NCBI GenBank assembly: GCA_944324395.1
Contig: CALUWC010000007.1
Span: forward strand, 62,001-126,000
From: Candidatus Gastranaerophilales bacterium
GTDB lineage: Bacteria; Cyanobacteriota; Vampirovibrionia; Gastranaerophilales; Gastranaerophilaceae
Length of the DNA: 64,000 bases
Direction: 5' to 3'
In this document: in pieces, positions 1-64,000 of the stretch
How the letters are laid out: each line of letters begins with the position of its first letter
Numbering within the stretch: position 1 is the stretch's first letter
The notes under the pieces: generated by a model
What the model saw: only the letters and a program-made list of their open reading frames with translations
What the model was told of the DNA's origin: nothing
The model's database searches: none
Position numbers and translations under genes: made by a program

Positions 1-2798
1 CTTAAGCCGATTAACATAACAAGACCGATTTGTGAATATATATCAAGAGCATAACCTGCAATGTACTGGAATATCAAGGCTCCAACCAGTGCGACCGGCG
101 TTACAAGCAATACACTTATTGGCAGAAGCCAGCTTTCATATAGTCCTACAAGGAACAAGAATATGAAAACCAATGACATCATCAATATTGGAATAATCTG
201 ACCGCTTGACTGTTTTTCCTGTAAGGAGGTTCCAGACCATGCAAATCCCATATCTTCAGGCAAAACTCTATCAGAAATCTGTTCCATAATTTCCATTGCC
301 TTACCGGAACTTACACCCTGTCTGGGGTTTCCGTTGATAGTGATTGCCGGATACATATTATATCTGGTTCTTGTATAGGGACCGACAATATTTTTGACTT
401 TTATTACTGATGATAGCGGAACCATCTTGCCAAGAGTATTTTTGACATAAACTTTATCAAGATCAGAGGCTTTTTCCCTGAATTGAGAGTCAGCTTGAAC
501 AAATACACGATAAACACGACCGTATTTATTAAAGTCATTTATATAAGACGTCGCAAAATAAGATGCAATTGCGTTATATATTTCAGAAACTTCAACATTT
601 TGAGCCATTGCTTTTGTTACATCGACATCGACCATAATTTGCGGCAAATTAGCACTGTATGATGTATAAATCATTGCTAAATCAGGATTTTGTGAAGCTT
701 CCGATATAAGTTTTTTTGCTTCAGCATACAATTCGGAAGCAGACCTGTCACCCTTGTCAAGCAGCTGGTACTCAAAACCGCCGAACATACCTAAACCGGA
801 AATCGCCGGTGGAGAAAATGTTGCAACTGTTGCCGGAGGATATGAAGAAAATTGTTTTTTAATATTTTTCATAATACCGCCGATAGATTCTTCAGCTTTC
901 TTTCTTTCAGACCAGGGCTTAAAATCAGACACAATAAAAGCTGTGTTTTCCCCATTCATACCTACAAGTGTAATAGTTTCTTCGACCCCAGGAGTTTTAA
1001 GGAGTTTAGATTCAACATCTCTGGCTACTTCATCTGTTCTTGACGCAGAAGAACCGTCAGGTAATTGTATTTGTGTAAAGATTGCACCTCTGTCTTCGTC
1101 AGGAAGAAAGCCTTTCGGAATAATAATAAACATCAGAAAGGTAAAAAGTACAACTGTACCAAGAACTCCAAATGTTAATTTCCAGGAATCGACAAAATGT
1201 TTTGTATTTTCAAGATATTTATCTCTGATTTTATTAAACCAGTCATCAAAAATCTGAATAAATTTGAAGTCCGCCTTTTCTTCACCTGATTTTAATATCA
1301 TAGAACATAATGCAGGAGATAAAGTCAAGGCAACTAATGTTGACAAACCAATGGACGAAGCGATACACAGGGCAAATTGTTTGAACATTTTACCAGTAAT
1401 TCCACCCATAAATGAAACCGGAACAAATACGGCCATTAGTACAAGAGATGTAGCAAGAACCGCTCCGAAAACTTCTTTCATTGTGATTTCTGTTGCTGTT
1501 TTCGGGTCTTTACCCTCCTGAATATGTCTTTGAGTATTTTCTAAAACTACGATGGCATCATCAACAACCAGACCTACAGCAAGAACTAAACCGAAAAGTA
1601 TCAGAAGGTTAATAGAAAAACCAAACAGATTCATAAAGATAAATACACCTATTAGGGAAACAGGAATAGCACAAAATGGAATAAATGCAGCTCTGGCAGT
1701 TCCTAAAAACATATATGTTACTATAGATACAAGAATAACAGCTAAAGCTACGGCATTTACAACTTCGTTAATGGATTCTCTTACGAATTCTGTTTCATCG
1801 TGCTGGATTTTGTATTCAATATCTTTTGGAAAAGATTTGCTGAGTTCCTCCATTTTTTTTCGAATTTTATTTGACAAATCTATGGCATTTGCTTCCGGAA
1901 GCTGGCTGACAGTGATAATTGCGGAAGTTTTACCGCTTATACGAGAAAATTTAGAGTAATTTTCCGCTCCCAGTTCGACTCTGGCAACATCTTTTAATTT
2001 AACCTGAGCACCGTTCGGCAATGATTTTATAACAATATCTTCAAATTCACTTGCATCTTTCAAACGGCCTTTTGTTCTCATTGTGAGTTTCAAAAGCTGT
2101 TTATTTTTCATTGGTTCAACTCCGAGATCGCCGGCTGGAGATTGAATGTTTTGAGCCTGAATAGCATTTGTTACATCTGATGCAGATAAGCTGTAGTTTG
2201 CCATTTTATCCGCATCAAGCCAAATCCTCATAGAGTAAGTAGAAGAGGCGAATACAGCAACTGACCCTACTCCTCTGATACGGGCAAGTTCATCTTTGAT
2301 AAATATATCAGCATAATTTGAAATAAATAAATTATCGTATGAGCCATGCGGAGAATTTACAGAAATCATCATTAAACCGGGGCCTCCGGTTGATTTTTTT
2401 ACGGTTAAACCGTATCTTCGGACTTCTTCAGGAAGTCTGGGGGTAACAAGCTGCAATTGGTTTTGAACATTTACAACTGCCATATCTGGATCGGAACCTA
2501 CTTCAAAGAACAGAGTCAATTTGTAATTTCCGTTTTGTGAAGTAGAAGTCATATATATCATATCTTCAACGCCGTTTAGCTGGGCTTCAACAGGAGCGGC
2601 AATAGTAGATTCTATAACATCAGAACTAGCTCCGGCATAAGTTGCAGTAACAACAACCTGCGGCGGAGTAATTGACGGATATTCTTCTAAAGGCAGGGTT
2701 TTTATCATCAATATTCCGGCAAGAAGTATTGCAAGAGATATAACTATTGCAAGTTTTGGTCTTTCTATAAAAATATTTTTTTGTCTATCGTCCGACAT
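1..2798 (-). CDS. RND efflux permease, HAE1/AcrB type (3' end cut by window edge)
   Basis: Inner-membrane proton-driven drug exporter of the resistance-nodulation-division superfamily, expected to form a trimer with the fusion protein encoded just upstream. The minus strand is open from ATG at 2798 to base 1, about 932 codons, so roughly 100 C-terminal residues lie outside. Visible: N-terminal TM1 followed by 'LPLEEYPSITPP', porter-domain segments, and in TM4 'GLVVDDAIVV' near residue 410, the two Asp residues that relay protons in AcrB, followed by 'PVSFMGGITGKMFKQF'. The start codon overlaps the stop of the fusion-protein gene by one base (TAATG), implying translational coupling. No TolC-like gene is seen here. 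Substrate cannot be read from sequence. Confidence 0.93.
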   Translation of the reverse strand, partial: MSDDRQKNIFIERPKLAIVISLAILLAGILMIKTLPLEEYPSITPPQVVVTATYAGASSDVIESTIAAPVEAQLNGVEDMIYMTSTSQNGNYKLTLFFEVGSDPDMAVVNVQNQLQLVTPRLPEEVRRYGLTVKKSTGGPGLMMISVNSPHGSYDNLFISNYADIFIKDELARIRGVGSVAVFASSTYSMRIWLDADKMANYSLSASDVTNAIQAQNIQSPAGDLGVEPMKNKQLLKLTMRTKGRLKDASEFEDIVIKSLPNGAQVKLKDVARVELGAENYSKFSRISGKTSAIITVSQLPEANAIDLSNKIRKKMEELSKSFPKDIEYKIQHDETEFVRESINEVVNAVALAVILVSIVTYMFLGTARAAFIPFCAIPVSLIGVFIFMNLFGFSINLLILFGLVLAVGLVVDDAIVVLENTQRHIQEGKDPKTATEITMKEVFGAVLATSLVLMAVFVPVSFMGGITGKMFKQFALCIASSIGLSTLVALTLSPALCSMILKSGEEKADFKFIQIFDDWFNKIRDKYLENTKHFVDSWKLTFGVLGTVVLFTFLMFIIIPKGFLPDEDRGAIFTQIQLPDGSSASRTDEVARDVESKLLKTPGVEETITLVGMNGENTAFIVSDFKPWSERKKAEESIGGIMKNIKKQFSSYPPATVATFSPPAISGLGMFGGFEYQLLDKGDRSASELYAEAKKLISEASQNPDLAMIYTSYSANLPQIMVDVDVTKAMAQNVEVSEIYNAIASYFATSYINDFNKYGRVYRVFVQADSQFREKASDLDKVYVKNTLGKMVPLSSVIKVKNIVGPYTRTRYNMYPAITINGNPRQGVSSGKAMEIMEQISDRVLPEDMGFAWSGTSLQEKQSSGQIIPILMMSLVFIFLFLVGLYESWLLPISVLLVTPVALVGALIFQYIAGYALDIYSQIGLVMLIGL

Positions 2799-3997
2799 TA
2801 TTTTCCTTTAGTTTCAGAGTTCTTATTCTTGTTATCAGATTTATTTTTCTCAGAATCAGTTATTTTCTTCATTTCTTCTTTAGATACAATATTAACAGGG
2901 GAACCTGGCATAACCTTCAGTATACCTTCTGTTATTACTTTGTCTCCTGCTTTAAGACCGCTTTTTACAATCCAATTGTTGCCGGATTGTCCTTGAACTT
3001 TTATATAAGTTAATTTTGGCAGCCCTTTTTCGTCTAGAGTATAAACATATTTACCTTCTTGATTTTCCTGAACTGCAATTAAAGGAACAACGGGAACTTT
3101 AATTTTATTGTTAGCATACAATTTGACATTAACAAATTCTCCATGTAAAAGTTTATTTTCAGGATTTTGGAAGGTTGCTCTCATTGTGACTGTACCGGTT
3201 GATTGGTCAACTTTATTATCAAGAAAATCCTGTATTCCGTCGATATCGTATTTATCACCATTTTGGAAATACAATTCAACTTTTCGTTTTTCATTTGCAT
3301 TATTATCAATCGAAGATAATGTTGCATAGTCTTCTGATGAGAGCGGGAAAGTAACATATATCGGATTTGTACTGTTAATTGTTGTTAATGAACCCGATGA
3401 TGGTGTAACATAGTTCCCCACAGTTACGTCAATAATCCCTATTCTGCCGTCAACAGGAGCCTTTACTCTGGTGTAACTGAGATTTCTGTTAGAATCATTA
3501 TATTTTGATTGTGCAGCTTTCAATTGTGCTTTTAGAGCATCTCTGTTTGCCAGAATTTCATCATATCTGGATTTTGCTATATAATCTTGTTTAACAAGTT
3601 CCTCTGCTCTCGCAAGCTGTTTATTAGCATATTCTAACTGGGCTTTTATATTTTGAATGTCAGCACCGGCTACACTTGAAGCATTTTGATATTCCAGAGG
3701 TTCAATAAGAAATAACGTATCACCTGCTTTTACATAATCGCCTTCTTTGAAAAAACTTTTTTGTAAATAGCCTGAAATACGAGCCATTATACTGACTTGA
3801 TATTTTGAAACTACTCTGCCAGGAGCTTCGAAATTCTGTATAACGTTATCTTCTTTTATTGTTTCAATTGTAACTTTTGGCGGTACAAGTTTTGCTCCAT
3901 AATGAGTTTTTATAAATGAACCGGCGGAAGATACTATAAATCTTACAGCGATAGCAAGCACTACTATAAGAATTATTATTATAATCTTTTTTTTCAT
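2798..3997 (-). CDS. RND efflux periplasmic adaptor (membrane fusion protein, HlyD/AcrA family)
   Basis: Periplasmic adaptor joining the RND pump to an outer-membrane channel. The 399-residue protein starts with 'MKKKIIIIILIVVLAIAV', a membrane anchor or signal. Next comes a lipoyl/barrel-sandwich half ('ARISGYLQKSFFKEGDYVKA'), a coiled-coil hairpin around residues 100-165, the second lipoyl half ('VKAPVDGRIGIIDVTVGNYV'), a beta-barrel, and a Lys-rich tail. I chose ATG 3997 over a TTG at 4039 because AAGGAG sits 8 nt before it. It is first in a two-gene operon with the permease and has its own promoter-like site upstream. Confidence 0.92.
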   Translation of the reverse strand: MKKKIIIIILIVVLAIAVRFIVSSAGSFIKTHYGAKLVPPKVTIETIKEDNVIQNFEAPGRVVSKYQVSIMARISGYLQKSFFKEGDYVKAGDTLFLIEPLEYQNASSVAGADIQNIKAQLEYANKQLARAEELVKQDYIAKSRYDEILANRDALKAQLKAAQSKYNDSNRNLSYTRVKAPVDGRIGIIDVTVGNYVTPSSGSLTTINSTNPIYVTFPLSSEDYATLSSIDNNANEKRKVELYFQNGDKYDIDGIQDFLDNKVDQSTGTVTMRATFQNPENKLLHGEFVNVKLYANNKIKVPVVPLIAVQENQEGKYVYTLDEKGLPKLTYIKVQGQSGNNWIVKSGLKAGDKVITEGILKVMPGSPVNIVSKEEMKKITDSEKNKSDNKNKNSETKGK

Positions 3998-4050
3998 TTT
4001 ATCGACTCCTTGATAAAATTGGGATAAATACCTAATCAACTACAATATTA

Positions 4051-4078
4051 ATTTTATAATAGACAAATTGGCTGTCAA
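4051..4078 (-). promoter_or_regulatory. Putative sigma-70 promoter of the efflux operon
   Basis: On the minus strand TTGACA (4078-4073) is followed after 16 nt by TAAAAT (4056-4051). It lies between the rdgB stop and the adaptor ATG, so the pump can be transcribed separately from the cell-wall block. No operator palindrome or local regulator gene was recognised. Confidence 0.5.
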
Positions 4079-4093
4079 TAATGATACAGAGGT

Positions 4094-4678
4094 TTAAATA
4101 AGGTTTGATTTGATAAATGCAATAATCTTTTGTAATGCGTTATTTCTGTGTGAAACTTTATTTTTTAATTCCTCTGACATATCTGCCATTGTTATCCCGT
4201 AACCATCAACCACAAACACCGGATCATAACCAAAACCATTGGTTCCTGATTGACATTTGGCAATTTCTCCATTACAGGTTCCTTTTTCCTGCGTTAGAAT
4301 ATTACCGTTCTGGTCAACTAAAGTCATAACACAAACAAATTGAGCCTTTCTATTACTCTGGCGGGTAAGATTAGTTAATAATTTATCAATTCTATGCTGC
4401 GGAGTGTCCGAATATCTGGCAGAATGTATTCCTGGTTCGCCGTTTAATGCTTCAACACAAAGACCTGAATCATCGGCAAGTGATATGTTATGAGAAAGTA
4501 AAGCGGCCTCTTTTGCTTTAACATATGAATTTTGTTCAAATGTTGAGCCGTTTTCAACAGGATTAAATCCTTCTGGCGGCAGAACAAATTCAATACCGGA
4601 ACCTTTTGATATTTCATTTATTTCCTGTAATTTGTGTGCATTCCCTGTTGCAAAAACGATTTTTATTTTATTTTCCAT
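4094..4678 (-). CDS. rdgB: XTP/dITP diphosphatase (RdgB/HAM1 family)
   Basis: House-cleaning nucleotide pyrophosphatase that hydrolyses dITP, XTP and related purine triphosphates to monophosphates. The 194-residue protein carries the family hallmarks: N-terminal 'KIVFATGNAHKLQEI', 'SYVKAKEAA', the metal-binding 'LADDSGLCVEALNGEPGIHS', 'GFGYDPVF' and C-terminal 'VSHRNNA'. I chose ATG 4678 rather than a TTG seven codons upstream because it begins just before the conserved strand. Its 5' end overlaps the uppS stop by 11 nt, so it is the last gene of the uppS unit. Confidence 0.95.
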   Translation of the reverse strand: MENKIKIVFATGNAHKLQEINEISKGSGIEFVLPPEGFNPVENGSTFEQNSYVKAKEAALLSHNISLADDSGLCVEALNGEPGIHSARYSDTPQHRIDKLLTNLTRQSNRKAQFVCVMTLVDQNGNILTQEKGTCNGEIAKCQSGTNGFGYDPVFVVDGYGITMADMSEELKNKVSHRNNALQKIIAFIKSNLI

Positions 4679-5381
4679 ATCTTCTGTGCCTATTTCCAAA
4701 TTCTTTTATAGCACTTGCCAGTAATTTTTTATCGAATTCCGGCCAGTATTCATTCATAATTATAATTTCTGAATATGCAATCTGCCACAATAAATAATTA
4801 GAAATTCGCTGTTCCCCGCCTGTTCTGATTAAAACATCCGGATCAGGAATTCCGTTTGTATACAAATTATCAGAGATTAATTTTTCGGTAATTTCAGATT
4901 CTGATATTTCTGAAGATACAATTTTTTTTACCGCGTGCACAATTTCATCTCTTGAACCGTAATTCAAAGCAATTTGAAGATTAACACCGGTATTATTTTT
5001 AGTCTTATTAACAGCATTTTGCAAAATTTCCTGTAAAGATTGAGAAAGTTTTGTCAAATCCCCGATAAAATGTATTTGAACATTTTCCTTATGCATCTCC
5101 TCAAGTTCATTTGTTAATGTTATCGCAACAAGATTCATGAGAAAATCTACTTCTTCTTTTTTTCTGTTCCAATTTTCTGTTGAAAATGCATAGACAGTAA
5201 GATATTTCACCCCGAAGTCATTACAGGCACGCAAAGTCTTTTTTAAAGCTTCAACTCCTTTTTTATGACCTACAGCGGAAGGCAGGTTTTTATTTTTTGC
5301 CCAGCGTCTGTTACCGTCCATAATAATTGCAATGTGTTTTAAATTTGTATTTGATACAATAGTTTTAATTTCTTTTTCCAT
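4668..5381 (-). CDS. uppS: Isoprenyl transferase (undecaprenyl diphosphate synthase)
   Basis: Cis-prenyltransferase condensing farnesyl diphosphate with isopentenyl diphosphates to make the C55 carrier lipid for peptidoglycan and surface glycans. The 237-residue protein has the family signatures 'HIAIIMDGNRRWAK' (the Asp and the DGNRRW block bind diphosphate and Mg), 'YAFSTENW', 'NYGSRDEI' and C-terminal 'DPDVLIRTGGEQRISNYLLW'. It sits 12 nt after ilvD and overlaps rdgB; a function in wall synthesis fits murE and the PBP nearby. Confidence 0.96.
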   Translation of the reverse strand: MEKEIKTIVSNTNLKHIAIIMDGNRRWAKNKNLPSAVGHKKGVEALKKTLRACNDFGVKYLTVYAFSTENWNRKKEEVDFLMNLVAITLTNELEEMHKENVQIHFIGDLTKLSQSLQEILQNAVNKTKNNTGVNLQIALNYGSRDEIVHAVKKIVSSEISESEITEKLISDNLYTNGIPDPDVLIRTGGEQRISNYLLWQIAYSEIIIMNEYWPEFDKKLLASAIKEFGNRHRRYGK

Positions 5382-5393
5382 AATCCATATATC

Positions 5394-7052
5394 TTAATTT
5401 ACTATAGCTCCATGCGAAGCATCTTGAACATTTTTTGCATATTTTGTTAAATAACCTGATTTGCATTTGAGTTCAAACGGCTTCAAAGATAGTCTTCGCT
5501 TTTCAAGTTCCTCATCAGAAACGAGAAGATTTATCTGTCTTTTATCAATATCAATAACAATTTTATCACCGTTCTTAATTAGAGCAATATTTCCGCCTGC
5601 AGCCGCCTCCGGACAAACATGACCAATACAAACACCTCTTGTGCCGCCGGAAAATCTTCCGTCTGTAATTAATGCACAGGATGTGCCTAAGCCTTTGCCG
5701 ACTAAAAGTGATGTTGGTGCAAGCATTTCTCGCATACCGGGACCGCCTTTAGGTCCTTCATAACGTATTATAAGTATATCACCTGATTTTATTTCATCAT
5801 TTTCAAGTACATGCATTGCTTCTTCTTCGCTATCAAAAGTTTTTGCAACCCCTTCAAAATAATAGCAGGATTCATCAATACCTGATATTTTTGTAACGCA
5901 TCCGTTAGGAGCAATATTTCCGTATAAAATACCAAGTCCCGGTTTAGTTGTAAAAGGCTCATTATAAGGATGAATTAAACTTTTATCAATATAAGCATCT
6001 TTTGTAATTTCAGACAATTTCAAGCCGCAGACTGTTATTCTGTCAGTTATACCGATATTAGCATCAATCAAAGTTTTTAGCAGTGCAGGAACTCCGCCTG
6101 CTTTATGAAAATCTGTCATTGTAGGGGCGGCCGCAGGATCAAGTTTAACGACTTGATGGATTTTGTGGCTGAGTTCTTCAAAATCTTTTAAAGTAATATC
6201 AATACCGCCAGAATTAGCAATAGCAAGTATATGCAAAAACGAGTTTGTAGAACCGCCCATAGCTAAATCACAAATAATAGCATTTCTTAATGTAGCTTTA
6301 TCTACAATATCAAGCGGACAAATATTTTTTCTTACGAGATCAACAATTTGCATACCGCTATCGAAAGCTATACGACGTTTTTTAGAAGATACTGCAGCTG
6401 ATGTTGCACATAAAGGCAGGCTCATTCCCATTACTTCTGTCAGGCAGGCCATTGTATTGGCTGTGTACATTCCCTGGCATGAGCCGGCTGTCGGGCAAGA
6501 TTCCTCCTCCAGCTCAAGCAGTCTTTTTTCATCAATAACACCGCTTCTAAATTTGCCCACAGCTTCAAAAGAACCTTTTATCATAGAAAGTTTTTCACAT
6601 CTGCTTTCACCATCAAGCATTGGTCCTGCTGTTACAATAATTGCCGGAATATTTAATCTTAATGCTGCAATCAACATTCCGGGGGTAATTTTATCGCAAT
6701 TTGATAATAAAATGAGTCCGTCTAACTGATGAGCTTCAGCAACGGTCTCAATACAATCAGCAATTAAATCCCTTGAAGGCAGTGAATATCTCATTCCGCT
6801 ATGTCCCATAGATATACCGTCGCACACAGCAGGAACACCAAATATAAAAGCTTGACCGCCGGCAGAATGAATACCCTTTTCAATTTGTCTTTCTAGATCT
6901 CTCATCCCAATATGACCTGGTACTAAATCAGAAAAAGAGCTGGCTATACCGATAAACGGTGCTGCCATATTTTTTCTGCTGACACCGGCAGCCATTAACA
7001 ATCCTCTATGCGGTGTATGGGCTATTCCTTTTTTAATATTGTCACTTCTCAT
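5394..7052 (-). CDS. ilvD: Dihydroxy-acid dehydratase
   Basis: Fe-S dehydratase of branched-chain amino acid and pantothenate synthesis; converts 2,3-dihydroxy-isovalerate or -methylvalerate to the 2-oxo acids. The 552-residue length is normal. Seen: '[12 protein letters not shown]', '[16 protein letters not shown]' and '[14 protein letters not shown]' (cluster and metal region), and near the C-terminus '[13 protein letters not shown]'. No other ilv or leu gene is in the window, so here it is an orphan pathway gene embedded in a cell-wall block. No ribosome binding site is visible; a -10 box lies 7 nt before the ATG, suggesting a leaderless transcript. Confidence 0.95.
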
Positions 7053-7059
7053 TAAATTT

Positions 7060-7068
7060 ATTATATCA
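7060..7068 (-). promoter_or_regulatory. Extended -10 promoter of ilvD, leaderless arrangement
   Basis: Minus-strand TGATATAAT is a consensus extended -10 element. The last T is separated from the ilvD ATG by exactly 7 nt (AAATTTA), so a transcription start at the usual distance would fall on the A of ATG. There is no Shine-Dalgarno sequence in between. Confidence 0.55.
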
Positions 7069-7091
7069 TTAAAAAATGAATATTCTATCCT

Positions 7092-7997
7092 CTAATATTT
7101 CATTTTTACAATGTTATACTCCTCATCCCATTCAATTTCACCATTGGAAATAAGATTATGGTAATCATAAGAATTTGAAATATACTGTTTGCTGAACATA
7201 TCTTTTTGACCTAGGATTTTAACAATATCAGGTAATAATTTTGTACTGCCGGCTAATGTTCCATCCTTAGAAGCTGCTCTATTACCGTCAAAATACACTT
7301 TTGAACCTGCAAATATAAATTCTTTAACATTACTGTGAGTACAAGGCAGACAGTCAGAAATCAGCAGTATTTTATTCATTTGCTTAACTTTAAATAAAAG
7401 CTTTAGAGCATCATCATAAACATGGACACCGTCTGCTATAACTTCTGTATAAATATTGTCATCTATTAAAGCACTCAGGGCGGTAGAACTGCTTCTATGG
7501 GTAATTCCGCTCATTGCGTTGAAGGTATGAGTTGTACCGTCACAATTAGTTAAATCAGAACCGGTACAATGGCCAGCCTGAACCTTTACTCCTTTATTTT
7601 TTAGGTAATTGAGTAATTCAGTATCAGCAAGTTCCGGTGCCAGAGTGATAATTTTAATAAAATCATCTTCTACTAATTTGAAATTGTCCAGTGTAGGTTT
7701 CATAAAATAATCAGAATTGTGAATACCTTTTTTTTCGGGATTTAAAAATACACCCTCTAAATGGACACCGCAGATTTTTGCCATATCTGATGTCTGTTTA
7801 GATGCAGCAGTTTTAATAATGTTTATTTGCCGTTTAATATTATCTGCACTATCAGTTACAAGTGTCGGAAATATAAAACCTACACCCTCTTTTAAGATTC
7901 TGTTTGCAAGATAACAAATATCGTCAACAGATGCACTATTAAAATCTATTCCGTAACACCCATGAAAATGCTGTTCAACAAGTAATTTTGTTTTCAT
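7092..7997 (-). CDS. NagA-like N-acetylglucosamine-6-phosphate deacetylase, compact form
   Basis: Probable amidohydrolase removing acetate from GlcNAc-6-phosphate, a step of amino-sugar or peptidoglycan recycling. Matches to NagA: N-terminal 'EQHFHGCYGIDFNSA', 'GVHLEGVFLNPEKKGIH' (metal-binding Glu), 'VQAGHCTGSD', 'THTFNAMSGITHRS', 'IADGVHV' and 'LISDCLPC' with the catalytic Asp, then 'DGTLAGS'. At 301 residues it is about 80 shorter than typical NagA; the N-terminal beta-sandwich strand before HxHG is missing and the C-terminus is trimmed. ATG 7997 shares a base with the murE stop. No nagB or PTS gene is nearby, so the physiological substrate could be another acetamido sugar phosphate. Confidence 0.8.
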   Translation of the reverse strand: MKTKLLVEQHFHGCYGIDFNSASVDDICYLANRILKEGVGFIFPTLVTDSADNIKRQINIIKTAASKQTSDMAKICGVHLEGVFLNPEKKGIHNSDYFMKPTLDNFKLVEDDFIKIITLAPELADTELLNYLKNKGVKVQAGHCTGSDLTNCDGTTHTFNAMSGITHRSSSTALSALIDDNIYTEVIADGVHVYDDALKLLFKVKQMNKILLISDCLPCTHSNVKEFIFAGSKVYFDGNRAASKDGTLAGSTKLLPDIVKILGQKDMFSKQYISNSYDYHNLISNGEIEWDEEYNIVKMKY

Positions 7998-9472
7998 TAA
8001 ATAACACTTCCTTCAAAGACTTTTCTAGCCTGTTCTCTGTCATCGAAATGAATTGTTTTGTCTTTTAGTATTTGATAATCTTCGTGACCTTTTCCGGCAA
8101 TAATAACAACATCATTATTATCAGCTATTGTTTTTAATAATGCAATAGCTTCTCCCCTATCAGGTTCAACAGTAACAATTTCAGGGTCTACTGATTTTAA
8201 TCCTGCAATAATATCTGTAATAATTTGCTGCGGATCTTCTGATCTTGGATTATCACTGGTGATAATAATTTTATCCGCAAGTTTTTGAGCTATTGCACCC
8301 ATTTTAGGTCGTTTTGTAGCATCTCTGTCCCCGCCGCAGCCAAATAAACATATAAGTTTTCCGTCGGCCGGGGTAATTTCTCTGGCAGATTTTAAAACAT
8401 TTTCCAAACCGTCAGGGGTATGAGCATAGTCAACAATAACAAGTGGTTTTTTATTAACAACCTCAAATCTTCCTGCAACACCATGGACGTTTTGTAAAGC
8501 TTTTAATGCAATTTTTATATCAATATTCATTGCTATTGCTGCAGTAATTGCCGCTAATACATTATAGACACTGAACATTCCGTTCATATGGAGATTTACA
8601 TTATATTCAACTCCTTTAACCAGAAGTTTAAACTCAGCACCATTCAAAGAAAAAGAGACATTCTTTGCCATAACATCAGCATTATTTTTAATACCGTAGG
8701 TATATTTTCTAACTCCTTCAGGAACAACGGATAAAAATCTGCTGCCATATTCATCGTCCATATTGATAGCTGCAAAATCCCCTTCTGTTAATCTTTCAAA
8801 CAGCAAGGCTTTTGCTTTGAAGTAGTTTTCCATTGTTATATGGTAATCAAGATGATCCTGAGTTAAGTTTGTAAATACCGCACCGTTAAATCTGCAGCCG
8901 CCTACTCTATTTTGCTCAAGAGCATGTGAACTAACCTCCATAACGACATTGTCTATTTTTTCAACATCTTTAATCATTCTCAATGTTGCTTGCAATTCCG
9001 GAGCTTGGGGAGTTGTATGCTTAGCATCTCTGTATTCACCGTTAGAAGACAATTTATAGCCAAGTGTGCCGATTAAAGCACATTTTTGACCATTTTCTTC
9101 AAATATTTTTTGAATCAAATGTGTAACAGTTGTTTTTCCATTTGTACCGGTTACACCAATTAAATTGATACCTTTTGACGGGCTGGAATAAAACCTGTCC
9201 GCAATATCCGCAATTTTATGACGTGTTGAATCAACAACAACTTGCGGAACTCTTACTCCTTCGACTTTTCTTTCAACAAGTAATGCTGCTGCACCATTAT
9301 CAATTGCCATTTTAGCATATTCATGACCGTCAGCATGTTCTCCGGGCAGGCAAATGAAAATATCTCCTTTTTTAGTTGTTTTTGAATTATATGAAATACC
9401 GGTGATATCGATATTTTTAAAATTAATTAAGTCTTCATATTGTAAATATTCAATCAATTCGTCAAGTTTCAT
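7997..9472 (-). CDS. murE: UDP-MurNAc-L-Ala-D-Glu:meso-DAP ligase
   Basis: Cytoplasmic Mur ligase adding the third residue of the peptidoglycan stem peptide. Seen: N-terminal UDP-binding domain, P-loop 'GVTGTNGKTTVTHLI' near residue 105, substrate loop 'KHTTPQAPELQ', and C-terminal 'TSDNPRSEDP'. This DNPR motif is the signature of meso-diaminopimelate rather than lysine specificity, as expected for a diderm. 491 residues is normal. An AAGGAGA ribosome binding site precedes ATG 9472; the gap to the PBP gene upstream is 17 nt. Confidence 0.96.
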   Translation of the reverse strand: MKLDELIEYLQYEDLINFKNIDITGISYNSKTTKKGDIFICLPGEHADGHEYAKMAIDNGAAALLVERKVEGVRVPQVVVDSTRHKIADIADRFYSSPSKGINLIGVTGTNGKTTVTHLIQKIFEENGQKCALIGTLGYKLSSNGEYRDAKHTTPQAPELQATLRMIKDVEKIDNVVMEVSSHALEQNRVGGCRFNGAVFTNLTQDHLDYHITMENYFKAKALLFERLTEGDFAAINMDDEYGSRFLSVVPEGVRKYTYGIKNNADVMAKNVSFSLNGAEFKLLVKGVEYNVNLHMNGMFSVYNVLAAITAAIAMNIDIKIALKALQNVHGVAGRFEVVNKKPLVIVDYAHTPDGLENVLKSAREITPADGKLICLFGCGGDRDATKRPKMGAIAQKLADKIIITSDNPRSEDPQQIITDIIAGLKSVDPEIVTVEPDRGEAIALLKTIADNNDVVIIAGKGHEDYQILKDKTIHFDDREQARKVFEGSVI

Positions 9473-9489
9473 TATATCTCTCCTTAAAA

Positions 9490-11259
9490 TTAATTATTAT
9501 GCTTAATTGTATTTGTTTGTGCAGGAATTTTGTCAGGCTTTAAATCAAGAATTCTGGCCGTTTGTTCTGCAACTTCTTTGAATATCGGTCCAGCAACTGT
9601 ATTTCCCCAGACCGGTCCTTTTTTAGCACTGTCAACAACTACATATATCAAAACTTTAGGATCACTGGCCGGCAGGTATCCGATAGTTGATGTGTACATA
9701 GCTCCTGAATAGCCCACACCGTTTTCTAAAGGCTTTCTGGAAGTACCTGTTTTCGCTGCTACATTATATTTATCCATTTTAATAACTGATTTCCCATTAT
9801 TTACACTCATCGCAAGCAGTTTTGTAATTGTTCTGGCTGTTTGCGGGCTAATTGTTTGAATGTGTTTTACTTTTTCAGCTTCTTCCTCCGGAGAATATTT
9901 AATAACATGCGGAGTGACCCTTATCCCGTTATTGGCAAGTGCAGATACCGCAGATACCATCTGCATAATTGAAACAGAAGTTCCGTATCCGTACGACATT
10001 GTCATATGCAGACCTTTATCCCAGTATCTCGGGGAAGCTAAAAGACCTGATGACTCTCCCGGCAGGTCAATTCCTGATTTTTCACCAAATCCGAATTTCT
10101 TAAGCATATTGTAAAATTCGTTATGTGTCATTAAAAATCCGACATTAACAGAACCAATATTACTTGAATGTTCAAATAGATAAATTAAATTGATTTTTCC
10201 GGGGGCGCCTTTTTCTTTATAGTCGTAGTTTTCAATGGTATAGCCGCCAAATTTCATTCTGCCCTGATCCTGGATTATAGAGTTTTCATTAATTTTGCCC
10301 AATTCCATTGCACTTGTAACTGTAATAGTTTTAAATGTTGAGCCGGGCGGATAAACATCAGTCAGTGTCCAATTTTTTATTTGTGTGTTTGTTGCTTTTT
10401 GAAAATAATTAGGATCATAAGTCGGATAAACCGCATAAGCAAGAATTTCTCCGTTTTTAGGATTCATAACAATTACAGCACCTCTTAGAGCCTCTTTTTC
10501 TTTTATTATTTTTTGGAGTTCTTTTTCGCAAACATGCTGAATTGCAGCATCAATTGTAAGCGTGATATCCTGTCCTTTTGGAGTTCTTGTTGGTAAAATA
10601 GGGTCTGTTGTGGTGCTGTAAATGATTTTACCGTCACGTGTTTTATCGTATGAAACTTTTACAGTATGTTCCAATTTATCTTTTGCAGTTAATTCTACCC
10701 CGTTAGAAACATTAGCATCGAAATTGTAGAATCCGAGAACATGAGAGGCAAATATTCCCTGTGGATATTCTCTTGTATTTTTCTTATCAAGGCTTATTGA
10801 ACGGAAGCTGTTTTCTCTGATTATTTTCATTATTTTTTCGGCTGTATCTCTATCCACGTCTTTTTTTACAGCGATTACGGGTATTTTAGTATTAGAAAGT
10901 TTAGCATATAAATTAGCTTCTGAAATCCCGAGTATAGGAGCAAACAATTTTGCTATTTTTCTCGGATTTTCTTTATCAGAGTAGTCAACAGGACGAGCAT
11001 AAATATTATAATATATTCTGTCTGTTGCAAGTTTTATGCCGTTTCTGTCATAAATATCACCCCGGACAGCAAAATCATGGCTGGAACGCTGCATTTTTCC
11101 CCTAATTTTATATTTTTGCAAGTCAAAAACCTGTATAATAAATAAATGAATAATTAGAACGGCAATTGCAATACAATAAAGAATATCCAGTACCCCTGAA
11201 ACATTGTTGCAATACCGATTTTTAGAGGGTCTAATGTTTTTATCAATATCCCTTTTCAT
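9490..11259 (-). CDS. Class B penicillin-binding protein (FtsI/PBP2 transpeptidase)
   Basis: Bitopic DD-transpeptidase that cross-links peptidoglycan, probably the septal FtsI partner of an FtsW. Seen in 589 residues: short cytoplasmic tail, one TM segment near residues 24-46, pedestal domain with 'RGDIYDRNGIKLATD', then the transpeptidase motifs SxxK ('PPGSTFKTIT', about residue 308), SxN ('HSSNIGS', about 364) and KTG ('AAKTGTSR', about 505). PASTA domains are absent. The position directly upstream of murE matches the dcw-cluster order ftsI-murE, which favours FtsI over an elongasome PBP2. Confidence 0.92.
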   Translation of the reverse strand: MKRDIDKNIRPSKNRYCNNVSGVLDILYCIAIAVLIIHLFIIQVFDLQKYKIRGKMQRSSHDFAVRGDIYDRNGIKLATDRIYYNIYARPVDYSDKENPRKIAKLFAPILGISEANLYAKLSNTKIPVIAVKKDVDRDTAEKIMKIIRENSFRSISLDKKNTREYPQGIFASHVLGFYNFDANVSNGVELTAKDKLEHTVKVSYDKTRDGKIIYSTTTDPILPTRTPKGQDITLTIDAAIQHVCEKELQKIIKEKEALRGAVIVMNPKNGEILAYAVYPTYDPNYFQKATNTQIKNWTLTDVYPPGSTFKTITVTSAMELGKINENSIIQDQGRMKFGGYTIENYDYKEKGAPGKINLIYLFEHSSNIGSVNVGFLMTHNEFYNMLKKFGFGEKSGIDLPGESSGLLASPRYWDKGLHMTMSYGYGTSVSIMQMVSAVSALANNGIRVTPHVIKYSPEEEAEKVKHIQTISPQTARTITKLLAMSVNNGKSVIKMDKYNVAAKTGTSRKPLENGVGYSGAMYTSTIGYLPASDPKVLIYVVVDSAKKGPVWGNTVAGPIFKEVAEQTARILDLKPDKIPAQTNTIKHNN

Positions 11260-11355
11260 TACTCTTCCCTTACTTTTATAATTTTAGCACAATGCATATA
11301 AAATTGGGTAATTATTAAATAAATTTACGAAATTAAAATATTTGAAATATTAGTG

Positions 11356-11361
11356 TATATT
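11356..11361 (+). promoter_or_regulatory. -10 box of the SH3/amidase gene, leaderless arrangement
   Basis: TATATT ends exactly 7 nt before ATG 11369 and no ribosome binding site is visible between them. This is the same geometry as seen before ilvD and the patatin gene. No convincing -35 was found, so confidence is limited. Confidence 0.4.
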
Positions 11362-11368
11362 AAAATAT

Positions 11369-12781
11369 ATGAGATATTTTCTATATTTTTTTATTATATT
11401 TTTAATATCCGCTCAAAATTTTGTACAAGCAGCGAATATTATCTATCCGAATTCTGAATCAACAACAATTGACTCTGATATAACTTTTTTTATTGGTAAT
11501 GAAAAATATGGCAGAAATTTAACTATAAACTCTGAGCCTGTAAAAATTCATGAATCAGGCGGTTTTTTGCATGTTGTCAAGTTGGAACCCGGACAAAACA
11601 ATTTTAAAATCAAAGACAATGATTCAACAATGATTTACACAATATATCGACCTGACAAAAAAATTTCACAATCTGTACAGCCTTTAATTTATAAGAATTC
11701 GATCAGTTATGTTGTTGTGAAAAATAATATTCCTCTCAGGTCAACTCCGTACGATTATGGTTTAAATCGTCTGCAGCATTTTTATAAAGGTGTGCAATTA
11801 AATGTTATTGGTGAATCAGGTAATTTTTATAAAGTTAAACTTGCAAGAGATGATTTTGGCTGGATAAATAAAGCTTTCGTTAAAAAGAATGATTCAAATG
11901 ACATCTCTGCAGCTAAAATAACAAGCTTCAGCTATGATGATATTCCGCCTAAGAATATTTACCACATTAAATTGAACAAAAAAGTTCCTTATATATTAAG
12001 TGAAAGAGTTTCATACAACTGGAACAGTGACAAGACAAAGCTTATACCTTATTTTAACGGATTGGATCTGGTAATTTACAATGTGTCAGGATATCCTGAA
12101 AATAAGTACGAATATTTTATTAACGGCAGAAATTTCCCGCTCAAAGGTTATAAAAGTTATTATACGGCTGATAATGAACTCATAATTGAACTTGTGAAAT
12201 CTCAAATAAATACAAAGGAGCCGTTAAAAGGTTTGATTATTACACTTGATCCCGGTCATGGAGGTAAAGAATACGGTACAACAGGCTGTCTTGGTAACAA
12301 AGAGAAAGACATAAATCTTGAATTTGCACTAAAACTTAAAAAAGCACTGGAAAATAAGGGGGCTATTGTATTTTTAACAAGAAATGATGATTCAGAGGTT
12401 CCTTTGTACGATAGAGTAAAAATTTCACAAAATAATCATTCAGATATATTTATAAGCATACATAATAATGCGTTGCCTGATTCGTCTGCTGATAAAGAAA
12501 ATTTAGGTACAAGTGTTTATTACTATTCTCTAATTTCAAAAAGACTCGCTCAAACTCTGCTTAATAATCTGACCGGTAAACTTGGAATGAATAATGACGG
12601 GTTAAGGCAGAGAAGTTTTGCAGTGCTGCGTAATACTGAATCATTATGTGTTTTATTAGAATTAGGTTACCTTATAAAACCAGAAGATAGTGTAAAACTT
12701 ATTGATCCTGAATTTCAAAATAAGGCGGCAGAAGTAATCGCACATAGTTTGGAGGAATACTATAGTGGCATACTTGAATAG
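11369..12781 (+). CDS. Secreted N-acetylmuramoyl-L-alanine amidase (Amidase_3) with SH3-like domain
   Basis: Zinc amidase cleaving the MurNAc-L-Ala bond of peptidoglycan in the periplasm. 470 residues: signal peptide (first ~21, ending 'NFVQA'), a beta-rich region, an SH3-like domain around residues 115-172 ('NIPLRSTPYDYG' to 'DFGWINKAFV'), a linker, and a C-terminal Amidase_3 domain. The zinc and catalytic residues are visible in 'LDPGHGGKEYG', 'NKEKDINLEF', 'FISIHNNA' and 'LLELGYL'. The last 17 nt overlap the DUF3326 gene. No ribosome binding site; see the -10 box upstream. Confidence 0.9.
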   Translation: MRYFLYFFIIFLISAQNFVQAANIIYPNSESTTIDSDITFFIGNEKYGRNLTINSEPVKIHESGGFLHVVKLEPGQNNFKIKDNDSTMIYTIYRPDKKISQSVQPLIYKNSISYVVVKNNIPLRSTPYDYGLNRLQHFYKGVQLNVIGESGNFYKVKLARDDFGWINKAFVKKNDSNDISAAKITSFSYDDIPPKNIYHIKLNKKVPYILSERVSYNWNSDKTKLIPYFNGLDLVIYNVSGYPENKYEYFINGRNFPLKGYKSYYTADNELIIELVKSQINTKEPLKGLIITLDPGHGGKEYGTTGCLGNKEKDINLEFALKLKKALENKGAIVFLTRNDDSEVPLYDRVKISQNNHSDIFISIHNNALPDSSADKENLGTSVYYYSLISKRLAQTLLNNLTGKLGMNNDGLRQRSFAVLRNTESLCVLLELGYLIKPEDSVKLIDPEFQNKAAEVIAHSLEEYYSGILE

Positions 12782-13751
12782 AAAACTGGGTGCTTTTATT
12801 GTACCTACCGGAATAGGTGCATCAATCGGGGGATATGCAGGAGATGCAGCTCCTTTTGCACGAGAATTTGCCAAACATACACACCTTATAGTTAATCCTA
12901 ATGTTGTTAATGCAGGCGGGTTTTCCGGAATTTCCGATAACATGTTCTATATGGAAGGTTATATCATTGATTTATTTTTCAAGGGAGAAATTTCTATTAT
13001 TCCGTCTACTAATAACAAAATAGGCATTATTTATGATAAATCTATACCAAAAGATGTTTTAAATGTGCATATAAATACTCACAATGCTGTTTCCGCGGTT
13101 TACGGTATTCAAATTCACAGTTATACAGTTACAGACGAAGAAGTCGGTGTAGAATTTTATATAACAGAAGATGGAATTTCAACAGGAAATATAAAGAATA
13201 TAAAAACACTGGATAAAGCTTGCAATAAATTGCTGGCTGACGGCTGCAATGCGATAGCAGTTGTTTGTTTTTTTGAAGAACCGGATGAAGATAATCCTGA
13301 GTATTCAGCAGGACTTGGAGTTGACCCTGTAGGCGGTGTTGAAGCCGTAATTTCGCATTATATTTCAAAACATTACCTTTTACCATGTGCTCATTCTCCG
13401 GCTTTTGCCGATTACACAATTTATCCTGAACTTGTTAATCCCAAAGCTGCATCGGAATACATTACTCCGACATTTCTCCCTTGTATTTTACTGGGACTTG
13501 CTGATGCTCCGCATATTTCACAAGATTTAACTATCGGATTAAATGTAAATGATTTGGATTTTCTTGTAATACCCTATGATAGTCTTGGTTCTATTCCTGT
13601 ATTTGAGGCAATTAAGAGAAATATCCCGGTTTATGCGGTTAAAGAGAATACAACTGCACTTAATATAACAAAAGATAAACTTTTTCCGGCTTCTGATATT
13701 ATTGAGCCTGCGACATATAAAGACTGCCTTGAATTGATTTTAAAAAACTAA
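12765..13751 (+). CDS. DUF3326 family protein
   Basis: 328-residue protein matching, by recognition, the DUF3326 family that is common in cyanobacteria and plastid-bearing plants; its biochemical role is unknown to me. Conserved-looking stretches are 'IVPTGIGASIGGYAGDA', 'HLIVNPNVVNAGGFSG' and 'GLGVDPVGGVEAVISHYIS', Gly/Asn-rich loops suggestive of a nucleotide or cofactor site (inference). It starts at GTG 12765 with GGAGGA 8 nt upstream, overlapping the amidase gene by 17 nt, so the two are co-translated. Its 3' end overlaps the convergent murI end by 12 nt. Confidence 0.8.
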   Translation: MAYLNRKLGAFIVPTGIGASIGGYAGDAAPFAREFAKHTHLIVNPNVVNAGGFSGISDNMFYMEGYIIDLFFKGEISIIPSTNNKIGIIYDKSIPKDVLNVHINTHNAVSAVYGIQIHSYTVTDEEVGVEFYITEDGISTGNIKNIKTLDKACNKLLADGCNAIAVVCFFEEPDEDNPEYSAGLGVDPVGGVEAVISHYISKHYLLPCAHSPAFADYTIYPELVNPKAASEYITPTFLPCILLGLADAPHISQDLTIGLNVNDLDFLVIPYDSLGSIPVFEAIKRNIPVYAVKENTTALNITKDKLFPASDIIEPATYKDCLELILKN

Positions 13752-14549
13752 TAGCTCAGGAACTTTAGATAACTCATAAAACATTTTTGCGGCTGTTTTG
13801 AAGTTCTCAGGATTGGAGCTTACATAAAATAAGTCGTGAAAATTATTATTATCAGTGAGCAAATCAGCTTTTTCAAGTTCATTTTTTATATGCAAGGCAA
13901 ATGGTATAGCCGGATCTATAAATAAATCTTTTGAAGAATATTCAGACAGAACATCCAGCAAAAACGGATAATGTGTACAGCCAAGCACAATTTTTTCAGG
14001 ATTATTTGCAAGCATTTTGTCAAGATCACGTTTTATAATATCTCTGCTCTTAGTCGTTTCCATAGAATTTTCTTCTGCAATATGCACCCAATCAGGACAA
14101 TATTGACCAAAAACTTTAATATTTTTATTATATTTTGCAATTTCATTCTGGTATGCATTCGATGTAATAGTTGCCCTTGTAGCAAATATACCGAGTCTTG
14201 TTACGGGAAGTTTTGCCAGAATTTCTGAAACAGATTGTACAATCGGGAATAATTTAAAATTGTATTTATCCTTAACCGTTTCATAAATAACAGAAGAAGT
14301 AGTATTGCAAGCCATAACAACAGCTTTGCAGTTTTTTAATTCAAAAAATCTGAAAATATTATCGGAATATTCAAGTAATTGCTCTTTTGATTTTTCTCCG
14401 TAAGGCATATGTAAAGTATCGCCGTAATATATGCAGCTTTCGTTTGGCAAAAGAGCCTTTACCTTATTTAATACGGTAAGACCGCCGACACCTGAATCGA
14501 AAAATGCAATAGGGGAATTTTTGTCATAATTATTATTTAAAGTAGCCAT
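13740..14549 (-). CDS. murI: Glutamate racemase
   Basis: Cofactor-independent racemase supplying D-glutamate for peptidoglycan. Seen: 'IAFFDSGVGGLTVLNKV', the first catalytic Cys in 'VMACNTTSSVIYE' and the second in 'IVLGCTHYPFLLD', plus 'YYGDTLHMPYG'. 269 residues is normal. I chose ATG 14549 over an adjacent upstream TTG; GAGGG lies 5 nt before. The start overlaps the end of the upstream amidase gene by 17 nt. Confidence 0.95.
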   Translation of the reverse strand: MATLNNNYDKNSPIAFFDSGVGGLTVLNKVKALLPNESCIYYGDTLHMPYGEKSKEQLLEYSDNIFRFFELKNCKAVVMACNTTSSVIYETVKDKYNFKLFPIVQSVSEILAKLPVTRLGIFATRATITSNAYQNEIAKYNKNIKVFGQYCPDWVHIAEENSMETTKSRDIIKRDLDKMLANNPEKIVLGCTHYPFLLDVLSEYSSKDLFIDPAIPFALHIKNELEKADLLTDNNNFHDLFYVSSNPENFKTAAKMFYELSKVPELLVF

Positions 14550-16389
14550 CAATACCCTCAGCTATCGCTTTTGCAGTTGCTTGTTTTCGACTTTCTGATA
14601 CCAGTTGTGCTCTTTCTGCCGGATTAGATATAAAGCCGATTTCAACAAGAACAGCAGGAGCTGTAGTATGGTTTATAACATAAAATTTAGATTTAAACAA
14701 GCCTCGATCATTAGCCTTGACGTGGTTCAACATAGAAGCGTGCAGAGTCTTTGCAAGCAGCAGACTGTTATCTTTATAATAATGAGTTTCAATTCCGTTT
14801 GGAGACTCGCTGTTACTTGAATTCACATGGACACTGACAAATATATCAGGCTGAGCCGCTTCTGAAATAGCAACTCTATCTTGCAAAGAAACAGTAGCGT
14901 CCCTGCCACGTGTCATAATGACTTCATACCCCTTTTTCTCAAGTAATTCTGCTATACGGTTTGAGATATCAAGGGTAATATTTTTTTCATAAATATCATT
15001 TCTTGTACAGCCGACATCAGAACCGCCATGCCCCGGATCAAGAACAACAAGCCTTTTATTACTATTTTTTTGCGGCAGTATAACAGCCGGAACTGATATT
15101 TCCGGTTTGTCCTGAGCAGGAAGATTTATTTGCGAAGATGTTTCTTTTATTCTTAGAGTTTTACCGTCTGTGCCAAGATGCACATCAATTGAAGAAGCCT
15201 GTGCAGATGGTATCATTAACTCAATACCGCCGTTTTTAATCGGTAAAATTTTAGCACCTTCAAATATTAAAGAAGAATCTATATCGACAGCACCGCCTGC
15301 TTCTACATTATAAAATAATAAATTCAAATTTGATGCAGTTCTTTCAAGCCCGAATACAATAGGCTTTGAAAATATAAGTTTTACGGAATGCGTATGAGCA
15401 TCGTTTATTTCATCTGTTATATTATTTAATACGGCTTTGGTATTATATAACTTTTGAGGATTAGAATTTAATTTATCAATAAATGCAATTCTCTGTGTAT
15501 CAGCGTAAATAACCGGAATATACTTATCTGCATTCGGACTTGTAATAACAACTCTGGCTGTAGTTCTGTCAAATTGCCCTATTTTAATAGTTTCATTTTG
15601 GGAAATATAGGTTGTTTTGTTTCTTATTAAATGGTTAACAAATGCATTCGGTATATCATAGGCAATTCTCGACGGGTTTGATAGGAGCATAGGCTTGGAG
15701 AGCATAGCCGAACCTATACCGGTGATGTAAACAATTGAATTTTTTATATTTACATTATCGACATAGTATTTTGTTGGTAACATCAAATCTTTTTTTGAAA
15801 GAACATAATTTTCATTATTAGTACCAATTCCAAGATTAAACGCAGAATCAATCTGATTTAATATGTTATTTTGTGCCTGTACAACAGGTGTCTGGATTGA
15901 AACAGACTCATAAAACGGAGTAATATCTTTTGCCGAGGTAGTATAAACCTGCTGGAAATAAAAATTTTGAATTTGAGCATTTGCAAATCTGACAATAAGG
16001 GTATTATTCAGTTTTTTGAGCTGTATATTATTCGGATCATAACCGTCGTTATAATAAATCACAACTCTGACTATATTCGGGCTTGCACTAAATTGTTTGA
16101 CAACAATTTCTTTAATTTCAGATGAAGTAATAACAAGATCCTGAGCCGGACATCTGAGAACAGAAGAATTTATATCAAAATAAGCTTTCTTCTCTTCTGG
16201 TACAACGTATAATTTAGGCTGGGCAGAAAAAGTATATTCATCATTGTCAGGTGTGTTTATAGATAGAAATGAAGCTGAATTATCATAAACAACAGATGTA
16301 ATATTTAAATCTCCCGCAGCAAAAACGTTGAGTGCAAAACACAGGATAAATGCAAATATAAAAATGAATTTAGCAAATAATTTCTTCAT
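14533..16389 (-). CDS. Secreted N-acetylmuramoyl-L-alanine amidase with AMIN-like N-terminal region
   Basis: Second periplasmic Amidase_3 enzyme in the window. About 618 residues: signal peptide 'MKKLFAKFIFIFAFILCF' ending near 'NVFA', a long beta-rich region (about 30-410) with at least two segments resembling AMIN domains, which target amidases to peptidoglycan, and a C-terminal catalytic domain: 'VVLDPGHGGSDVG', 'IYEKNITLDI', 'FVSVHVNSS', 'LVEIGFISN'. ATG 16389 has AGG 8 nt upstream; an ATG two codons earlier is too close to it. Overlap with murI suggests coupled synthesis of a wall precursor enzyme and a hydrolase. Confidence 0.9.
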   Translation of the reverse strand: MKKLFAKFIFIFAFILCFALNVFAAGDLNITSVVYDNSASFLSINTPDNDEYTFSAQPKLYVVPEEKKAYFDINSSVLRCPAQDLVITSSEIKEIVVKQFSASPNIVRVVIYYNDGYDPNNIQLKKLNNTLIVRFANAQIQNFYFQQVYTTSAKDITPFYESVSIQTPVVQAQNNILNQIDSAFNLGIGTNNENYVLSKKDLMLPTKYYVDNVNIKNSIVYITGIGSAMLSKPMLLSNPSRIAYDIPNAFVNHLIRNKTTYISQNETIKIGQFDRTTARVVITSPNADKYIPVIYADTQRIAFIDKLNSNPQKLYNTKAVLNNITDEINDAHTHSVKLIFSKPIVFGLERTASNLNLLFYNVEAGGAVDIDSSLIFEGAKILPIKNGGIELMIPSAQASSIDVHLGTDGKTLRIKETSSQINLPAQDKPEISVPAVILPQKNSNKRLVVLDPGHGGSDVGCTRNDIYEKNITLDISNRIAELLEKKGYEVIMTRGRDATVSLQDRVAISEAAQPDIFVSVHVNSSNSESPNGIETHYYKDNSLLLAKTLHASMLNHVKANDRGLFKSKFYVINHTTAPAVLVEIGFISNPAERAQLVSESRKQATAKAIAEGIDGYFK

Positions 16390-16523
16390 AGTCATTACCT
16401 ATTATGAATTATATAACCATTATTTCAATTGGCAAAAATGTTACACATTTATAATATTTATATCAATCGAGAGAAAACTATTATATTTTTTATAATTTAT
16501 ACTTGAAAATTTTGTATGTTCCG

Positions 16524-16529
16524 TATAAT
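16524..16529 (+). promoter_or_regulatory. -10 box of tRNA-Arg
   Basis: Perfect TATAAT 20 nt before the mature tRNA 5' end, with TTGAAA (16503-16508) upstream at a slightly short 15-nt spacing. Confidence 0.55.
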
Positions 16530-16549
16530 ATATAGACACAGAATAGTAA

Positions 16550-16623
<74 letters not shown>

Positions 16624-16627
16624 AATA

Positions 16628-16656
16628 AAAAGACAGGTCTTATGCCTGTCTTTTTT
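16628..16656 (+). terminator. Rho-independent terminator after tRNA-Arg
   Basis: AGACAGG and CCTGTCT form the stem around a 7-nt loop, flanked by A and T tracts (TTTTTT). Confidence 0.85.
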
Positions 16657-16776
16657 CATGTATTGTTTTTCATATTGTATTTAAAGAATTTTAGCAGTCC
16701 TGCTAAAGTCTAATTACTGAGAAGCACTTTTCAAATCTTACTTGCTAAACAACATAAAATTATAAACCGTCTAAAT

Positions 16777-17104
16777 TTAAAATAACCTTTGAGCCTCTTT
16801 TAATAATATTTCTGATAATTTCTTTTCTGCAACTTCTAATTTAGGTAAAAAGTTCGCATCAAACTCTTTTGTCCAACCCATCAGTTTTTTATCACAGGCG
16901 GTTAATTTATCATATAAATTTCTCAGGCAATTCACCTTATTAAAATCCCAAAATTCCAATTCTCTACTACATTTCGGATTAAATGCATTATAGTTGCGTC
17001 TTGATTGCGAGATTTCATCATCATATCCCAGAATATTATCTTCATTAAAATTATTAGCTTTAAATGCAAACGATTTAATTGGATTTAATTGGATTTATTT
17101 TCAT
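16777..17104 (-). pseudogene. Small lineage-type gene frameshifted by a 10-bp tandem duplication
   Basis: ATG 17104 (GGGGA 6 nt upstream) opens 'MKINPIKSN' and stops after nine codons. The cause is visible: a 10-bp unit is present twice at 17072-17091. Removing one copy restores one 318-nt frame of 105 codons reading 'MKINPIKSFAFKANNFNEDN' and on through 'NCLRNLYDKLTACDKKLMGW' to the stop at 16777. The N-terminus (MKI..I..F.FKA) resembles the short leader common to many Gastranaerophilales proteins. The rest looks alpha-helical and charged; no domain recognised. It may be a recent mutation, a phase-variable locus or an assembly error. A 60-residue fragment could still be made from an internal TTG. 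Confidence 0.75.
17072..17091. repeat. 10-bp perfect tandem duplication
   Basis: The unit gatttaattg occurs twice head to tail, followed by a partial third copy (gattta). It lies inside codons 4-10 of the small gene on the minus strand and is the cause of its frameshift. Confidence 0.95.
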
Positions 17105-17205
17105 TATATTTCCCCAAATACAACTTGGTACTAGCATAACACAGAATATTTGTTACTCTGAATAAAGATATTGATATATTACAAAAAATTTACATATATG
17201 CAAAT

Positions 17206-17958
17206 CTATAACAAATCTTTGTTAAAATATCCTGCAAAATATTTAATATACTTTATAGCCTCATTATATGTTAATACTATACTATCAAGCAGTCTGTGGT
17301 CAAAAAGTTCGATGGTTTCTTTTTCTCTATCAATATTTTGCACACTGTAACAGTGATAATCTGAAAATTTTCTATTAAAATTAAATGAAGTACCGGCAAC
17401 AAAACTATTTTCGGGTTCTTTACTTATTTTTTCAAACAGATCAATACATTCTGTTTTTTTTGATTTCAAATTTAAACTTAAACCATCTTCATTAAGTTTT
17501 ATTGGTTTTTTACCTGTGAACATTTCAAGAAATACAGACGGTTTATTAAACTCAAATTTCTCGTTGCAATTGGGAATTCTGCACAAAAAAGATTTTTTAT
17601 CCGGATATCGCCTTAATAATTTGTTCATTGCTGTTTCAATAGCTTTGATAATCTGATTATGCGGCTTATCTTCCGGTATGATAATTGTATTTCCGTATTT
17701 GTCTAAATATGTAAGCAGGTCAATTTCTTTTTGAGAGACAAAATAGTCCTGACTTTTCCCTTTAACATTCTGAAATCTTATGCGGTATCCGTCATCTGTG
17801 TGTGCAATGTTTTCCGTCAAAATTCTGCGGCCGTTTGAAGTTTTAGTCAGCGAACTTACTGACGATACCAGATAGCAGTCCTGAAAATACTGTACAGCAT
17901 ATCTCAAATTTTTAATTTCATCAGATGTAATAGGTTTCATACCGTCTTTAAAACTCAT
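17206..17958 (-). CDS. Calpain-like (C2-type papain-fold) cysteine peptidase homologue
   Basis: Probably a compact relative of the calpain catalytic core. Seen in 250 residues: 'FQDCYLVSSVSSL' with a candidate nucleophile Cys28, resembling the calpain 'GDCWLLSAL' helix; and near the C-terminus 'DYHCYSVQNID' with His202 followed by 'IELFDHR' at 217-222, where calpains have the 'NPW' catalytic Asn. Here Asp220 would replace it. There is no signal peptide or EF-hand. I infer the fold from these motifs, not from an alignment. It is transcribed alone, upstream of the broken small gene, and divergently from the AAA+ ATPase. Confidence 0.6.
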   Translation of the reverse strand: MSFKDGMKPITSDEIKNLRYAVQYFQDCYLVSSVSSLTKTSNGRRILTENIAHTDDGYRIRFQNVKGKSQDYFVSQKEIDLLTYLDKYGNTIIIPEDKPHNQIIKAIETAMNKLLRRYPDKKSFLCRIPNCNEKFEFNKPSVFLEMFTGKKPIKLNEDGLSLNLKSKKTECIDLFEKISKEPENSFVAGTSFNFNRKFSDYHCYSVQNIDREKETIELFDHRLLDSIVLTYNEAIKYIKYFAGYFNKDLL

Positions 17959-18104
17959 AAATTCTAAAAATTGCCCCGAGTAAAATTGAATTTTTAATTA
18001 TAGTGTAATAAATCTTAACATATAAAAAGTGTACAAAACACAATTGCCATACAGGTTTTAAGAATAATACAGTTACGATATTGCCGGATTATCCTGTTAT
18101 GTAC

Positions 18105-18133
18105 TTGACAAATAAGAAACAAAGTTTTATTCT
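18105..18133 (+). promoter_or_regulatory. Putative sigma-70 promoter of the AAA+ gene
   Basis: TTGACA (18105-18110), 17 nt spacer, TATTCT (18128-18133), about 60 nt before the ATG. A small palindrome (TACTACATACGTAG region) lies just downstream. Confidence 0.5.
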
Positions 18134-18191
18134 ACTACATACGTAGCATATAGTATTTTATTCCTTTTTTGTGGGTTGTGAGGTGTAAAAC

Positions 18192-19721
18192 ATGAGAATA
18201 ACGAGTGTACAGAATTATAATTTTATAAATAATAATAAAACTAAAATTAACAATTACCAAACAAACAGTACTGTAAGTAATCCTGATAGCGAAAACAGAA
18301 CCGGCATTGGTAAATATTCTTACGGATTGGATCTGGTAAATCGTCCGCAAACTACATTTACGGGCAACGAAATATCAAAAACTGCTATAGTGCTGGCTCA
18401 ACAACTTCCGATTGAAGACAGGCTTGCATCTATATTTCAGATTTTAAAACATGGAGATATTCTTTTACTCGGAAAAGATTTTAACAAAGCTCAGGTTGCA
18501 TTGAAAAAGCACCTCAGCAAACTCCGCCAGGTTATAAGAAAAGAATATTTTGTACCGGATTCGAAAATTGAAAATAACTATGCGTTTATCAGAAATGCCA
18601 TGGGAGAAATAGAACTGCTTAATATAAATGATAAAAAGTTGATTTATATGACAGGCGGTAAAAAATATTACCTTGAGCCGGATACAAGTTTTTATGTAGT
18701 AAACAATGATACCATACAGTACGCAAATGATGTTATTCACTTGAAAGATAAACCTAAAGCTGATTTATCAACAAGCAGACATATATTTTCTCGCATGTTT
18801 GATTACAGCGAAAATGTACAGACTGAACTTGCTAAACTAAATGCAAAAACTGTTAATACTATGATTGTACCTGCAAAAGCAGGAGCTAAAGCTGTTACAT
18901 TCGCAGATATAGGTGGTCAAGCCAAAGCCATAAAAGAATTAAAACACAGTATACTATTTCCTGTCAAAAATCCCGAAGGATTTACAGGAGATGATATTAC
19001 AAGAGGTTTCATACTTTATGGGCCCGCTGGTACAGGTAAAACAGAACTCTGCAGAGCTCTGGCAAATGAAGCCGGTATGAATTCATCTTATATAAGCGGA
19101 GCAAGTTTTCAAAACAAATGGGTAGGCGGCTCTGAAGAAAATGTAAGGAACTGGTTTGATGCACTAAAGGAAAATCAGCCCTCTATCGGAATTATTGACG
19201 AAATAGACGCTATTGCAAACAAAAGAAGCGGTCAAGATGTCTACGGAGATAAACTTGTTGACCAAATTCTTACATGTATGACGGATATTTATAATGAAAA
19301 TGATAATGTCTTTATTCTCGGTCTGACTAATAAGTATAACATGCTTGATGATGCAATTAAAAGAGCCGAAAGGTTCAGTAAACATATTCTTGTCGGCGAA
19401 CCGGACAGGGATGGAGTAGCTCAAATTTTAAAAATCCACACCAGAAACAGGCAGCTTGACCCTGAACTAAATATTGATGCTCTGGTTGATGAAATGTATA
19501 AAATTAGAACCGTAGGCAGCGATATTAAATTCATTACTAAGCTTGCAAAAGAAAATATGATGGAAAGACTTGGCTTATATGAAAAAATGGAAAACGGAAC
19601 TTTTAAAGCTTCTGATATGGAAAATGCTATGATAAATCAAGCAGATTTTATGAATGCAATTGAAAGTTTCAAAAAACAGCACCGCACATCATCCAGAAAA
19701 CCAATAGGCTATAACATTTGA
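18192..19721 (+). CDS. AAA+ ATPase with lineage-specific N-terminus
   Basis: 509-residue ATPase of the classical AAA clade (FtsH/p97/spastin-like module), soluble, without protease domain or TM segment. The AAA domain (about 235-470) shows Walker A 'GPAGTGKTEL', Walker B 'IGIIDEIDAIA' and the arginine-finger helix 'DAIKRAERFSKHILVGEPDR'. The N-terminal 60 residues are low-complexity, begin 'MRITSVQNYNF' and include 'TTFTG', a hallmark I associate with Gastranaerophilales proteins. Residues 65-230 are an unrecognised, possibly substrate-binding, domain. GAGGTG precedes the ATG; a bidirectional terminator follows. Confidence 0.88.
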   Translation: MRITSVQNYNFINNNKTKINNYQTNSTVSNPDSENRTGIGKYSYGLDLVNRPQTTFTGNEISKTAIVLAQQLPIEDRLASIFQILKHGDILLLGKDFNKAQVALKKHLSKLRQVIRKEYFVPDSKIENNYAFIRNAMGEIELLNINDKKLIYMTGGKKYYLEPDTSFYVVNNDTIQYANDVIHLKDKPKADLSTSRHIFSRMFDYSENVQTELAKLNAKTVNTMIVPAKAGAKAVTFADIGGQAKAIKELKHSILFPVKNPEGFTGDDITRGFILYGPAGTGKTELCRALANEAGMNSSYISGASFQNKWVGGSEENVRNWFDALKENQPSIGIIDEIDAIANKRSGQDVYGDKLVDQILTCMTDIYNENDNVFILGLTNKYNMLDDAIKRAERFSKHILVGEPDRDGVAQILKIHTRNRQLDPELNIDALVDEMYKIRTVGSDIKFITKLAKENMMERLGLYEKMENGTFKASDMENAMINQADFMNAIESFKKQHRTSSRKPIGYNI

Positions 19722-19759
19722 TAACTCCTTATCTTCTTTTAGTATAACTACTATACGCA

Positions 19760-19786
19760 AAACCCTCTTATATAAGAGGGTTCTTT
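19760..19786. terminator. Bidirectional hairpin terminator
   Basis: AACCCTCTTA and TAAGAGGGTT form a long perfect stem between the convergent AAA+ and sdaAA genes, with A-rich and T-rich flanks. Confidence 0.8.
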
Positions 19787-19802
19787 ATTGCTAAAATTTT
19801 AT

Positions 19803-20675
19803 CTAACCGAATACCTGTTTTTGAATTTCAAGAGCCGTTTTAGTAACCGCAAGTCCGGCTTGCGAGCTTTCTTTCAATGTTGGTGACATCAATGCTCCAG
19901 TTTGTTCCATGGCATCAACGACTTCATCAATCGGAATTTTTGATTCTACACCGGCTAAAGCCATTTCTACTGCTGTTACTGAATGAATTGCCAGAAAAGG
20001 GTTACGTTTAACGCAGGGTACTTCAACCAGACCTGCAACAGGATCACAAGTTAATCCTAAGAGATTTTTTAAAGCAAGTGCTGATGCATTCAAAATTTGA
20101 GAAACAGTTCCTCCTCTCAACTGACAAACAGCAGCTGCACTCATTGCGGAAGCCACACCGCATTCTGCCTGACATCCTGCAACAGCTCCAGCCAGTGAAA
20201 CTTTATTCGAAATAATTCTGCCTATCTCACCCGCTGTTATAAGAGCATTAATCTGCTCCCTTTCAGAATAATTATATTCTTGACTTACTGCAACTAATGC
20301 TGAAGGTAATATTCCGCACGAACCTGCAGTAGGACAGGCTACAATTTTCCCCATTCTGATATTTTCTTCACTAGTTGCAAGGGCATAAATCATAATTTTT
20401 TCAAATGTTTTCCCGAAAATGGCAGGCTCATTTTTAAATTTTTGCTGTACCCTATAGCAATCCTGTCCGCACATACCGCTTAGTGAAAGCTCTTTACAGT
20501 TCAAACCGCTTTGTATAGCCTCTTTCATAGCGAATAAACTTCTGTTTGCAAAAGCTCTTACTTCATCTATACTGATATCTCCTTCAGATGCCATATTTTC
20601 CTGTGCAATTTCATATATTTTTTTATTTTTTGTAATGCATTCATTTTTTAATTGTTCAAATGTACTGATATCCAT
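19803..20675 (-). CDS. sdaAA: L-serine dehydratase, alpha subunit (Fe-S)
   Basis: Catalytic subunit of the oxygen-sensitive [4Fe-4S] L-serine deaminase, giving pyruvate and ammonia. Seen: 'VACPTAGSCGILPSA', 'GCQAECGVASAMSAAAVCQL' and 'CDPVAGLVEVPCVKRN', the Cys-rich blocks binding the cluster. 290 residues. ATG 20675 lies 2 nt after the beta-subunit stop; an upstream TTG would overlap. The split alpha/beta arrangement is typical of Firmicutes and anaerobes rather than the fused enterobacterial form. Confidence 0.94.
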   Translation of the reverse strand: MDISTFEQLKNECITKNKKIYEIAQENMASEGDISIDEVRAFANRSLFAMKEAIQSGLNCKELSLSGMCGQDCYRVQQKFKNEPAIFGKTFEKIMIYALATSEENIRMGKIVACPTAGSCGILPSALVAVSQEYNYSEREQINALITAGEIGRIISNKVSLAGAVAGCQAECGVASAMSAAAVCQLRGGTVSQILNASALALKNLLGLTCDPVAGLVEVPCVKRNPFLAIHSVTAVEMALAGVESKIPIDEVVDAMEQTGALMSPTLKESSQAGLAVTKTALEIQKQVFG

Positions 20676-20677
20676 AA

Positions 20678-21346
20678 TCAATTATCCAGTTTCTCTATAT
20701 AACTAACAAAATATACCTCGGGAATTTCTTCAATTGTATCAATAATATCAGAATCAATATTACCGTCAATACTTATAATCATAGATGCCTGCTGACCCTT
20801 GGCATTTCTATCACAATTTAAAGATGCAATATTTATATTATGATACTGCAAAAGCGAAGTAACCTGTGAAATCATTCCAGGCATATCTTTATACACAATC
20901 AGAATTGTATTATATTTGCCGGTCAATTTAACATTGAAATCATTTATTTTTCTTATCGCAATTTCACCCGCACCAACTGAATCTCCGGAAACAGTCATAT
21001 TTATATCCCCTGAAAATTCAATATCAACAGCATTTGGGTGACGTTTGAAATTATCGGCATATTCAAATTCATATTCTATTTGTTTTGCTAATTCTGAATT
21101 AAATATGTCCTTAATCCTTCTGTCATCAACACTTAATCCTAATACCCCGGCTAATAAGCCTTTTTCGGTACCATGACCTTTACCGGTGTGTGCATACGAA
21201 TTATAAAGCGTAAATACAACCTTATTTGGCTGAAGTTTATAAATATTTTTTGCCAGCAGCCCTAAACGCACAGCTCCTGCCGTATGAGAACTCGAAGGGC
21301 CTATCATAATAGGGGATATTATATCAAATAGAGTTGATTTTTTCAT
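20678..21346 (-). CDS. sdaAB: L-serine dehydratase, beta subunit (ACT domain)
   Basis: Partner of the alpha subunit. 'DIISPIMIGPSSSHTAGAVR' is the family signature, including the serine-binding SSSHT loop. The C-terminal ACT domain (about 150-222, 'ILIVYKDMPGMISQVTSLL') probably binds serine as an allosteric ligand. AAAGGA precedes the ATG. The gene follows the small membrane protein directly (stop and start adjacent). Confidence 0.94.
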   Translation of the reverse strand: MKKSTLFDIISPIMIGPSSSHTAGAVRLGLLAKNIYKLQPNKVVFTLYNSYAHTGKGHGTEKGLLAGVLGLSVDDRRIKDIFNSELAKQIEYEFEYADNFKRHPNAVDIEFSGDINMTVSGDSVGAGEIAIRKINDFNVKLTGKYNTILIVYKDMPGMISQVTSLLQYHNINIASLNCDRNAKGQQASMIISIDGNIDSDIIDTIEEIPEVYFVSYIEKLDN

Positions 21347-21571
21347 TTAATAATTTTCCTTTAAATTGCTTTCAATTTTTTGTTTTAATAATTTTGAATT
21401 CTCAATTTCTTGGATTTTAGAGTCAATAATTTCTTCTTGATTTTGAATATTTACATTGTCATTAAACGGATCCTTACGTCCTGTTTTCGGGCCTGCAAAA
21501 AAGCTGAAATATAAAACCGTTATAATTATTATAACTATAAGTAGTTCGAGCATACCGGCAGCATTTTTCAT
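21347..21571 (-). CDS. Small single-pass membrane protein, unknown
   Basis: 74 residues: one hydrophobic helix (about 7-26, 'MLELLIVIIIITVLYFSFF') then a charged, Gln/Asn/Glu-rich soluble tail with a helical end. The helix recalls a prepilin N-terminus but Glu is at position +3 rather than +5 from the Gly, so I do not call it a pilin. It lies in the chain rne - 100-residue membrane protein - this gene - sdaAB with 0-2 nt gaps, so it is co-transcribed. Confidence 0.6.
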   Translation of the reverse strand: MKNAAGMLELLIVIIIITVLYFSFFAGPKTGRKDPFNDNVNIQNQEEIIDSKIQEIENSKLLKQKIESNLKENY

Positions 21572-21573
21572 AA

Positions 21574-21879
21574 TTATTTTAACCTATTTTTTGTAATATA
21601 CATCATAATGGCTTCATCTTTATCCGCAGGAGTTCTGAGAGAATCTTTACTTAATTTATAATCTTTAATCTGCGATGCAACAAAAAACTTATTATATAAA
21701 GACAAACCAACAGTAAGTAAAATAGAAAACATCATAACCGCAAACATTGCGATACCAATTTTTATGGCATAGGGTTTTATTTGTGCAAAAGTATAAGCAT
21801 TTTGTGCCAATACCGTATCAGCAGTACAAATAAGTACTGCTAATACTGCCATAACTTTATAATATAGTTTTCTACTCAC
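21574..21879 (-). CDS. Small two-helix membrane protein, unknown
   Basis: About 101 residues from GTG 21879, which overlaps the rne stop by 8 nt and has AGAGGA 6 nt upstream. A longer frame open to 22011 merely shadows the Lys-rich rne tail. Two hydrophobic segments ('VMAVLAVLICTADTVLA', which could be a signal peptide, and 'IGIAMFAVMMFSILLTVGL'), then a polar C-terminus with 'LRTPADKDEAIMMYI'. Role unknown; co-translation with the ribonuclease is implied. Confidence 0.6.
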   Translation of the reverse strand: MSRKLYYKVMAVLAVLICTADTVLAQNAYTFAQIKPYAIKIGIAMFAVMMFSILLTVGLSLYNKFFVASQIKDYKLSKDSLRTPADKDEAIMMYITKNRLK

Positions 21880-23716
21880 CTGTTTCCTCTGTTTTTTTAG
21901 CTTTTTTGCTTGATTTAACCTTTGAAGAGCCTCTATTTGGACGTCTTGTTCTTTTTTTAGGCTGCTCTTCCGCTTCCTGCACTTCTTGAGATTCAACGAC
22001 CTGCGGTTCAACTTCTACCGGCGGAGTTTGAACTGTTTCTGCAATAGCAGGTGATTCTGCAGTCTTTTTAGTTTTTCTTTTTCTTGATTTGCCCTTAATT
22101 TTAGGCTCCGGAACACTTTCTTCTGCTGCGACAGGAACTTCTTGCTTCTGTGGTTCTACAGACTGTACTTCAGAAGTTATCTGTGTATTTTCAGCAGATT
22201 CAGACTGCTGTTCAGTATTTTCCTGTTGTTTATTTTTGTCGTATCTGTTCTTTCTGTTTTTATTACGTTTATTATTTTCTTTTTTTACTATTTCTTCAGC
22301 AGCAACTGTTGATGGTTCAGTTTCAATAGCCGGTTTTTGAGGCTGCTCTTGTACTGCCTCCTGAGGCTGCTGGTTAGTATTATTATATTTATTATTATTA
22401 TTTTTCTTAAAAGAAGAAGCAGGCATTTTTAATTTTGCGGCTTTAGCTCTGTATTCACCTTCTGCTGTCGGTGTTGCAAAGTTAAATTCTATCATGGAAT
22501 AACCGCTGCCCTGACAGTGAGGACACTTTTTAGTGAAGATTTCAGACAAAGACTGTCCCTGTCTGTGTCTTGTCAATTCAACCAAACCTAAATCTGATAA
22601 TTGCCCCACTTGCGGTTTAGCTTTATCCGGTTCAAGAGCTATTTCAAGTTCTTCCATCATTGCAAGCTTATCAGCTCTTGACATCATATCAATGAAGTCG
22701 ACAATAATCATACCGCCAATATTACGTAAACGGAGCTGCCTTGCAATTTCATGAACAGCCTCTATATTAGTTTTCAATATAGTTTCATCCTGAGTGGCAG
22801 AACTTATAAATTTACCGCTGTTTACATCAATAACGGTTAAAGCTTCTGTTTGCTGAATGTATAAATAACCGCCGGAAGGCATATTTACTTTAACATTTAG
22901 AGCTGCTTTAATTTCTTTATGGATATCCATTGCAATTAAAAGGGGTTCTGTGCCTTTATACAAAGTAACTTGAATACCTTTTGCCATATGCCAGTTTTGT
23001 AAAATAGATTGAACTCTGTTCATAGCAAACGGAGTATCAACAATAATTTCATTTACATCATCAGTACAAGCCTCTCGAATAACCCTGTAAAGCAAATCCT
23101 GATCACGATATATCAGATTCGGCGGAGTAAGGGATTCCGCAGAAGTAATAATATTATTCCATTTTTCAAGAAGAATTTCCAAATCTTCTTGAATATCAGC
23201 TTCTGACTGACCTTCAGCTTCTGTTCTGATAATTACCCCAACACCGACAGGCTTAATAAGATTAACAATAGCTTTTAATCTTGCTCGTTCTTTAGAATTT
23301 TCAATTTTTTTACTTACACTGACCCCCGGCTCACTCGGCATTAATACTAAAAATCTTCCCGGCAAACTGATTTCTGTAGTAACTCTTGGACCTTTATGTC
23401 CTGTAGGTTCTTTTACCACCTGTACTATAAGTTTTTGCTTTGGGGAAAGTTTTTCTTTTAATGTACCCTTGCCCATAACATCTTGAGCGTGTAAAAAGCC
23501 CATTTTGTCAGTACCGACATTAACAAATGCAGCATCAATACTCGGGAGAATGTTATCAACCGTAGCTAAGTATACATCTCCCAGCAAAACTTCACCTCTG
23601 TGGATGAAAAAATCAGTAACTTTTTTGTTTTCAAGCACTGCAGCAATATTATCTCTTTCTGCAATAACAATTTTTTTCTCAACTTGATGATTTGAATTTC
23701 GATTCTTTTCGTTCAT
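21872..23716 (-). CDS. rne: Ribonuclease E/G family endoribonuclease
   Basis: Single-strand-specific endoribonuclease of mRNA decay and rRNA/tRNA processing. Core: S1-like region 'VLLGDVYLATVDNILPSIDA', 'FVNVGTDKMGFLHAQDV', catalytic Asp residues in 'TVIDVNSGKF' and 'GGMIIVDFIDM', and a Zn-link 'CPHCQGSGY'. The C-terminal ~200 residues are a disordered Lys/Glu/Gln/Pro-rich tail that could scaffold partners or bind RNA. 614 residues from ATG 23716 (AAAGGA 6 nt upstream); another ATG at 23740 lies inside the radical-SAM gene. The radical SAM-rne order is conserved in cyanobacteria and Firmicutes. Confidence 0.93.
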   Translation of the reverse strand: MNEKNRNSNHQVEKKIVIAERDNIAAVLENKKVTDFFIHRGEVLLGDVYLATVDNILPSIDAAFVNVGTDKMGFLHAQDVMGKGTLKEKLSPKQKLIVQVVKEPTGHKGPRVTTEISLPGRFLVLMPSEPGVSVSKKIENSKERARLKAIVNLIKPVGVGVIIRTEAEGQSEADIQEDLEILLEKWNNIITSAESLTPPNLIYRDQDLLYRVIREACTDDVNEIIVDTPFAMNRVQSILQNWHMAKGIQVTLYKGTEPLLIAMDIHKEIKAALNVKVNMPSGGYLYIQQTEALTVIDVNSGKFISSATQDETILKTNIEAVHEIARQLRLRNIGGMIIVDFIDMMSRADKLAMMEELEIALEPDKAKPQVGQLSDLGLVELTRHRQGQSLSEIFTKKCPHCQGSGYSMIEFNFATPTAEGEYRAKAAKLKMPASSFKKNNNNKYNNTNQQPQEAVQEQPQKPAIETEPSTVAAEEIVKKENNKRNKNRKNRYDKNKQQENTEQQSESAENTQITSEVQSVEPQKQEVPVAAEESVPEPKIKGKSRKRKTKKTAESPAIAETVQTPPVEVEPQVVESQEVQEAEEQPKKRTRRPNRGSSKVKSSKKAKKTEETGE

Positions 23717-23729
23717 AAAAATTCCTTTA

Positions 23730-26282
23730 CTATAACTCATGTAAAGACTCGGATAAGAATTTCATACGTGTTATATCAAACATTATTCCGGGAGCAATAA
23801 TATTCATAAGTACATCTGCTCTTAATGCCGGAATATCTGAACCCTGACCGGTCTTTAATACTATATACAGACAATCATCTTCATATCGGTGCGAACCGAT
23901 TGATTTTCTTATGTCTACTTTTTTTACTAAACCTTTTTTGTTTTTCTTCTCGATTAAAATTTCATCAGAAGATAAAACTTTTTCTGTATTATATACTAAT
24001 TTATCAAAATCGTAAAGAGGGTGTGATTCGTTTATTCCGGAATTATAAAACTCCGGAATTTTAACCCTGTATTCAGCCCAAGATGCAGTTTGATCTATGG
24101 ACGGCTCGGTATGGGAAATTTTTCGAATATCAAGAATATCCGACTGCTCCGGCAAGACCTTTTGTAACTCTGATTTTATAATAGAAACTTCAGTATCAGC
24201 TAGAAGTTCAATATCAATAAGTTCACTGTAACTTTCGCAAAATAGCGGCAGGGCAACACCCATTGATATTTTCATCAAAGGATTGTAGCCGTATGAAAAT
24301 GCAGGTTTAAGTTTTGTACGTGCAACAGCTTTAAAAAAAGTATTCTGCCAGTCAAGATGTGATAAATATTTTAGAACCCCTGTTTTAGTCAGCTTTATGC
24401 GATATCGATAAGTTTCTTTAATATTCTGAGGACATACAGAAGGATCAACCGGTTCTTTATTTAAAACTTCTTGAGCCTTATCTGATGCATTATACTTTGA
24501 TGCCATAATTTTATTAACATCAAAATTAGCACATACTCCGCAGTTTACACATTTTTGCTGACAAGTAGGAATAATATGCATAGAATTTTCATCAACGGAG
24601 AATGCTTTTATGTACTCCTCTTTGAACCATTCTTTATTAACACCTATATCAACAAAATCCCATGGCAAATCTTCTTCAAGAGAATATTGCTTCTGAGCAA
24701 GTTCATTTAAATTGATACCTAATTCTTCTGCTGTTTCAAACCACACAGATTTCTTAAAATATTCACCCCATGCATCAAGATAGCAGCCCTTTTTATACAA
24801 AGCTTCAACGAACCTGCACAAGGAAGCATCACCCCGGGTCAATACAGCTTCCAGTAATGATACATATTTTTCATGGTAATTAACTTTTACCCCTTTTATA
24901 TGCGATACCTGTTCCATTAAATAATGAATATGGCTGCTGACTTCATCAAGATTCATTTGACCGCACCACTGAAACGGTGTAAAAGGTTTCGGCACAAAAA
25001 TAGAAAGTGTACACGTTAAATCGAGTGAATGTTTCAATTCTTTTTCTTTTTTAAGTAATCTGGATTTGTATCGAATTCTTCTGAACAATTCAGCCATTTC
25101 TTCCATATCTTCAAGGGTTTCTGTCGGCAGTCCGCAAATAAAATAAAATTTAACTCTCGACCAGCCATGCTCATACAGAGTTAAAACGGCATTCATTATT
25201 TGTTCTTCTGTAATGTTTTTCTTAATTACATCACGTAATCTCTGGCTGCCAGCCTCGGGAGCCAGTGTCATTGTGGATTTCCTGACACTTTGAACTAAGT
25301 TGGCAAGTTCCAAATTAAATCCGTCAATTCGCTGACTCGGAAGGGATACCGAAATTTTTCTGTCATTGAAATCAACTGCAAGTTCTTTTATAACTTCGTT
25401 TATATTAGCGTAATCATTTGACGACAAAGAAAGTAAAGAATATTCATCATATCCGGTATTGTTAACAAGATCTTTTGTAATTTTAATTATTTCATCTGCA
25501 CTGCGTTCTCTAATCGGCAGGGTAACATGACCGGGCTGACAAAAACGGCACATTCTGCCGCAGCCTCTTCGTATTTCAACAACAGCTCTATCCTGAATTG
25601 ATGATGAAAACGGTATAGGATAAGATTTTGGTGCAGTTTCATAAGTTAATTGTGCAATTCTTTTTTTTACTTTACCGCCGGTTAATGCTGACCAACGTCC
25701 TGAACTTTCGCCTTCACAAAGTGCTTTAATTCTTTCATTGCGTGAAAGACCTTTAGTTTGTTCAAGAATTTTGCAAACTTCAATTATGGAATCTTCACCA
25801 TCTCCAATCATAAATACATCAATAAAATCAGCAACAGGTAAAGGATTAAAAGCACATGGACCGCCTGCAATAATTATTGGATCATTGTCGGTTCTATCAG
25901 AATTTTTGTAGGGAATACCGGACATTTCGAGCATTTTTAAAACCGTAGGATAAGCCATCTCATACTGTAATGAAAAACCAACCGCATCAAAATCTTTAAC
26001 GGCTCTTTTTGATTCGACAGCATATAACACCTCAGGTACAAAATCAGGTTCCGGTGCATATACCCTGTCACACATGTATTCCGGAACATTATTTATAAGT
26101 TCGTATAAAACACGTACACCGAGATTAGATATTCCAATCTCATACTTATCAGGAAAAGCCATGGCAAATCTGATACTTGCTTTGTCAAAATCTTTGTTAT
26201 GGGATAAATATTCACCGCCGACATACTGATACGGCTTTGTGCAATTATGTAAGTTTTCTTGATATTTACTGTAGAAACACAT
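23730..26282 (-). CDS. B12-binding-type radical SAM protein fused to DUF2344
   Basis: 850-residue fusion resembling TIGR03960 (radical SAM) plus TIGR03936/DUF2344, often encoded beside rne/rng and rplU. N-terminal B12-binding-like region ('YEIGISNLGVRVLYELIN'), radical SAM motif CxxxCxxC in 'CGRMCRFCQPGH' (about residue 240), further SAM-domain strands ('RKSTMTLAPEAGSQRL'), a Cys cluster 'CQQKCVNCGVC' (about 590), then DUF2344 from about 630 ('YRYRIKLTKTGVLKYLSHLDW'). An RNA-modification role is often suspected but unproven. ATG 26282 follows a small hypothetical gene by 10 nt. Confidence 0.9.
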   Translation of the reverse strand: MCFYSKYQENLHNCTKPYQYVGGEYLSHNKDFDKASIRFAMAFPDKYEIGISNLGVRVLYELINNVPEYMCDRVYAPEPDFVPEVLYAVESKRAVKDFDAVGFSLQYEMAYPTVLKMLEMSGIPYKNSDRTDNDPIIIAGGPCAFNPLPVADFIDVFMIGDGEDSIIEVCKILEQTKGLSRNERIKALCEGESSGRWSALTGGKVKKRIAQLTYETAPKSYPIPFSSSIQDRAVVEIRRGCGRMCRFCQPGHVTLPIRERSADEIIKITKDLVNNTGYDEYSLLSLSSNDYANINEVIKELAVDFNDRKISVSLPSQRIDGFNLELANLVQSVRKSTMTLAPEAGSQRLRDVIKKNITEEQIMNAVLTLYEHGWSRVKFYFICGLPTETLEDMEEMAELFRRIRYKSRLLKKEKELKHSLDLTCTLSIFVPKPFTPFQWCGQMNLDEVSSHIHYLMEQVSHIKGVKVNYHEKYVSLLEAVLTRGDASLCRFVEALYKKGCYLDAWGEYFKKSVWFETAEELGINLNELAQKQYSLEEDLPWDFVDIGVNKEWFKEEYIKAFSVDENSMHIIPTCQQKCVNCGVCANFDVNKIMASKYNASDKAQEVLNKEPVDPSVCPQNIKETYRYRIKLTKTGVLKYLSHLDWQNTFFKAVARTKLKPAFSYGYNPLMKISMGVALPLFCESYSELIDIELLADTEVSIIKSELQKVLPEQSDILDIRKISHTEPSIDQTASWAEYRVKIPEFYNSGINESHPLYDFDKLVYNTEKVLSSDEILIEKKNKKGLVKKVDIRKSIGSHRYEDDCLYIVLKTGQGSDIPALRADVLMNIIAPGIMFDITRMKFLSESLHEL

Positions 26283-26292
26283 TATTTTACTC

Positions 26293-26640
26293 TCAAGCCA
26301 GATCCTCAGGAAAATACTTATCTATTTCTATAATCGTCCCGTCAAGTGTATTTTCCTCAAATGACTTCATAAACTTGAATAAATCCGAGTTCGGGACATC
26401 ATAACTATATAAAATTATTTCACCGTTAAGTTCTCTCATAACAGTAACCATATAATGACATTTGGAGGCATAATTTAATAAATTATCCTTATTAAATTTG
26501 TTACCATTAGTGTCTTTTTTTAATTTAACATAATTAAATCCCGCATAATATTTAACTCGGTTTTTCGCTTCTGCGGACAATCTGTCATTATTATGCTGGG
26601 AAAACATATTTATGACATTTTTATTTATTTCATCAGACAC
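26293..26640 (-). CDS. Hypothetical soluble protein
   Basis: 115 residues from GTG 26640, chosen because GGAGG sits 7 nt upstream; upstream in-frame codons encode an implausible hydrophobic stretch over the ribosome binding site. Mixed alpha/beta composition, 'MVTVMRELNGEIILYSYDVP' looks like a beta hairpin, no Cys cluster or TM. No family recognised. It precedes the radical-SAM/rne operon by 10 nt and may be its first gene. Confidence 0.6.
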   Translation of the reverse strand: MSDEINKNVINMFSQHNNDRLSAEAKNRVKYYAGFNYVKLKKDTNGNKFNKDNLLNYASKCHYMVTVMRELNGEIILYSYDVPNSDLFKFMKSFEENTLDGTIIEIDKYFPEDLA

Positions 26641-26698
26641 AAATATCCCTCCAAAAAATATTAAACTACATAATAACAAAAATGTCTAAATATTAAGA

Positions 26699-27001
26699 TT
26701 AATCTTTTGACAATTCTTTAAGATAATTTACAACTTTTAAAGCGGTTTCTCTTCTCACTTCAGCCGGAGAGAGTCTCAAATATTCAATAGCATGGGAAAC
26801 TTTTATGTTTTTATCATACCATCTTCGCATAATATAGTTATATTGATCTTCAAGGCTTAGCTTTTCCAGTTCAACATCTTTTAAAAGTTCAATAATATAA
26901 TCCGCACATCTGACTTGAATATCTTCCGGCGAATGCTCCAGTTCATTGATTGCACGGCTGACAATTGCATCTGCATCATACCATCTTTTAAACATCTTCA
27001 T
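26699..27001 (-). CDS. Small helical protein with internal duplication
   Basis: 100 residues made of two copies of a ~37-residue unit: 6-42 begins 'RWYDADAIVSRAINELEHSP' and 60-96 begins 'RWYDKNIKVSHAIEYLRLSP'; both end in a 'YxxELLKD/YLKEL' helix. Identical positions include RWYD, V-S-AI, L-SP and the final Leu-Lys. GAGG is 8 nt before ATG 27001. No known family; likely a two-helix repeat used in binding (inference). Confidence 0.7.
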   Translation of the reverse strand: MKMFKRWYDADAIVSRAINELEHSPEDIQVRCADYIIELLKDVELEKLSLEDQYNYIMRRWYDKNIKVSHAIEYLRLSPAEVRRETALKVVNYLKELSKD

Positions 27002-27113
27002 ACAACAATCCTCATATTATTAAGAATATTAAAGCAAATTTTTTATAAATTGTAAATTATTTTACAAAAAAATACTTTATATAAATGTAGGTTATTTTTG
27101 AAAGGTTAGAAAA

Positions 27114-27449
27114 ATGTTTGACGGTGCAAGCTATAATATAGGTCCTGCATACACAGAAGATTTAGGAGTATCTTTTGGATTTAATCCTATGAATTTGCCA
27201 TACACAGGCATGTACGGCGGGTGCTATACTGGCGGATTTACCGGAGCAAGGGATTCAATGATTTTAAGAGGACCGCTGACACATGATGTCGTCGACATTC
27301 CAAGAAAAGAAAAAGATAAAAAAATCTGGAAAAATATCCTGACTTTTGCAGCCTTGGGTGCATTATGTATAGCCGGTTACAAAGTCGGGAAATTTACGAT
27401 AACTAAATGTTACAATGCTATAAAAAATCTATTTAAAAAGAAGCCATAA
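27114..27449 (+). CDS. Gly-rich small membrane-anchored protein
   Basis: 111 residues. The N-terminal half is Gly/Tyr/Phe-rich and unstructured ('GMYGGCYTGGFTGARD'), then 'PRKEKDKKIWKN', one TM helix (about 73-93, 'ILTFAALGALCIAGYKVG') and a basic end. The FTGARD segment resembles the 'F.G.RD' motif near the N-terminus of many Gastranaerophilales proteins. AAAGG precedes ATG 27114 and a terminator follows at 27498. Function unknown. Confidence 0.65.
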   Translation: MFDGASYNIGPAYTEDLGVSFGFNPMNLPYTGMYGGCYTGGFTGARDSMILRGPLTHDVVDIPRKEKDKKIWKNILTFAALGALCIAGYKVGKFTITKCYNAIKNLFKKKP

Positions 27450-27497
27450 CGGCATTTTATAAAAATATTCCCCGTAAGTAGAAATAGTGTGTTTTAG

Positions 27498-27524
27498 GCA
27501 GAATTGAAAAATTCTGCTTTTTTA
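27498..27524 (+). terminator. Rho-independent terminator
   Basis: GCAGAATT and AATTCTGC form the stem, followed by seven Ts, upstream of yajQ. Confidence 0.8.
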
Positions 27525-27563
27525 TGTTATATTATCCACAATACAAAATAAGGAGGATATGTT

Positions 27564-28064
27564 ATGGCTAAAGACTGCAGTTTTGATATTGTATCTGAAT
27601 ACAATAAACAAGAGCTTGTAAACGCTGTTGATCAGGTTAAAAGAGAATTAACTTCAAGATTTGATTTAAAAAATTCAAATTCACAAGTCGAACTTGAAGC
27701 GGACAAATCAATCACTATCACAACAAATGACGAAATGAAACTTAAGAATATTGTAGATATTCTTCAATCAAAACTGGTAAAAAGAAACATCAGCATTAAA
27801 ATTCTTGACCCGAAACCTGTAGAAAATGCACTGGGCGGAAATGTCAGACAGGTTTTTGAACTAAAAAAAGGTTTAACTCAAGAACTTGCAAAAACAATAG
27901 TATCAGACATTAAAGCTACAAAACTAAAGGTTCAGGCATCAATTCAGGGTGAACAGGTAAGGGTAACAGGAAAAGATAAAGATGATTTGCAGGCTGTAAT
28001 TCAAACTTTGAGAAAAAATGAAGATAAATACGATTACCCGCTCCAGTTCACAAATTACAGATAA
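27564..28064 (+). CDS. yajQ: YajQ family nucleotide-binding protein
   Basis: 166-residue two-domain protein of the YajQ/DUF520 family; members bind cyclic-di-GMP or nucleic acid. Diagnostic 'SFDIVSEYNKQELVNAVDQV' at the N-terminus, 'SRFDLKNSNSQVELEADKSI' and C-terminal 'VRVTGKDKDDLQAVIQTLR'. Strong AAGGAGG ribosome binding site 8 nt before the ATG; terminators on both sides make it monocistronic. Confidence 0.93.
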   Translation: MAKDCSFDIVSEYNKQELVNAVDQVKRELTSRFDLKNSNSQVELEADKSITITTNDEMKLKNIVDILQSKLVKRNISIKILDPKPVENALGGNVRQVFELKKGLTQELAKTIVSDIKATKLKVQASIQGEQVRVTGKDKDDLQAVIQTLRKNEDKYDYPLQFTNYR

Positions 28065-28080
28065 GTTAAAATGTATTTAT

Positions 28081-28108
28081 AAAAAGGCTTAAGTTTAAGC
28101 CTTTTTTA
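28081..28108 (+). terminator. Rho-independent terminator after yajQ
   Basis: AAAAAGGCTTAA and TTAAGCCTTTTTT form a palindromic stem with a T tract. Confidence 0.85.
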
Positions 28109-28177
28109 TTTCCTATATATAACTGATTAAATTTTTACCATAATATGCTAACCTTAATAAAAAAAGGTGGAAAAATT

Positions 28178-29035
28178 ATGGGTATTGGTTCTTTTGATGA
28201 GATAGATAAAAAACTTGTTAATAAATATAAAGATATTATTATGGTTAATCCTGAATTATATAAAGCTATTATTGAAAATGATAGCAATTTTGAAGCAGGC
28301 AATATAGAACGAGTTAGTCTTGATATATATAATGATGTTAGTAATATCCGGCAAAAAATTAGTAATCTTAAACTTCAAGTCCAAAATTTAAATAAACATC
28401 CCAGATTAAACAAGGACAAATTAGATGATCTTAACAGTCAAATGCAAGATTTAGCTAATCCGAATAATATGTATGAACGCCTGGGAACTGACATATTATC
28501 AATTACTATAGGTTCAGATATTACCCCCGTTGTTGTGTCTGAAATATTGCCTCAAATTTGCGTATTGCGGTATAAATTAACAGATTTACTCGGATATATC
28601 ATACCAAATGTCAGAATTTTAGACTCATGTGCAATTGGCTCATCTGCCTTTGAAATTAATGTAAGAAGCAGAAAAGTTTATACAGGCACCCTTTCTGAAA
28701 CTGATGTTAAAAATAAGAATGTTTCACTCATAATAAATGCACTACAAGAGGTCTGTTTAAAATATCCGCATTATATTATGAGTAAAACAACGGTGTTAAA
28801 ACTAATGGAACTTGTCATAACGCAGGACCCTACGTTAGTAAATGATCTGATACCTGTTTTCCTTTCAGCTATTGACCTGAAAATAATTTTAGCAAATTTA
28901 ATATATGAAAGAATAAGTATAAAAGATATTATTCTGGTTTTTGAAATTTTAAATGATTATGCCAGATATACACAAGACAGAGAACTATTATCCAAAATTC
29001 TGATAAAAGAGTTATCATTTGCCAGTACAAACTAG
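28178..29035 (+). CDS. Stand-alone soluble FlhA/SctV C-terminal-domain homologue
   Basis: 285 residues without TM segments. Residues ~104-283 follow the cytoplasmic domain of FlhA/SctV, the type III export gate: 'SITIGSDITPVV' (FlhA 'EIGYGLIPLV'), 'CVLRYKLTDLLGYIIPNVRI' (FlhA 'RRQ-ELG-VPPVRI'), 'FEINVRSRKVYTGTL', 'DLIPVFLSAIDLKIILANLI' (FlhA 'ELVPNLLSLGELQKVLQNLL') and 'YERISIKDIILVFEILNDYA' (FlhA 'RERVSIRDLRTILETLADYA'). The middle of the domain is shortened by roughly 40-50 residues around 172-184. Residues 1-100 are a helical, coiled-coil-prone extension. ATG 28178 has AGGTGG upstream. No flagellar or secretion gene is nearby. Homology is seen by motif; the role is open. Confidence 0.75.
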   Translation: MGIGSFDEIDKKLVNKYKDIIMVNPELYKAIIENDSNFEAGNIERVSLDIYNDVSNIRQKISNLKLQVQNLNKHPRLNKDKLDDLNSQMQDLANPNNMYERLGTDILSITIGSDITPVVVSEILPQICVLRYKLTDLLGYIIPNVRILDSCAIGSSAFEINVRSRKVYTGTLSETDVKNKNVSLIINALQEVCLKYPHYIMSKTTVLKLMELVITQDPTLVNDLIPVFLSAIDLKIILANLIYERISIKDIILVFEILNDYARYTQDRELLSKILIKELSFASTN

Positions 29036-29036
29036 T

Positions 29037-30989
29037 TTATCTGTCTTTATCAATTCGCAAAACTTCATAAATATCCATTTTCTTAGCTTTGCCCCTGATA
29101 TGAACTTCGCTGATTTTTATAACATCAGCAATATCGGCTATATATTCATAAGTTGAACTGCTTACCAGAAGATTTGTTTTATAAACCTTATTGTAGCTCT
29201 CTATACGGCTTGCAAGGTTTACGGTATCCCCAATTACTGTGTATTCCATACGGTTTTCAGTCCCTATGTTGCCGATAAAGACTTCACCGGTATTGATACC
29301 TACTCCGATTTCAATTTTAGGCTTGCCTTCATACAGCCATTTTTCTCTTAAGTATTCGACCTTTTTAAGCATCTCGTAAGCACATTTTACTGCATTTTTC
29401 GGATGATCAATATCTTGAATTGGTTCGCCGAATATTGCCATTACAGCATCCCCGATAAATTTATTTATTACTCCGTTATACTTACTGATAATAGGTTCCA
29501 TTTCTGCAAAATATTCATTAAGAATCATTGATACTTCTTCTGCTGTCATTTTTTCACTCAGGCTTGTAAATCCTCTAATATCTGAAAATAAAACAGTTAC
29601 AACAGCACGCTTACCGCCAAGCTTTAAATCATCAATATTGCTGACGACATTTTTCATAATATCTTGAGAAAGATATTTTCCCATAGCCTGTTTAATCTTT
29701 TCTTTATTTCTGTTTTCGGTAATAAATTTAAACGAGTAGCCGAAAATTAAAGTTACAAGCTGGACTGAGATAGGACCTATAAAACTGAATAGATAATTGT
29801 TATATGCACAAATACTAACCATTATAAAAAATAATATATCAATCAGCAGTATTAAAAATAATGAACGAAGAACTCTGCATTTTAAAACACACCAGAAAGT
29901 AAACAGGGCAAGCAGAATAACAGTAAATAGCTGTACAAAAAATCCTGCATCATGCAGAAACTGCCCGTTTTTAATATTATCATACATTGTAGCCTGAATA
30001 TCAACTCCTGGGTGTCTGGAACTCAACGGAGATTTAACAACATCGGCAGAAGGACCTGTAATGTTCCCTCCGATTAAAACAGTCATACCGTCAAAAATTT
30101 TCGGATCTAAATCTCCTTCTTGTAATTTACCGGCTTTTAAATGTCTATAGGAATCAATGATTCGTGAAGCAGATACAGAATAATGCGTATAAGCGTCATC
30201 CGGAGATGTAGCAGGTGAATAATACCTGATATTTGTTTCAATAACAGAATTTGTTATAAGTTTGTGGGGAATTTTTAAACCTGTTTTCGGGACTATTATA
30301 TAGTAATCATCAATAACAACATTATTTGTGTTGTTTTCTAGCAGATACAGCTTTAATGCAAGCGACGGATAATATGAATCACCGATTTTAATAATGTTTA
30401 TACCCGAAAATTTGTAATCAAGCGGAGAATCAGCACTAATATTTACACAGGCTATATTTTTAACTGTATCGGTGTATAGTTTTGGGAATTTATTTATTTG
30501 ATGATAATCGGAAGGGTGCTCAAGGGCTTTATAGTCAACATTTAATGCAAATTTATCCTTAATCATCTTCATATATTCAACTTCTGAACCTGTCGGAGTT
30601 TTTGTAGAATATGTAAATCCCGTAACAAAATTGTTCATTTTAGAAATTTTGTTCAGGAAATCCATATCAGCTTTTGACATAGGATTTATATCAACATTTA
30701 TAAAATCAAACCCGACAGAAGCCGGCTTTGCATAGTTTGAAAAATAATCTAGTATCTCAGTATACATATACTTTGGCCAGGGCAGCGGGTATTTATTGAT
30801 TGAGGTATCATCAACTACTACATCAATAATTTTAGGAGAACTAACTTTTAATGCAGTGAAATTTTTTATAAAAAATGCCTTAATATCGGGTTCAAGAAAA
30901 ACAAATGTTAGTATAAAGGCCGTCAGAGCAAGAATAATATATACAAAAAAGGTGCCCGCATAAAATAATTTATTCTTAAAATTTTTCAT
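29037..30989 (-). CDS. CHASE2-domain class III adenylate/guanylate cyclase
   Basis: Membrane sensor making cyclic nucleotide. 650 residues from ATG 30989 (GGGAG 6 nt upstream): TM helix (about 8-30), periplasmic CHASE2 domain (about 35-345, with 'IDVVVDDTSINKYP' and 'MTVLIGGNITGPSADVVKSP'), three TM helices (about 350-425) and a cytoplasmic cyclase domain from about 465: 'VTVLFSDIRGFTSLSEKM' with metal-binding Asp, 'NKFIGDAVMAIFGEP', 'GVGINTGEVFIGNIG' and 'YTVIGDTVNLASRIES'. This architecture is frequent in cyanobacteria. It is transcribed alone, divergent from eda and convergent on the FlhA-C gene (1-nt gap). Confidence 0.93.
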   Translation of the reverse strand: MKNFKNKLFYAGTFFVYIILALTAFILTFVFLEPDIKAFFIKNFTALKVSSPKIIDVVVDDTSINKYPLPWPKYMYTEILDYFSNYAKPASVGFDFINVDINPMSKADMDFLNKISKMNNFVTGFTYSTKTPTGSEVEYMKMIKDKFALNVDYKALEHPSDYHQINKFPKLYTDTVKNIACVNISADSPLDYKFSGINIIKIGDSYYPSLALKLYLLENNTNNVVIDDYYIIVPKTGLKIPHKLITNSVIETNIRYYSPATSPDDAYTHYSVSASRIIDSYRHLKAGKLQEGDLDPKIFDGMTVLIGGNITGPSADVVKSPLSSRHPGVDIQATMYDNIKNGQFLHDAGFFVQLFTVILLALFTFWCVLKCRVLRSLFLILLIDILFFIMVSICAYNNYLFSFIGPISVQLVTLIFGYSFKFITENRNKEKIKQAMGKYLSQDIMKNVVSNIDDLKLGGKRAVVTVLFSDIRGFTSLSEKMTAEEVSMILNEYFAEMEPIISKYNGVINKFIGDAVMAIFGEPIQDIDHPKNAVKCAYEMLKKVEYLREKWLYEGKPKIEIGVGINTGEVFIGNIGTENRMEYTVIGDTVNLASRIESYNKVYKTNLLVSSSTYEYIADIADVIKISEVHIRGKAKKMDIYEVLRIDKDR

Positions 30990-31018
30990 AAAATTCTCCC
31001 AAGCTGTAATTAATGTTA

Positions 31019-31027
31019 TGATATAAT
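31019..31027 (+). promoter_or_regulatory. Extended -10 promoter of the eda operon
   Basis: TGATATAAT is a consensus extended -10, 23 nt before ATG 31051, with AAAGGAC as ribosome binding site between. It identifies 31051 as the start of the eda-kdgK-csaB run. Confidence 0.6.
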
Positions 31028-31050
31028 AAATTAGAAAAAAAGGACAAATT

Positions 31051-31656
31051 ATGAACATAAACTTAATAGAAAAACTTAAAAAGAATAAAGTTCTGCCGAT
31101 AATAAGGAGTAAAGATCCGCAGGATGTAATAAATAAAGTAAATGCTCTGATTGACGGCGGACTTGATGTAATGGAAATTAATGTTGAAAATACAAAAATT
31201 TATAATGCAATTCGTGCTGTATCTGATAAAGCTGTTATTTGTGCCGGAGGTATTATAACTTCAATGCAGGCTCAAGCGGCATTGGATTCAGGAGCTCAAA
31301 TAATATCTTCACCAATATTTCAGACAAACTTGCTGAAAATTTCAAAAGATAAACGAATTCCATTCATAGCAGGTACCTCAACCGCAAATGAAGCTTACAA
31401 TGCTTGGAAATGCAGAATTCCGATTGTTAAAATATACCCGATTACTGCTATGGGCGGAGTTGAATATATTGAAAATCTACTTAGACCCATGCCATTTTTA
31501 AGTGTAATACCGCAAGGAAATGTTCAATTATCTGAAGTTCAAAGCTATATTGATGCCGGAGCTATTGCTGTAGGTGTCGGCAGACATTTGACAAAAGCAG
31601 AGTCTTACGATGAAATTACAAAACGTACAAAAATACTATTGGAGCAATTAAACTAA
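31051..31656 (+). CDS. eda: KDPG/KHG aldolase
   Basis: Class I aldolase splitting 2-keto-3-deoxy-6-phosphogluconate into pyruvate and glyceraldehyde-3-phosphate. Seen in 201 residues: 'KVLPIIRSKDPQD', the catalytic Glu in 'DVMEINVEN', phosphate-binding 'AGGIITSMQAQAALDSGAQI' and the Schiff-base Lys in 'IVKIYPITAMGG'. It is 2 nt upstream of the KDG kinase gene, so together they convert 2-keto-3-deoxygluconate, a uronate breakdown product, into triose phosphate and pyruvate. Confidence 0.93.
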   Translation: MNINLIEKLKKNKVLPIIRSKDPQDVINKVNALIDGGLDVMEINVENTKIYNAIRAVSDKAVICAGGIITSMQAQAALDSGAQIISSPIFQTNLLKISKDKRIPFIAGTSTANEAYNAWKCRIPIVKIYPITAMGGVEYIENLLRPMPFLSVIPQGNVQLSEVQSYIDAGAIAVGVGRHLTKAESYDEITKRTKILLEQLN

Positions 31657-31658
31657 AT

Positions 31659-32606
31659 ATGAGTGATAAATTACTTGATCTTATTACAATCGGAGAAAGT
31701 CTGGTTGAATTTTCAACAAATCAAAAACTTGAAAATGCTGAATGCCTGCATAAATATTATGGCGGAGATAGTTTAGTAACCGCAATAGCTGCCAAAAGAT
31801 TAAATTCAAAAGTCGGATTTATTACCGCTTTGGGTAATGACCCGTTTAAAGGTTTTTTACTTAACTGCTGGGAAAAAGAAGGGCTGAATCTTGACCACTT
31901 AAAACATGTTGACTGTAAAAACGGTTTATATATGGTTTCAAGAGCAGAAAATGAAGAAAAAGAGTTTATATATTACAGAAATAAAATTGCTCCCGCTAAG
32001 TTATCAATTGATGATATTAGCGAAGAATACATTAAAAATGCAAAAATAGTTTATGCATCCGGGATAACCCAATCACTTTCGCTGCAGGCTAGAGAGGCTG
32101 TTAAAAAAGCATTTACTATAGCTAAAGACAATAATATTCTGACAGCATATGATCCAAATTATTCAAGTTTAATTTCAACAAAAGAAGATGCCAGAGAATA
32201 TTTCGACGAAATTATTGAACTGACAGATATACTGTTTATGAGTTCAAAATATGATACCAAAAGTATTTTTGATATAGATTCACTTGAAAATATAATAAAA
32301 GCAATAACAGATTACGGAGTACAGACCGTAGTTATAAAATCGAGCATGGATAAAGGGTATTTTGTAAATAACAACCAGCGGAACACTGTTTTTGTACCGT
32401 TTTATACTGATCATGTAATTGATACAACATCATCCGGAGATGCATTCAACGGTGCCTTTTTGCATGCTACAGCTGAGGCATATTCTCCTGCAGAAGCCGC
32501 CAAAATTGCATCTATTGCCGCAGGTATACAAGCTCAGGGAATAGGTGCGGTTAAATCATTACCTTATTACGATGAGGTTTATAAAATTTACAAATCAGAG
32601 GAATAA
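31659..32606 (+). CDS. kdgK: PfkB-family 2-keto-3-deoxygluconate kinase
   Basis: Sugar kinase of 315 residues. Signatures: 'TIGESLVEFS', the substrate loop 'YYGGDSLVTAIAAKRL', 'GFITALGNDPFKG' and the C-terminal anion hole and catalytic base in 'DTTSSGDAFNGAF'. Assignment to KDG rather than another sugar rests on its coupling to eda (2-nt gap). csaB follows at 2 nt. Confidence 0.85.
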   Translation: MSDKLLDLITIGESLVEFSTNQKLENAECLHKYYGGDSLVTAIAAKRLNSKVGFITALGNDPFKGFLLNCWEKEGLNLDHLKHVDCKNGLYMVSRAENEEKEFIYYRNKIAPAKLSIDDISEEYIKNAKIVYASGITQSLSLQAREAVKKAFTIAKDNNILTAYDPNYSSLISTKEDAREYFDEIIELTDILFMSSKYDTKSIFDIDSLENIIKAITDYGVQTVVIKSSMDKGYFVNNNQRNTVFVPFYTDHVIDTTSSGDAFNGAFLHATAEAYSPAEAAKIASIAAGIQAQGIGAVKSLPYYDEVYKIYKSEE

Positions 32607-32608
32607 TA

Positions 32609-33628
32609 ATGCGTAAAAAAAGATTTGTACTATCAGGATATTTCGGATTTAAAAATTTCGGCGATGAAGCAATATTGTCTGTAATTGTACAAAAATTGAA
32701 ACAGTATAATCATAGAATTACAGTTATTTCTTCTGATCCGAAGTATACAATGAGCAAATTTAAACATATTAGGAGTGTTTATACATTTAACATTGGAGAC
32801 ATCATAGGTGCGATTTCTAAATCCGACTGTCTGATATCCGGTGGGGGAAGTTTACTGCAGGATGCAACAAGTTTCAAGAGCCTGATTTACTATCTTGGGA
32901 TAATTTTTGCAGGTCTTATGCTTCGTAAAAAAGTTATCATTTTTGCACAGGGTATTGGTCCTATAAATAATCCTTTGGGCAAATTTTTAACAAAGAATAT
33001 ATTAAGACATTGTGCATATGTCAGTGTGCGAGATACTAAAAGTTATGAATTATTAAAAAGCTGGGGAATAGATACTGACTTGCTTTGCGATCCTATATTT
33101 TCATCAGAAATCCCCGATATAGAAAAAGAAGATATTTTAGCTGTTCAATTGAGAAATTGTAAATATATGAACGAGGATTTTATTGACAGACTTGCTCAAA
33201 AAGTATCAAAAGAATTTTCAAATATGAAAGTAGAGATCTACTCATTCCAGAATGAAATTGATATTGAAGTGTGTAAGAAATTTGAAAAATCGCTCAATAT
33301 GTTGAATGATAAGATTAAAACATCTGTTTATTCAAATCTTACAGATGAAGAAATTATTTCAGGACTTACAAAAGCTAAATACCTTATTGCAATGCGTTTT
33401 CACGCAATAATTGTTGCTCTATTATCAGCAACAAGAACACTGGCCATAGATTATGATATAAAAATTGAAAAAATTGCTGCAGAGTTTGAACTGCCGATTA
33501 TTGATTTAAAAACCGGATTCAAGAATCAGTTTCATGAATTAAAAGAACTTGATACTTATAAAATTGCAGCAGCTGTCCGGAATAAAAAATTTGACTGGAG
33601 CGGTTTTGAAAAAATCATAAACGAATAG
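32609..33628 (+). CDS. csaB: Polysaccharide pyruvyl transferase CsaB
   Basis: Adds a pyruvate ketal to a cell-wall polysaccharide; in bacteria with SLH-domain proteins this modification is the anchor for S-layer or porin attachment. 339 residues with 'LSGYFGFKNFGDEAILSVIV', 'CLISGGGSLLQDATS', 'IIFAQGIGPINNPLG' and 'AKYLIAMRFHAIIVALLS'. Its co-transcription with pyruvate-yielding eda/kdgK may be coincidental. A weak hairpin follows before the glycan island. Confidence 0.9.
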   Translation: MRKKRFVLSGYFGFKNFGDEAILSVIVQKLKQYNHRITVISSDPKYTMSKFKHIRSVYTFNIGDIIGAISKSDCLISGGGSLLQDATSFKSLIYYLGIIFAGLMLRKKVIIFAQGIGPINNPLGKFLTKNILRHCAYVSVRDTKSYELLKSWGIDTDLLCDPIFSSEIPDIEKEDILAVQLRNCKYMNEDFIDRLAQKVSKEFSNMKVEIYSFQNEIDIEVCKKFEKSLNMLNDKIKTSVYSNLTDEEIISGLTKAKYLIAMRFHAIIVALLSATRTLAIDYDIKIEKIAAEFELPIIDLKTGFKNQFHELKELDTYKIAAAVRNKKFDWSGFEKIINE

Positions 33629-33651
33629 ATATTAATTTATATTAACAAAAT

Positions 33652-33674
33652 ATTAGCCATGCAGGCTATTTTTA
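33652..33674 (+). terminator. Weak hairpin terminator after csaB
   Basis: TAGCC and GGCTA around a 5-nt loop, followed by a T-rich run. It is short, so read-through into the glycan island is likely. Confidence 0.45.
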
Positions 33675-33729
33675 TTTAAATGTCTGATTATTTTTAATTT
33701 GAGCATATTAGAATGTCCTAGGAGAAATT

Positions 33730-34884
33730 TTGGGACACTACGGAATGGCAAATATAAAAAATTCTGATAAATCTTTTATATCCGAACATGAAAATTACAC
33801 TTTTTGTGGAATTCCAATTTGCAAAATAAAAAGAACCGATAATACTAAATTTAAAAATTTCTTAAATATCATTCAAAAGGAAAAATCATTTAACAATTAT
33901 ACAGAAATTCAAGAAATAAAAATTTTCGGACAGCAGATTTATCAAAGAATTGAAGATTTAGATGCAATTAAAATTAACATTTTAGGTATTTTAAAGACAC
34001 AGAATAAACAAAAAGCAATTATTAAACAATTGAAAAAGTTGATTCCTGACGAGATCACCAAAGTGTTTATTCTCAAATCAAATCTGGGAGAAGCATATTT
34101 ATTTTTAAAATATATAATCAATAATTTTATAACGGACACAGATATACCGCTTATAATAGCGACAAAGCCTATGCATTTGCAAATAGCAAAAATGCTAGTG
34201 CCAAATATTCAAAGTTTATATTGTAATAAACTTAATTATGAAGTTAATCAAAAAATTTTTAATATTGATGAAAAGACCATTTACATTGCCTATCCTCTGA
34301 AATTTTATATTGATGTTGAAAATAGTGCCGGAAATTCAGATATTTGTTATTTAAATGAAATGTACAGATATTATCAAATCTCTGATGAAAAAAAAGCAAA
34401 AATAAATCGTATAAACCTCTCTGAAGCAAGTATAAAGGGAATAGAAAATTATTTAATTAAAAACCATATAGACAAATTCATATTTATATCAAAATATGCA
34501 AATACTTCTGAAAATTTGTCTGAAAAATTCTGGAAAAAACTTGAAAGCAAAATCCCCATAAAAATTATTTGCAACAACAATAGCTTTAAACTGGAAGAAG
34601 TAAGTTATCTGGCAGAGAAGGCATCTGCAGTCATCAGCCTTAGAAGCGGTTTGTCAGAAATTTTATCAGAAACAGCAAACTCGCATATTGTAATATATAC
34701 AAACTTTAAGAAACGATACAGGTTCAATGAAATCAAGAAAGAAAATGTATTAAAAATGTACTCTATAAAGAATTTGGGAGTAACTAATAATAACATTTAT
34801 GAATTGTTATATTCAGATGAGCATGAAAATGAAATTATAGAAAATATATTAAACATTATAAAAGCAAAGGAATTTACTATATGA
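33730..34884 (+). CDS. GT-B/glycosyltransferase-family-9-like protein
   Basis: 384 residues. N-terminal tag 'TFCGIPICKIKR' is of a kind common in surface-glycan proteins of gut and epsilon-type bacteria. The body looks like a two-Rossmann GT-B fold: 'KVFILKSNLGEAYLFLKYII' early and 'ASAVISLRSGLSEILSETA' late. It is a distant paralogue of the protein at 41745. The start is TTG 33730 with AGGAG 6 nt upstream; ATG 33745 is possible. Its 3' end overlaps the next gene by 4 nt. Donor and acceptor unknown. Confidence 0.6.
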   Translation: MGHYGMANIKNSDKSFISEHENYTFCGIPICKIKRTDNTKFKNFLNIIQKEKSFNNYTEIQEIKIFGQQIYQRIEDLDAIKINILGILKTQNKQKAIIKQLKKLIPDEITKVFILKSNLGEAYLFLKYIINNFITDTDIPLIIATKPMHLQIAKMLVPNIQSLYCNKLNYEVNQKIFNIDEKTIYIAYPLKFYIDVENSAGNSDICYLNEMYRYYQISDEKKAKINRINLSEASIKGIENYLIKNHIDKFIFISKYANTSENLSEKFWKKLESKIPIKIICNNNSFKLEEVSYLAEKASAVISLRSGLSEILSETANSHIVIYTNFKKRYRFNEIKKENVLKMYSIKNLGVTNNNIYELLYSDEHENEIIENILNIIKAKEFTI

Positions 34885-36434
34885 AAATCATTGTACAAGC
34901 AGGCGGAAAAGGTACACGTCTGAAAAATTTAACATTAAATAAACCGAAATGTCTGGTTCCGGTTAACAATTTGCCAATACTATTTCATTTATTTAAAAAA
35001 TACTCTGATTCAGAATTTATCATAATAGGTGATTATAAATTTGAAGTATTAAAAAAATATCTTGAAACATTTGCAAATGCAAAATACGAGCTTATAAAAG
35101 CCTCCGGAGAAGGAAATATTTGCGGTATTAAAGATGCATTACGCTATATACCTGATAATGAACAGTTTATGATTATCTGGTCTGATTTAATCTTAAGTGA
35201 TGAATTTAATATCAAAACTGTTAATAATAATAATAACAACTACATTGGATTATCAGAAGATTTTGAATGCAGCTGGAGTTATAAAAACGGGGAATTAGTA
35301 CATACTCCGTCAAAAAAATACGGTGTTGCCGGCTGCTATATATTTAGCAACAAATCAATTCTTGCAGATATACCATTAACCGGCTCTTTTACAAGATATC
35401 TGCTTTCAAAAAATATTCAATTTGAGCCTATTTCTCTAAAACACTCAGCCGAAACCGGCACAATTGAAGCCATAAATAAAATTTCACCAGTTACAAACAG
35501 ATGCAGACCATATAATGAAATGACTTTTACAGAAGATAAAGTTATCAAAAAAGGTATTACAAATGAAGGGAATAAACTTATTGAAAGAGAAATTATCTGG
35601 TACCAAAAAATGGAAGAATACGGATTTGATGCAATTCCCAAAATCTATTCCTATTCTCCGTTAACAATGGAAAAAATTAACGGAACTAATATCTTTAATG
35701 CAAAACTTAACTATGAAGAGAAAAAAATAGTTATAGATAATCTTATAAATGCCGTAAATAAAATGCACAACTATGAGCATATTTCATGCAATAGCTGCGA
35801 TATTGAAGAAGAATACTACACAAAAACAATCAAACGTCTTGATAGCATTAAAAGCTCAATACCGTTTTCAGATGAAGAACACATAACAATTAATGGCAAA
35901 AAATGCAGAAATATACTTAAAGATAGAAATTTATTAAAAATACTCGTTGAAAAATATCTGATGAACACAATCTACTGCCCTATTCATGGCGACTGTACAC
36001 TTACAAACACAATGATAAATAATGCGGGGAAAATATATTTCATTGATGCCAGAGGATATTTTGGCTCTCAAAAAGTTCTGGGTGATATCAGATATGACTG
36101 GGCAAAATTATACTATTCAATTGCCGGAAGCTTTGATCAATTTAATATCAAGAATTTTGATCTCAAAATTACAGATACAGAAATATCATATCAAATACAC
36201 TCTGCAGGCTGGGATAAATTAACTGAATATTTCTTGTCAAAACTAGAAAACGTAAATATCAAGGAAATAAAACTAATACACGCAATTATATGGCTCTCTC
36301 TGGCAAGCCATGCTTGGGAAGATTATGATTCAATGTGCCTTGCATATTACAACGGTCTGTACTTACTTAATGAAACAATAGAAGGAGATAATAATGCTTT
36401 TGAAAGAAAGTACATTGAAACTGTCAACGCTTAA
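34881..36434 (+). CDS. Bifunctional sugar-phosphate nucleotidyltransferase/phosphotransferase-type kinase
   Basis: 517-residue fusion. Residues 1-~205: nucleotidyltransferase with 'IIVQAGGKGTRLKNLTLNKP' (nucleotide loop) and 'FMIIWSDLILSD'. Residues ~215-515: APH/choline-kinase-like fold with the Brenner motif 'CPIHGDCTLTNTMI' (about 368) and metal-binding 'YFIDARGYFG' (about 386). By family logic the kinase phosphorylates a sugar or polyol and the other half activates it to an NDP derivative; HAD phosphatase, isomerase and epimerase genes follow, which supports a dedicated precursor pathway. A LicC/LicA-like choline route is an alternative. Confidence 0.75.
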   Translation: MKIIVQAGGKGTRLKNLTLNKPKCLVPVNNLPILFHLFKKYSDSEFIIIGDYKFEVLKKYLETFANAKYELIKASGEGNICGIKDALRYIPDNEQFMIIWSDLILSDEFNIKTVNNNNNNYIGLSEDFECSWSYKNGELVHTPSKKYGVAGCYIFSNKSILADIPLTGSFTRYLLSKNIQFEPISLKHSAETGTIEAINKISPVTNRCRPYNEMTFTEDKVIKKGITNEGNKLIEREIIWYQKMEEYGFDAIPKIYSYSPLTMEKINGTNIFNAKLNYEEKKIVIDNLINAVNKMHNYEHISCNSCDIEEEYYTKTIKRLDSIKSSIPFSDEEHITINGKKCRNILKDRNLLKILVEKYLMNTIYCPIHGDCTLTNTMINNAGKIYFIDARGYFGSQKVLGDIRYDWAKLYYSIAGSFDQFNIKNFDLKITDTEISYQIHSAGWDKLTEYFLSKLENVNIKEIKLIHAIIWLSLASHAWEDYDSMCLAYYNGLYLLNETIEGDNNAFERKYIETVNA

Positions 36435-36780
36435 TAAAACCTGGATACTTGATTTTGACGGCACACTTGTGGAGCATAACGGCTATAAAACGGGTGATGA
36501 CAGATTTTTACCCGGAGCTAAAGAATTTTTACAATCTATACCTGAAAATGATTTTGTTCTGATAATGACTGCACGAGAGAAAGAGGCAAAGGTGAAAACT
36601 GAAAAGTTTTTAAAAGAAAACAATATCAGATACAACTTAATCCTGTTTGAAATGCCAATGGGTGAAAGAATACTTCTCAACGACGACAAACCCTCAGGAC
36701 TAAAATGTGCCTATGCACTCAATCCGAAAAGAAATGAAGGTCTGAAGAATTTAAATATAATTATTGATGAAAACTTATAG
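36394..36780 (+). CDS. HAD-superfamily phosphatase
   Basis: 128 residues with the HAD nucleophile motif 'WILDFDGTLVEHNG', motif II 'VLIMTAREKE' and 'ILLNDDKPSG' as the acidic motif. No large cap domain. The start lies 41 nt inside the upstream fusion gene but has an excellent GAAGGAG ribosome binding site, so it is genuine. Probably dephosphorylates a sugar phosphate of the same pathway (inference from context). Confidence 0.8.
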   Translation: MLLKESTLKLSTLNKTWILDFDGTLVEHNGYKTGDDRFLPGAKEFLQSIPENDFVLIMTAREKEAKVKTEKFLKENNIRYNLILFEMPMGERILLNDDKPSGLKCAYALNPKRNEGLKNLNIIIDENL

Positions 36781-36788
36781 GAGAAAAA

Positions 36789-37694
36789 ATGTTTATATTA
36801 AAACCTATAGCACATGAAACAATCTGGGGCGGGAAAAAGCTTCTTCCGTTTGCACATGAAAATCACAGTCATCTCGGACATTTATATTCATTGGTGTCAA
36901 ACGGCGAATTTGAAAGTGTAATAATTAACGGAGAATACAAAAATAAACTTTTTAGGGAATATTTTGAAAATAATAAATCAAAATACAACCTTGATAATTT
37001 TGAACAATTTCCATTTGTTATAGCACTGGTTGATCCGGCACAGGATTTAAGCATTCAGGTCCACCCGGATGATAATTGTGCCAAAGAACTTGAACAAAAA
37101 GCTTTTGGGAAAAATGAGTCCTGGTATTTTATAGAACCGCCGGAAAACGGCTGGCTGTTTAACGGCTGCAAACTACATTCAACAGAGGAAATTAAAGAGA
37201 AAATAGAGCAAAACCGAGTAGAAGAAGATGTAATCGGGCATCTGCAAATTCAAAAAGGTGATTACGTGTTTGTAGAAGCAGGAACAATACATGCAGCAAC
37301 ACATGGAGCTTTATTCTATGAAATTGAAGAAAATTGCAATCTTACATACAGATTTTACGACTATAACAGAAAAGACTCAAACGGAATTTTAAGAGAATTG
37401 CATATTGAAAAAGCACTAAAAGCAATTAAACCGGAGTTAAAATCAAAAACACAAAAATACAACGGTAATGAAATCAAAGAACGGCTGTATGCGACACAAT
37501 TACACAAAGATATATCTGAATACAAAAATAAATCAAATACGCTTGAATGTCTGACAATTCTCAACGGAGAAAGCACAATAGAAAATATAAAAGTTCAAAC
37601 AGGCACAACAATTGTATTAGAACCGGAGGAAAGTATACAATTGAACAAATCAACATTTATAACAGCAAGACCCTTAATCGGAGGGAAAGAATAA
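36789..37694 (+). CDS. manA: Class I phosphomannose isomerase-like protein
   Basis: Cupin-fold zinc isomerase interconverting mannose-6-phosphate and fructose-6-phosphate, or a related sugar. Seen in 301 residues: 'PIAHETIWGGKKLLPF', metal-binding 'LSIQVHPDD' and 'ESWYFIEPP', and 'VEAGTIHAATHGALFYEIEE' with 'LTYRFYDYNR'. AGGAG precedes ATG 36789. Stop and next start overlap (TAATG). Within this island it likely supplies the sugar phosphate for the NT-kinase. Confidence 0.85.
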   Translation: MFILKPIAHETIWGGKKLLPFAHENHSHLGHLYSLVSNGEFESVIINGEYKNKLFREYFENNKSKYNLDNFEQFPFVIALVDPAQDLSIQVHPDDNCAKELEQKAFGKNESWYFIEPPENGWLFNGCKLHSTEEIKEKIEQNRVEEDVIGHLQIQKGDYVFVEAGTIHAATHGALFYEIEENCNLTYRFYDYNRKDSNGILRELHIEKALKAIKPELKSKTQKYNGNEIKERLYATQLHKDISEYKNKSNTLECLTILNGESTIENIKVQTGTTIVLEPEESIQLNKSTFITARPLIGGKE

Positions 37695-38356
37695 TGGATA
37701 TCGAATTATCAGCCTCGATGATGTGTGCCAATTATGCACATCTTGAACATGAAGTAAAAGAATTAGAAGCTGCAGGAATAGATTCTTTCCATATAGATAT
37801 TATGGATGGAAGCTTTGTTGATAACTTTGGAATGGGATATCAAGATATGGCATATATTAAAAATTCCACTTGTAAAACAGTTGATGCACATTTAATGGTA
37901 AGAAAACCTTACAATTATCTTGATATACTGTTCAGACTGGGAATTGATATTATCTATATACACCCTGAAGTTGATCCTGATCCTGCAACGACAATAGAAA
38001 AGATACACAATGCCGGTGCAATAGCAGGAATAGCAATTAACCCCGGAACATCAATCGCCAGTATATGTGAACTTCTAAACACCGCAGACAGAGTACTTGT
38101 GCTTGGAGTGAATCCCGGACATGCAGGAAGAAAATATCAGGATTATGTAGATAATAAAATAGAAACCCTTATTAGCCTAAAAACAAAGTACAACTATGAA
38201 ATTTTCTTAGACGGTGCGGTAACGCCGGAACGAATAGAAAAATGGTCAAATAAAGGAGTAAAAGGATTTATTCTCGGGACAGCTACCCTATTTAAAGACA
38301 GCACCTCCTATAAAACTTCAATAGACAAAATTAAAAACAGAATAGGAGTAGCATAA
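37694..38356 (+). CDS. Ribulose-phosphate 3-epimerase family protein
   Basis: 220-residue TIM barrel. Seen: 'LSASMMCANYAHLEHEVKEL', 'DSFHIDIMDGSFVDNFGMG' (metal-binding His-Asp-Met-Asp), 'TVDAHLMVRKP', 'GIAINPGTS', 'VLVLGVNPGHAGRKYQ' and 'FLDGAVTPERI'. The canonical Rpe 'DVMDG' is 'DIMDG' here; several loops differ from housekeeping Rpe, so a specialised sugar-phosphate epimerase in the glycan pathway is likely. ATG 37694 shares a base with the preceding stop; GGAGGG is upstream. A longer frame open to 37547 is ruled out because it would lie inside manA. Confidence 0.82.
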   Translation: MDIELSASMMCANYAHLEHEVKELEAAGIDSFHIDIMDGSFVDNFGMGYQDMAYIKNSTCKTVDAHLMVRKPYNYLDILFRLGIDIIYIHPEVDPDPATTIEKIHNAGAIAGIAINPGTSIASICELLNTADRVLVLGVNPGHAGRKYQDYVDNKIETLISLKTKYNYEIFLDGAVTPERIEKWSNKGVKGFILGTATLFKDSTSYKTSIDKIKNRIGVA

Positions 38357-39343
38357 ATGAACTGTCTTTTTAGCGTAACAAATAAAGATTATCATAAAGT
38401 TATATCTATATTGGGAATAAAAATAAAAATCAGAGACAGAGCTAAAGAAATAAATACTCAATTAAGATCCATCTCATCTAAATTAAATAAATACAATCTC
38501 AATACAGAGCGAATAATAAATAAATTATATTCAGAAGGCAAAATATCAAAATTTGAACAATCTAGAGATCCTGCTAAAGGTTACATTAAATATCTTGAAA
38601 CACATATTACAGATCATTGTAATCTAAATTGCACATATTGCTGTCATTACTGTAATGTAACAAAAAAGAACTTTATAAAAGTTGAAGATTTTCGCAATGA
38701 TATGAAAGAATTATCAAAGAAATTTGATATAAAGCTTATACGTTTAATGGGAGGAGAGCCATTACTGCATCCTGAAATAGCTGAATTTCTTTATATAACA
38801 AAAGAATACTTTCCTAATTCTGAAATTATGCTTGTAACAAACGGGATACTATTAGCAGAGGCAAGCGAGGAATTTTGGAAAGCAGTGAGAGATACAAATA
38901 TAAAAATTGATATGAGCAAATACCCTGGGGTAGACAAAAAATTTGGAGAGGCACTGGATGCAATAGGCAAAAATACAAACCATCAGCTTGGCTGGATATG
39001 GATAGCATCAAAATTCAGTAAGAGTATGACATTCGAACCTGTAAATAATATTCAGGAAACCTTTGACAAATGCCCATATAAAAGATGTGTAAATTTAATA
39101 AACGGAAAACTTACACATTGTCCGACAGCAGGATATATGAAGAATTATAATAAATATTTTAATGAAAATTTACCTGAGGAAGAGGGCATAGATATTTATA
39201 CACACTCAGCACAGAAAATTATGGAATACTTAAGAGCACCAATTCCAACATGCGCACACTGTCTGCCGAAAGATAAAACCAAATGGGTAGAGTGGGCAGG
39301 CAGCACAAAAGACAAATATGCATGGTTTGTTGATAAATCGTAA
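38357..39343 (+). CDS. Radical SAM/SPASM-type protein of the glycan island
   Basis: 328 residues. After an N-terminal tag ('VISILGIKIKIR') and a coiled coil, residues ~75 onward form a radical SAM domain with CxxxCxxC in 'DHCNLNCTYCCHYC' and 'LIRLMGGEPLLHPEI' (SAM-binding GGE). C-terminal Cys residues 'CPYKRCVNLINGKLTHCP' and 'CAHCLP' suggest an auxiliary SPASM-like Fe-S cluster. Substrate unknown; radical chemistry on a nucleotide-sugar or glycan is inferred from position. It starts directly after the epimerase stop. Confidence 0.8.
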   Translation: MNCLFSVTNKDYHKVISILGIKIKIRDRAKEINTQLRSISSKLNKYNLNTERIINKLYSEGKISKFEQSRDPAKGYIKYLETHITDHCNLNCTYCCHYCNVTKKNFIKVEDFRNDMKELSKKFDIKLIRLMGGEPLLHPEIAEFLYITKEYFPNSEIMLVTNGILLAEASEEFWKAVRDTNIKIDMSKYPGVDKKFGEALDAIGKNTNHQLGWIWIASKFSKSMTFEPVNNIQETFDKCPYKRCVNLINGKLTHCPTAGYMKNYNKYFNENLPEEEGIDIYTHSAQKIMEYLRAPIPTCAHCLPKDKTKWVEWAGSTKDKYAWFVDKS

Positions 39344-39365
39344 AAATATAGAATAAGGAGAAGAT

Positions 39366-41720
39366 ATGACAATAACAGAAAATCAAACAATAGGGAAAAA
39401 TATAAAATCTAGTATTAAAGAATGCACCGGCTGTTCAGCCTGTGCAAATATATGTCCGGTTAATGCAATAAAATTAGAAGAGAATGAAATAGGATATTAC
39501 CAACCAATAATTGATGAAGAAAAATGTATACACTGCGGCAAATGTGAAAAATTATGTCCTGAAATTAATCCAATAAAAGGTAACACAACAAAACCTGAAG
39601 TTTATGCCTGCCAAGCTAATGATGATATCAGGTACGTAAGCTCTTCAGGCGGAGTTTTCACTTTACTGGCAGAAGAAATCCTAGCAAAAGGCGGTTACGT
39701 TGCAGGTGTAGGATTTGATGAAAATTGGAAAGTACACCATATGATAATTAACAGTATAGAAAAACTTGATAAATTACGCAGATCAAAATATGTACAATCA
39801 TATATAAGAGAAGATTTTTATAAAGACATTGAAAAATTACTTAAGGATGATAATTATGTATTATTTTCAGGATGTCCTTGCCAAGCTGCCGGATTAAGAA
39901 GTTACTTAGGAAAAAACTATGATAAATTATACATAGTTGATTTACTCTGTGCACACTCGGCATCACCAAAAGCCTATCGAAAATTTTTAGCAGATAATTA
40001 TCCCGGCGAAGAAATAAAAAATATAAATTTCAGAAGCAAAATTAAGGGCTGGGATGCACATACAGTAGTAATCACAGAGCAACATCCACAAGAAGAAATA
40101 ACACACAATTTTATGACCCCATATGCTAAACATTTAATGATGAATGAATGCTGTAAAAATTGTAAATACACAACAACATCCAGACAAGGAGACATAACAA
40201 TAGGCGATTATTGGGGAATAGGAAAAAGAGCTCCTCATCTTGATGATAGAAAAGGAACGTCATGTGTTTTAATAAATTCTGAAAAAGGAAAACAAATTTT
40301 TAACCAAATTAAGTCTAAATTTAAATTAATAGAAAAAAGAACCCTTAAAGATGCAATAAAAAGTAATTGGGTATTGAAAGGACACTTTCCGCCTCATCCT
40401 TGCATTGATATGTTCAATAAAAATATGGATAGTAAAAATTTTAACGAGAATGTAAATGAGTGCCTAAGTAACAAATATAATGTAGGAATTATGGGCTGGT
40501 TCTGGGTTCCAAATAGGGGTGCAATCCTTACAAATTACGCATTAAATGAAGCAATAAAGGAACTCGGATACAATGTTAAAACAATTAATTTTATTCCTCA
40601 AAATGGAAGAAAAAACACGTATAGTAATAGTATTGCAGAAAAATTTGCAAAAAAATACCTAAAATTGACACACGTAGTAACTTCAAGACAAGGCCTAAAA
40701 CAACTAAACAATTACTTTAGTACCTTTATTGTCGGCTCTGATCAACTTTGGCGTTGGGTATTTAGAAAATATCCATTAGGACATTTATTTTTGAACTTTG
40801 TAAATAACAACAAAAAACTATTTAGCTACTCAACCAGTTTCGGCACAGAAAGATATGATGGTCCAGAGGAAGCAAGAATACTAAGACGACACTATCTAAA
40901 AAGATTTGATGGAATATCAGTCAGAGAATACGATGGGGTAAACATTTTACAGGAAGACTTTGGACTAAAAGGAATTCAAGTAATAGACCCTGTATTCTTG
41001 GTAGATAAATCAAAATATGAAATAATAATAAATAATTCTGATAAAAAAGAGCAAAACTATATTGCATACTACATGATAGCTCCAACAGAAGATAAGATGA
41101 AAATAGTCAAAATGGCAGAAGAAAAATTCGGCATTAAATCAGTTGATATAAAAGGCAATTTACCGGTAGAGGATTGGCTATACTATATAAAAAATTGCAA
41201 AATACTAATTACTGATTCATTTCATGGAACTTGTTTTGCTACAATTTATAATAAAAACTTTATTTCAATCAACGTCTGCAATGAAAAGCCAACCAGATTT
41301 GAAACAATACTAAACATAACAAATATGATGGATAGATTACTCCTTAATCCGCAAGAAATAGAGAATAAACAATACTTATTTGAAGATATAGATTGGAGTG
41401 AAGCAAACAAAAATCTAGCAATAGAAATTGAAAGAAGTAAAACCTGGTTAAAAGAACAGCTTGAAAAACCAAAACAAAATCACCTTAGTGAAGAAGATAA
41501 ATTATTTGATGCAATATTAAATATGGCACAAAATGAAATGGACAACAGAGATAAGCAATTATCGATATATGCAAACCGTTACAAAATCTACTATAAATAT
41601 TATTCTGCAAAATTGTTATTCAATCTTACATTAGGGAAACAAAGAAACAAATTAAAGAAACAAAAGGATACCTACAAACCAATGATTAGAACCCTTAGAA
41701 AAATTAAAGGAAGCATATAA
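39366..41720 (+). CDS. Ferredoxin/FrhB-type oxidoreductase fused to polysaccharide pyruvyl transferase
   Basis: 784-residue fusion. Residues ~17-70: two [4Fe-4S] motifs, 'CTGCSACANICPVNAI' and 'CIHCGKCEKLCPEI'. Residues ~80-340: coenzyme F420 hydrogenase/dehydrogenase beta-subunit fold with 'SSSGGVFTLLAEEI', 'LFSGCPCQAAGLRSYL' and 'CKNCKYTTTSRQGDITIGDY'. Residues ~370-690: pyruvyl transferase domain starting 'YNVGIMGWFWVPNRGAILT' with 'FIVGSDQLWRW' and 'ILITDSFHGTCFATIY'. Similar fusions occur in capsule loci; the redox half may reduce a sugar while the other adds pyruvate, but neither activity is proven. Separate small gap from neighbours, same strand. Confidence 0.85.
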   Translation: MTITENQTIGKNIKSSIKECTGCSACANICPVNAIKLEENEIGYYQPIIDEEKCIHCGKCEKLCPEINPIKGNTTKPEVYACQANDDIRYVSSSGGVFTLLAEEILAKGGYVAGVGFDENWKVHHMIINSIEKLDKLRRSKYVQSYIREDFYKDIEKLLKDDNYVLFSGCPCQAAGLRSYLGKNYDKLYIVDLLCAHSASPKAYRKFLADNYPGEEIKNINFRSKIKGWDAHTVVITEQHPQEEITHNFMTPYAKHLMMNECCKNCKYTTTSRQGDITIGDYWGIGKRAPHLDDRKGTSCVLINSEKGKQIFNQIKSKFKLIEKRTLKDAIKSNWVLKGHFPPHPCIDMFNKNMDSKNFNENVNECLSNKYNVGIMGWFWVPNRGAILTNYALNEAIKELGYNVKTINFIPQNGRKNTYSNSIAEKFAKKYLKLTHVVTSRQGLKQLNNYFSTFIVGSDQLWRWVFRKYPLGHLFLNFVNNNKKLFSYSTSFGTERYDGPEEARILRRHYLKRFDGISVREYDGVNILQEDFGLKGIQVIDPVFLVDKSKYEIIINNSDKKEQNYIAYYMIAPTEDKMKIVKMAEEKFGIKSVDIKGNLPVEDWLYYIKNCKILITDSFHGTCFATIYNKNFISINVCNEKPTRFETILNITNMMDRLLLNPQEIENKQYLFEDIDWSEANKNLAIEIERSKTWLKEQLEKPKQNHLSEEDKLFDAILNMAQNEMDNRDKQLSIYANRYKIYYKYYSAKLLFNLTLGKQRNKLKKQKDTYKPMIRTLRKIKGSI

Positions 41721-41744
41721 TAAATAAAATATTGGAGAAATAAA

Positions 41745-42821
41745 ATGAAAATTGCAGAACGAAACAAAATTATTAAAAGAATAATAAACCTCCTGTTTTT
41801 TTTCAACAAAAGCTTGAGGAAAAAGATAAGAACCGAATTAGATTTCGAACTAATAAAAAGTATAAATAATGAAATTTCAGAAAGCTACCCAAATGATTAT
41901 ATTATTTTTTCAAGAAATGGAGTAGGAGATATTTATTTTGTTGCAAGTTTATTAAAAGAATTTAAACAAAAACATAAAAATAGAAAAATTATATATCTGA
42001 CAGATAAACCGAAATTAGTAAAATTTATCTCATCATTTAAGGCTGCAGATATCATAATAGCAGATACTGATTTTAAAATATTACAGGCTATATCACCGCT
42101 GCAAAAGAAAATCGAACCGGGAAAAATAAACTATCTTTTTTTTCCGTACAGAGGAACAAAGAAAAATTTTGTATTTGCAGATTCTTATACCAATCTTTTA
42201 GACCTTGACTTGCAAGCAAATAGAACAGCTCCCGTAATAACTAATGAAAACTTTGAAAATGCTAATTTAGAATTTAAAAAACTAAATTGCAATCCAAACA
42301 GAACAATAATATTAATACCGGAAGCAGTTATGTTTGATTATCGGGTTTTAAGCAGTAAATTTTGGATAAGTTTAGCCAATAAACTTTTATCAGAAGGTTT
42401 TGATGTTGTGTTCAACAGTAATAACAAAGTTTTTAAAAAATATTCATCTACCTTTCTTGAAATGACAGATTTTTTAGCATTCTGTCAACAGGTAAAACAT
42501 ATTGTATCTTTTCGTTCGGGAATATGCGATGTTCTGGCAGGAGTGGGGATAAATAATCTTACTGCAATTTATCCGCCAAACTTAGAAGTTATATGGGCAA
42601 ACAAGTTTGTATTTGACAATCTGCTTAATAAATATCACGAGCAAACCGGCTTAACAGAATTTGAAAACATTTTTAATATTTATTCTTTAAATTGCAATTT
42701 CCATAGAAACAACATCAATGAAATTATTTATGAAAATAATGAAAATAAGTTAATAACCAAAATATTAGCAATCATAAAAGGTAATAAAATTGACACAAAT
42801 AAAGAAGTTATTTACAATTAA
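41745..42821 (+). CDS. GT-B/glycosyltransferase-family-9-like protein (paralogue)
   Basis: 358 residues with 'YIIFSRNGVGDIYFVASLL' (Gly-rich first Rossmann loop as in ADP-heptose transferases) and 'VKHIVSFRSGICDVLAGVGI', which matches 'SLRSGLSEILSE' of the protein at 33730. Basic N-terminus, no signal peptide. Probably a glycosyltransferase of the island; donor not deducible. GGAG lies 9 nt before the ATG. Confidence 0.6.
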   Translation: MKIAERNKIIKRIINLLFFFNKSLRKKIRTELDFELIKSINNEISESYPNDYIIFSRNGVGDIYFVASLLKEFKQKHKNRKIIYLTDKPKLVKFISSFKAADIIIADTDFKILQAISPLQKKIEPGKINYLFFPYRGTKKNFVFADSYTNLLDLDLQANRTAPVITNENFENANLEFKKLNCNPNRTIILIPEAVMFDYRVLSSKFWISLANKLLSEGFDVVFNSNNKVFKKYSSTFLEMTDFLAFCQQVKHIVSFRSGICDVLAGVGINNLTAIYPPNLEVIWANKFVFDNLLNKYHEQTGLTEFENIFNIYSLNCNFHRNNINEIIYENNENKLITKILAIIKGNKIDTNKEVIYN

Positions 42822-42824
42822 AGA

Positions 42825-43607
42825 ATGAATTGGAGAGAATTTATTACAGGAAATAGAGGGAAAGTACTTCCAAATGAGCTCAAAGGATTCAACTGGGGGG
42901 CTTTCCTTTTAACTTTTATCTGGGGTATCCGATTTAGAGCCTGGATTACCCTTATTGCTATTCCTTTAATCTGGTTTCAGCTGCCGCTGGGGTTAAACTG
43001 GATTTTATTTACTATACTGCAGATATATTGCGGGATTAAGGGTAATGAATGGGCTTATCAGGTTGATTGGTGGAAAACTCCCAGAGATTTTCAAAATACA
43101 CAAATTAAGTGGGCAGCAGCTGCTATCGCTTTGAGTATTATAGTACCGGTTGCAGTTCTCGGGATTGCAGCCAGATTTGTCCAAAAATCTGCAGACAATC
43201 CGCTTAAACTTGTTGAAAATGCACAATGTACTGTTTCTTACAGCAAAATTAAGCATGGTCTGCCAAAAATTGCACTATCAACAGACCCAATTTCTCAAAG
43301 CGAGCTAGCAAGTCAGTTCGCTTCAAACTTTAAAAATACAAAAGTTGAAGGTAATACAGTTACCTTTACTATGAATGACAGCGGTAATCAACTTGCTCTA
43401 TACAGCGTCACATTTTCTAAAATGGGTTCTAATTTATGCAGCATATCTGAGAAAAATTGTATAATTACAACTTCTTATACTATGCCACAAAATGTTATGG
43501 GGACAAGAGATTGTATTTTCTATTTTGATTCTCAGGGCAAAATTGAACCTGATGAAGCGACCAAAAACGCTCTGGATATGGGATTGAACATATTTAAATA
43601 TCTGTAA
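42825..43607 (+). CDS. DUF2628-like membrane protein with extracytoplasmic domain
   Basis: 260 residues. The N-terminal 75 residues show the motif 'LKGFNWGAFLLTFIWGIRFR...GIKGNEWAYQ', seen in short membrane proteins that often carry a zinc ribbon elsewhere, followed by a TM helix (about 92-115) and a ~140-residue soluble domain of unknown type. It is 3 nt after the GT-B gene stop, so co-transcribed, but nothing ties it to glycan chemistry. Confidence 0.65.
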   Translation: MNWREFITGNRGKVLPNELKGFNWGAFLLTFIWGIRFRAWITLIAIPLIWFQLPLGLNWILFTILQIYCGIKGNEWAYQVDWWKTPRDFQNTQIKWAAAAIALSIIVPVAVLGIAARFVQKSADNPLKLVENAQCTVSYSKIKHGLPKIALSTDPISQSELASQFASNFKNTKVEGNTVTFTMNDSGNQLALYSVTFSKMGSNLCSISEKNCIITTSYTMPQNVMGTRDCIFYFDSQGKIEPDEATKNALDMGLNIFKYL

Positions 43608-43620
43608 GGTTTTGAAAATA

Positions 43621-44712
43621 ATGACATATAATATAAATTTATCAGTAATAATACCTGTTTATAATGTTGAGAAATATTTGAAACAGTGTTTGGATAGTGT
43701 TTTAAACCAGACACTTGAAAATATTGAAATAATTTTAATAGATGACGGAAGTAGTGACGACAGTGCCGCAATTATTGATGAATACGCATATAGAGATAAA
43801 CGTATCACTGCCATACACAAAGAAAACGGAGGATACGGCAAAGCCTGCAACCTTGGACTAGAAAAGGCAAATGGAGAATATATAGCAATTCTGGAACCTG
43901 ACGATTTTATAGAGTCCGATATGTACAAAAGATTGTATGAGCTTGCAAAACAATATAATTCAGACATTGTAAAGTCATCTTACTATAAAAAATATGAAAC
44001 TCCCGAAAAAACGGAAACCGTAAAAATTGACTGGTCAAAAAGGTTTAAGTTACCGGATAAGCCTTTTAAAATCAATGAATACCCGCAATTTTTAGCTTTG
44101 CACCCGAGTATATGGAGTGCTATTTACAAAAGAGAATTTCTCAACATAAACAACATTCGTTTTATAGAAGCTCCCGGTGCAGGCTGGACAGACAATCCTT
44201 TTCAAATAGAAACAATGTGCCTGGCTGAAAATATATATTACACTGATAAAGCTTTTTATCACTGGAGATGCAGAACTATTGATGATGCTCAGGATATTAA
44301 AGATTACACAATCCCGTTCAAAAGATGTAGTGAAATACACAATTGGCTTAAACAGAAAAATATCACCGATAAAAACATACTTGCAGCAATATATGAAAAA
44401 GAGCTGTCTTACATAAATATTATACTGAGAATTAAAGATATTCCGGATATGAATGATTGTATAGGCAGGATTAAAAAAAGCTGTACCAGAATGCAACCGA
44501 AAATTGTTTATAATTCAAATATAATAAGAAAACAAAATAAAAAACTCTATTATTTGTGTACTCATTGCATACAAATTTTGCTATTGAAAAGATTTAAAAA
44601 GAAAATTATCAGTATTAAATTTAATAAAAATGAAAAAGCTATTTATCTATTTGGTAAAAGGTACGGTTTAAATAATAGAAAGAAGGATAAAAATGAAAGC
44701 AGTAGCAATTAA
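43621..44712 (+). CDS. Family 2 glycosyltransferase
   Basis: Inverting GT-A enzyme. 363 residues with 'SVIIPVYNVEKYLKQCLDSV', 'IILIDDGSSDDSA' (nucleotide-binding Asp), 'IAILEPDDFIESDMYKRL' (DxD-like) and 'WTDNPFQIETM'. The C-terminal tail '...AIYLFGKRYGL' echoes the island's other tags. ATG 43621 preferred over a TTG three codons earlier. The 3' end overlaps the flavoprotein gene by 20 nt. Confidence 0.88.
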   Translation: MTYNINLSVIIPVYNVEKYLKQCLDSVLNQTLENIEIILIDDGSSDDSAAIIDEYAYRDKRITAIHKENGGYGKACNLGLEKANGEYIAILEPDDFIESDMYKRLYELAKQYNSDIVKSSYYKKYETPEKTETVKIDWSKRFKLPDKPFKINEYPQFLALHPSIWSAIYKREFLNINNIRFIEAPGAGWTDNPFQIETMCLAENIYYTDKAFYHWRCRTIDDAQDIKDYTIPFKRCSEIHNWLKQKNITDKNILAAIYEKELSYINIILRIKDIPDMNDCIGRIKKSCTRMQPKIVYNSNIIRKQNKKLYYLCTHCIQILLLKRFKKKIISIKFNKNEKAIYLFGKRYGLNNRKKDKNESSSN

Positions 44713-45268
44713 TGGAAGCCCGAGGAAGGGCGGAAACACTGAACAAATGTTAAATATTGTGCTGGACACAATAAAAAAATCGGGTATAGAAACAAAACTT
44801 ATACAAATAGGCGGAACAAATATCCATGGCTGCAGAGGCTGCTGGGCATGTGCAAAAATAAAAAACGGCAAATGTGCATTTAATGACGATATCTTAAATG
44901 AACTATTAGATGAAGTTTATTCTGCAGACGCACTGATTCTTGGAACCCCGTCATACTTTGCTGATATGACACCTGAATTAAAAGCATTTATTGATAGAGT
45001 CGGAGTAGTTGCAGGCAGTATAGGAAATCCTTTAAAACACAAAATCGGAGCAGCTGTCGTTGCTCAAAGAAGAGGAGGCGGCCCAGCTATTCAGGCATCT
45101 ATCCATCATATGTTTTTAATGAAGGAGATGATTATTCCTGGATCTTTATACTGGAACTTTGGGATTGGCAGAGACAAAGGAGAAGTGCAATCCGATGAAG
45201 AAGCAAAAGCAAATATGGTCAATCTTGGAGAAAATATTGTCTGGCTTTTAGAAAAAATAAGCAAATAA
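44693..45268 (+). CDS. Flavodoxin-fold NAD(P)H-dependent oxidoreductase with Cys motif
   Basis: 191-residue FMN protein of the NADPH-dependent FMN reductase/iron-sulfur flavoprotein type: FMN phosphate loop 'INGSPRKGGNTEQM', Cys motif 'GCRGCWACAKIKNGKCAFND' that in Isf-type proteins binds a [4Fe-4S] cluster, and 'ALILGTPSYFADMTPELKAF'. Last gene of the island by overlap, though general redox roles are equally possible. A terminator follows. Confidence 0.85.
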   Translation: MKAVAINGSPRKGGNTEQMLNIVLDTIKKSGIETKLIQIGGTNIHGCRGCWACAKIKNGKCAFNDDILNELLDEVYSADALILGTPSYFADMTPELKAFIDRVGVVAGSIGNPLKHKIGAAVVAQRRGGGPAIQASIHHMFLMKEMIIPGSLYWNFGIGRDKGEVQSDEEAKANMVNLGENIVWLLEKISK

Positions 45269-45285
45269 AATTTAATATTATAGAA

Positions 45286-45320
45286 AAAGCACTTCCGAAA
45301 ATTCAAAAAGGAAGTGTTTT
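45286..45320 (+). terminator. Rho-independent terminator ending the glycan island
   Basis: AAAGCACTTCC pairs with GGAAGTGTTTT across an A-rich 13-nt loop. Confidence 0.75.
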
Positions 45321-45336
45321 ATATTATCAAATAATA

Positions 45337-45362
45337 AAAAAGACTCACAAATGTGAGTCTTT
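45337..45362 (-). terminator. Terminator of tRNA-Leu
   Basis: AGACTCACA/TGTGAGTCT stem with a T tract on the minus strand, 6 nt past the tRNA 3' end. Confidence 0.8.
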
Positions 45363-45367
45363 ATAAA

Positions 45368-45454
45368 TGCTCCAGGCCAGACTTGAACTGGCACTGGGTT
45401 ATACGCCCAATTGGATTTTAAGTCCAACGCGTCTACCGATTCCGCCACTGGAGC
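45368..45454 (-). tRNA. tRNA-Leu (TAA)
   Basis: 87-nt class II tRNA on the minus strand. Acceptor GCTCCAG pairs with CTGGAGC plus discriminator A; anticodon stem TTGGA/TCCAA around loop CTTAAAA, anticodon TAA; long variable arm TTGGGCGTATAACCC; T-arm GCCAG/CTGGC with loop TTCAAGT. CCA not encoded. Confidence 0.95.
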
Positions 45455-45515
45455 ATATTCTATTGTCAATAACCTTTCGACTGTAAACAAATAGTATAAC
45501 AAACAAAACAAGTTG

Positions 45516-46718
45516 TCAAACAGAAAATTTGTCGATATACTTATCTAATTCTTCAATTCGTAAAGTTATATCAGTAATAATGGAAGATAAAGAATTTGAA
45601 ATTGTATCAAAATTTTCGCAATTTGAACGACCTAACAGACCGGATTTGACATTGGAAAAAACAAGTTTTTGAAAGACACAAATTGCATCAAACAATTCTT
45701 TATCAATAATATTAGAAGTTTTAGACAGATATATAAAAAGTTCAGATATTGAATTTTTTGCAGCTGTAAATTTCTTCAACAGGAAAAAAGTCTGCACCTG
45801 TCGAAGTTTATCTAAAATTTCAGAATAAACATCTGAAATTGTATGTTTTTTTAATACTAAATAATCTCTAAAATACTCCATTGTCTGCCTGTATCCATCA
45901 TCTATAATTGACTGGCGTTTTTCCGGAGGGTAGTTGAAATCTACCACAACAACATTACCTGTATTTATTACAAGATAATCAAATCTGTCTCTATTCCCGT
46001 AAATTGATTTGATAAAAGAAGTTTCAGAATATGTAATACAGGAATACATCCCGTTTACATATTCAATAGGACTTTGGTCAGAACCTGCGAAGGATCCTTC
46101 TAGTCTTATTTCTAAGATTCTGTCAGGAGATTTTTGTATATTCTTTGACAAAGACCACATTGGTTTTCCTTTCATCAAATCACCATCTACAAGCAAATCG
46201 TCTTTTAATGTAACTGCTCTCATTAAACCCGGCATACAGCAAGAAATTCGAACAGCTAACGCAACTTCAAAATCCGGAGTTTCAAAAGAAGAAAATTCCT
46301 TACAGGTAAAATCTTTCATATTTGTAGAAATAATTATAAGATTCTTATCTAAATCTTTAAATGAAACCGGACGGCACTGACCTTTTAAATAAGCATCACC
46401 ATAATATTTTCTTTCTATCAAATCTCTAAGCCACTCAAGAAAAACTTCCCCTTTGCTAAGTGCAAATTTATTATTAAATCCCAGAGAAATATCCCTGAAC
46501 AGCTCAAAATTAACAGATAGAAATACATCAGCAAGTTCATTCGGAGTATAACCGACAGCATACAAAGCAGCAACCAGAGCCCCTACAGAAGAACCTGCAA
46601 TAGTTGAAAGCTCAATTCCTAGTCTTTCCAAAGCTCGCAAGACACCTACATGAGCTGCACCTCTGATTGCACCGCCGCCAAATAAACAAGTATATCTGAA
46701 ATTATTATGCTCTCTCAT
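45516..46718 (-). CDS. Patatin-like phospholipase
   Basis: Soluble serine-aspartate acyl hydrolase of about 400 residues. N-terminal oxyanion 'FGGGAIRGAAHVGVLRAL', nucleophile in 'IAGSSVGALVAALYAVGY' (GxSxG) and catalytic Asp in 'LLVDGDLMKG'. Residues ~270-400 are a helical extension of unknown role. I chose ATG 46718 because the only upstream ATG lies in the loop of the preceding gene's terminator; the promoter -10 is 7 nt before 46718, with no ribosome binding site. Confidence 0.9.
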   Translation of the reverse strand: MREHNNFRYTCLFGGGAIRGAAHVGVLRALERLGIELSTIAGSSVGALVAALYAVGYTPNELADVFLSVNFELFRDISLGFNNKFALSKGEVFLEWLRDLIERKYYGDAYLKGQCRPVSFKDLDKNLIIISTNMKDFTCKEFSSFETPDFEVALAVRISCCMPGLMRAVTLKDDLLVDGDLMKGKPMWSLSKNIQKSPDRILEIRLEGSFAGSDQSPIEYVNGMYSCITYSETSFIKSIYGNRDRFDYLVINTGNVVVVDFNYPPEKRQSIIDDGYRQTMEYFRDYLVLKKHTISDVYSEILDKLRQVQTFFLLKKFTAAKNSISELFIYLSKTSNIIDKELFDAICVFQKLVFSNVKSGLLGRSNCENFDTISNSLSSIITDITLRIEELDKYIDKFSV

Positions 46719-46725
46719 TAAAAAA

Positions 46726-46734
46726 ATATTAGCA
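46726..46734 (-). promoter_or_regulatory. Extended -10 promoter of patatin gene, leaderless arrangement
   Basis: Minus-strand TGCTAATAT starts right at the end of the upstream terminator's T tract and ends 7 nt before ATG 46718, placing the expected transcription start on the initiation codon. Confidence 0.5.
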
Positions 46735-46770
46735 TAAAAAAAGGATTGACACATCAGCCAATCCTTTTTT
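46735..46770 (-). terminator. Terminator of the HEAT-like gene
   Basis: AAAAAAGGATTGGCTGATGT and GTCAATCCTTTTTTT arms form the hairpin (GGATTG/CAATCC core), T tract on the minus strand. Confidence 0.85.
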
Positions 46771-46790
46771 ATTAGATTAAATTTATAATA

Positions 46791-47087
46791 TTATGCTGCT
46801 AAACCTTTAATTTCTCTGATTAAATATTCTGCAACCCATTCAAAATCTTTATTTTCATGAGCAGCTTTTTCTAAATACTTCACAGACACATCACCTAAAC
46901 GGATCAAAGTCATAGCAACAACACCTCTTTTTATTCCTCTAACAACTTGAAGCTGGTCAACCAATTGAGGAACAACAGAAGTACCAATGCTAACTAATTC
47001 ATTTTCAATTTTATTTTTTGTATTATTATCTGCGTTTTCTAGTTCAGAAAGAATTTCATTAACTGATTGCATATCCTTTTTCTCCAT
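46791..47087 (-). CDS. Small HEAT-repeat-like protein
   Basis: About 98 residues, all helical: 'IENELVSIGTSVVPQLVDQL' and 'IKRGVVAMTLIRLGDVSVKY' are two HEAT-type helix pairs, a scaffold used for protein binding and, in cyanobacteria, in phycobilin lyases (none suggested here). ATG 47087 has AAGG 8 nt upstream; ATG 47093 is only 2 nt from it. Monocistronic, with a terminator downstream. Confidence 0.65.
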   Translation of the reverse strand: MEKKDMQSVNEILSELENADNNTKNKIENELVSIGTSVVPQLVDQLQVVRGIKRGVVAMTLIRLGDVSVKYLEKAAHENKDFEWVAEYLIREIKGLAA

Positions 47088-47210
47088 ATTCATTACCTTA
47101 CATTATTATTATAAATTAAAAAATACCCGAAGTCCGATTTCCTTACATAATCTTTATATCTGTAATAAAAATATTAATAATAATCTTAAAAATGAATAAA
47201 AAATATACCA

Positions 47211-47244
47211 AAAGACCGTACATATAAGGGTTTGTACGGTCTTT
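47211..47244. terminator. Hairpin terminator downstream of trxB
   Basis: AAAGACCGTACA and TGTACGGTCTTT form a perfect 12-bp stem around a 10-nt loop; minus-strand side followed by a T-rich stretch. Confidence 0.75.
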
Positions 47245-47266
47245 ATATCTTATTAATATTTTACTG

Positions 47267-48205
47267 CTATACAGTAACTTCTTTCAATGCTTCAACATAT
47301 TTAACGGCATAGACTGCTCCGACTGCACCATCAGCTGCAGCCGTGATAACTTGTCTTAGCGGAGTAACTCTGACATCTCCAACAGCATAAACTCCGTCTA
47401 AAGAGGTTTTCATGGTTTCATCTGTTACAATAAAGCCGCGTTGATCTTGAGTTAGCTGTCCGGCAAAATTATCTACATTAGGAAGGATTCCAATATAAGG
47501 GAATATTCCATTTACCTCAAGTTTTGAGACTTCGCCGGATTTCACATTTTCAACAATAAGAGAATTAACCAGCTCCTCGCCCTTAATTTCCCTGACAATA
47601 GTATCCCAAACAAATTCAATCTTATCGTTTTTGAAAGCTCGCTCCTGTACAATTTTATCAGCTCTAAGTTCATTTCTTCTATGAATCAAATAAACTTTTG
47701 AGGCAAATTTGGTCAGGTACATAGCCTCTTCAACCGCAGAATTTCCTCCTCCCACAACAGCAACAACTTTATCCTTGTAAAAAGCCCCATCACAAACCGC
47801 ACAAAAACTCACACCTCTGCCTATAAATTCTTCTTCTCCAGGAACCCCAAGCCGCATAGGTTTAGCTCCTGTAGCAATAATAACAGTTTTTGCTCTAAAT
47901 TCACCTTCATTTGTAATAATAACTTTTGGATTAGAAACAAGATCAACTGATTGTATTTCTTGCATCGGGAATTTATTAACACCGAATTTATCAGCATGCT
48001 CTTCAAATTTCTCCATTAACTCATATCCGCCAACCTGAGAAAAACCCGGATAATTTTCTAATTCCAAATAATTAGAAGGCTGACCGCCGAGCATACTTAT
48101 ATCAATAATAGCAGTAGAAACTGCACCCCTGGCAGCATAAATACCTGCACTAAAACCGCCGGGTCCGCCGCCTAAAACAATAGTATCAAATTCATAAGTT
48201 TGCAT
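47267..48205 (-). CDS. trxB: Thioredoxin reductase
   Basis: FAD/NADPH disulfide reductase of 312 residues. FAD motif 'VLGGGPGGFSAGIYAARG', redox pair CxxC in 'SFCAVCDGAFYKDK', NADPH motif 'VVGGGNSAVEEAMYL' and C-terminal FAD motif 'GVYAVGDVRVTPLRQV'. No thioredoxin gene is in view; the glutaredoxin at 55377 is a possible partner but unproven. GAGGG is upstream. It sits after the secreted protein and pgi on the same strand. Confidence 0.94.
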   Translation of the reverse strand: MQTYEFDTIVLGGGPGGFSAGIYAARGAVSTAIIDISMLGGQPSNYLELENYPGFSQVGGYELMEKFEEHADKFGVNKFPMQEIQSVDLVSNPKVIITNEGEFRAKTVIIATGAKPMRLGVPGEEEFIGRGVSFCAVCDGAFYKDKVVAVVGGGNSAVEEAMYLTKFASKVYLIHRRNELRADKIVQERAFKNDKIEFVWDTIVREIKGEELVNSLIVENVKSGEVSKLEVNGIFPYIGILPNVDNFAGQLTQDQRGFIVTDETMKTSLDGVYAVGDVRVTPLRQVITAAADGAVGAVYAVKYVEALKEVTV

Positions 48206-48217
48206 AATTATTAACCC

Positions 48218-48709
48218 TCAATTACCTATTACACTCTGACCGGCAATTTTCTCCCCTCTTATAGAATATATTGCCGTTTCTGATTTAATTATTTTACCAT
48301 CAACATCTGAAACTGTATCAAGCCTCAATTCATCTGTTCCGGTAAAGCTTTCTTTTCCTACCTTTATACTTACAGTATCGGATAGTACTTTATTATCATA
48401 TTTTCCGGTTTTACTGAATATGATATGATTTTTATTTACGCTGTTAATCTGAATCTGTGCAGATGCACCCGAAAACGGATTACTTAATGTTATGACGTCA
48501 TTATCCCTGGATAAGTTCCACAAATCTAATCCTTTATCTTTAAAACTCATTGGCGAATCAGTTTCAATACGCTGCGATACTACTCTCCACGAACCGAACA
48601 GGTAATTTGGAACAGCAGTAATAGACGCTTTCAACATTTTTGCAGACACTGCCGAAACACAAAATATACAAATTAAAACAGTTAATAATAATCTAAACAA
48701 ATTTCTCAT
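48218..48709 (-). CDS. Secreted hypothetical protein
   Basis: 163 residues from ATG 48709: signal peptide 'MRNLFRLLLTVLICIFCVSA' ending 'VSA', then a beta-rich domain ('GSWRVVSQRIETDSP', 'DVITLSNPFSGASAQIQINS', 'HIIFSKTGKYD') that looks like a small lipocalin-type or calycin-like barrel, not assignable to a family. 37 nt after pgi, probably co-transcribed. Confidence 0.6.
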   Translation of the reverse strand: MRNLFRLLLTVLICIFCVSAVSAKMLKASITAVPNYLFGSWRVVSQRIETDSPMSFKDKGLDLWNLSRDNDVITLSNPFSGASAQIQINSVNKNHIIFSKTGKYDNKVLSDTVSIKVGKESFTGTDELRLDTVSDVDGKIIKSETAIYSIRGEKIAGQSVIGN

Positions 48710-48746
48710 TATAAATTTATATAATTTTAATAACCAATATGTCAAA

Positions 48747-50138
48747 CTAATGCATAGCTATCTTAGATTGCAATATTCTTGCAGAATCTTCATAACCAGC
48801 TCTGCCCATCAAAGCGTAAGTATAATTTTTAGCCTGCTCAACTCCCGGTTGATCAAAAGTATCAATATTATACAATTCTCCGGCAATAGCGGTCTGGACT
48901 TCGAGCATATAAAGCAATTGAGCAACATTATAGCCGTCAACCTTCGGTATAGTGATAGTAACTGTCGGACGGGAATAATCGGAAAGAGAAACCCTTGTTG
49001 AATCCGCTTCAGCGTTCATTAAATCATTTATTGTTTTTCCCCCTAGATATCCGATGCCCGTATACTCAAAAATTCTCGGAATTTCAAGAGTTGTATCAAA
49101 TTCTCCAACCCTTATAAAAGTAATAATCTTATTATTAGGTCCCTCATTATAAAGCTGAATTTGCGAATGCTGATCCGTTGCTCCAAGAGCCTTAACCGGT
49201 GTCGGACCGACATGAACATGATTACCGTCTTTATCCATACTTTTACCAAGAGATTCAGCCCACAATTGTGCATACCAATCAGATACATATTTAAGTCTGC
49301 TTGAATAAGGCATCATAACAGAAATATTTTTTCCTTTATTAACATCCATAAGATATTGAATTAAAGCACCTTGAGCTGCAATATTATTGTTGATATCAGT
49401 ATTTTTTAAAGCCAAATCCATGTCTTTAATACCGTTCATGATATCATCAATATCAAGACCAACTAAAGCAATTGGCAATAAACCAACTGCAGAAAACACC
49501 GAAAATCTTCCGCCGACATCATCCGGAACTACAAAAGTTTTATAACCTTCCTGTTCAGCTATCTGTCTTAAAACACCTGTTTGACGATCTGTTGTTGCAA
49601 CAACATTTTTTCTGTATTCATCTTCACCAAGTTCTTTTTCAAGTCTATCCTTAACTATCATAAATTGTGACATTGTTTCTGCTGTAGAACCTGATTTTGT
49701 AATAACATTAACAAGTGTTCGTTTTAAGTCGAGTACATCAAGCAAACCGGTCATTGTATCCGGATCAATGTTATCAAGGAAAAAGATTCGGGGATAATTT
49801 TCTCTTTGCTCTGGAGTCAATAAATTCCAATAAGGTTTTAATAAAGCTTCGGTCATAGCAATACCGCCTAACGCAGAACCGCCGATACCTAACACAAGGA
49901 TATTATCAAAACGACCACGAACCATAGAGGCATATTCTTTTACATACCAGACAGTTTCTTCATTATACCCCAAGTTCATCCATTGAAGCCATTGCTCTGG
50001 TTTATCTTTTCTTTTATTCAAATCTGCAATAATAGATGCGATGCGATCTTTATACAGTTCAAATACCTGAGCAATATCTAAACCATGCTCTTCTCCGACA
50101 ACCGAGGCGTCCGAATTTCTGTAATCAAATTGAATCAT
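48747..50138 (-). CDS. pgi: Glucose-6-phosphate isomerase
   Basis: Glycolytic isomerase of glucose-6-phosphate and fructose-6-phosphate. 463 residues, the shorter bacterial type. Seen: 'VLGIGGSALGGIAMTEA', 'VITKSGSTAETMSQF' (phosphate-binding Ser/Thr), 'VVPDDVGGRFSVFSAVGLLP', and the catalytic-His region 'GATDQHSQIQLYNEGP'. GGAAGGGG lies upstream of ATG 50138. Confidence 0.96.
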   Translation of the reverse strand: MIQFDYRNSDASVVGEEHGLDIAQVFELYKDRIASIIADLNKRKDKPEQWLQWMNLGYNEETVWYVKEYASMVRGRFDNILVLGIGGSALGGIAMTEALLKPYWNLLTPEQRENYPRIFFLDNIDPDTMTGLLDVLDLKRTLVNVITKSGSTAETMSQFMIVKDRLEKELGEDEYRKNVVATTDRQTGVLRQIAEQEGYKTFVVPDDVGGRFSVFSAVGLLPIALVGLDIDDIMNGIKDMDLALKNTDINNNIAAQGALIQYLMDVNKGKNISVMMPYSSRLKYVSDWYAQLWAESLGKSMDKDGNHVHVGPTPVKALGATDQHSQIQLYNEGPNNKIITFIRVGEFDTTLEIPRIFEYTGIGYLGGKTINDLMNAEADSTRVSLSDYSRPTVTITIPKVDGYNVAQLLYMLEVQTAIAGELYNIDTFDQPGVEQAKNYTYALMGRAGYEDSARILQSKIAMH

Positions 50139-50266
50139 TGATCCCTAATACCCCTTCCTAATAATTTATATTCGTTAGTGTTCTTAATTTTATTTTATAT
50201 AATCAAATATAAATTACAAGAAACTACTCAGGCAGGATTAATAATTATTAACTTTGAAATTAGTTA

Positions 50267-52483
50267 TTACGCACTCTGATTAAACTTGAAAGTTCTTTCT
50301 ATATTCTTGGAAATTACACTTTTAATAGATTCATACTCAGTCTGCAAAGAAGAATGTTCGGTATCAATATTTTTCAATTCAATATCATAAATATTGTCTT
50401 TAGCTTCGATATCTTTCATTGCCCTGTTGTATTCAGCCTCAGCTTTGGTAATTTCATCATTGACAGTTTCTTCGGTAATCTTCGTACAAGTTTTGTAATC
50501 CAAACTATCCCAATTGTATGATTTATCAACCTGTTCAAGAGAAACGATACCGCTTTCCAGTGCATATTCAATCCATTCAGAGGATGAAGCAAGACCGTTT
50601 TCTAAAACTTTGTATCCCTGCATCATTCTGTTGAATAAATTTGTATACCACTGAGCTTTTGCATCAGCATTACCGGTGTTATTTAAATCATTTTCGTCGA
50701 CCCAAGCATATTTAGGTTCACCGTATATAGAAATCATTTGTTCAACTAAAAATTCTTTAATAACAGTATTAAAGCTTTCAGATTGTGTCAAATCTCTATG
50801 TTTTAAATATTGTAATACAAAATCTATATCTGTTAAATTTTCTGCGGTGACAACAACAGTTTCACCCTCATCATTTGTAAATGAATAACCATTTTTCAAA
50901 TCTTCTTCAACAATATCCTTTGAAGATAGATTTGAAGATCCTGAAGTTGAGGTATATATAAAATCGTGAGGAGGATTTGTATCAACACCTGAAACATATT
51001 GAATATTTCCGCTTGCATCCTCAATCGTTAATGCATCATCTGAAAAAATATTATCAAGAAATGCATCTTTTGCATCTGTATATTCATTAAGATAATCTCT
51101 TAATGTATTTGAAGTCTTGCCGATAGTAGCATCAGGATCGATACCATAGTTGGTTTTTAAAGTATTTATATCTTGCTCCAAAATCCAATCTGCAAAATTC
51201 TCATAGTTAGCAGAGGTCATTATAGTTTCCATAATAGTTTCTGCAGTTTCTGTTAATTCTGCAATGGCAATAGTATTGTCAGGAATAATAGTTTGGACAC
51301 TATATGTGTTACTTGTTGTTCCGTCATCATTTGTTTTTGTTCCGGCCTGATATTTATAATAAGTTGTATATGAATTGCCATCAGCATCGGTAATAGTAGA
51401 ATTATAATACATGTAATTATTAACAAAATTAGCTAATGATGAACCATATCCAGCAGAAAAATCAGGATATGTATTTGATATACCATCTTCGGTATCCTCA
51501 GCTGAGACAGCCGGAGGAGTACAGTTTGTAACATTACCAGAATCATCAACAGTAATAACAAAATCATCAATAGTATATGTTTTAGCAGCCTCATCTTTAA
51601 TAACTTCATCTGTTAAATCAGATTTAGTCATTAATGCATCAGTTGCACTGGTAGTTGTACCGGGCAATGTTCCATTGAATAAAGAATAAGATAATAATTG
51701 TTCAGCTAATAAATCACTATATGTTTGGGATAAAAATCCTTTCTCTTCTAATTTTTCTAAATTGTAAGTATTGTCATTAACACCAAGAAAAGCGTCTTTT
51801 AGTTTATTAAGATAATCAGCTGCAGTACTAGCAGAAATATTTGTTGTAAAATCTTTATCTGCATTTAAGCCCATAGCTGGACTATTACCGGAATTATATA
51901 AATAACTCTGCATTGATTCTTCTGCACCATCAATTAAATTATTTGATGCAGAAATATAAGCACTGTAGTTTTTCTCATATTCTTCAACTTCCAATGAATT
52001 TTCGTATGAATTGTACTGTTCATAATACAGCTGCATTTCTTCATATTCAATTGAATTAAACGGGGCAGGATATGCTTCATTTTCCAAATTACCCATTTCT
52101 TCAAAGTAAGTTGTTGTATATTCAAGACCATGAGATTTTAAATATGCATTCAAATTACCATGTGCATTTTGGAACATGGCAGCTTCAGATTCACTAACTA
52201 AAATTTGACCTGAAGAATTAACAAGACCATATTGAGTATTGTATGAACTATATGCAGTCAATGCATTGTAAGTTAAAACTTGAGAAAGTTCATTACCAGC
52301 TTCATCATAATTTCCAAACATTAAAGTCGCATTGTTCAATGCATTTATATAGTTTTCACTAACCTGAGAACTTTGAGCAGCCAAACGCATTTTGGCATTA
52401 TTAATGGTCTGAGATCTCAGCTCATTATCAGCCAAACGAGCAGTGATTGTTAATAATCTAGCTTGTGATGCTGCCATTCCCAT
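50267..52483 (-). CDS. Large lineage-specific protein with helical ends ('MGMAASQAR' type)
   Basis: 738 residues, rich in Ser, Thr, Asn, Tyr and Asp, no Sec signal peptide. The N-terminus 'MGMAASQARLLTITARLADN' and a long amphipathic C-terminal helix pair ('EYNRAMKDIEAKDNIYDIEL', 'LQTEYESIKSVISKNIERTF') frame a variable beta-rich centre (TTT, SSN repeats). Paired terminal helices are the layout of axial proteins exported by type III-like systems; I infer only that it may be a secreted filament-type protein. AAAGGAC is 8 nt upstream. The next gene upstream (52665) ends in a terminator. Confidence 0.7.
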   Translation of the reverse strand: MGMAASQARLLTITARLADNELRSQTINNAKMRLAAQSSQVSENYINALNNATLMFGNYDEAGNELSQVLTYNALTAYSSYNTQYGLVNSSGQILVSESEAAMFQNAHGNLNAYLKSHGLEYTTTYFEEMGNLENEAYPAPFNSIEYEEMQLYYEQYNSYENSLEVEEYEKNYSAYISASNNLIDGAEESMQSYLYNSGNSPAMGLNADKDFTTNISASTAADYLNKLKDAFLGVNDNTYNLEKLEEKGFLSQTYSDLLAEQLLSYSLFNGTLPGTTTSATDALMTKSDLTDEVIKDEAAKTYTIDDFVITVDDSGNVTNCTPPAVSAEDTEDGISNTYPDFSAGYGSSLANFVNNYMYYNSTITDADGNSYTTYYKYQAGTKTNDDGTTSNTYSVQTIIPDNTIAIAELTETAETIMETIMTSANYENFADWILEQDINTLKTNYGIDPDATIGKTSNTLRDYLNEYTDAKDAFLDNIFSDDALTIEDASGNIQYVSGVDTNPPHDFIYTSTSGSSNLSSKDIVEEDLKNGYSFTNDEGETVVVTAENLTDIDFVLQYLKHRDLTQSESFNTVIKEFLVEQMISIYGEPKYAWVDENDLNNTGNADAKAQWYTNLFNRMMQGYKVLENGLASSSEWIEYALESGIVSLEQVDKSYNWDSLDYKTCTKITEETVNDEITKAEAEYNRAMKDIEAKDNIYDIELKNIDTEHSSLQTEYESIKSVISKNIERTFKFNQSA

Positions 52484-52602
52484 TGTTAGCTTTGTCCTTT
52501 CAATTTCCTTGTAACTTTTCTTATCGTATAAATCGGCATATTTTAGCTAAACTTTAGGATTATTAAGTAAAATATTAAGAATTTGTTACAAATAACATGT
52601 AA

Positions 52603-52632
52603 CAAAAAAGGAACAGAAAATTTCTGTTCCTT
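52603..52632 (-). terminator. Rho-independent terminator
   Basis: AAGGAACAGAAA and TTTCTGTTCCTT form a perfect stem with a T tract on the minus strand, ending the 52665-53048 gene. Confidence 0.85.
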
Positions 52633-52664
52633 ATAATTTATCATCCATCAGTAAAAAATACTTA

Positions 52665-53048
52665 TTAACCAACAGAAGAGAATGAAGAGCAAGAGCCGCC
52701 AAAGCCGCCTCCTGCTGAGAAGCTTCCACCGGAGAAGCCGAAAGATCCTGCAGAAACAAACCCGCCGCCAGCGTTAATTGTAGCCAGAGCAGAAGAAAAT
52801 CCGCTCATAAAGCCTGCATCGGCTGAAGTATCAAAACTACTGTCGGAATACATTGAATAATCAACTGCTACAGGATTAGAAGATATATATGTATCATATT
52901 CGCCCATTGAAAGCATGCTTTTAGCTTCACTCAATCCCATCGCGAGAATTCCTGCATTCTCAACCGGATTATTTCTAACATTTGTATTTTTGTTAGTTTT
53001 TGATGATTTTGTTGATTTTGATGCCTGCTCTCCGAATAGTAATATCAT
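52665..53048 (-). CDS. Gly/Ser-rich small protein
   Basis: 127 residues: Lys/Ser/Asn-rich N-terminus, a middle helix ('GILAMGLSEAKSMLSMG'), then a Gly/Ser/Phe low-complexity C-terminus ('SFGFSGGSFSAGGGFGGSCS'). AGGAG lies 6 nt before ATG 53048. No family recognised. Located upstream of the large 'MGMAASQAR' protein, with a terminator between; the two could be related surface components. Confidence 0.65.
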   Translation of the reverse strand: MILLFGEQASKSTKSSKTNKNTNVRNNPVENAGILAMGLSEAKSMLSMGEYDTYISSNPVAVDYSMYSDSSFDTSADAGFMSGFSSALATINAGGGFVSAGSFGFSGGSFSAGGGFGGSCSSFSSVG

Positions 53049-53243
53049 TTTTGACTCCTAATATCTCATATTCTCTACACTTATATAAAGGTTTAAAATT
53101 TATCCGGATTTCAGCATGGTTATTATTCGTTACAATTCTTAATAAAAACTTAAAACTTTTGACCTACATATCTAAACCCAAAGATTGATGTACAAAGATG
53201 CAATGAGTTGTAGTATGAATATGTAGATTAGGGAGGAAGAGAA

Positions 53244-53888
53244 TTGAAAAAAGTATTTTTAATATTCACATTCTTAATTGCATTTGGATTCACAACAGTT
53301 GCAGCATTTGCACAAAATAATCATCTGCATACAATTACATTAGAAAAAAGCAGTTCAGGCTATAATATAATTCTCGGAACAGACAGAGCCACAAAAGTTA
53401 TAAAGAAAACACCGGCTGATAACGAGCTTGAAATGGATTTAATTGGAATTACATCTCAAGATACTGTAAATGCCATTTACAAAGGAACAACAAATGTTGA
53501 CGGATTAGTTATTGAAAATTCAACACCGGGTAAATTAAAAATTTATATTACGGCCGATAATATAAAAAATTCAACATTGATTCTTGAACCAATTAATGGC
53601 GAACCTGCTATTGTAGGAGAAAGTATGCCTCTGGATAAAGTTTTGTGGACAGTTTTTGTTCTGGCATTATTTGCAGTGATATTCAAAATATCAAAAGATA
53701 TATCTGAAGAAGATGACAATCTTTTAATTAAAAGAGATATAAAAGACAGAGAAATTGAACTTTACAAAAAATATAGAGATGAAGTACTTGCTCACCAGGA
53801 ATTAAATGCTCAGGAACTCAAAATGCAAAGAGTAATGAGAAAAATCGACAGAAAAATTGATGAACGTTTAACTTCAAATCTCAGATAA
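53244..53888 (+). CDS. Exported membrane protein with AMIN-like domain
   Basis: 214 residues: signal peptide 'MKKVFLIFTFLIAFGFTTVA', a ~100-residue beta domain ('HTITLEKSSSGYNIILGTDR' to 'LKIYITADN') reminiscent of AMIN peptidoglycan-binding domains, a TM helix (about 131-148, 'VLWTVFVLALFAVIFKI') and a charged cytoplasmic helix of 65 residues. The start is TTG 53244, supported by a GGGAGGA ribosome binding site. A terminator follows. Confidence 0.65.
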   Translation: MKKVFLIFTFLIAFGFTTVAAFAQNNHLHTITLEKSSSGYNIILGTDRATKVIKKTPADNELEMDLIGITSQDTVNAIYKGTTNVDGLVIENSTPGKLKIYITADNIKNSTLILEPINGEPAIVGESMPLDKVLWTVFVLALFAVIFKISKDISEEDDNLLIKRDIKDREIELYKKYRDEVLAHQELNAQELKMQRVMRKIDRKIDERLTSNLR

Positions 53889-53939
53889 GTATTAAACCTC
53901 AAGAAAAACTTAAATATATCCCTAAAACATTTTATGTCT

Positions 53940-53964
53940 AGCAAGTTTCAAAGCTTGCTTTTTT
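53940..53964 (+). terminator. Rho-independent terminator
   Basis: AGCAAG and CTTGCT stem followed by TTTTTT; lies between convergent genes. Confidence 0.75.
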
Positions 53965-53974
53965 ATTGGGAAAT

Positions 53975-55099
53975 TTAACGGTTAAAATGTTTATCAATAA
54001 TGTGTTCAATAATTTTTGCGGAGTCACCTTTTCCATACGGATTTTGGGCTTTTAAACGGGATTCTGACCTCGGTCTTGATAATATTTCATCAGAAAGAGA
54101 AATTATCTTATCATACTCTGCACCTACAAGAACAGAAACCCCTGCATCAATACCTTCCTGACGTTCTGTTTCATATCGCATTACAAGTGTTGGACAGCCA
54201 AAAGACGGAGCTTCTTCCTGTATGCCGCCGGAATCTGTTAAAATAAGTTTTGCATGTTTCATTAAATAAACTAAATACGGATAATCCAGAGGTTTTAATA
54301 AATAAACATTCTCATATTCTCCGAGCCTGTCATAAATTTTGCAGCGGACATTCGGATTTGGGTGAACAGGAATGATAAATTTATGATCAGAAAATTTCTT
54401 AATTAAAAATTCAATTGCATTTAATATCCTGTCAAGACGCTCACCATGATTTTCACGTCTGTGAACCGTTATTAAAACAACTTTATCGTCAATTTCGATT
54501 TCATTCTCTTCATAAAAAAGCTTAGCTTTCTGCATGGTATCTTCAGACAAACAAAATAAGGCATCTATAACAGTATTACCTGTCACAAATATTTTATTTT
54601 CTGAAATATCTTCTTTTAAGAGTGCATTTTTATTCTTCTCGGTCGGGGCAAAATGTAACTCTGCAACCCTTGAAGTCATTTGACGCATAATCTCTTCAGG
54701 AAAAGGCTCATATATATCATAAGAACGCAAACCGGCTTCAACATGAAATACAGGGATTTTTCTGTAAAAACTTGCCAGAGCTCCGCACAGCACAGTCATT
54801 GTATCTCCCTGAACAATAGTTGCATCAACAGTATTATCAGAATAAACCTTATCCAATGCCGATAAAATTCTTGTTTGAATTTCAATCAATGTTTGATTTT
54901 CTTTCATACAATCCAAATTTATATCAGCTTGTAAACCAAAATATGCAAGTGTTTGATTTGACAGCTCTTTTTGCTGCTCGGTATTACATATAATAACCCT
55001 GTATTTATCGGGGTAATTCTTCATTTCTAATATAATAGGAGCTAATTTTATAACTTCCGGACGGGTACCAAAAACAAATAATATATTCTTCTTATTCAT
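53975..55099 (-). CDS. wecB: UDP-N-acetylglucosamine 2-epimerase (non-hydrolysing)
   Basis: Converts UDP-GlcNAc to UDP-ManNAc for surface polysaccharides. 374 residues with 'FVFGTRPEVIKLAPIILEM', 'VQGDTMTVLCGALASFYRKI', 'PVFHVEAGLRSYDIYEPFPE', 'VLITVHRRENHGERLDRIL' and 'LTDSGGIQEEAPSFGCPTLV'. Lies apart from the 33-44 kb glycan island. The ribosome binding site is weak; a -10-like TATATT sits 11 nt before ATG 55099, so the leader may be only a few nt. Confidence 0.95.
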   Translation of the reverse strand: MNKKNILFVFGTRPEVIKLAPIILEMKNYPDKYRVIICNTEQQKELSNQTLAYFGLQADINLDCMKENQTLIEIQTRILSALDKVYSDNTVDATIVQGDTMTVLCGALASFYRKIPVFHVEAGLRSYDIYEPFPEEIMRQMTSRVAELHFAPTEKNKNALLKEDISENKIFVTGNTVIDALFCLSEDTMQKAKLFYEENEIEIDDKVVLITVHRRENHGERLDRILNAIEFLIKKFSDHKFIIPVHPNPNVRCKIYDRLGEYENVYLLKPLDYPYLVYLMKHAKLILTDSGGIQEEAPSFGCPTLVMRYETERQEGIDAGVSVLVGAEYDKIISLSDEILSRPRSESRLKAQNPYGKGDSAKIIEHIIDKHFNR

Positions 55100-55183
55100 A
55101 ACCAGAGTTTAATATAAACATTTAAAATTTGCAATTAGAAATACTGGTGCCTTATATAACAAATTCCACTGATACTATAAAAG

Positions 55184-55253
55184 CCCGTCATTCGGAGGAA
55201 TATAGTCCGAAGAATCTTTTTATTTAGATACTTCGCTAACGCTCAGTATGACG
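55184..55253. repeat. REP-like intergenic repeat
   Basis: An element bounded by 'CCCGTCATTCGGAGGAAT' and 'CTTCGCTAACGCTCAGTATG' arms whose ends are inverted (GTCATT...TATGAC type). Related sequence recurs at 62864-63146. It occupies the 277-nt gap between wecB and the glutaredoxin gene; the rest of that gap shows no gene. Confidence 0.65.
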
Positions 55254-55376
55254 CTATTTTAAATAATTTTAGCTGGATTTGCTACATAAGTCCAAAATAC
55301 TAAATATAATTATAAACAACCGGCTAATTACATTTAACAGGGAACATTTATAATGAACATAAAGGAGAAACTCAAA

Positions 55377-55607
55377 ATGCTTGATTTATTCATAATACCA
55401 AACTGCCCGTACTGCCAAAAAGTAGTCAAATTCATGGATAAAAACAAAATAGTATGCAATGTTTTTGATACAAATGACAATGATAATGCTCTAAGATTAT
55501 TATCCATAGGCGGTATAGATCAAGTACCATTTTTATATAACGAAGAAACAAACGAAAAAATATACGATTCGAATAATATTATAGAATACTTGAAAAATTA
55601 CTATTAA
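55377..55607 (+). CDS. Glutaredoxin-like thiol oxidoreductase
   Basis: 76 residues, thioredoxin fold: active site CPYC in 'FIIPNCPYCQKVVKFM', cis-Pro segment 'GIDQVPFLY' and C-terminal 'YDSNNIIEYLKN'. ATG 55377 chosen because AAGGAG lies 8 nt upstream; an ATG 24 nt earlier has a weaker site. It is 11 nt upstream of the HCP-like gene, so the pair is an operon. Confidence 0.88.
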   Translation: MLDLFIIPNCPYCQKVVKFMDKNKIVCNVFDTNDNDNALRLLSIGGIDQVPFLYNEETNEKIYDSNNIIEYLKNYY

Positions 55608-55618
55608 CAGGAATGACT

Positions 55619-57223
55619 ATGCAATACAACAATGAATACAAAAATACATATATAGATATTAACGAATGCACATCTCGGGGTGCCTGTTCAATATCTCCAA
55701 CTATATCTGCACTACAGGAACTTGCAATACAAATATTACAAAATCTTTCACATTATATTCTTCAGTTAGAAGAAATGGGTGCAAACAATAATAATATAAA
55801 ATATGAAATAATTACTGTTCTTGCAAGCTTGATATCAGTTAACGAATTTAGTGATAAACAATTATATGAAATAATATTAAAAGAATACTATATGCTGACA
55901 AACTCAAAGAAAGCATATAATGAACTTTGTTCCGCAAAAAATATTATACCGAAAGACCTGCGTAAAATTATAAAAATAAATAATTCAACATCCATTTCTC
56001 AAGCAATTGCTCTGGGCGAAAAAATATTTTTTGAGAAATATAAAAAATTAACTGTCGAACAAAAAAATTTAATGACATTATTGCTTATTGTAATAAAAAG
56101 TACAAGCTTAAATATGGTAAAATTATCGGATTTCAAAGTATTTGAAGAGGACACATACCATAAAATATTAACCATACTTGATACATTTAATCACTACAAA
56201 GTTTCTTCCAAAAAGATACAGGAAATGACAGAAGAATTATCCGAACATAACATCAAATTACAACTAAAAATAAGCGAATTGATACCTGAAACATTTGGCA
56301 GCATTGAAAAAACAGAAGTTTCACATTCTACAAGCAAAGGAAAAGCAATACTAGTATCCGGAAATAATTTATTTGACCTTTATAATGTCCTAAAAGCAGC
56401 AAAAGATGAAGATATCGGAATATATACACATTCAAATCTATTGATAAGCCATGCTTTAAAAAAATTCAAAGAATTTAAAAACTTGAAAGGTCATTTCGGA
56501 AACAAAACAGAAAATTGTATATTGGATTTTGCGACATTTCCGGGGGCAATACTTATTACAAAAAATTCAAAAAACACACCGGAATATCTGTATAGAGGCA
56601 GATTATTTTCGAATGATTATATAGTACCGGATGGTGTTATAAAAATTGAAAATAATAATTTTAAAGAATTGATAGACTCTGCAAAAAAAGCAAAAGGATT
56701 TTCAAAAGGAAAAATTAAAGATAATACTACCATCGGCTACAATGAAAAAAACATTATAAAAGAATTTGACTTAATAATAAAAAAAATAAAAAACAATCAA
56801 TTAAAAAAATTATATATAATAGGAATTGATGCACATCTAGAAATGCAAAAAGAATACTTTAATGAACTATTTTCAAATATCAAAGATTGTGAACAGGTAA
56901 TAAGTTTTTCATATACAAGTAATAAAAATAATATCTTGACTATTCCTGTAGGAGACTACATGGCTTTAGCTACAAAACTCTTAAAAATATTATTTACAAA
57001 ATATCCTGCTACAAGTGAAAAAATCGTGTTTTTCTTTACAACTTGTGATGTTATGACAATTTCAAACATCATAGCTCTCAAAAAAGAAAAGGTTAAAAAT
57101 ATCTACATAGCAAAATGCCCGCCAACACAAGTCAACCCATCGGTCTTAGAAACTTTTAAAAATAAATATAAAGTTAAAATAACAACCAATGCAATTGACG
57201 ATTTAAAAAATATTAGAAAGTAA
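55619..57223 (+). CDS. Hybrid-cluster-protein homologue lacking the cluster ligands
   Basis: 534 residues co-linear with class I hybrid cluster protein (HCP, hydroxylamine/NO reductase), e.g. 'RGACSISPTISALQELAIQI', 'GKAILVSGNNLFDLYNVLKA', 'FPGAILITKNS' and 'PPTQVNPSVLETFKNKYKVK'. By motif comparison the hybrid-cluster ligands are all replaced or lost: SGH->SGN (~247), THGE->THSN (~268), TNC->KNS (~316), GGCDG->IGIDA, GCGKY->PVGDY, the QCNDA segment deleted, WYEQK->TTCDV. Of the N-terminal cubane Cys only 'CTSRGAC' remains. Probably not a redox HCP; a pseudoenzyme or new activity is inferred. Start ATG 55619 (AGGA 6 nt upstream). Confidence 0.8.
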   Translation: MQYNNEYKNTYIDINECTSRGACSISPTISALQELAIQILQNLSHYILQLEEMGANNNNIKYEIITVLASLISVNEFSDKQLYEIILKEYYMLTNSKKAYNELCSAKNIIPKDLRKIIKINNSTSISQAIALGEKIFFEKYKKLTVEQKNLMTLLLIVIKSTSLNMVKLSDFKVFEEDTYHKILTILDTFNHYKVSSKKIQEMTEELSEHNIKLQLKISELIPETFGSIEKTEVSHSTSKGKAILVSGNNLFDLYNVLKAAKDEDIGIYTHSNLLISHALKKFKEFKNLKGHFGNKTENCILDFATFPGAILITKNSKNTPEYLYRGRLFSNDYIVPDGVIKIENNNFKELIDSAKKAKGFSKGKIKDNTTIGYNEKNIIKEFDLIIKKIKNNQLKKLYIIGIDAHLEMQKEYFNELFSNIKDCEQVISFSYTSNKNNILTIPVGDYMALATKLLKILFTKYPATSEKIVFFFTTCDVMTISNIIALKKEKVKNIYIAKCPPTQVNPSVLETFKNKYKVKITTNAIDDLKNIRK

Positions 57224-57242
57224 AATAATTACAATAGCATAT

Positions 57243-57300
57243 GTTTCAGCTGAAACCTTGACAGAAAAGCAACATTACAAGTACTATATTAGTAATATAG
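57243..57300 (+). promoter_or_regulatory. Promoter of the restriction gene with two operator-like palindromes
   Basis: TTGACA (57258-57263) and TACTAT (57282-57287) with 18-nt spacing. A perfect 14-bp palindrome GTTTCAGCTGAAAC (57243-57256) lies just upstream of the -35, and a perfect 17-bp inverted repeat CTATATTAGTAATATAG (57284-57300) overlaps the -10 and start. Such pairs suggest repressor or activator sites controlling nuclease expression; the regulator may be the methyltransferase's own N-terminal HTH (inference). Confidence 0.55.
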
Positions 57301-57328
57301 ATTATTAAATCTAAACTTCGGAGGTTAT

Positions 57329-58090
57329 ATGAACAAATTAAGAAATGAACTGGACCAGCTTATTGACTCTATAGATAATAGTGGTCAAATAAGAGAATAC
57401 ATAAATAACCAAGATTATATTTCACCTTTTAGCAAAGAAGGCTGTCAAATAGCCTATCTTATGTCAAAAGGAGTGATTGATTTTGAAAAATACATGCAAA
57501 TATCAAGAGAGTATGCTATAAGAAACAAATACCTCTATTTATATGACATGGCTCCAAGAACCTTTGGTGAAACCTGGGGAGAAAACCATATTCTAGCACT
57601 ATATCCAGACACATTTATAAAAGCAACAAGAAAATCTATGATTGATTTATACCCCAACTATGCCGGAGAATTTGATCTATTTTTAGATGGACTGAGAATT
57701 GAAGTTAAAGCGTGCAGAGCAAACAAAGACAAATTTAATAAAAATGCCGCCAGCCTGAGCAGCAGAGCTTATTCAAGAGAAGAGGCAATTAAATACAACT
57801 TTGAATATCATTACCAGCAGCTAAAACCATCTTGCTGTGATGCTTTTATTTGGATTGGAGTCTGTAGAGATGAAATACTTTATTGGGTACTAACAAATGA
57901 AGAAGTAAAGAATTGTCCAAAGTTCTGCCCGCAGCACAGAAATGAAAATACCGGAATAAAAAGTGGTACAATATTTGAAGGACAAGTATTTATGAATGAA
58001 AATGATTTAAAACCATATCTTGTCAATCAAAATGAAATACCTTCTATTATTAAAACAAAATGCATAAATTTATCATTCAGCAAAAGTTAA
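57329..58090 (+). CDS. Type II restriction endonuclease (PD-(D/E)XK fold), putative
   Basis: 253 residues. The catalytic motif reads 'GEFDLFLDGLRIEVKACRA', i.e. Asp116 then Glu125-Val-Lys127, a canonical PD-(D/E)XK core. 'FGETWGENHILALYP' precedes it. No helicase or methylase part. Identification as a restriction enzyme rests on this core plus the convergent methyltransferase, whose stop codon overlaps this gene's stop by 4 bp (TTAA shared). GGAGG is 5 nt before the ATG. Recognition site unknown. Confidence 0.8.
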   Translation: MNKLRNELDQLIDSIDNSGQIREYINNQDYISPFSKEGCQIAYLMSKGVIDFEKYMQISREYAIRNKYLYLYDMAPRTFGETWGENHILALYPDTFIKATRKSMIDLYPNYAGEFDLFLDGLRIEVKACRANKDKFNKNAASLSSRAYSREEAIKYNFEYHYQQLKPSCCDAFIWIGVCRDEILYWVLTNEEVKNCPKFCPQHRNENTGIKSGTIFEGQVFMNENDLKPYLVNQNEIPSIIKTKCINLSFSKS

Positions 58091-60129
58091 ACCAAAAACA
58101 TATTTTTACCGGATAACGCTGATTTTACAACAGAATAATCACTTTCTGTTAATCCATACAGAGCAGATATTTGCAAATCCAGCTGTTCATAAATTCTTTC
58201 AAGTTCAGACAGCTCAGTCGCATTTTGTATTACATCAACCATATTTATAATCTGTTTTTGGGCAATAACTGCAGCTTTTGGAATCGGAATTTGCTCTATA
58301 TGCGAACGTAAAACTTTTACAGAATTGAATTTCCTTGAGTAATAAAACTGTGCGACCCTGGAATTCAAAACTGCCATTATATATTTTATGTCTAAATCTT
58401 TAAGTTTCGGGATTAAAATATTACAACTATTTAACGATAATGTTTTATTGGAATCATAAGCAAATACCAGTTGATTACAAATAAAACGATAAAGCAGTTT
58501 TTCTTCAGCTCTGTAATACTCAACCGGTGCAACCTGCTGAAATTTTTCAGGAATAAATTCAATAAAACTATCAGGTGATTTAAATCTAAATTTGCAAATA
58601 TCAGAACCTTTTAGAATCATTTCATTAGCAGGAGTTTGAATACTAGAAATATATTCCTTGTTGTTTCCTGTAACAATACCAAGAGCAAAAACAGCATTAT
58701 TTTCTAAGGTAACCTTATTTTTGATATTTTCTATCTTCGATAAAACATCAAATTCATCATCAGTCATCAGAAAAGACAAACAATCCGCACTGAATTTCCG
58801 ATCTTGTTTTATAGTAAAAGTTCTGGTTCCGTCATTAACCTGTATCGCACAATTTGAAGTCTTATCATCAAGTCTGGTCATCAAAATTATACTAGGACAC
58901 TGAACTTTATCAAAAGCATTGCCTAAATATTCAACATACTGAATTTTTGATGACATTAACATGTAATCCCTGATAGGAGCATGCGTCCTAACATTCAAAA
59001 ATGCTTCGGGCAAAACAAAAGCAAGAATGCCTCCTATTTTTAAGGATTTTAATGATTTTTCGACAAACACATCATACGATTCAATATTAGTCCCTACTGC
59101 AGATATATATAGTTTTCGCAGATTATCAGCATCTGAAGATGAAAAATCATATCCCCAAGGAGGATTACCAATAATAAAATCATATTTATTCACTTCATAG
59201 TCAAAAAGATAGTTACTTTCAGTTATATGAGAATAAATAATATTCTTATCACGAATATTATATTTTAATGCATAATTTAATCTTGCTATTTTTACACTGA
59301 CAGGATCTATATCATTACCGTAAACCATATCAAACGGAATATTCTCAGGCAGCTGCAAAATAAAATTTCCCGTACCGCAGCAGGGATCAAGGACAGACTT
59401 ATTATTAGTGTTATTGAGAGCAAATAAATTACTGCATAACTTTTTGACAATCTTAGTAGGTGTATAATATGCTCCGGAGGCTTTTCTTTCTGCCATATTC
59501 TTTAAGGATATATATAATAATCCCAAAATATCTTCGCCGTACTCGTAAATATAAGCATTACTAAATAGATGCTGATATTTCAAATAAATTTCATATGAAG
59601 AATCACAATTACAAAGTATATCAGAAATTAGATATGCATACTCAAATTGTAGATTATTCCCGGAAATAATATCAAATATAACAGCATTAGAAGGTTCTTC
59701 CCCGCGAAATCTGGAATAAATAAGACGTATTGCACAATCCGCAAGCAAAACATTTAACAAATCATCAGTAACTTCAATCTGCTCGTCTTTGATATAATCA
59801 ACAATAGACTGAATTAAAGGTAAATTTTGGGAATTCTCGGAAATATAAGAACAATAGATACTATTCCCTGAAACATATTTTTTATTTCTGCGGCTTTTTA
59901 ATGATGAATTGTAACCTGCAACAATATCATTTTTCAACTCTATAAGATAATCCGGATTAAATACAGGAGCTTTGCCAATCAATCTTGAAGGCTTAATTTT
60001 ACCTAATTTGAGCCAATTTTTACCGGTAGCAGTAGATATAGAAAGTTCTTTACATAAATCTGATAAAGATAAATAACTATCCTTTATTCCAGCAGTATTT
60101 TGTTTATATTCGGCAGATTTAACCGGCAT
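58087..60129 (-). CDS. N6-adenine DNA methyltransferase (gamma class) with N-terminal HTH
   Basis: 680 residues. Residues ~18-70: excisionase/MerR-type HTH ('LSDLCKELSISTATGKNWLK'). About 215-420: methyltransferase with AdoMet motif I 'VLDPCCGTGNFILQL' (~245) and catalytic motif IV 'IGNPPWGYDF' (~322), the NPPW type of TaqI-like N6-adenine enzymes. The C-terminal ~250 residues include a TaqI-like target-recognition region ('LKDLDIKYIMAVLNSRVAQF'). Protects DNA from the convergent nuclease. Own promoter on the minus strand; GGGGG ribosome binding site. Confidence 0.9.
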   Translation of the reverse strand: MPVKSAEYKQNTAGIKDSYLSLSDLCKELSISTATGKNWLKLGKIKPSRLIGKAPVFNPDYLIELKNDIVAGYNSSLKSRRNKKYVSGNSIYCSYISENSQNLPLIQSIVDYIKDEQIEVTDDLLNVLLADCAIRLIYSRFRGEEPSNAVIFDIISGNNLQFEYAYLISDILCNCDSSYEIYLKYQHLFSNAYIYEYGEDILGLLYISLKNMAERKASGAYYTPTKIVKKLCSNLFALNNTNNKSVLDPCCGTGNFILQLPENIPFDMVYGNDIDPVSVKIARLNYALKYNIRDKNIIYSHITESNYLFDYEVNKYDFIIGNPPWGYDFSSSDADNLRKLYISAVGTNIESYDVFVEKSLKSLKIGGILAFVLPEAFLNVRTHAPIRDYMLMSSKIQYVEYLGNAFDKVQCPSIILMTRLDDKTSNCAIQVNDGTRTFTIKQDRKFSADCLSFLMTDDEFDVLSKIENIKNKVTLENNAVFALGIVTGNNKEYISSIQTPANEMILKGSDICKFRFKSPDSFIEFIPEKFQQVAPVEYYRAEEKLLYRFICNQLVFAYDSNKTLSLNSCNILIPKLKDLDIKYIMAVLNSRVAQFYYSRKFNSVKVLRSHIEQIPIPKAAVIAQKQIINMVDVIQNATELSELERIYEQLDLQISALYGLTESDYSVVKSALSGKNMFLV

Positions 60130-60150
60130 GATACCCCCATTTATATTAAA

Positions 60151-60179
60151 ATAATATGAATTATAAAGAATAAAGTCAA
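60151..60179 (-). promoter_or_regulatory. Sigma-70 promoter of the methyltransferase gene
   Basis: Minus-strand TTGACT (60179-60174), 17-nt spacer, TATTAT (60156-60151), 22 nt before ATG 60129. It lies immediately after the rpsG terminator, so the methylase is transcribed independently of the ribosomal genes. Confidence 0.65.
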
Positions 60180-60183
60180 TATA

Positions 60184-60223
60184 TTAAAACAGCATAGAAT
60201 GCATTATGCAAACTATGCTGTTT
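60184..60223 (-). terminator. Terminator of the rpsL-rpsG operon
   Basis: AAACAGCATAG and CTATGCTGTTT arms form an 11-bp stem, minus strand ending in TTTTAAT. It ends transcription directly after rpsG, so no fusA follows. Confidence 0.7.
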
Positions 60224-60251
60224 AAAATATATTAAAACAAATACCAGAAAA

Positions 60252-60722
60252 TTAGTATCTGTAATGAGCAAATGCTTTGTTAGCCTCAGCCATTTTGTGA
60301 GTATCTTCACGCTTTTTGCAAGCAGAACCCTGACCGTTTGAAGCATCAATAATTTCATTAGTCAGTTTTTCAATAAATGATTTTCCGCCGCGTTTCTTAG
60401 CAGATTCAATTATCCATGAAGAAGATAGAGCAAAACCTCTGTCAGCTTTAACTTCAATAGGCACCTGATAAGTTGAACCGCCGATACGACGAGCTTTAAC
60501 TTCCAATAACGGAGTTGCATTTGTCATAGCTTTCTGGAAAACTTCAATAGGATCTTGATTAGTTCTTTCTTTGATTCTTTCCATAGTAGCATAGAAAATC
60601 TTTTCAGCTAAAGATTTTTTACCGCGTCTCATAATTCTGTTAATAAACTTAGAAACATCAACGCTATTATAAACCGGATCTGCTAAAGGAATTCTTCTTG
60701 CAGGTTTAGAACGTCTAGACAT
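60252..60722 (-). CDS. rpsG: 30S ribosomal protein S7
   Basis: Primary 16S rRNA-binding protein nucleating the 30S head. 156 residues with 'NRIMRRGKKSLAEKIFYATM', 'NATPLLEVKARRIGGSTYQV', 'KRGGKSFIEKLTNEIIDASN' and 'EANKAFAHYRY'. Start and rpsL stop share a base (TAATG). Normally followed by fusA and tuf; here a terminator and the restriction-modification pair follow. Confidence 0.97.
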   Translation of the reverse strand: MSRRSKPARRIPLADPVYNSVDVSKFINRIMRRGKKSLAEKIFYATMERIKERTNQDPIEVFQKAMTNATPLLEVKARRIGGSTYQVPIEVKADRGFALSSSWIIESAKKRGGKSFIEKLTNEIIDASNGQGSACKKREDTHKMAEANKAFAHYRY

Positions 60723-61114
60723 TACTTCTTACCTCCCTTTCCTTTTGCATCTTTCTTTGCACCGTATTTTGATCTGCTTTGAGTTCTGTTAGCAACACCG
60801 GCAGTATCCAATGTACCACGAACGATGTGATAACGAACACCAGGTAAATCCTTAACACGACCGCCTCTTATAAGAACAACACTGTGTTCTTGTAAATTGT
60901 GGCCAATACCCGGAATATATGAAGTAACTTCAAATCCGTTAGTTAATCTGACTCTGGCAACTTTTCTAAGTGCTGAGTTTGGTTTTTTAGGGGTTGTAGT
61001 ATAAACCCTAGTACATCCACCACGCCTTTGAGGACAATTCATCAAAGCAGGTGACTTTGTTTTGTCTTTAAGCTTTTTACGTTCAGAACGTACAAGCTGG
61101 TTAATGGTTGGCAT
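60722..61114 (-). CDS. rpsL: 30S ribosomal protein S12
   Basis: Decoding-centre protein. 130 residues: '[20 protein letters not shown]', '[20 protein letters not shown]', '[20 protein letters not shown]' and '[18 protein letters not shown]'. The residues altered in streptomycin-resistant mutants (Lys in TPKKPNSA and in GRVKDLPG) are wild type. Basic C-terminal extension 'GKGGKK'. AAGGAG lies 7 nt before the ATG. Confidence 0.97.
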
Positions 61115-61272
61115 AATTTCTCCTTTATATTACCAAATTTGCCCTACCTAAGCCGAATCGGGAGTTTGGGCGTCACGTCCCGGGCTTTACTTAGTTATAC
61201 TAACCGTCAAATCCAGCACGAAAATTTCGACTAGTACATAAATATCAAACACCAAGCATAGTCTCTTGTCAA
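61115..61272 (-). promoter_or_regulatory. rpsL leader: promoter and GC-rich structured 5' UTR
   Basis: Minus-strand TTGACA (61272-61267) with a weak -10 about 18-19 nt on (TGATAT near 61247-61242). The leader then holds a ~45-nt GC-rich block (about 61140-61186) in otherwise AT-rich DNA, with GCCC...GGGC closing complementarity and an internal CCGATTCGG hairpin, ending 25 nt before the start. A ribosomal-protein autoregulatory element is a fair guess; I do not recognise a described leader. Confidence 0.5.
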
Positions 61273-61316
61273 CAATATTTTAAAAATATTAACCAATATA
61301 ACCTGATAAACTGCAT

Positions 61317-61724
61317 CTATGAAGCGGCACCGTCTATAATACGAGAAATCCAATAAATTCTGGGACGTCTGCCAAGCAATGAAAAAATTGACAAATACAA
61401 TATTAACAGCGTAACTACAGCCTGCAGAATAGAATACTCAAAAATTAAAGGGCTGTTAAAAATGTATGAAATATATGAAATAATAATATTTATAACCGGA
61501 ACATGCACAAGCAAATCACAAATCAAACCAAGTGCCATAGCCAGTACAAAATATAACAAAGAAATAAATATTGACTGAAAAACATTAAATCTGACAAAAG
61601 CAGACGGCGATTTTTTTCTAAAATATAAAATTACACAATATATAAGCCCTGCCCAGCCCGCAGTAAGGTAAGACAGACTCGAAATCAATCTATCAAACAA
61701 TCCTACAGAAATTTTACCGGACAT
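61317..61724 (-). CDS. Tic20-like four-helix membrane protein
   Basis: 135 residues with four predicted TM helices. 'FVRFNVFQSIFISLLYFVLA' matches the conserved 'RFNxxQA' helix of Tic20/YCF60 proteins from cyanobacteria and chloroplasts, and the end 'LLGRRPRIYWISRII' also fits. The role of bacterial Tic20 is not established. ATG 61724 is 3 nt after the TPR gene stop, with GGAG inside the TPR end; the two are co-transcribed. Confidence 0.6.
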   Translation of the reverse strand: MSGKISVGLFDRLISSLSYLTAGWAGLIYCVILYFRKKSPSAFVRFNVFQSIFISLLYFVLAMALGLICDLLVHVPVINIIISYISYIFNSPLIFEYSILQAVVTLLILYLSIFSLLGRRPRIYWISRIIDGAAS

Positions 61725-61726
61725 TA

Positions 61727-62779
61727 TTATTCTCCACGAACAGATTTAACATAATCTTCAACTATTTGGCTGTAAATAAGCTTGTATTCATCATTTGCCG
61801 GAGCAATACTGATTGATGCTCTATAAGATGAAATTGACTGTTCAATATCGTTATTAAGATAATGTGCATTGCCTAATAACATATAAGTTTCAGGATTATT
61901 AGGCTCAACTCTTAAAGCTTGTTTATACAGATCAATAGCTTCACTAACTCTGTTTGAACTTGAATATAAATTTGCAAGAAGAACATAAGCATTTGACAAT
62001 TTAGGGTCACAATCAATAGCTTTTTTATACATTTCTTCTGCTACCTGATATTCACCGAATTCTGTAAGTGCAATAGCATAGCATATATAAATTCGATATT
62101 TGTCATCAGTCATAGAAAGAGCTTTTTCATAATAAGTATAAGCCTGCTTCTTATCTTTCATAAGAGTAAGAGCATTAGCTATACAAACAGCTATAAGCTC
62201 ATTATCAGGATTTAGTACAAAAACCTTTTTGAACAATTTCAATGCAGTTTCATAATCGAATAATTTAAAACAAACATTTCCCAAGTCGATTAAAGCATTA
62301 ACATTTTCAGGATCTAAAGAAAGAGCCTTTTCATAATATGCTTTTGCCTCAACATAATCTTCAATATCCTGATATAACAAAGCTATAGCATTATAAATTT
62401 CAGGATTTTGGGAATTCAAATCAATAGCCCTGTTATAATAGAACAATGCTTTTGAAAAGTTTTTCCACTCAGCAAAAACATTCCCGATATTGTAATAAAT
62501 AAGGAAATTTTTCGGATTCACTTCCAATGCTTTATTGTAATAAGAAAGAGATTTTCTGAAATCTCTCTCATAAAACCACATTGTTCCCATACCGACAAGA
62601 GCCTGTACATCATCAGGCTTTATAGCCAGAAGGCTGTCCAGTACCGACATAACTTTATCATAATCCTTCTGTTGCAGATAAAGCTCGGATAATTCGTGGT
62701 AATTATCAACATTGTTAGGCTCTTTTGCCATTTTAACGACAAGGTCGTTTATCTTCTCATTTAAACTCATATTTTCCAT
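61727..62779 (-). CDS. TPR-repeat protein
   Basis: 350 residues made almost entirely of about nine tetratricopeptide repeats, e.g. 'ALVGMGTMWFYERDFRKSLS', 'NFLIYYNIGNVFAEWKNFSK', 'AIALLYQDIEDYVEAKAYYE', 'AYVLLANLYSSSNRVSEAID'. No signal peptide, so probably a cytoplasmic protein-binding scaffold. ATG 62779 with GGAG close by; ATG 62770 is an alternative start. Confidence 0.92.
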   Translation of the reverse strand: MENMSLNEKINDLVVKMAKEPNNVDNYHELSELYLQQKDYDKVMSVLDSLLAIKPDDVQALVGMGTMWFYERDFRKSLSYYNKALEVNPKNFLIYYNIGNVFAEWKNFSKALFYYNRAIDLNSQNPEIYNAIALLYQDIEDYVEAKAYYEKALSLDPENVNALIDLGNVCFKLFDYETALKLFKKVFVLNPDNELIAVCIANALTLMKDKKQAYTYYEKALSMTDDKYRIYICYAIALTEFGEYQVAEEMYKKAIDCDPKLSNAYVLLANLYSSSNRVSEAIDLYKQALRVEPNNPETYMLLGNAHYLNNDIEQSISSYRASISIAPANDEYKLIYSQIVEDYVKSVRGE

Positions 62780-62863
62780 GTCTCCATTTTAGCTTATAAA
62801 GTAAAATTTGTAAATTAGTTTACAAAACTATTAGAGTACAGTCGAAAATTTAGTAAAGTTATT

Positions 62864-63146
62864 CTTCGCCACGCTCAGAATGACGAGGTAAGTGGATTGT
62901 CATCCCGAACTAAGTAGAAAATTAGTTGAGAGTCTGCTAGAAATGTAATTTTCTGTTCCTACTTGGGGTTTCGTAATCCCTGATCTTTGATAACAATGAG
63001 ATCCGAAACTAGTTCCAGATGGCATAATAATTTATCATAGATAGCTATGAAAACAAGTTCAGCATGACAAAATAGTTTATCTTATACTGTTAGAAGTGAA
63101 ATATCGGAATGAAAATATCCGTCATTCAGAGCGTAGCGGAAAATCC
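62864..63146. repeat. Composite of REP-like intergenic repeat fragments
   Basis: The 500-nt gap between the TPR gene and the terminator at 63236 has no gene but holds copies of the element also seen at 55184: 'CTTCGCCACGCTCAGAATGA' (from 62864), 'GTCATCCCGAACTAAG' (about 62899) and the inverted arm 'GTCATTCAGAGCGTAGCGGA' (63121), plus decayed stretches ('AGCATGACAAAATAG'). Confidence 0.65.
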
Positions 63147-63235
63147 TATAATTGATATAAACATGAAACCTGTACTTAATTAAGACTGTTTTTCAAGAGT
63201 AGCTGGAGTGAACGGTAATATAAACTCAAACATAC

Positions 63236-63267
63236 AAAAACTCCCGGCGGTGACCGGGAGTTTTTTA
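63236..63267 (-). terminator. Strong Rho-independent terminator
   Basis: AAAAACTCCCGG and CCGGGAGTTTTTT with a 6-nt loop; ends the 63283 gene on the minus strand. Confidence 0.9.
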
Positions 63268-63282
63268 TAAAGATTATAATTA

Positions 63283-63861
63283 TTATGCAGCACCTGTATA
63301 GTTTGGAGCCAGATTCTTGGCATCTGCCTGTTCCATCTTCTTGCAAGCTTCGTAATCTGCTTGAGCAATCTGTATTTGAGATTCCAGAGAATCTTTTTCT
63401 GTTTGCAAGGAATCTTCTTCCATTTTTAATGGTTCCAACAACATATCGTTCAGATTTTCGCAATATTCTTCAATCTGTTGTTTTTGCATTGCAATAGCCA
63501 TTTCGTTATTCATCTTGAATTGATTTTGAAGATTTTGGAATTCACCGAATTTTAATTTTTCATCATCAGTTAAACCTGTACCATTATTCAATCCGCCATA
63601 ACCCATAAATTTATTAAATAAAGATTGATCAATGCCCATTTGGTTCATTATCATACCTGGCATAAGCTGATTAGCCATGCTGGATTGCATAGTCAAAGAA
63701 TTCAAGGCATATTTTTTCTGAGTTTCAATCATTTTACTAGTCGTTTCAATCTGACGTGTTGCACGTCTCAATCTAGATTGGACGCGCATCATCTTGGCTT
63801 GGAGTTGTCGTACCCTCCTGCCTGCAGCCAATTTTCCAAATGCGCCTAATAAGAAACCCAT
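63283..63861 (-). CDS. Lineage-type helical protein ('MGFLLGAFGKLAAG' type)
   Basis: About 192 residues from ATG 63861: 'MGFLLGAFGKLAAGRRVRQL', then an Arg-rich helix ('KMMRVQSRLRRATRQIETTS'), a Met/Gln/Asn-rich middle and a C-terminal acidic coiled coil ('EEDSLQTEKDSLESQIQIAQ') ending 'NYTGAA'. Its C-terminal 'LQTE..SLES' stretch resembles 'LQTEYESIKS' of the large protein at 50267, so the two may be distant relatives. Starts at 63921 (ATG) or 63966 (TTG) are also open; no good ribosome binding site decides it. Function unknown. Confidence 0.6.
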   Translation of the reverse strand: MGFLLGAFGKLAAGRRVRQLQAKMMRVQSRLRRATRQIETTSKMIETQKKYALNSLTMQSSMANQLMPGMIMNQMGIDQSLFNKFMGYGGLNNGTGLTDDEKLKFGEFQNLQNQFKMNNEMAIAMQKQQIEEYCENLNDMLLEPLKMEEDSLQTEKDSLESQIQIAQADYEACKKMEQADAKNLAPNYTGAA

Positions 63862-64000
63862 TGTTCTAGTATCCTTGTGTTTAGTGTCCTCGTAATTATA
63901 TAAAGTATTTGTTTTGCTCATAATTGCGTTTTTTGCCTTTTTTTGTAAAGAAATGTTACAAATCAAGTAAATAAAATAGTATATACTTTTTATATAAAGC

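What the first reader, a model, noticed from the sequence alone, without database searches (positions are those of the whole stretch)
55377..57223. HCP-fold protein that has lost every hybrid-cluster ligand, coupled to a glutaredoxin
The 534-residue protein is co-linear with hybrid cluster protein over its whole length, and reading the known ligand motifs shows His, both Glu and all Cys of the [4Fe-2S-2O] site replaced or deleted (SGH->SGN, THGE->THSN, TNC->KNS, GGCDG->IGIDA, GCGKY->PVGDY, WYEQK->TTCDV), and only two of four cubane Cys kept. The frame is long and intact, so it is under selection for something other than hydroxylamine/NO reduction. An 11-nt gap to a CPYC glutaredoxin suggests a thiol- or nitrosylation-related role. 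I am not aware of a described family of ligand-less HCPs.
Basis: partly seen in the sequence, partly recalled or inferred. Interest (0 to 1): 0.85.

Follow-up and report, generated by a model that had tools for sequence, protein, structure and literature searches.

The report
Metal-ligand-less hybrid cluster protein with glutaredoxin
A near-universal gene of the gut bacteria Gastranaerophilales encodes a relative of the iron-sulphur enzyme HCP that has lost the residues holding its iron cluster, has gained a pair of cysteines beside the old active site, and usually sits next to a glutaredoxin gene, so it probably does thiol chemistry instead of metal chemistry.

Summary
Window 55619-57223 encodes a full-length HCP homologue: Prismane Pfam 91 bits, and an AlphaFold model (pLDDT 89) matching solved HCPs at Z about 32. 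All seven hybrid-cluster ligands and the first two cubane cysteines are gone. It is not a decaying copy. It forms one monophyletic clade, seen only in this family among 146 genomes of the class, present in 182 of 191 genomes sampled, with median dN/dS about 0.09. The same genome also carries a canonical HCP with every ligand. Across the family only 77 of 182 near-complete genomes do, and 97 have only the ligand-less protein. In 141 distinct sequences they are both present (136) or both absent (5), never single. Two different glutaredoxin types lie directly upstream in two separate subclades, and most genomes tested carry glutathione synthetase. I propose a metal-free, glutaredoxin/glutathione-served thiol oxidoreductase built on the HCP fold. 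The substrate is unknown. Novelty: a new variant of a known fold family, absent from the three HCP classes described in the papers read. Biochemistry is still needed.

The parts
55327..55354 (+). promoter-like site (ATTACA-16-TATAAT) upstream of grx; the TATAAT region and a GCTAATTTA-like element about one -35 spacing upstream recur in close relatives
   Evidence: consensus scan only; upstream regions of relatives
55377..55607 (+). small dithiol glutaredoxin (76 aa, CPYC; VPFL...YDS, related to GST N-terminal domain / Grx2 type)
   Evidence: Pfam GST_N_3 34.8 bits and Glutaredoxin 28.6 bits; start and active site read; directly upstream in 80 of 80 best-scoring relatives
55619..57223 (+). HCP-like protein (HCPL, 534 aa from M3; first possible ATG at 55613) without hybrid-cluster ligands; residue numbers in this report count from 55613
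55667..55687 (+). codons of C19 and C25, the two retained cubane cysteines (third and fourth of the class I motif)
   Evidence: C in 129 of 141 distinct relatives at each site; mostly lost together
57044..57046 (+). codon of C478, new cysteine directly before the position of hybrid-cluster ligand E494
   Evidence: 136 of 141; aligned to solved HCPs
57116..57118 (+). codon of C502, new cysteine at the Thr of the GPTLPAF loop
   Evidence: (136 of 141; always with C478)

Best explanation
HCPL is a metal-free or at least hybrid-cluster-free descendant of class I HCP, fixed in the common ancestor of the Gastranaerophilaceae. The HCP fold was kept, and the cluster chemistry was replaced by a redox-active cysteine pair (C478/C502) in the two loops that close the old cluster pocket, helped in most members by a second pair (C19/C25) in the N-terminal loop that once held the [4Fe-4S] cluster. 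Proposed cycle: a small or protein-bound substrate (perhaps a nitrosothiol, peroxide or other two-electron acceptor) is reduced in the pocket. C478/C502 are left as a disulfide or as a mixed disulfide with glutathione, and the partner glutaredoxin resets them with glutathione. Shown: homology and predicted fold, ligand loss, purifying selection, the all-or-none cysteine pair, recurrent glutaredoxin adjacency, a glutathione synthetase gene in most genomes. Inferred: closeness of the two cysteines in space, redox activity, direct glutaredoxin service, substrate class.
For: Fold: AlphaFold pLDDT 88.8; Z 31-32 to solved HCPs over about 500 residues. Ligands lost in the whole clade. Selection: dN/dS 0.04-0.15, median 0.09; 182 of 191 genomes and 39 of 41 genera of the family match the protein (a few of these matches may be the canonical HCP). 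Cysteines: C478 and C502 both present in 136 and both absent in 5 of 141 distinct sequences, never single; five changes each on the tree. Position: C478 aligns next to the ligand Glu and C502 to the GPTLPAF loop of solved HCPs; in a class III HCP variant the regions of this Glu and of Trp461 (same loop as C502 by my residue counting) shifted together when the N-terminal [4Fe-4S] cluster was lost (PMC10502027), which suggests that all three loops are neighbours. Partner: grx directly upstream in 80 of 80 best-scoring relatives with gaps of -20 to 16 nt; in a second subclade a different, GrxC-like glutaredoxin is directly upstream, with other neighbours. GshB in 28 of 32 genomes. About one in ten of these glutaredoxins has CPYS, which still allows a glutathione-type monothiol mechanism.
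Against: No coordinates were available, so the C478-C502 distance was not measured. The tree test of co-loss has too few independent events for formal significance (4 of 4, p = 0.125). 42 of 141 distinct members, including a whole subclade of shorter proteins, have no adjacent glutaredoxin. In several genomes the HCPL-linked glutaredoxin is the only one that Pfam PF00462 finds, so it may serve other proteins. Some members with HCPL lack a detected GshB. A few members lost C478/C502 and yet keep the frame. No activity is known.
Confidence: 0.5

Rival explanations
1. HCPL still binds a metal, but a different one: a [2Fe-2S], [4Fe-4S] or mononuclear Zn/Fe site made from C19, C25, C478 and C502 (perhaps with D479 or histidines), possibly loaded by the glutaredoxin acting as a cluster carrier.
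For: Four near-invariant cysteines that may lie near one another if the HCP loop arrangement holds. Glutaredoxins of some types carry [2Fe-2S] clusters (general knowledge). A carboxylate (D479) is common at the E494 position.
Against: The two cysteine pairs are lost independently: 10 sequences (one a truncated paralogue) lack C19/C25 but keep C478/C502, and 4 show the reverse, so a single four-cysteine site cannot hold across the family. CPYC/CPYS glutaredoxins are not the CGFS type usually linked to cluster transfer (general knowledge).
Confidence: 0.25
2. HCPL is a catalytically inert pseudoenzyme with a binding or regulatory role, for example a thiol-based NO or redox sensor or a scaffold, and its cysteines act as a switch read out by glutaredoxin.
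For: All known catalytic ligands are lost; strong selection on the fold; some members lost the C478/C502 pair yet persist.
Against: Pocket loops hold many of the invariant residues (K244, H280, D305, R328, C478, C502), which suggests a working site. 97 of 182 near-complete genomes have HCPL without a canonical HCP, so it is not merely a partner of HCP.
Confidence: 0.2
3. Ordinary decaying paralogue: a duplicated hcp gene that drifted and is kept by chance.
For: The own genome also carries a canonical HCP; one relative genome has a broken frame (G034/L100).
Against: Near-universal presence with intact frames over 39 of 41 genera, dN/dS about 0.09, invariant residues shared by sequences about 30% identical.
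Confidence: 0.02

Closest known systems
Hybrid cluster protein (HCP, prismane protein, hydroxylamine reductase), class I/II
   Same: Full-length homology, three-domain fold with helical N-terminal domain, third and fourth cubane cysteines kept
   Different: All seven hybrid-cluster ligands and two cubane cysteines gone; gained C478/C502; about 15 residues deleted around C459; glutaredoxin partner instead of a reductase such as Hcr
Class III HCP (Methanothermobacter marburgensis 7E0L)
   Same: Same core domains and pocket loops
   Different: Class III keeps the hybrid-cluster ligands and lacks the long N-terminal helical domain that HCPL has
CODH type V / Ni,Fe-CODH
   Same: Distant fold relatives (Z about 16-17)
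   Different: HCPL lacks their cluster ligands and matches HCP far better
Glutaredoxin-served thiol reductases (ribonucleotide reductase, arsenate reductase ArsC, methionine sulfoxide reductases, Grx-dependent peroxiredoxins)
   Same: Proposed way of working: cysteine chemistry reset by glutaredoxin and glutathione
   Different: Unrelated folds; analogy only, from general knowledge, not tested

Membership tests
HCP superfamily (Pfam PF03063) | Sequence homology over the curated cut-off | tested here: met
   91.4 bits against a cut-off of 27; all 79 members of alignment A3 match
HCP superfamily (Pfam PF03063) | HCP fold | tested here: met
   AlphaFold model, Z 31-32 to 1e1d, 8cnr, 1gn9, 7de4
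Functional HCP (hydroxylamine/NO reductase) | Seven hybrid-cluster ligands H, E, C, C, C, C, E | tested here: not met
   0 of 7 kept in the window protein; 0-2 of 7 in 141 relatives
Functional HCP (hydroxylamine/NO reductase) | Four-cysteine cubane motif | tested here: not met
   Only the third and fourth Cys kept
Functional HCP (hydroxylamine/NO reductase) | NCBIfam equivalog score | tested here: not met
   190.8 bits against a cut-off of 367 (PRK05290), 189.3 against 360.8 (TIGR01703)
Functional HCP (hydroxylamine/NO reductase) | Hydroxylamine or NO reductase activity | not testable with these tools
   needs purified protein
Glutaredoxin (upstream gene) | Glutaredoxin Pfam hit and CPYC/CPYS active site | tested here: met
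   28.6 bits against 22.9; CPYC 81, CPYS 10, CPFC 6 of 100 distinct sequences
Dithiol/disulfide oxidoreductase (proposed role of HCPL) | Pair of cysteines conserved as a unit | tested here: met
   C478/C502 both or neither in all 141 sequences
Dithiol/disulfide oxidoreductase (proposed role of HCPL) | Cysteines within bonding distance and redox-active | not testable with these tools
   no model coordinates available; needs structure or redox titration

The most novel reading that the evidence does not exclude
A fourth kind of HCP: a lineage-wide enzyme in which an ancient Fe-S-O cluster enzyme turned into a metal-free thiol enzyme, its two-cluster electron path replaced by two cysteine pairs fed by a dedicated glutaredoxin.
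Probability: 0.35. Interest if true: 0.85.

Novelty: new variant of a known kind. Interest (0 to 1): 0.7.

Why it matters
HCP and CODH are regarded as ancient metal enzymes defined by their clusters. A lineage-wide branch that dropped the cluster ligands but is kept under strong selection, with a new cysteine pair beside the same pocket and a linked glutaredoxin, would be a clear natural case of a metal enzyme re-tooled for thiol chemistry. It also warns annotators: a Prismane hit in Gastranaerophilales does not mean hydroxylamine or NO reductase, and in 97 of 182 near-complete genomes this ligand-less form was the only HCP homologue found. It offers a test system for what the HCP fold can do without iron, a part of the long-open question of HCP function.

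Tried and rejected
Single-protein scan of genome contigs gave nothing, and the wide alignment had no stretch conserved enough to scan with; a narrower alignment worked. No relatives in viral contigs. No FNR/HcpR-like palindrome in 78 upstream regions. Class-level search: outside the family the four matches inspected had canonical ligands, one of them (L081) lacking the N-terminal part in the ORF read. The decaying-paralogue idea was rejected on dN/dS and distribution. A single four-cysteine metal site across the family was disfavoured because the pairs are lost independently. In the held library I found no paper that joins HCP with Gastranaerophilales or Melainabacteria; two HCP papers read describe only three classes, and the word glutaredoxin does not occur in a 2026 HCP/CODH neighbourhood survey.

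Full report
Observation. The window holds an intact ORF at 55613-57223, with a more likely start at 55619, because the residue that aligns with the start of relatives is M3 and AGGA stands six bases before that ATG. It encodes 534-536 residues. Eleven bases upstream ends a 76-residue glutaredoxin with CPYC (55377-55607). The protein is an HCP homologue by Pfam (91.4 bits, cut-off 27), by NCBIfam (190.8 bits, about half of the equivalog cut-off) and by comparison with solved HCPs (with a profile, 1.4e-54 to E. coli HCP over nearly the whole length). An AlphaFold model from 79 relatives has pLDDT 88.8 and pTM 0.89. It matches D. vulgaris, D. desulfuricans, E. coli and Methanothermococcus HCPs at Z 31.5-32.4 over about 500 residues, with CODHs far behind at 16-17.

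Ligands. The genome itself carries a canonical HCP elsewhere (G000:C9, 550.8 bits) with every ligand motif intact, which makes an internal standard. Against it, and against solved HCPs, the window protein has lost H244, E268, C312, C406, C434, C459 and E494 (D. vulgaris numbering) and the first two cubane cysteines; it keeps the third and fourth (C19, C25). In 141 distinct relatives, 123 keep none of the seven hybrid-cluster ligands, 15 keep one and 3 keep two. The position of E494 is Asp in 96 of 141, so a carboxylate is often left there, but it is not invariant.

Distribution and selection. Of 46 genomes of the genus 41, and of 191 of the family 182, match the protein (the lowest-scoring of these may be the canonical HCP), with long open frames and, among the loci examined, one clearly broken copy (G034/L100). 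In the class outside this family, the matches I inspected had canonical ligands. A scan of GTDB species genomes gave 175 relatives; of the 80 listed, 54 carry a Melainabacteria, Gastranaerophilales, Scatousia or Cyanobacteriota label, 24 have no lineage, and one each is titled Muribaculaceae and Brachyspira, which I take for mislabelled MAGs. Close pairs have dN/dS of 0.04-0.15, median 0.09. In a tree with canonical HCPs as outgroup the ligand-less proteins are one clade with 100% SH-aLRT support, so the simplest reading is a single ancient loss. Canonical HCP is present in only 77 of 182 near-complete genomes of the family by my E-value split, while 97 show only the ligand-less form and 8 show neither by Pfam. 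HCPL is therefore not just a partner of HCP.

New cysteines. The alignment shows two near-invariant cysteines absent from HCP: C478, just before the E494 position, and C502, at the Thr of the GPTLPAF loop. Over 141 distinct sequences both are present in 136 and both absent in 5; no sequence has only one. On the tree each changes five times; the formal independent-pairs test is 4 of 4 the same way, too few for significance (p = 0.125). One of the five (L191) has a Cys one residue away. C19 and C25 are both present in most and jointly lost in 10, with 4 single losses; one of the ten is a truncated paralogue without the N-terminus. The two pairs are lost independently of each other. A published class III HCP variant shows the regions of the ligand Glu434 and of Trp461 moving together when the N-terminal [4Fe-4S] cluster is lost (PMC10502027). 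By residue counting, Trp461 lies in the loop of C502. This suggests, but does not prove, that the N-terminal cysteine loop, the C478 loop and the C502 loop are neighbours around the old pocket.

Glutaredoxin. In the 80 best relatives a glutaredoxin ORF lies directly upstream on the same strand in all 80, with gaps of -20 to 16 nt; 51 of 52 loci in the within-family set agree (only L053 lacking). That sample favours one subclade. Over all distinct members 91 have this type, 8 have a different, GrxC-like glutaredoxin, and 42 have none adjacent. The GrxC-like pairs form a separate region of the tree, and three of them inspected (L067, L071, L074) lie behind a TPR-type protein gene, not between the wecB-like and rpsG genes. 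Two unrelated arrivals of a glutaredoxin at the same gene are the best argument for a functional link. The first active-site cysteine is almost always kept and the second is Ser in 10 of 100. Glutathione synthetase is found in 28 of 32 genomes and in the window's own genome. A caution: in several genomes the linked glutaredoxin is the only one PF00462 detects, so it may have other clients.

Mechanism. The best reading is a thiol enzyme on the HCP fold, with C478/C502 as the redox pair reset by glutaredoxin and glutathione. Homology, ligand loss, selection, the paired cysteines and gene linkage are shown; geometry, redox activity, partner contact and substrate are inferred. The main rival is a new metal site. 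The independent loss of the two pairs speaks against one shared four-cysteine site but not against a two-cysteine site with other ligands. A pseudoenzyme or sensor role is the other rival. No FNR/HcpR-type operator was seen upstream, so a nitric-oxide link has no support from regulation.

Known or new. The papers read describe three HCP classes, all with the hybrid cluster (PMC10210160; PMC10502027), and a 2026 survey of 1476 HCP genes does not mention glutaredoxin (PMC13056359). I therefore call this a new variant of a known kind, within the limits of that library, which lacks most subscription journals.

Noticed in passing
window 57329-60129: A type II restriction-modification pair (253-aa REase_II, PADLOC 1.3e-33, and a 680-aa MTase_II, 1.1e-135) sits between hcpL and the rpsG-like gene; in several other genera rpsG lies about 45 nt after hcpL, so the pair looks inserted here.
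   Followed up: partly
L062 4620-9485 and L084 429-3688: Tandem arrays of three and two diverged ligand-less HCP genes, without an adjacent glutaredoxin; one of the three copies has lost C19/C25.
   Followed up: partly
L174-L197 (genera g3, g21, g26, g36, g37, g39): A subclade of shorter ligand-less HCPs (about 475-510 aa) with no adjacent glutaredoxin; some members of g26 have lost C478 and C502 together.
   Followed up: partly
window 55928-55930 (C106): A further cysteine in the helical domain, C106, seems conserved: an alignment column near it holds Cys in 124 of 141 relatives; its role is unknown.
   Followed up: no
window about 55318-55354 and upstream regions of L088-L115: A recurrent GCTAATTTA-like element followed by TATAAT upstream of grx, without a clear TTGACA box; could be an activator-dependent promoter.
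   Followed up: no
G002, G043, G048: Genomes with HCPL but no detected GshB; the thiol that would reset glutaredoxin there is unclear.
   Followed up: no
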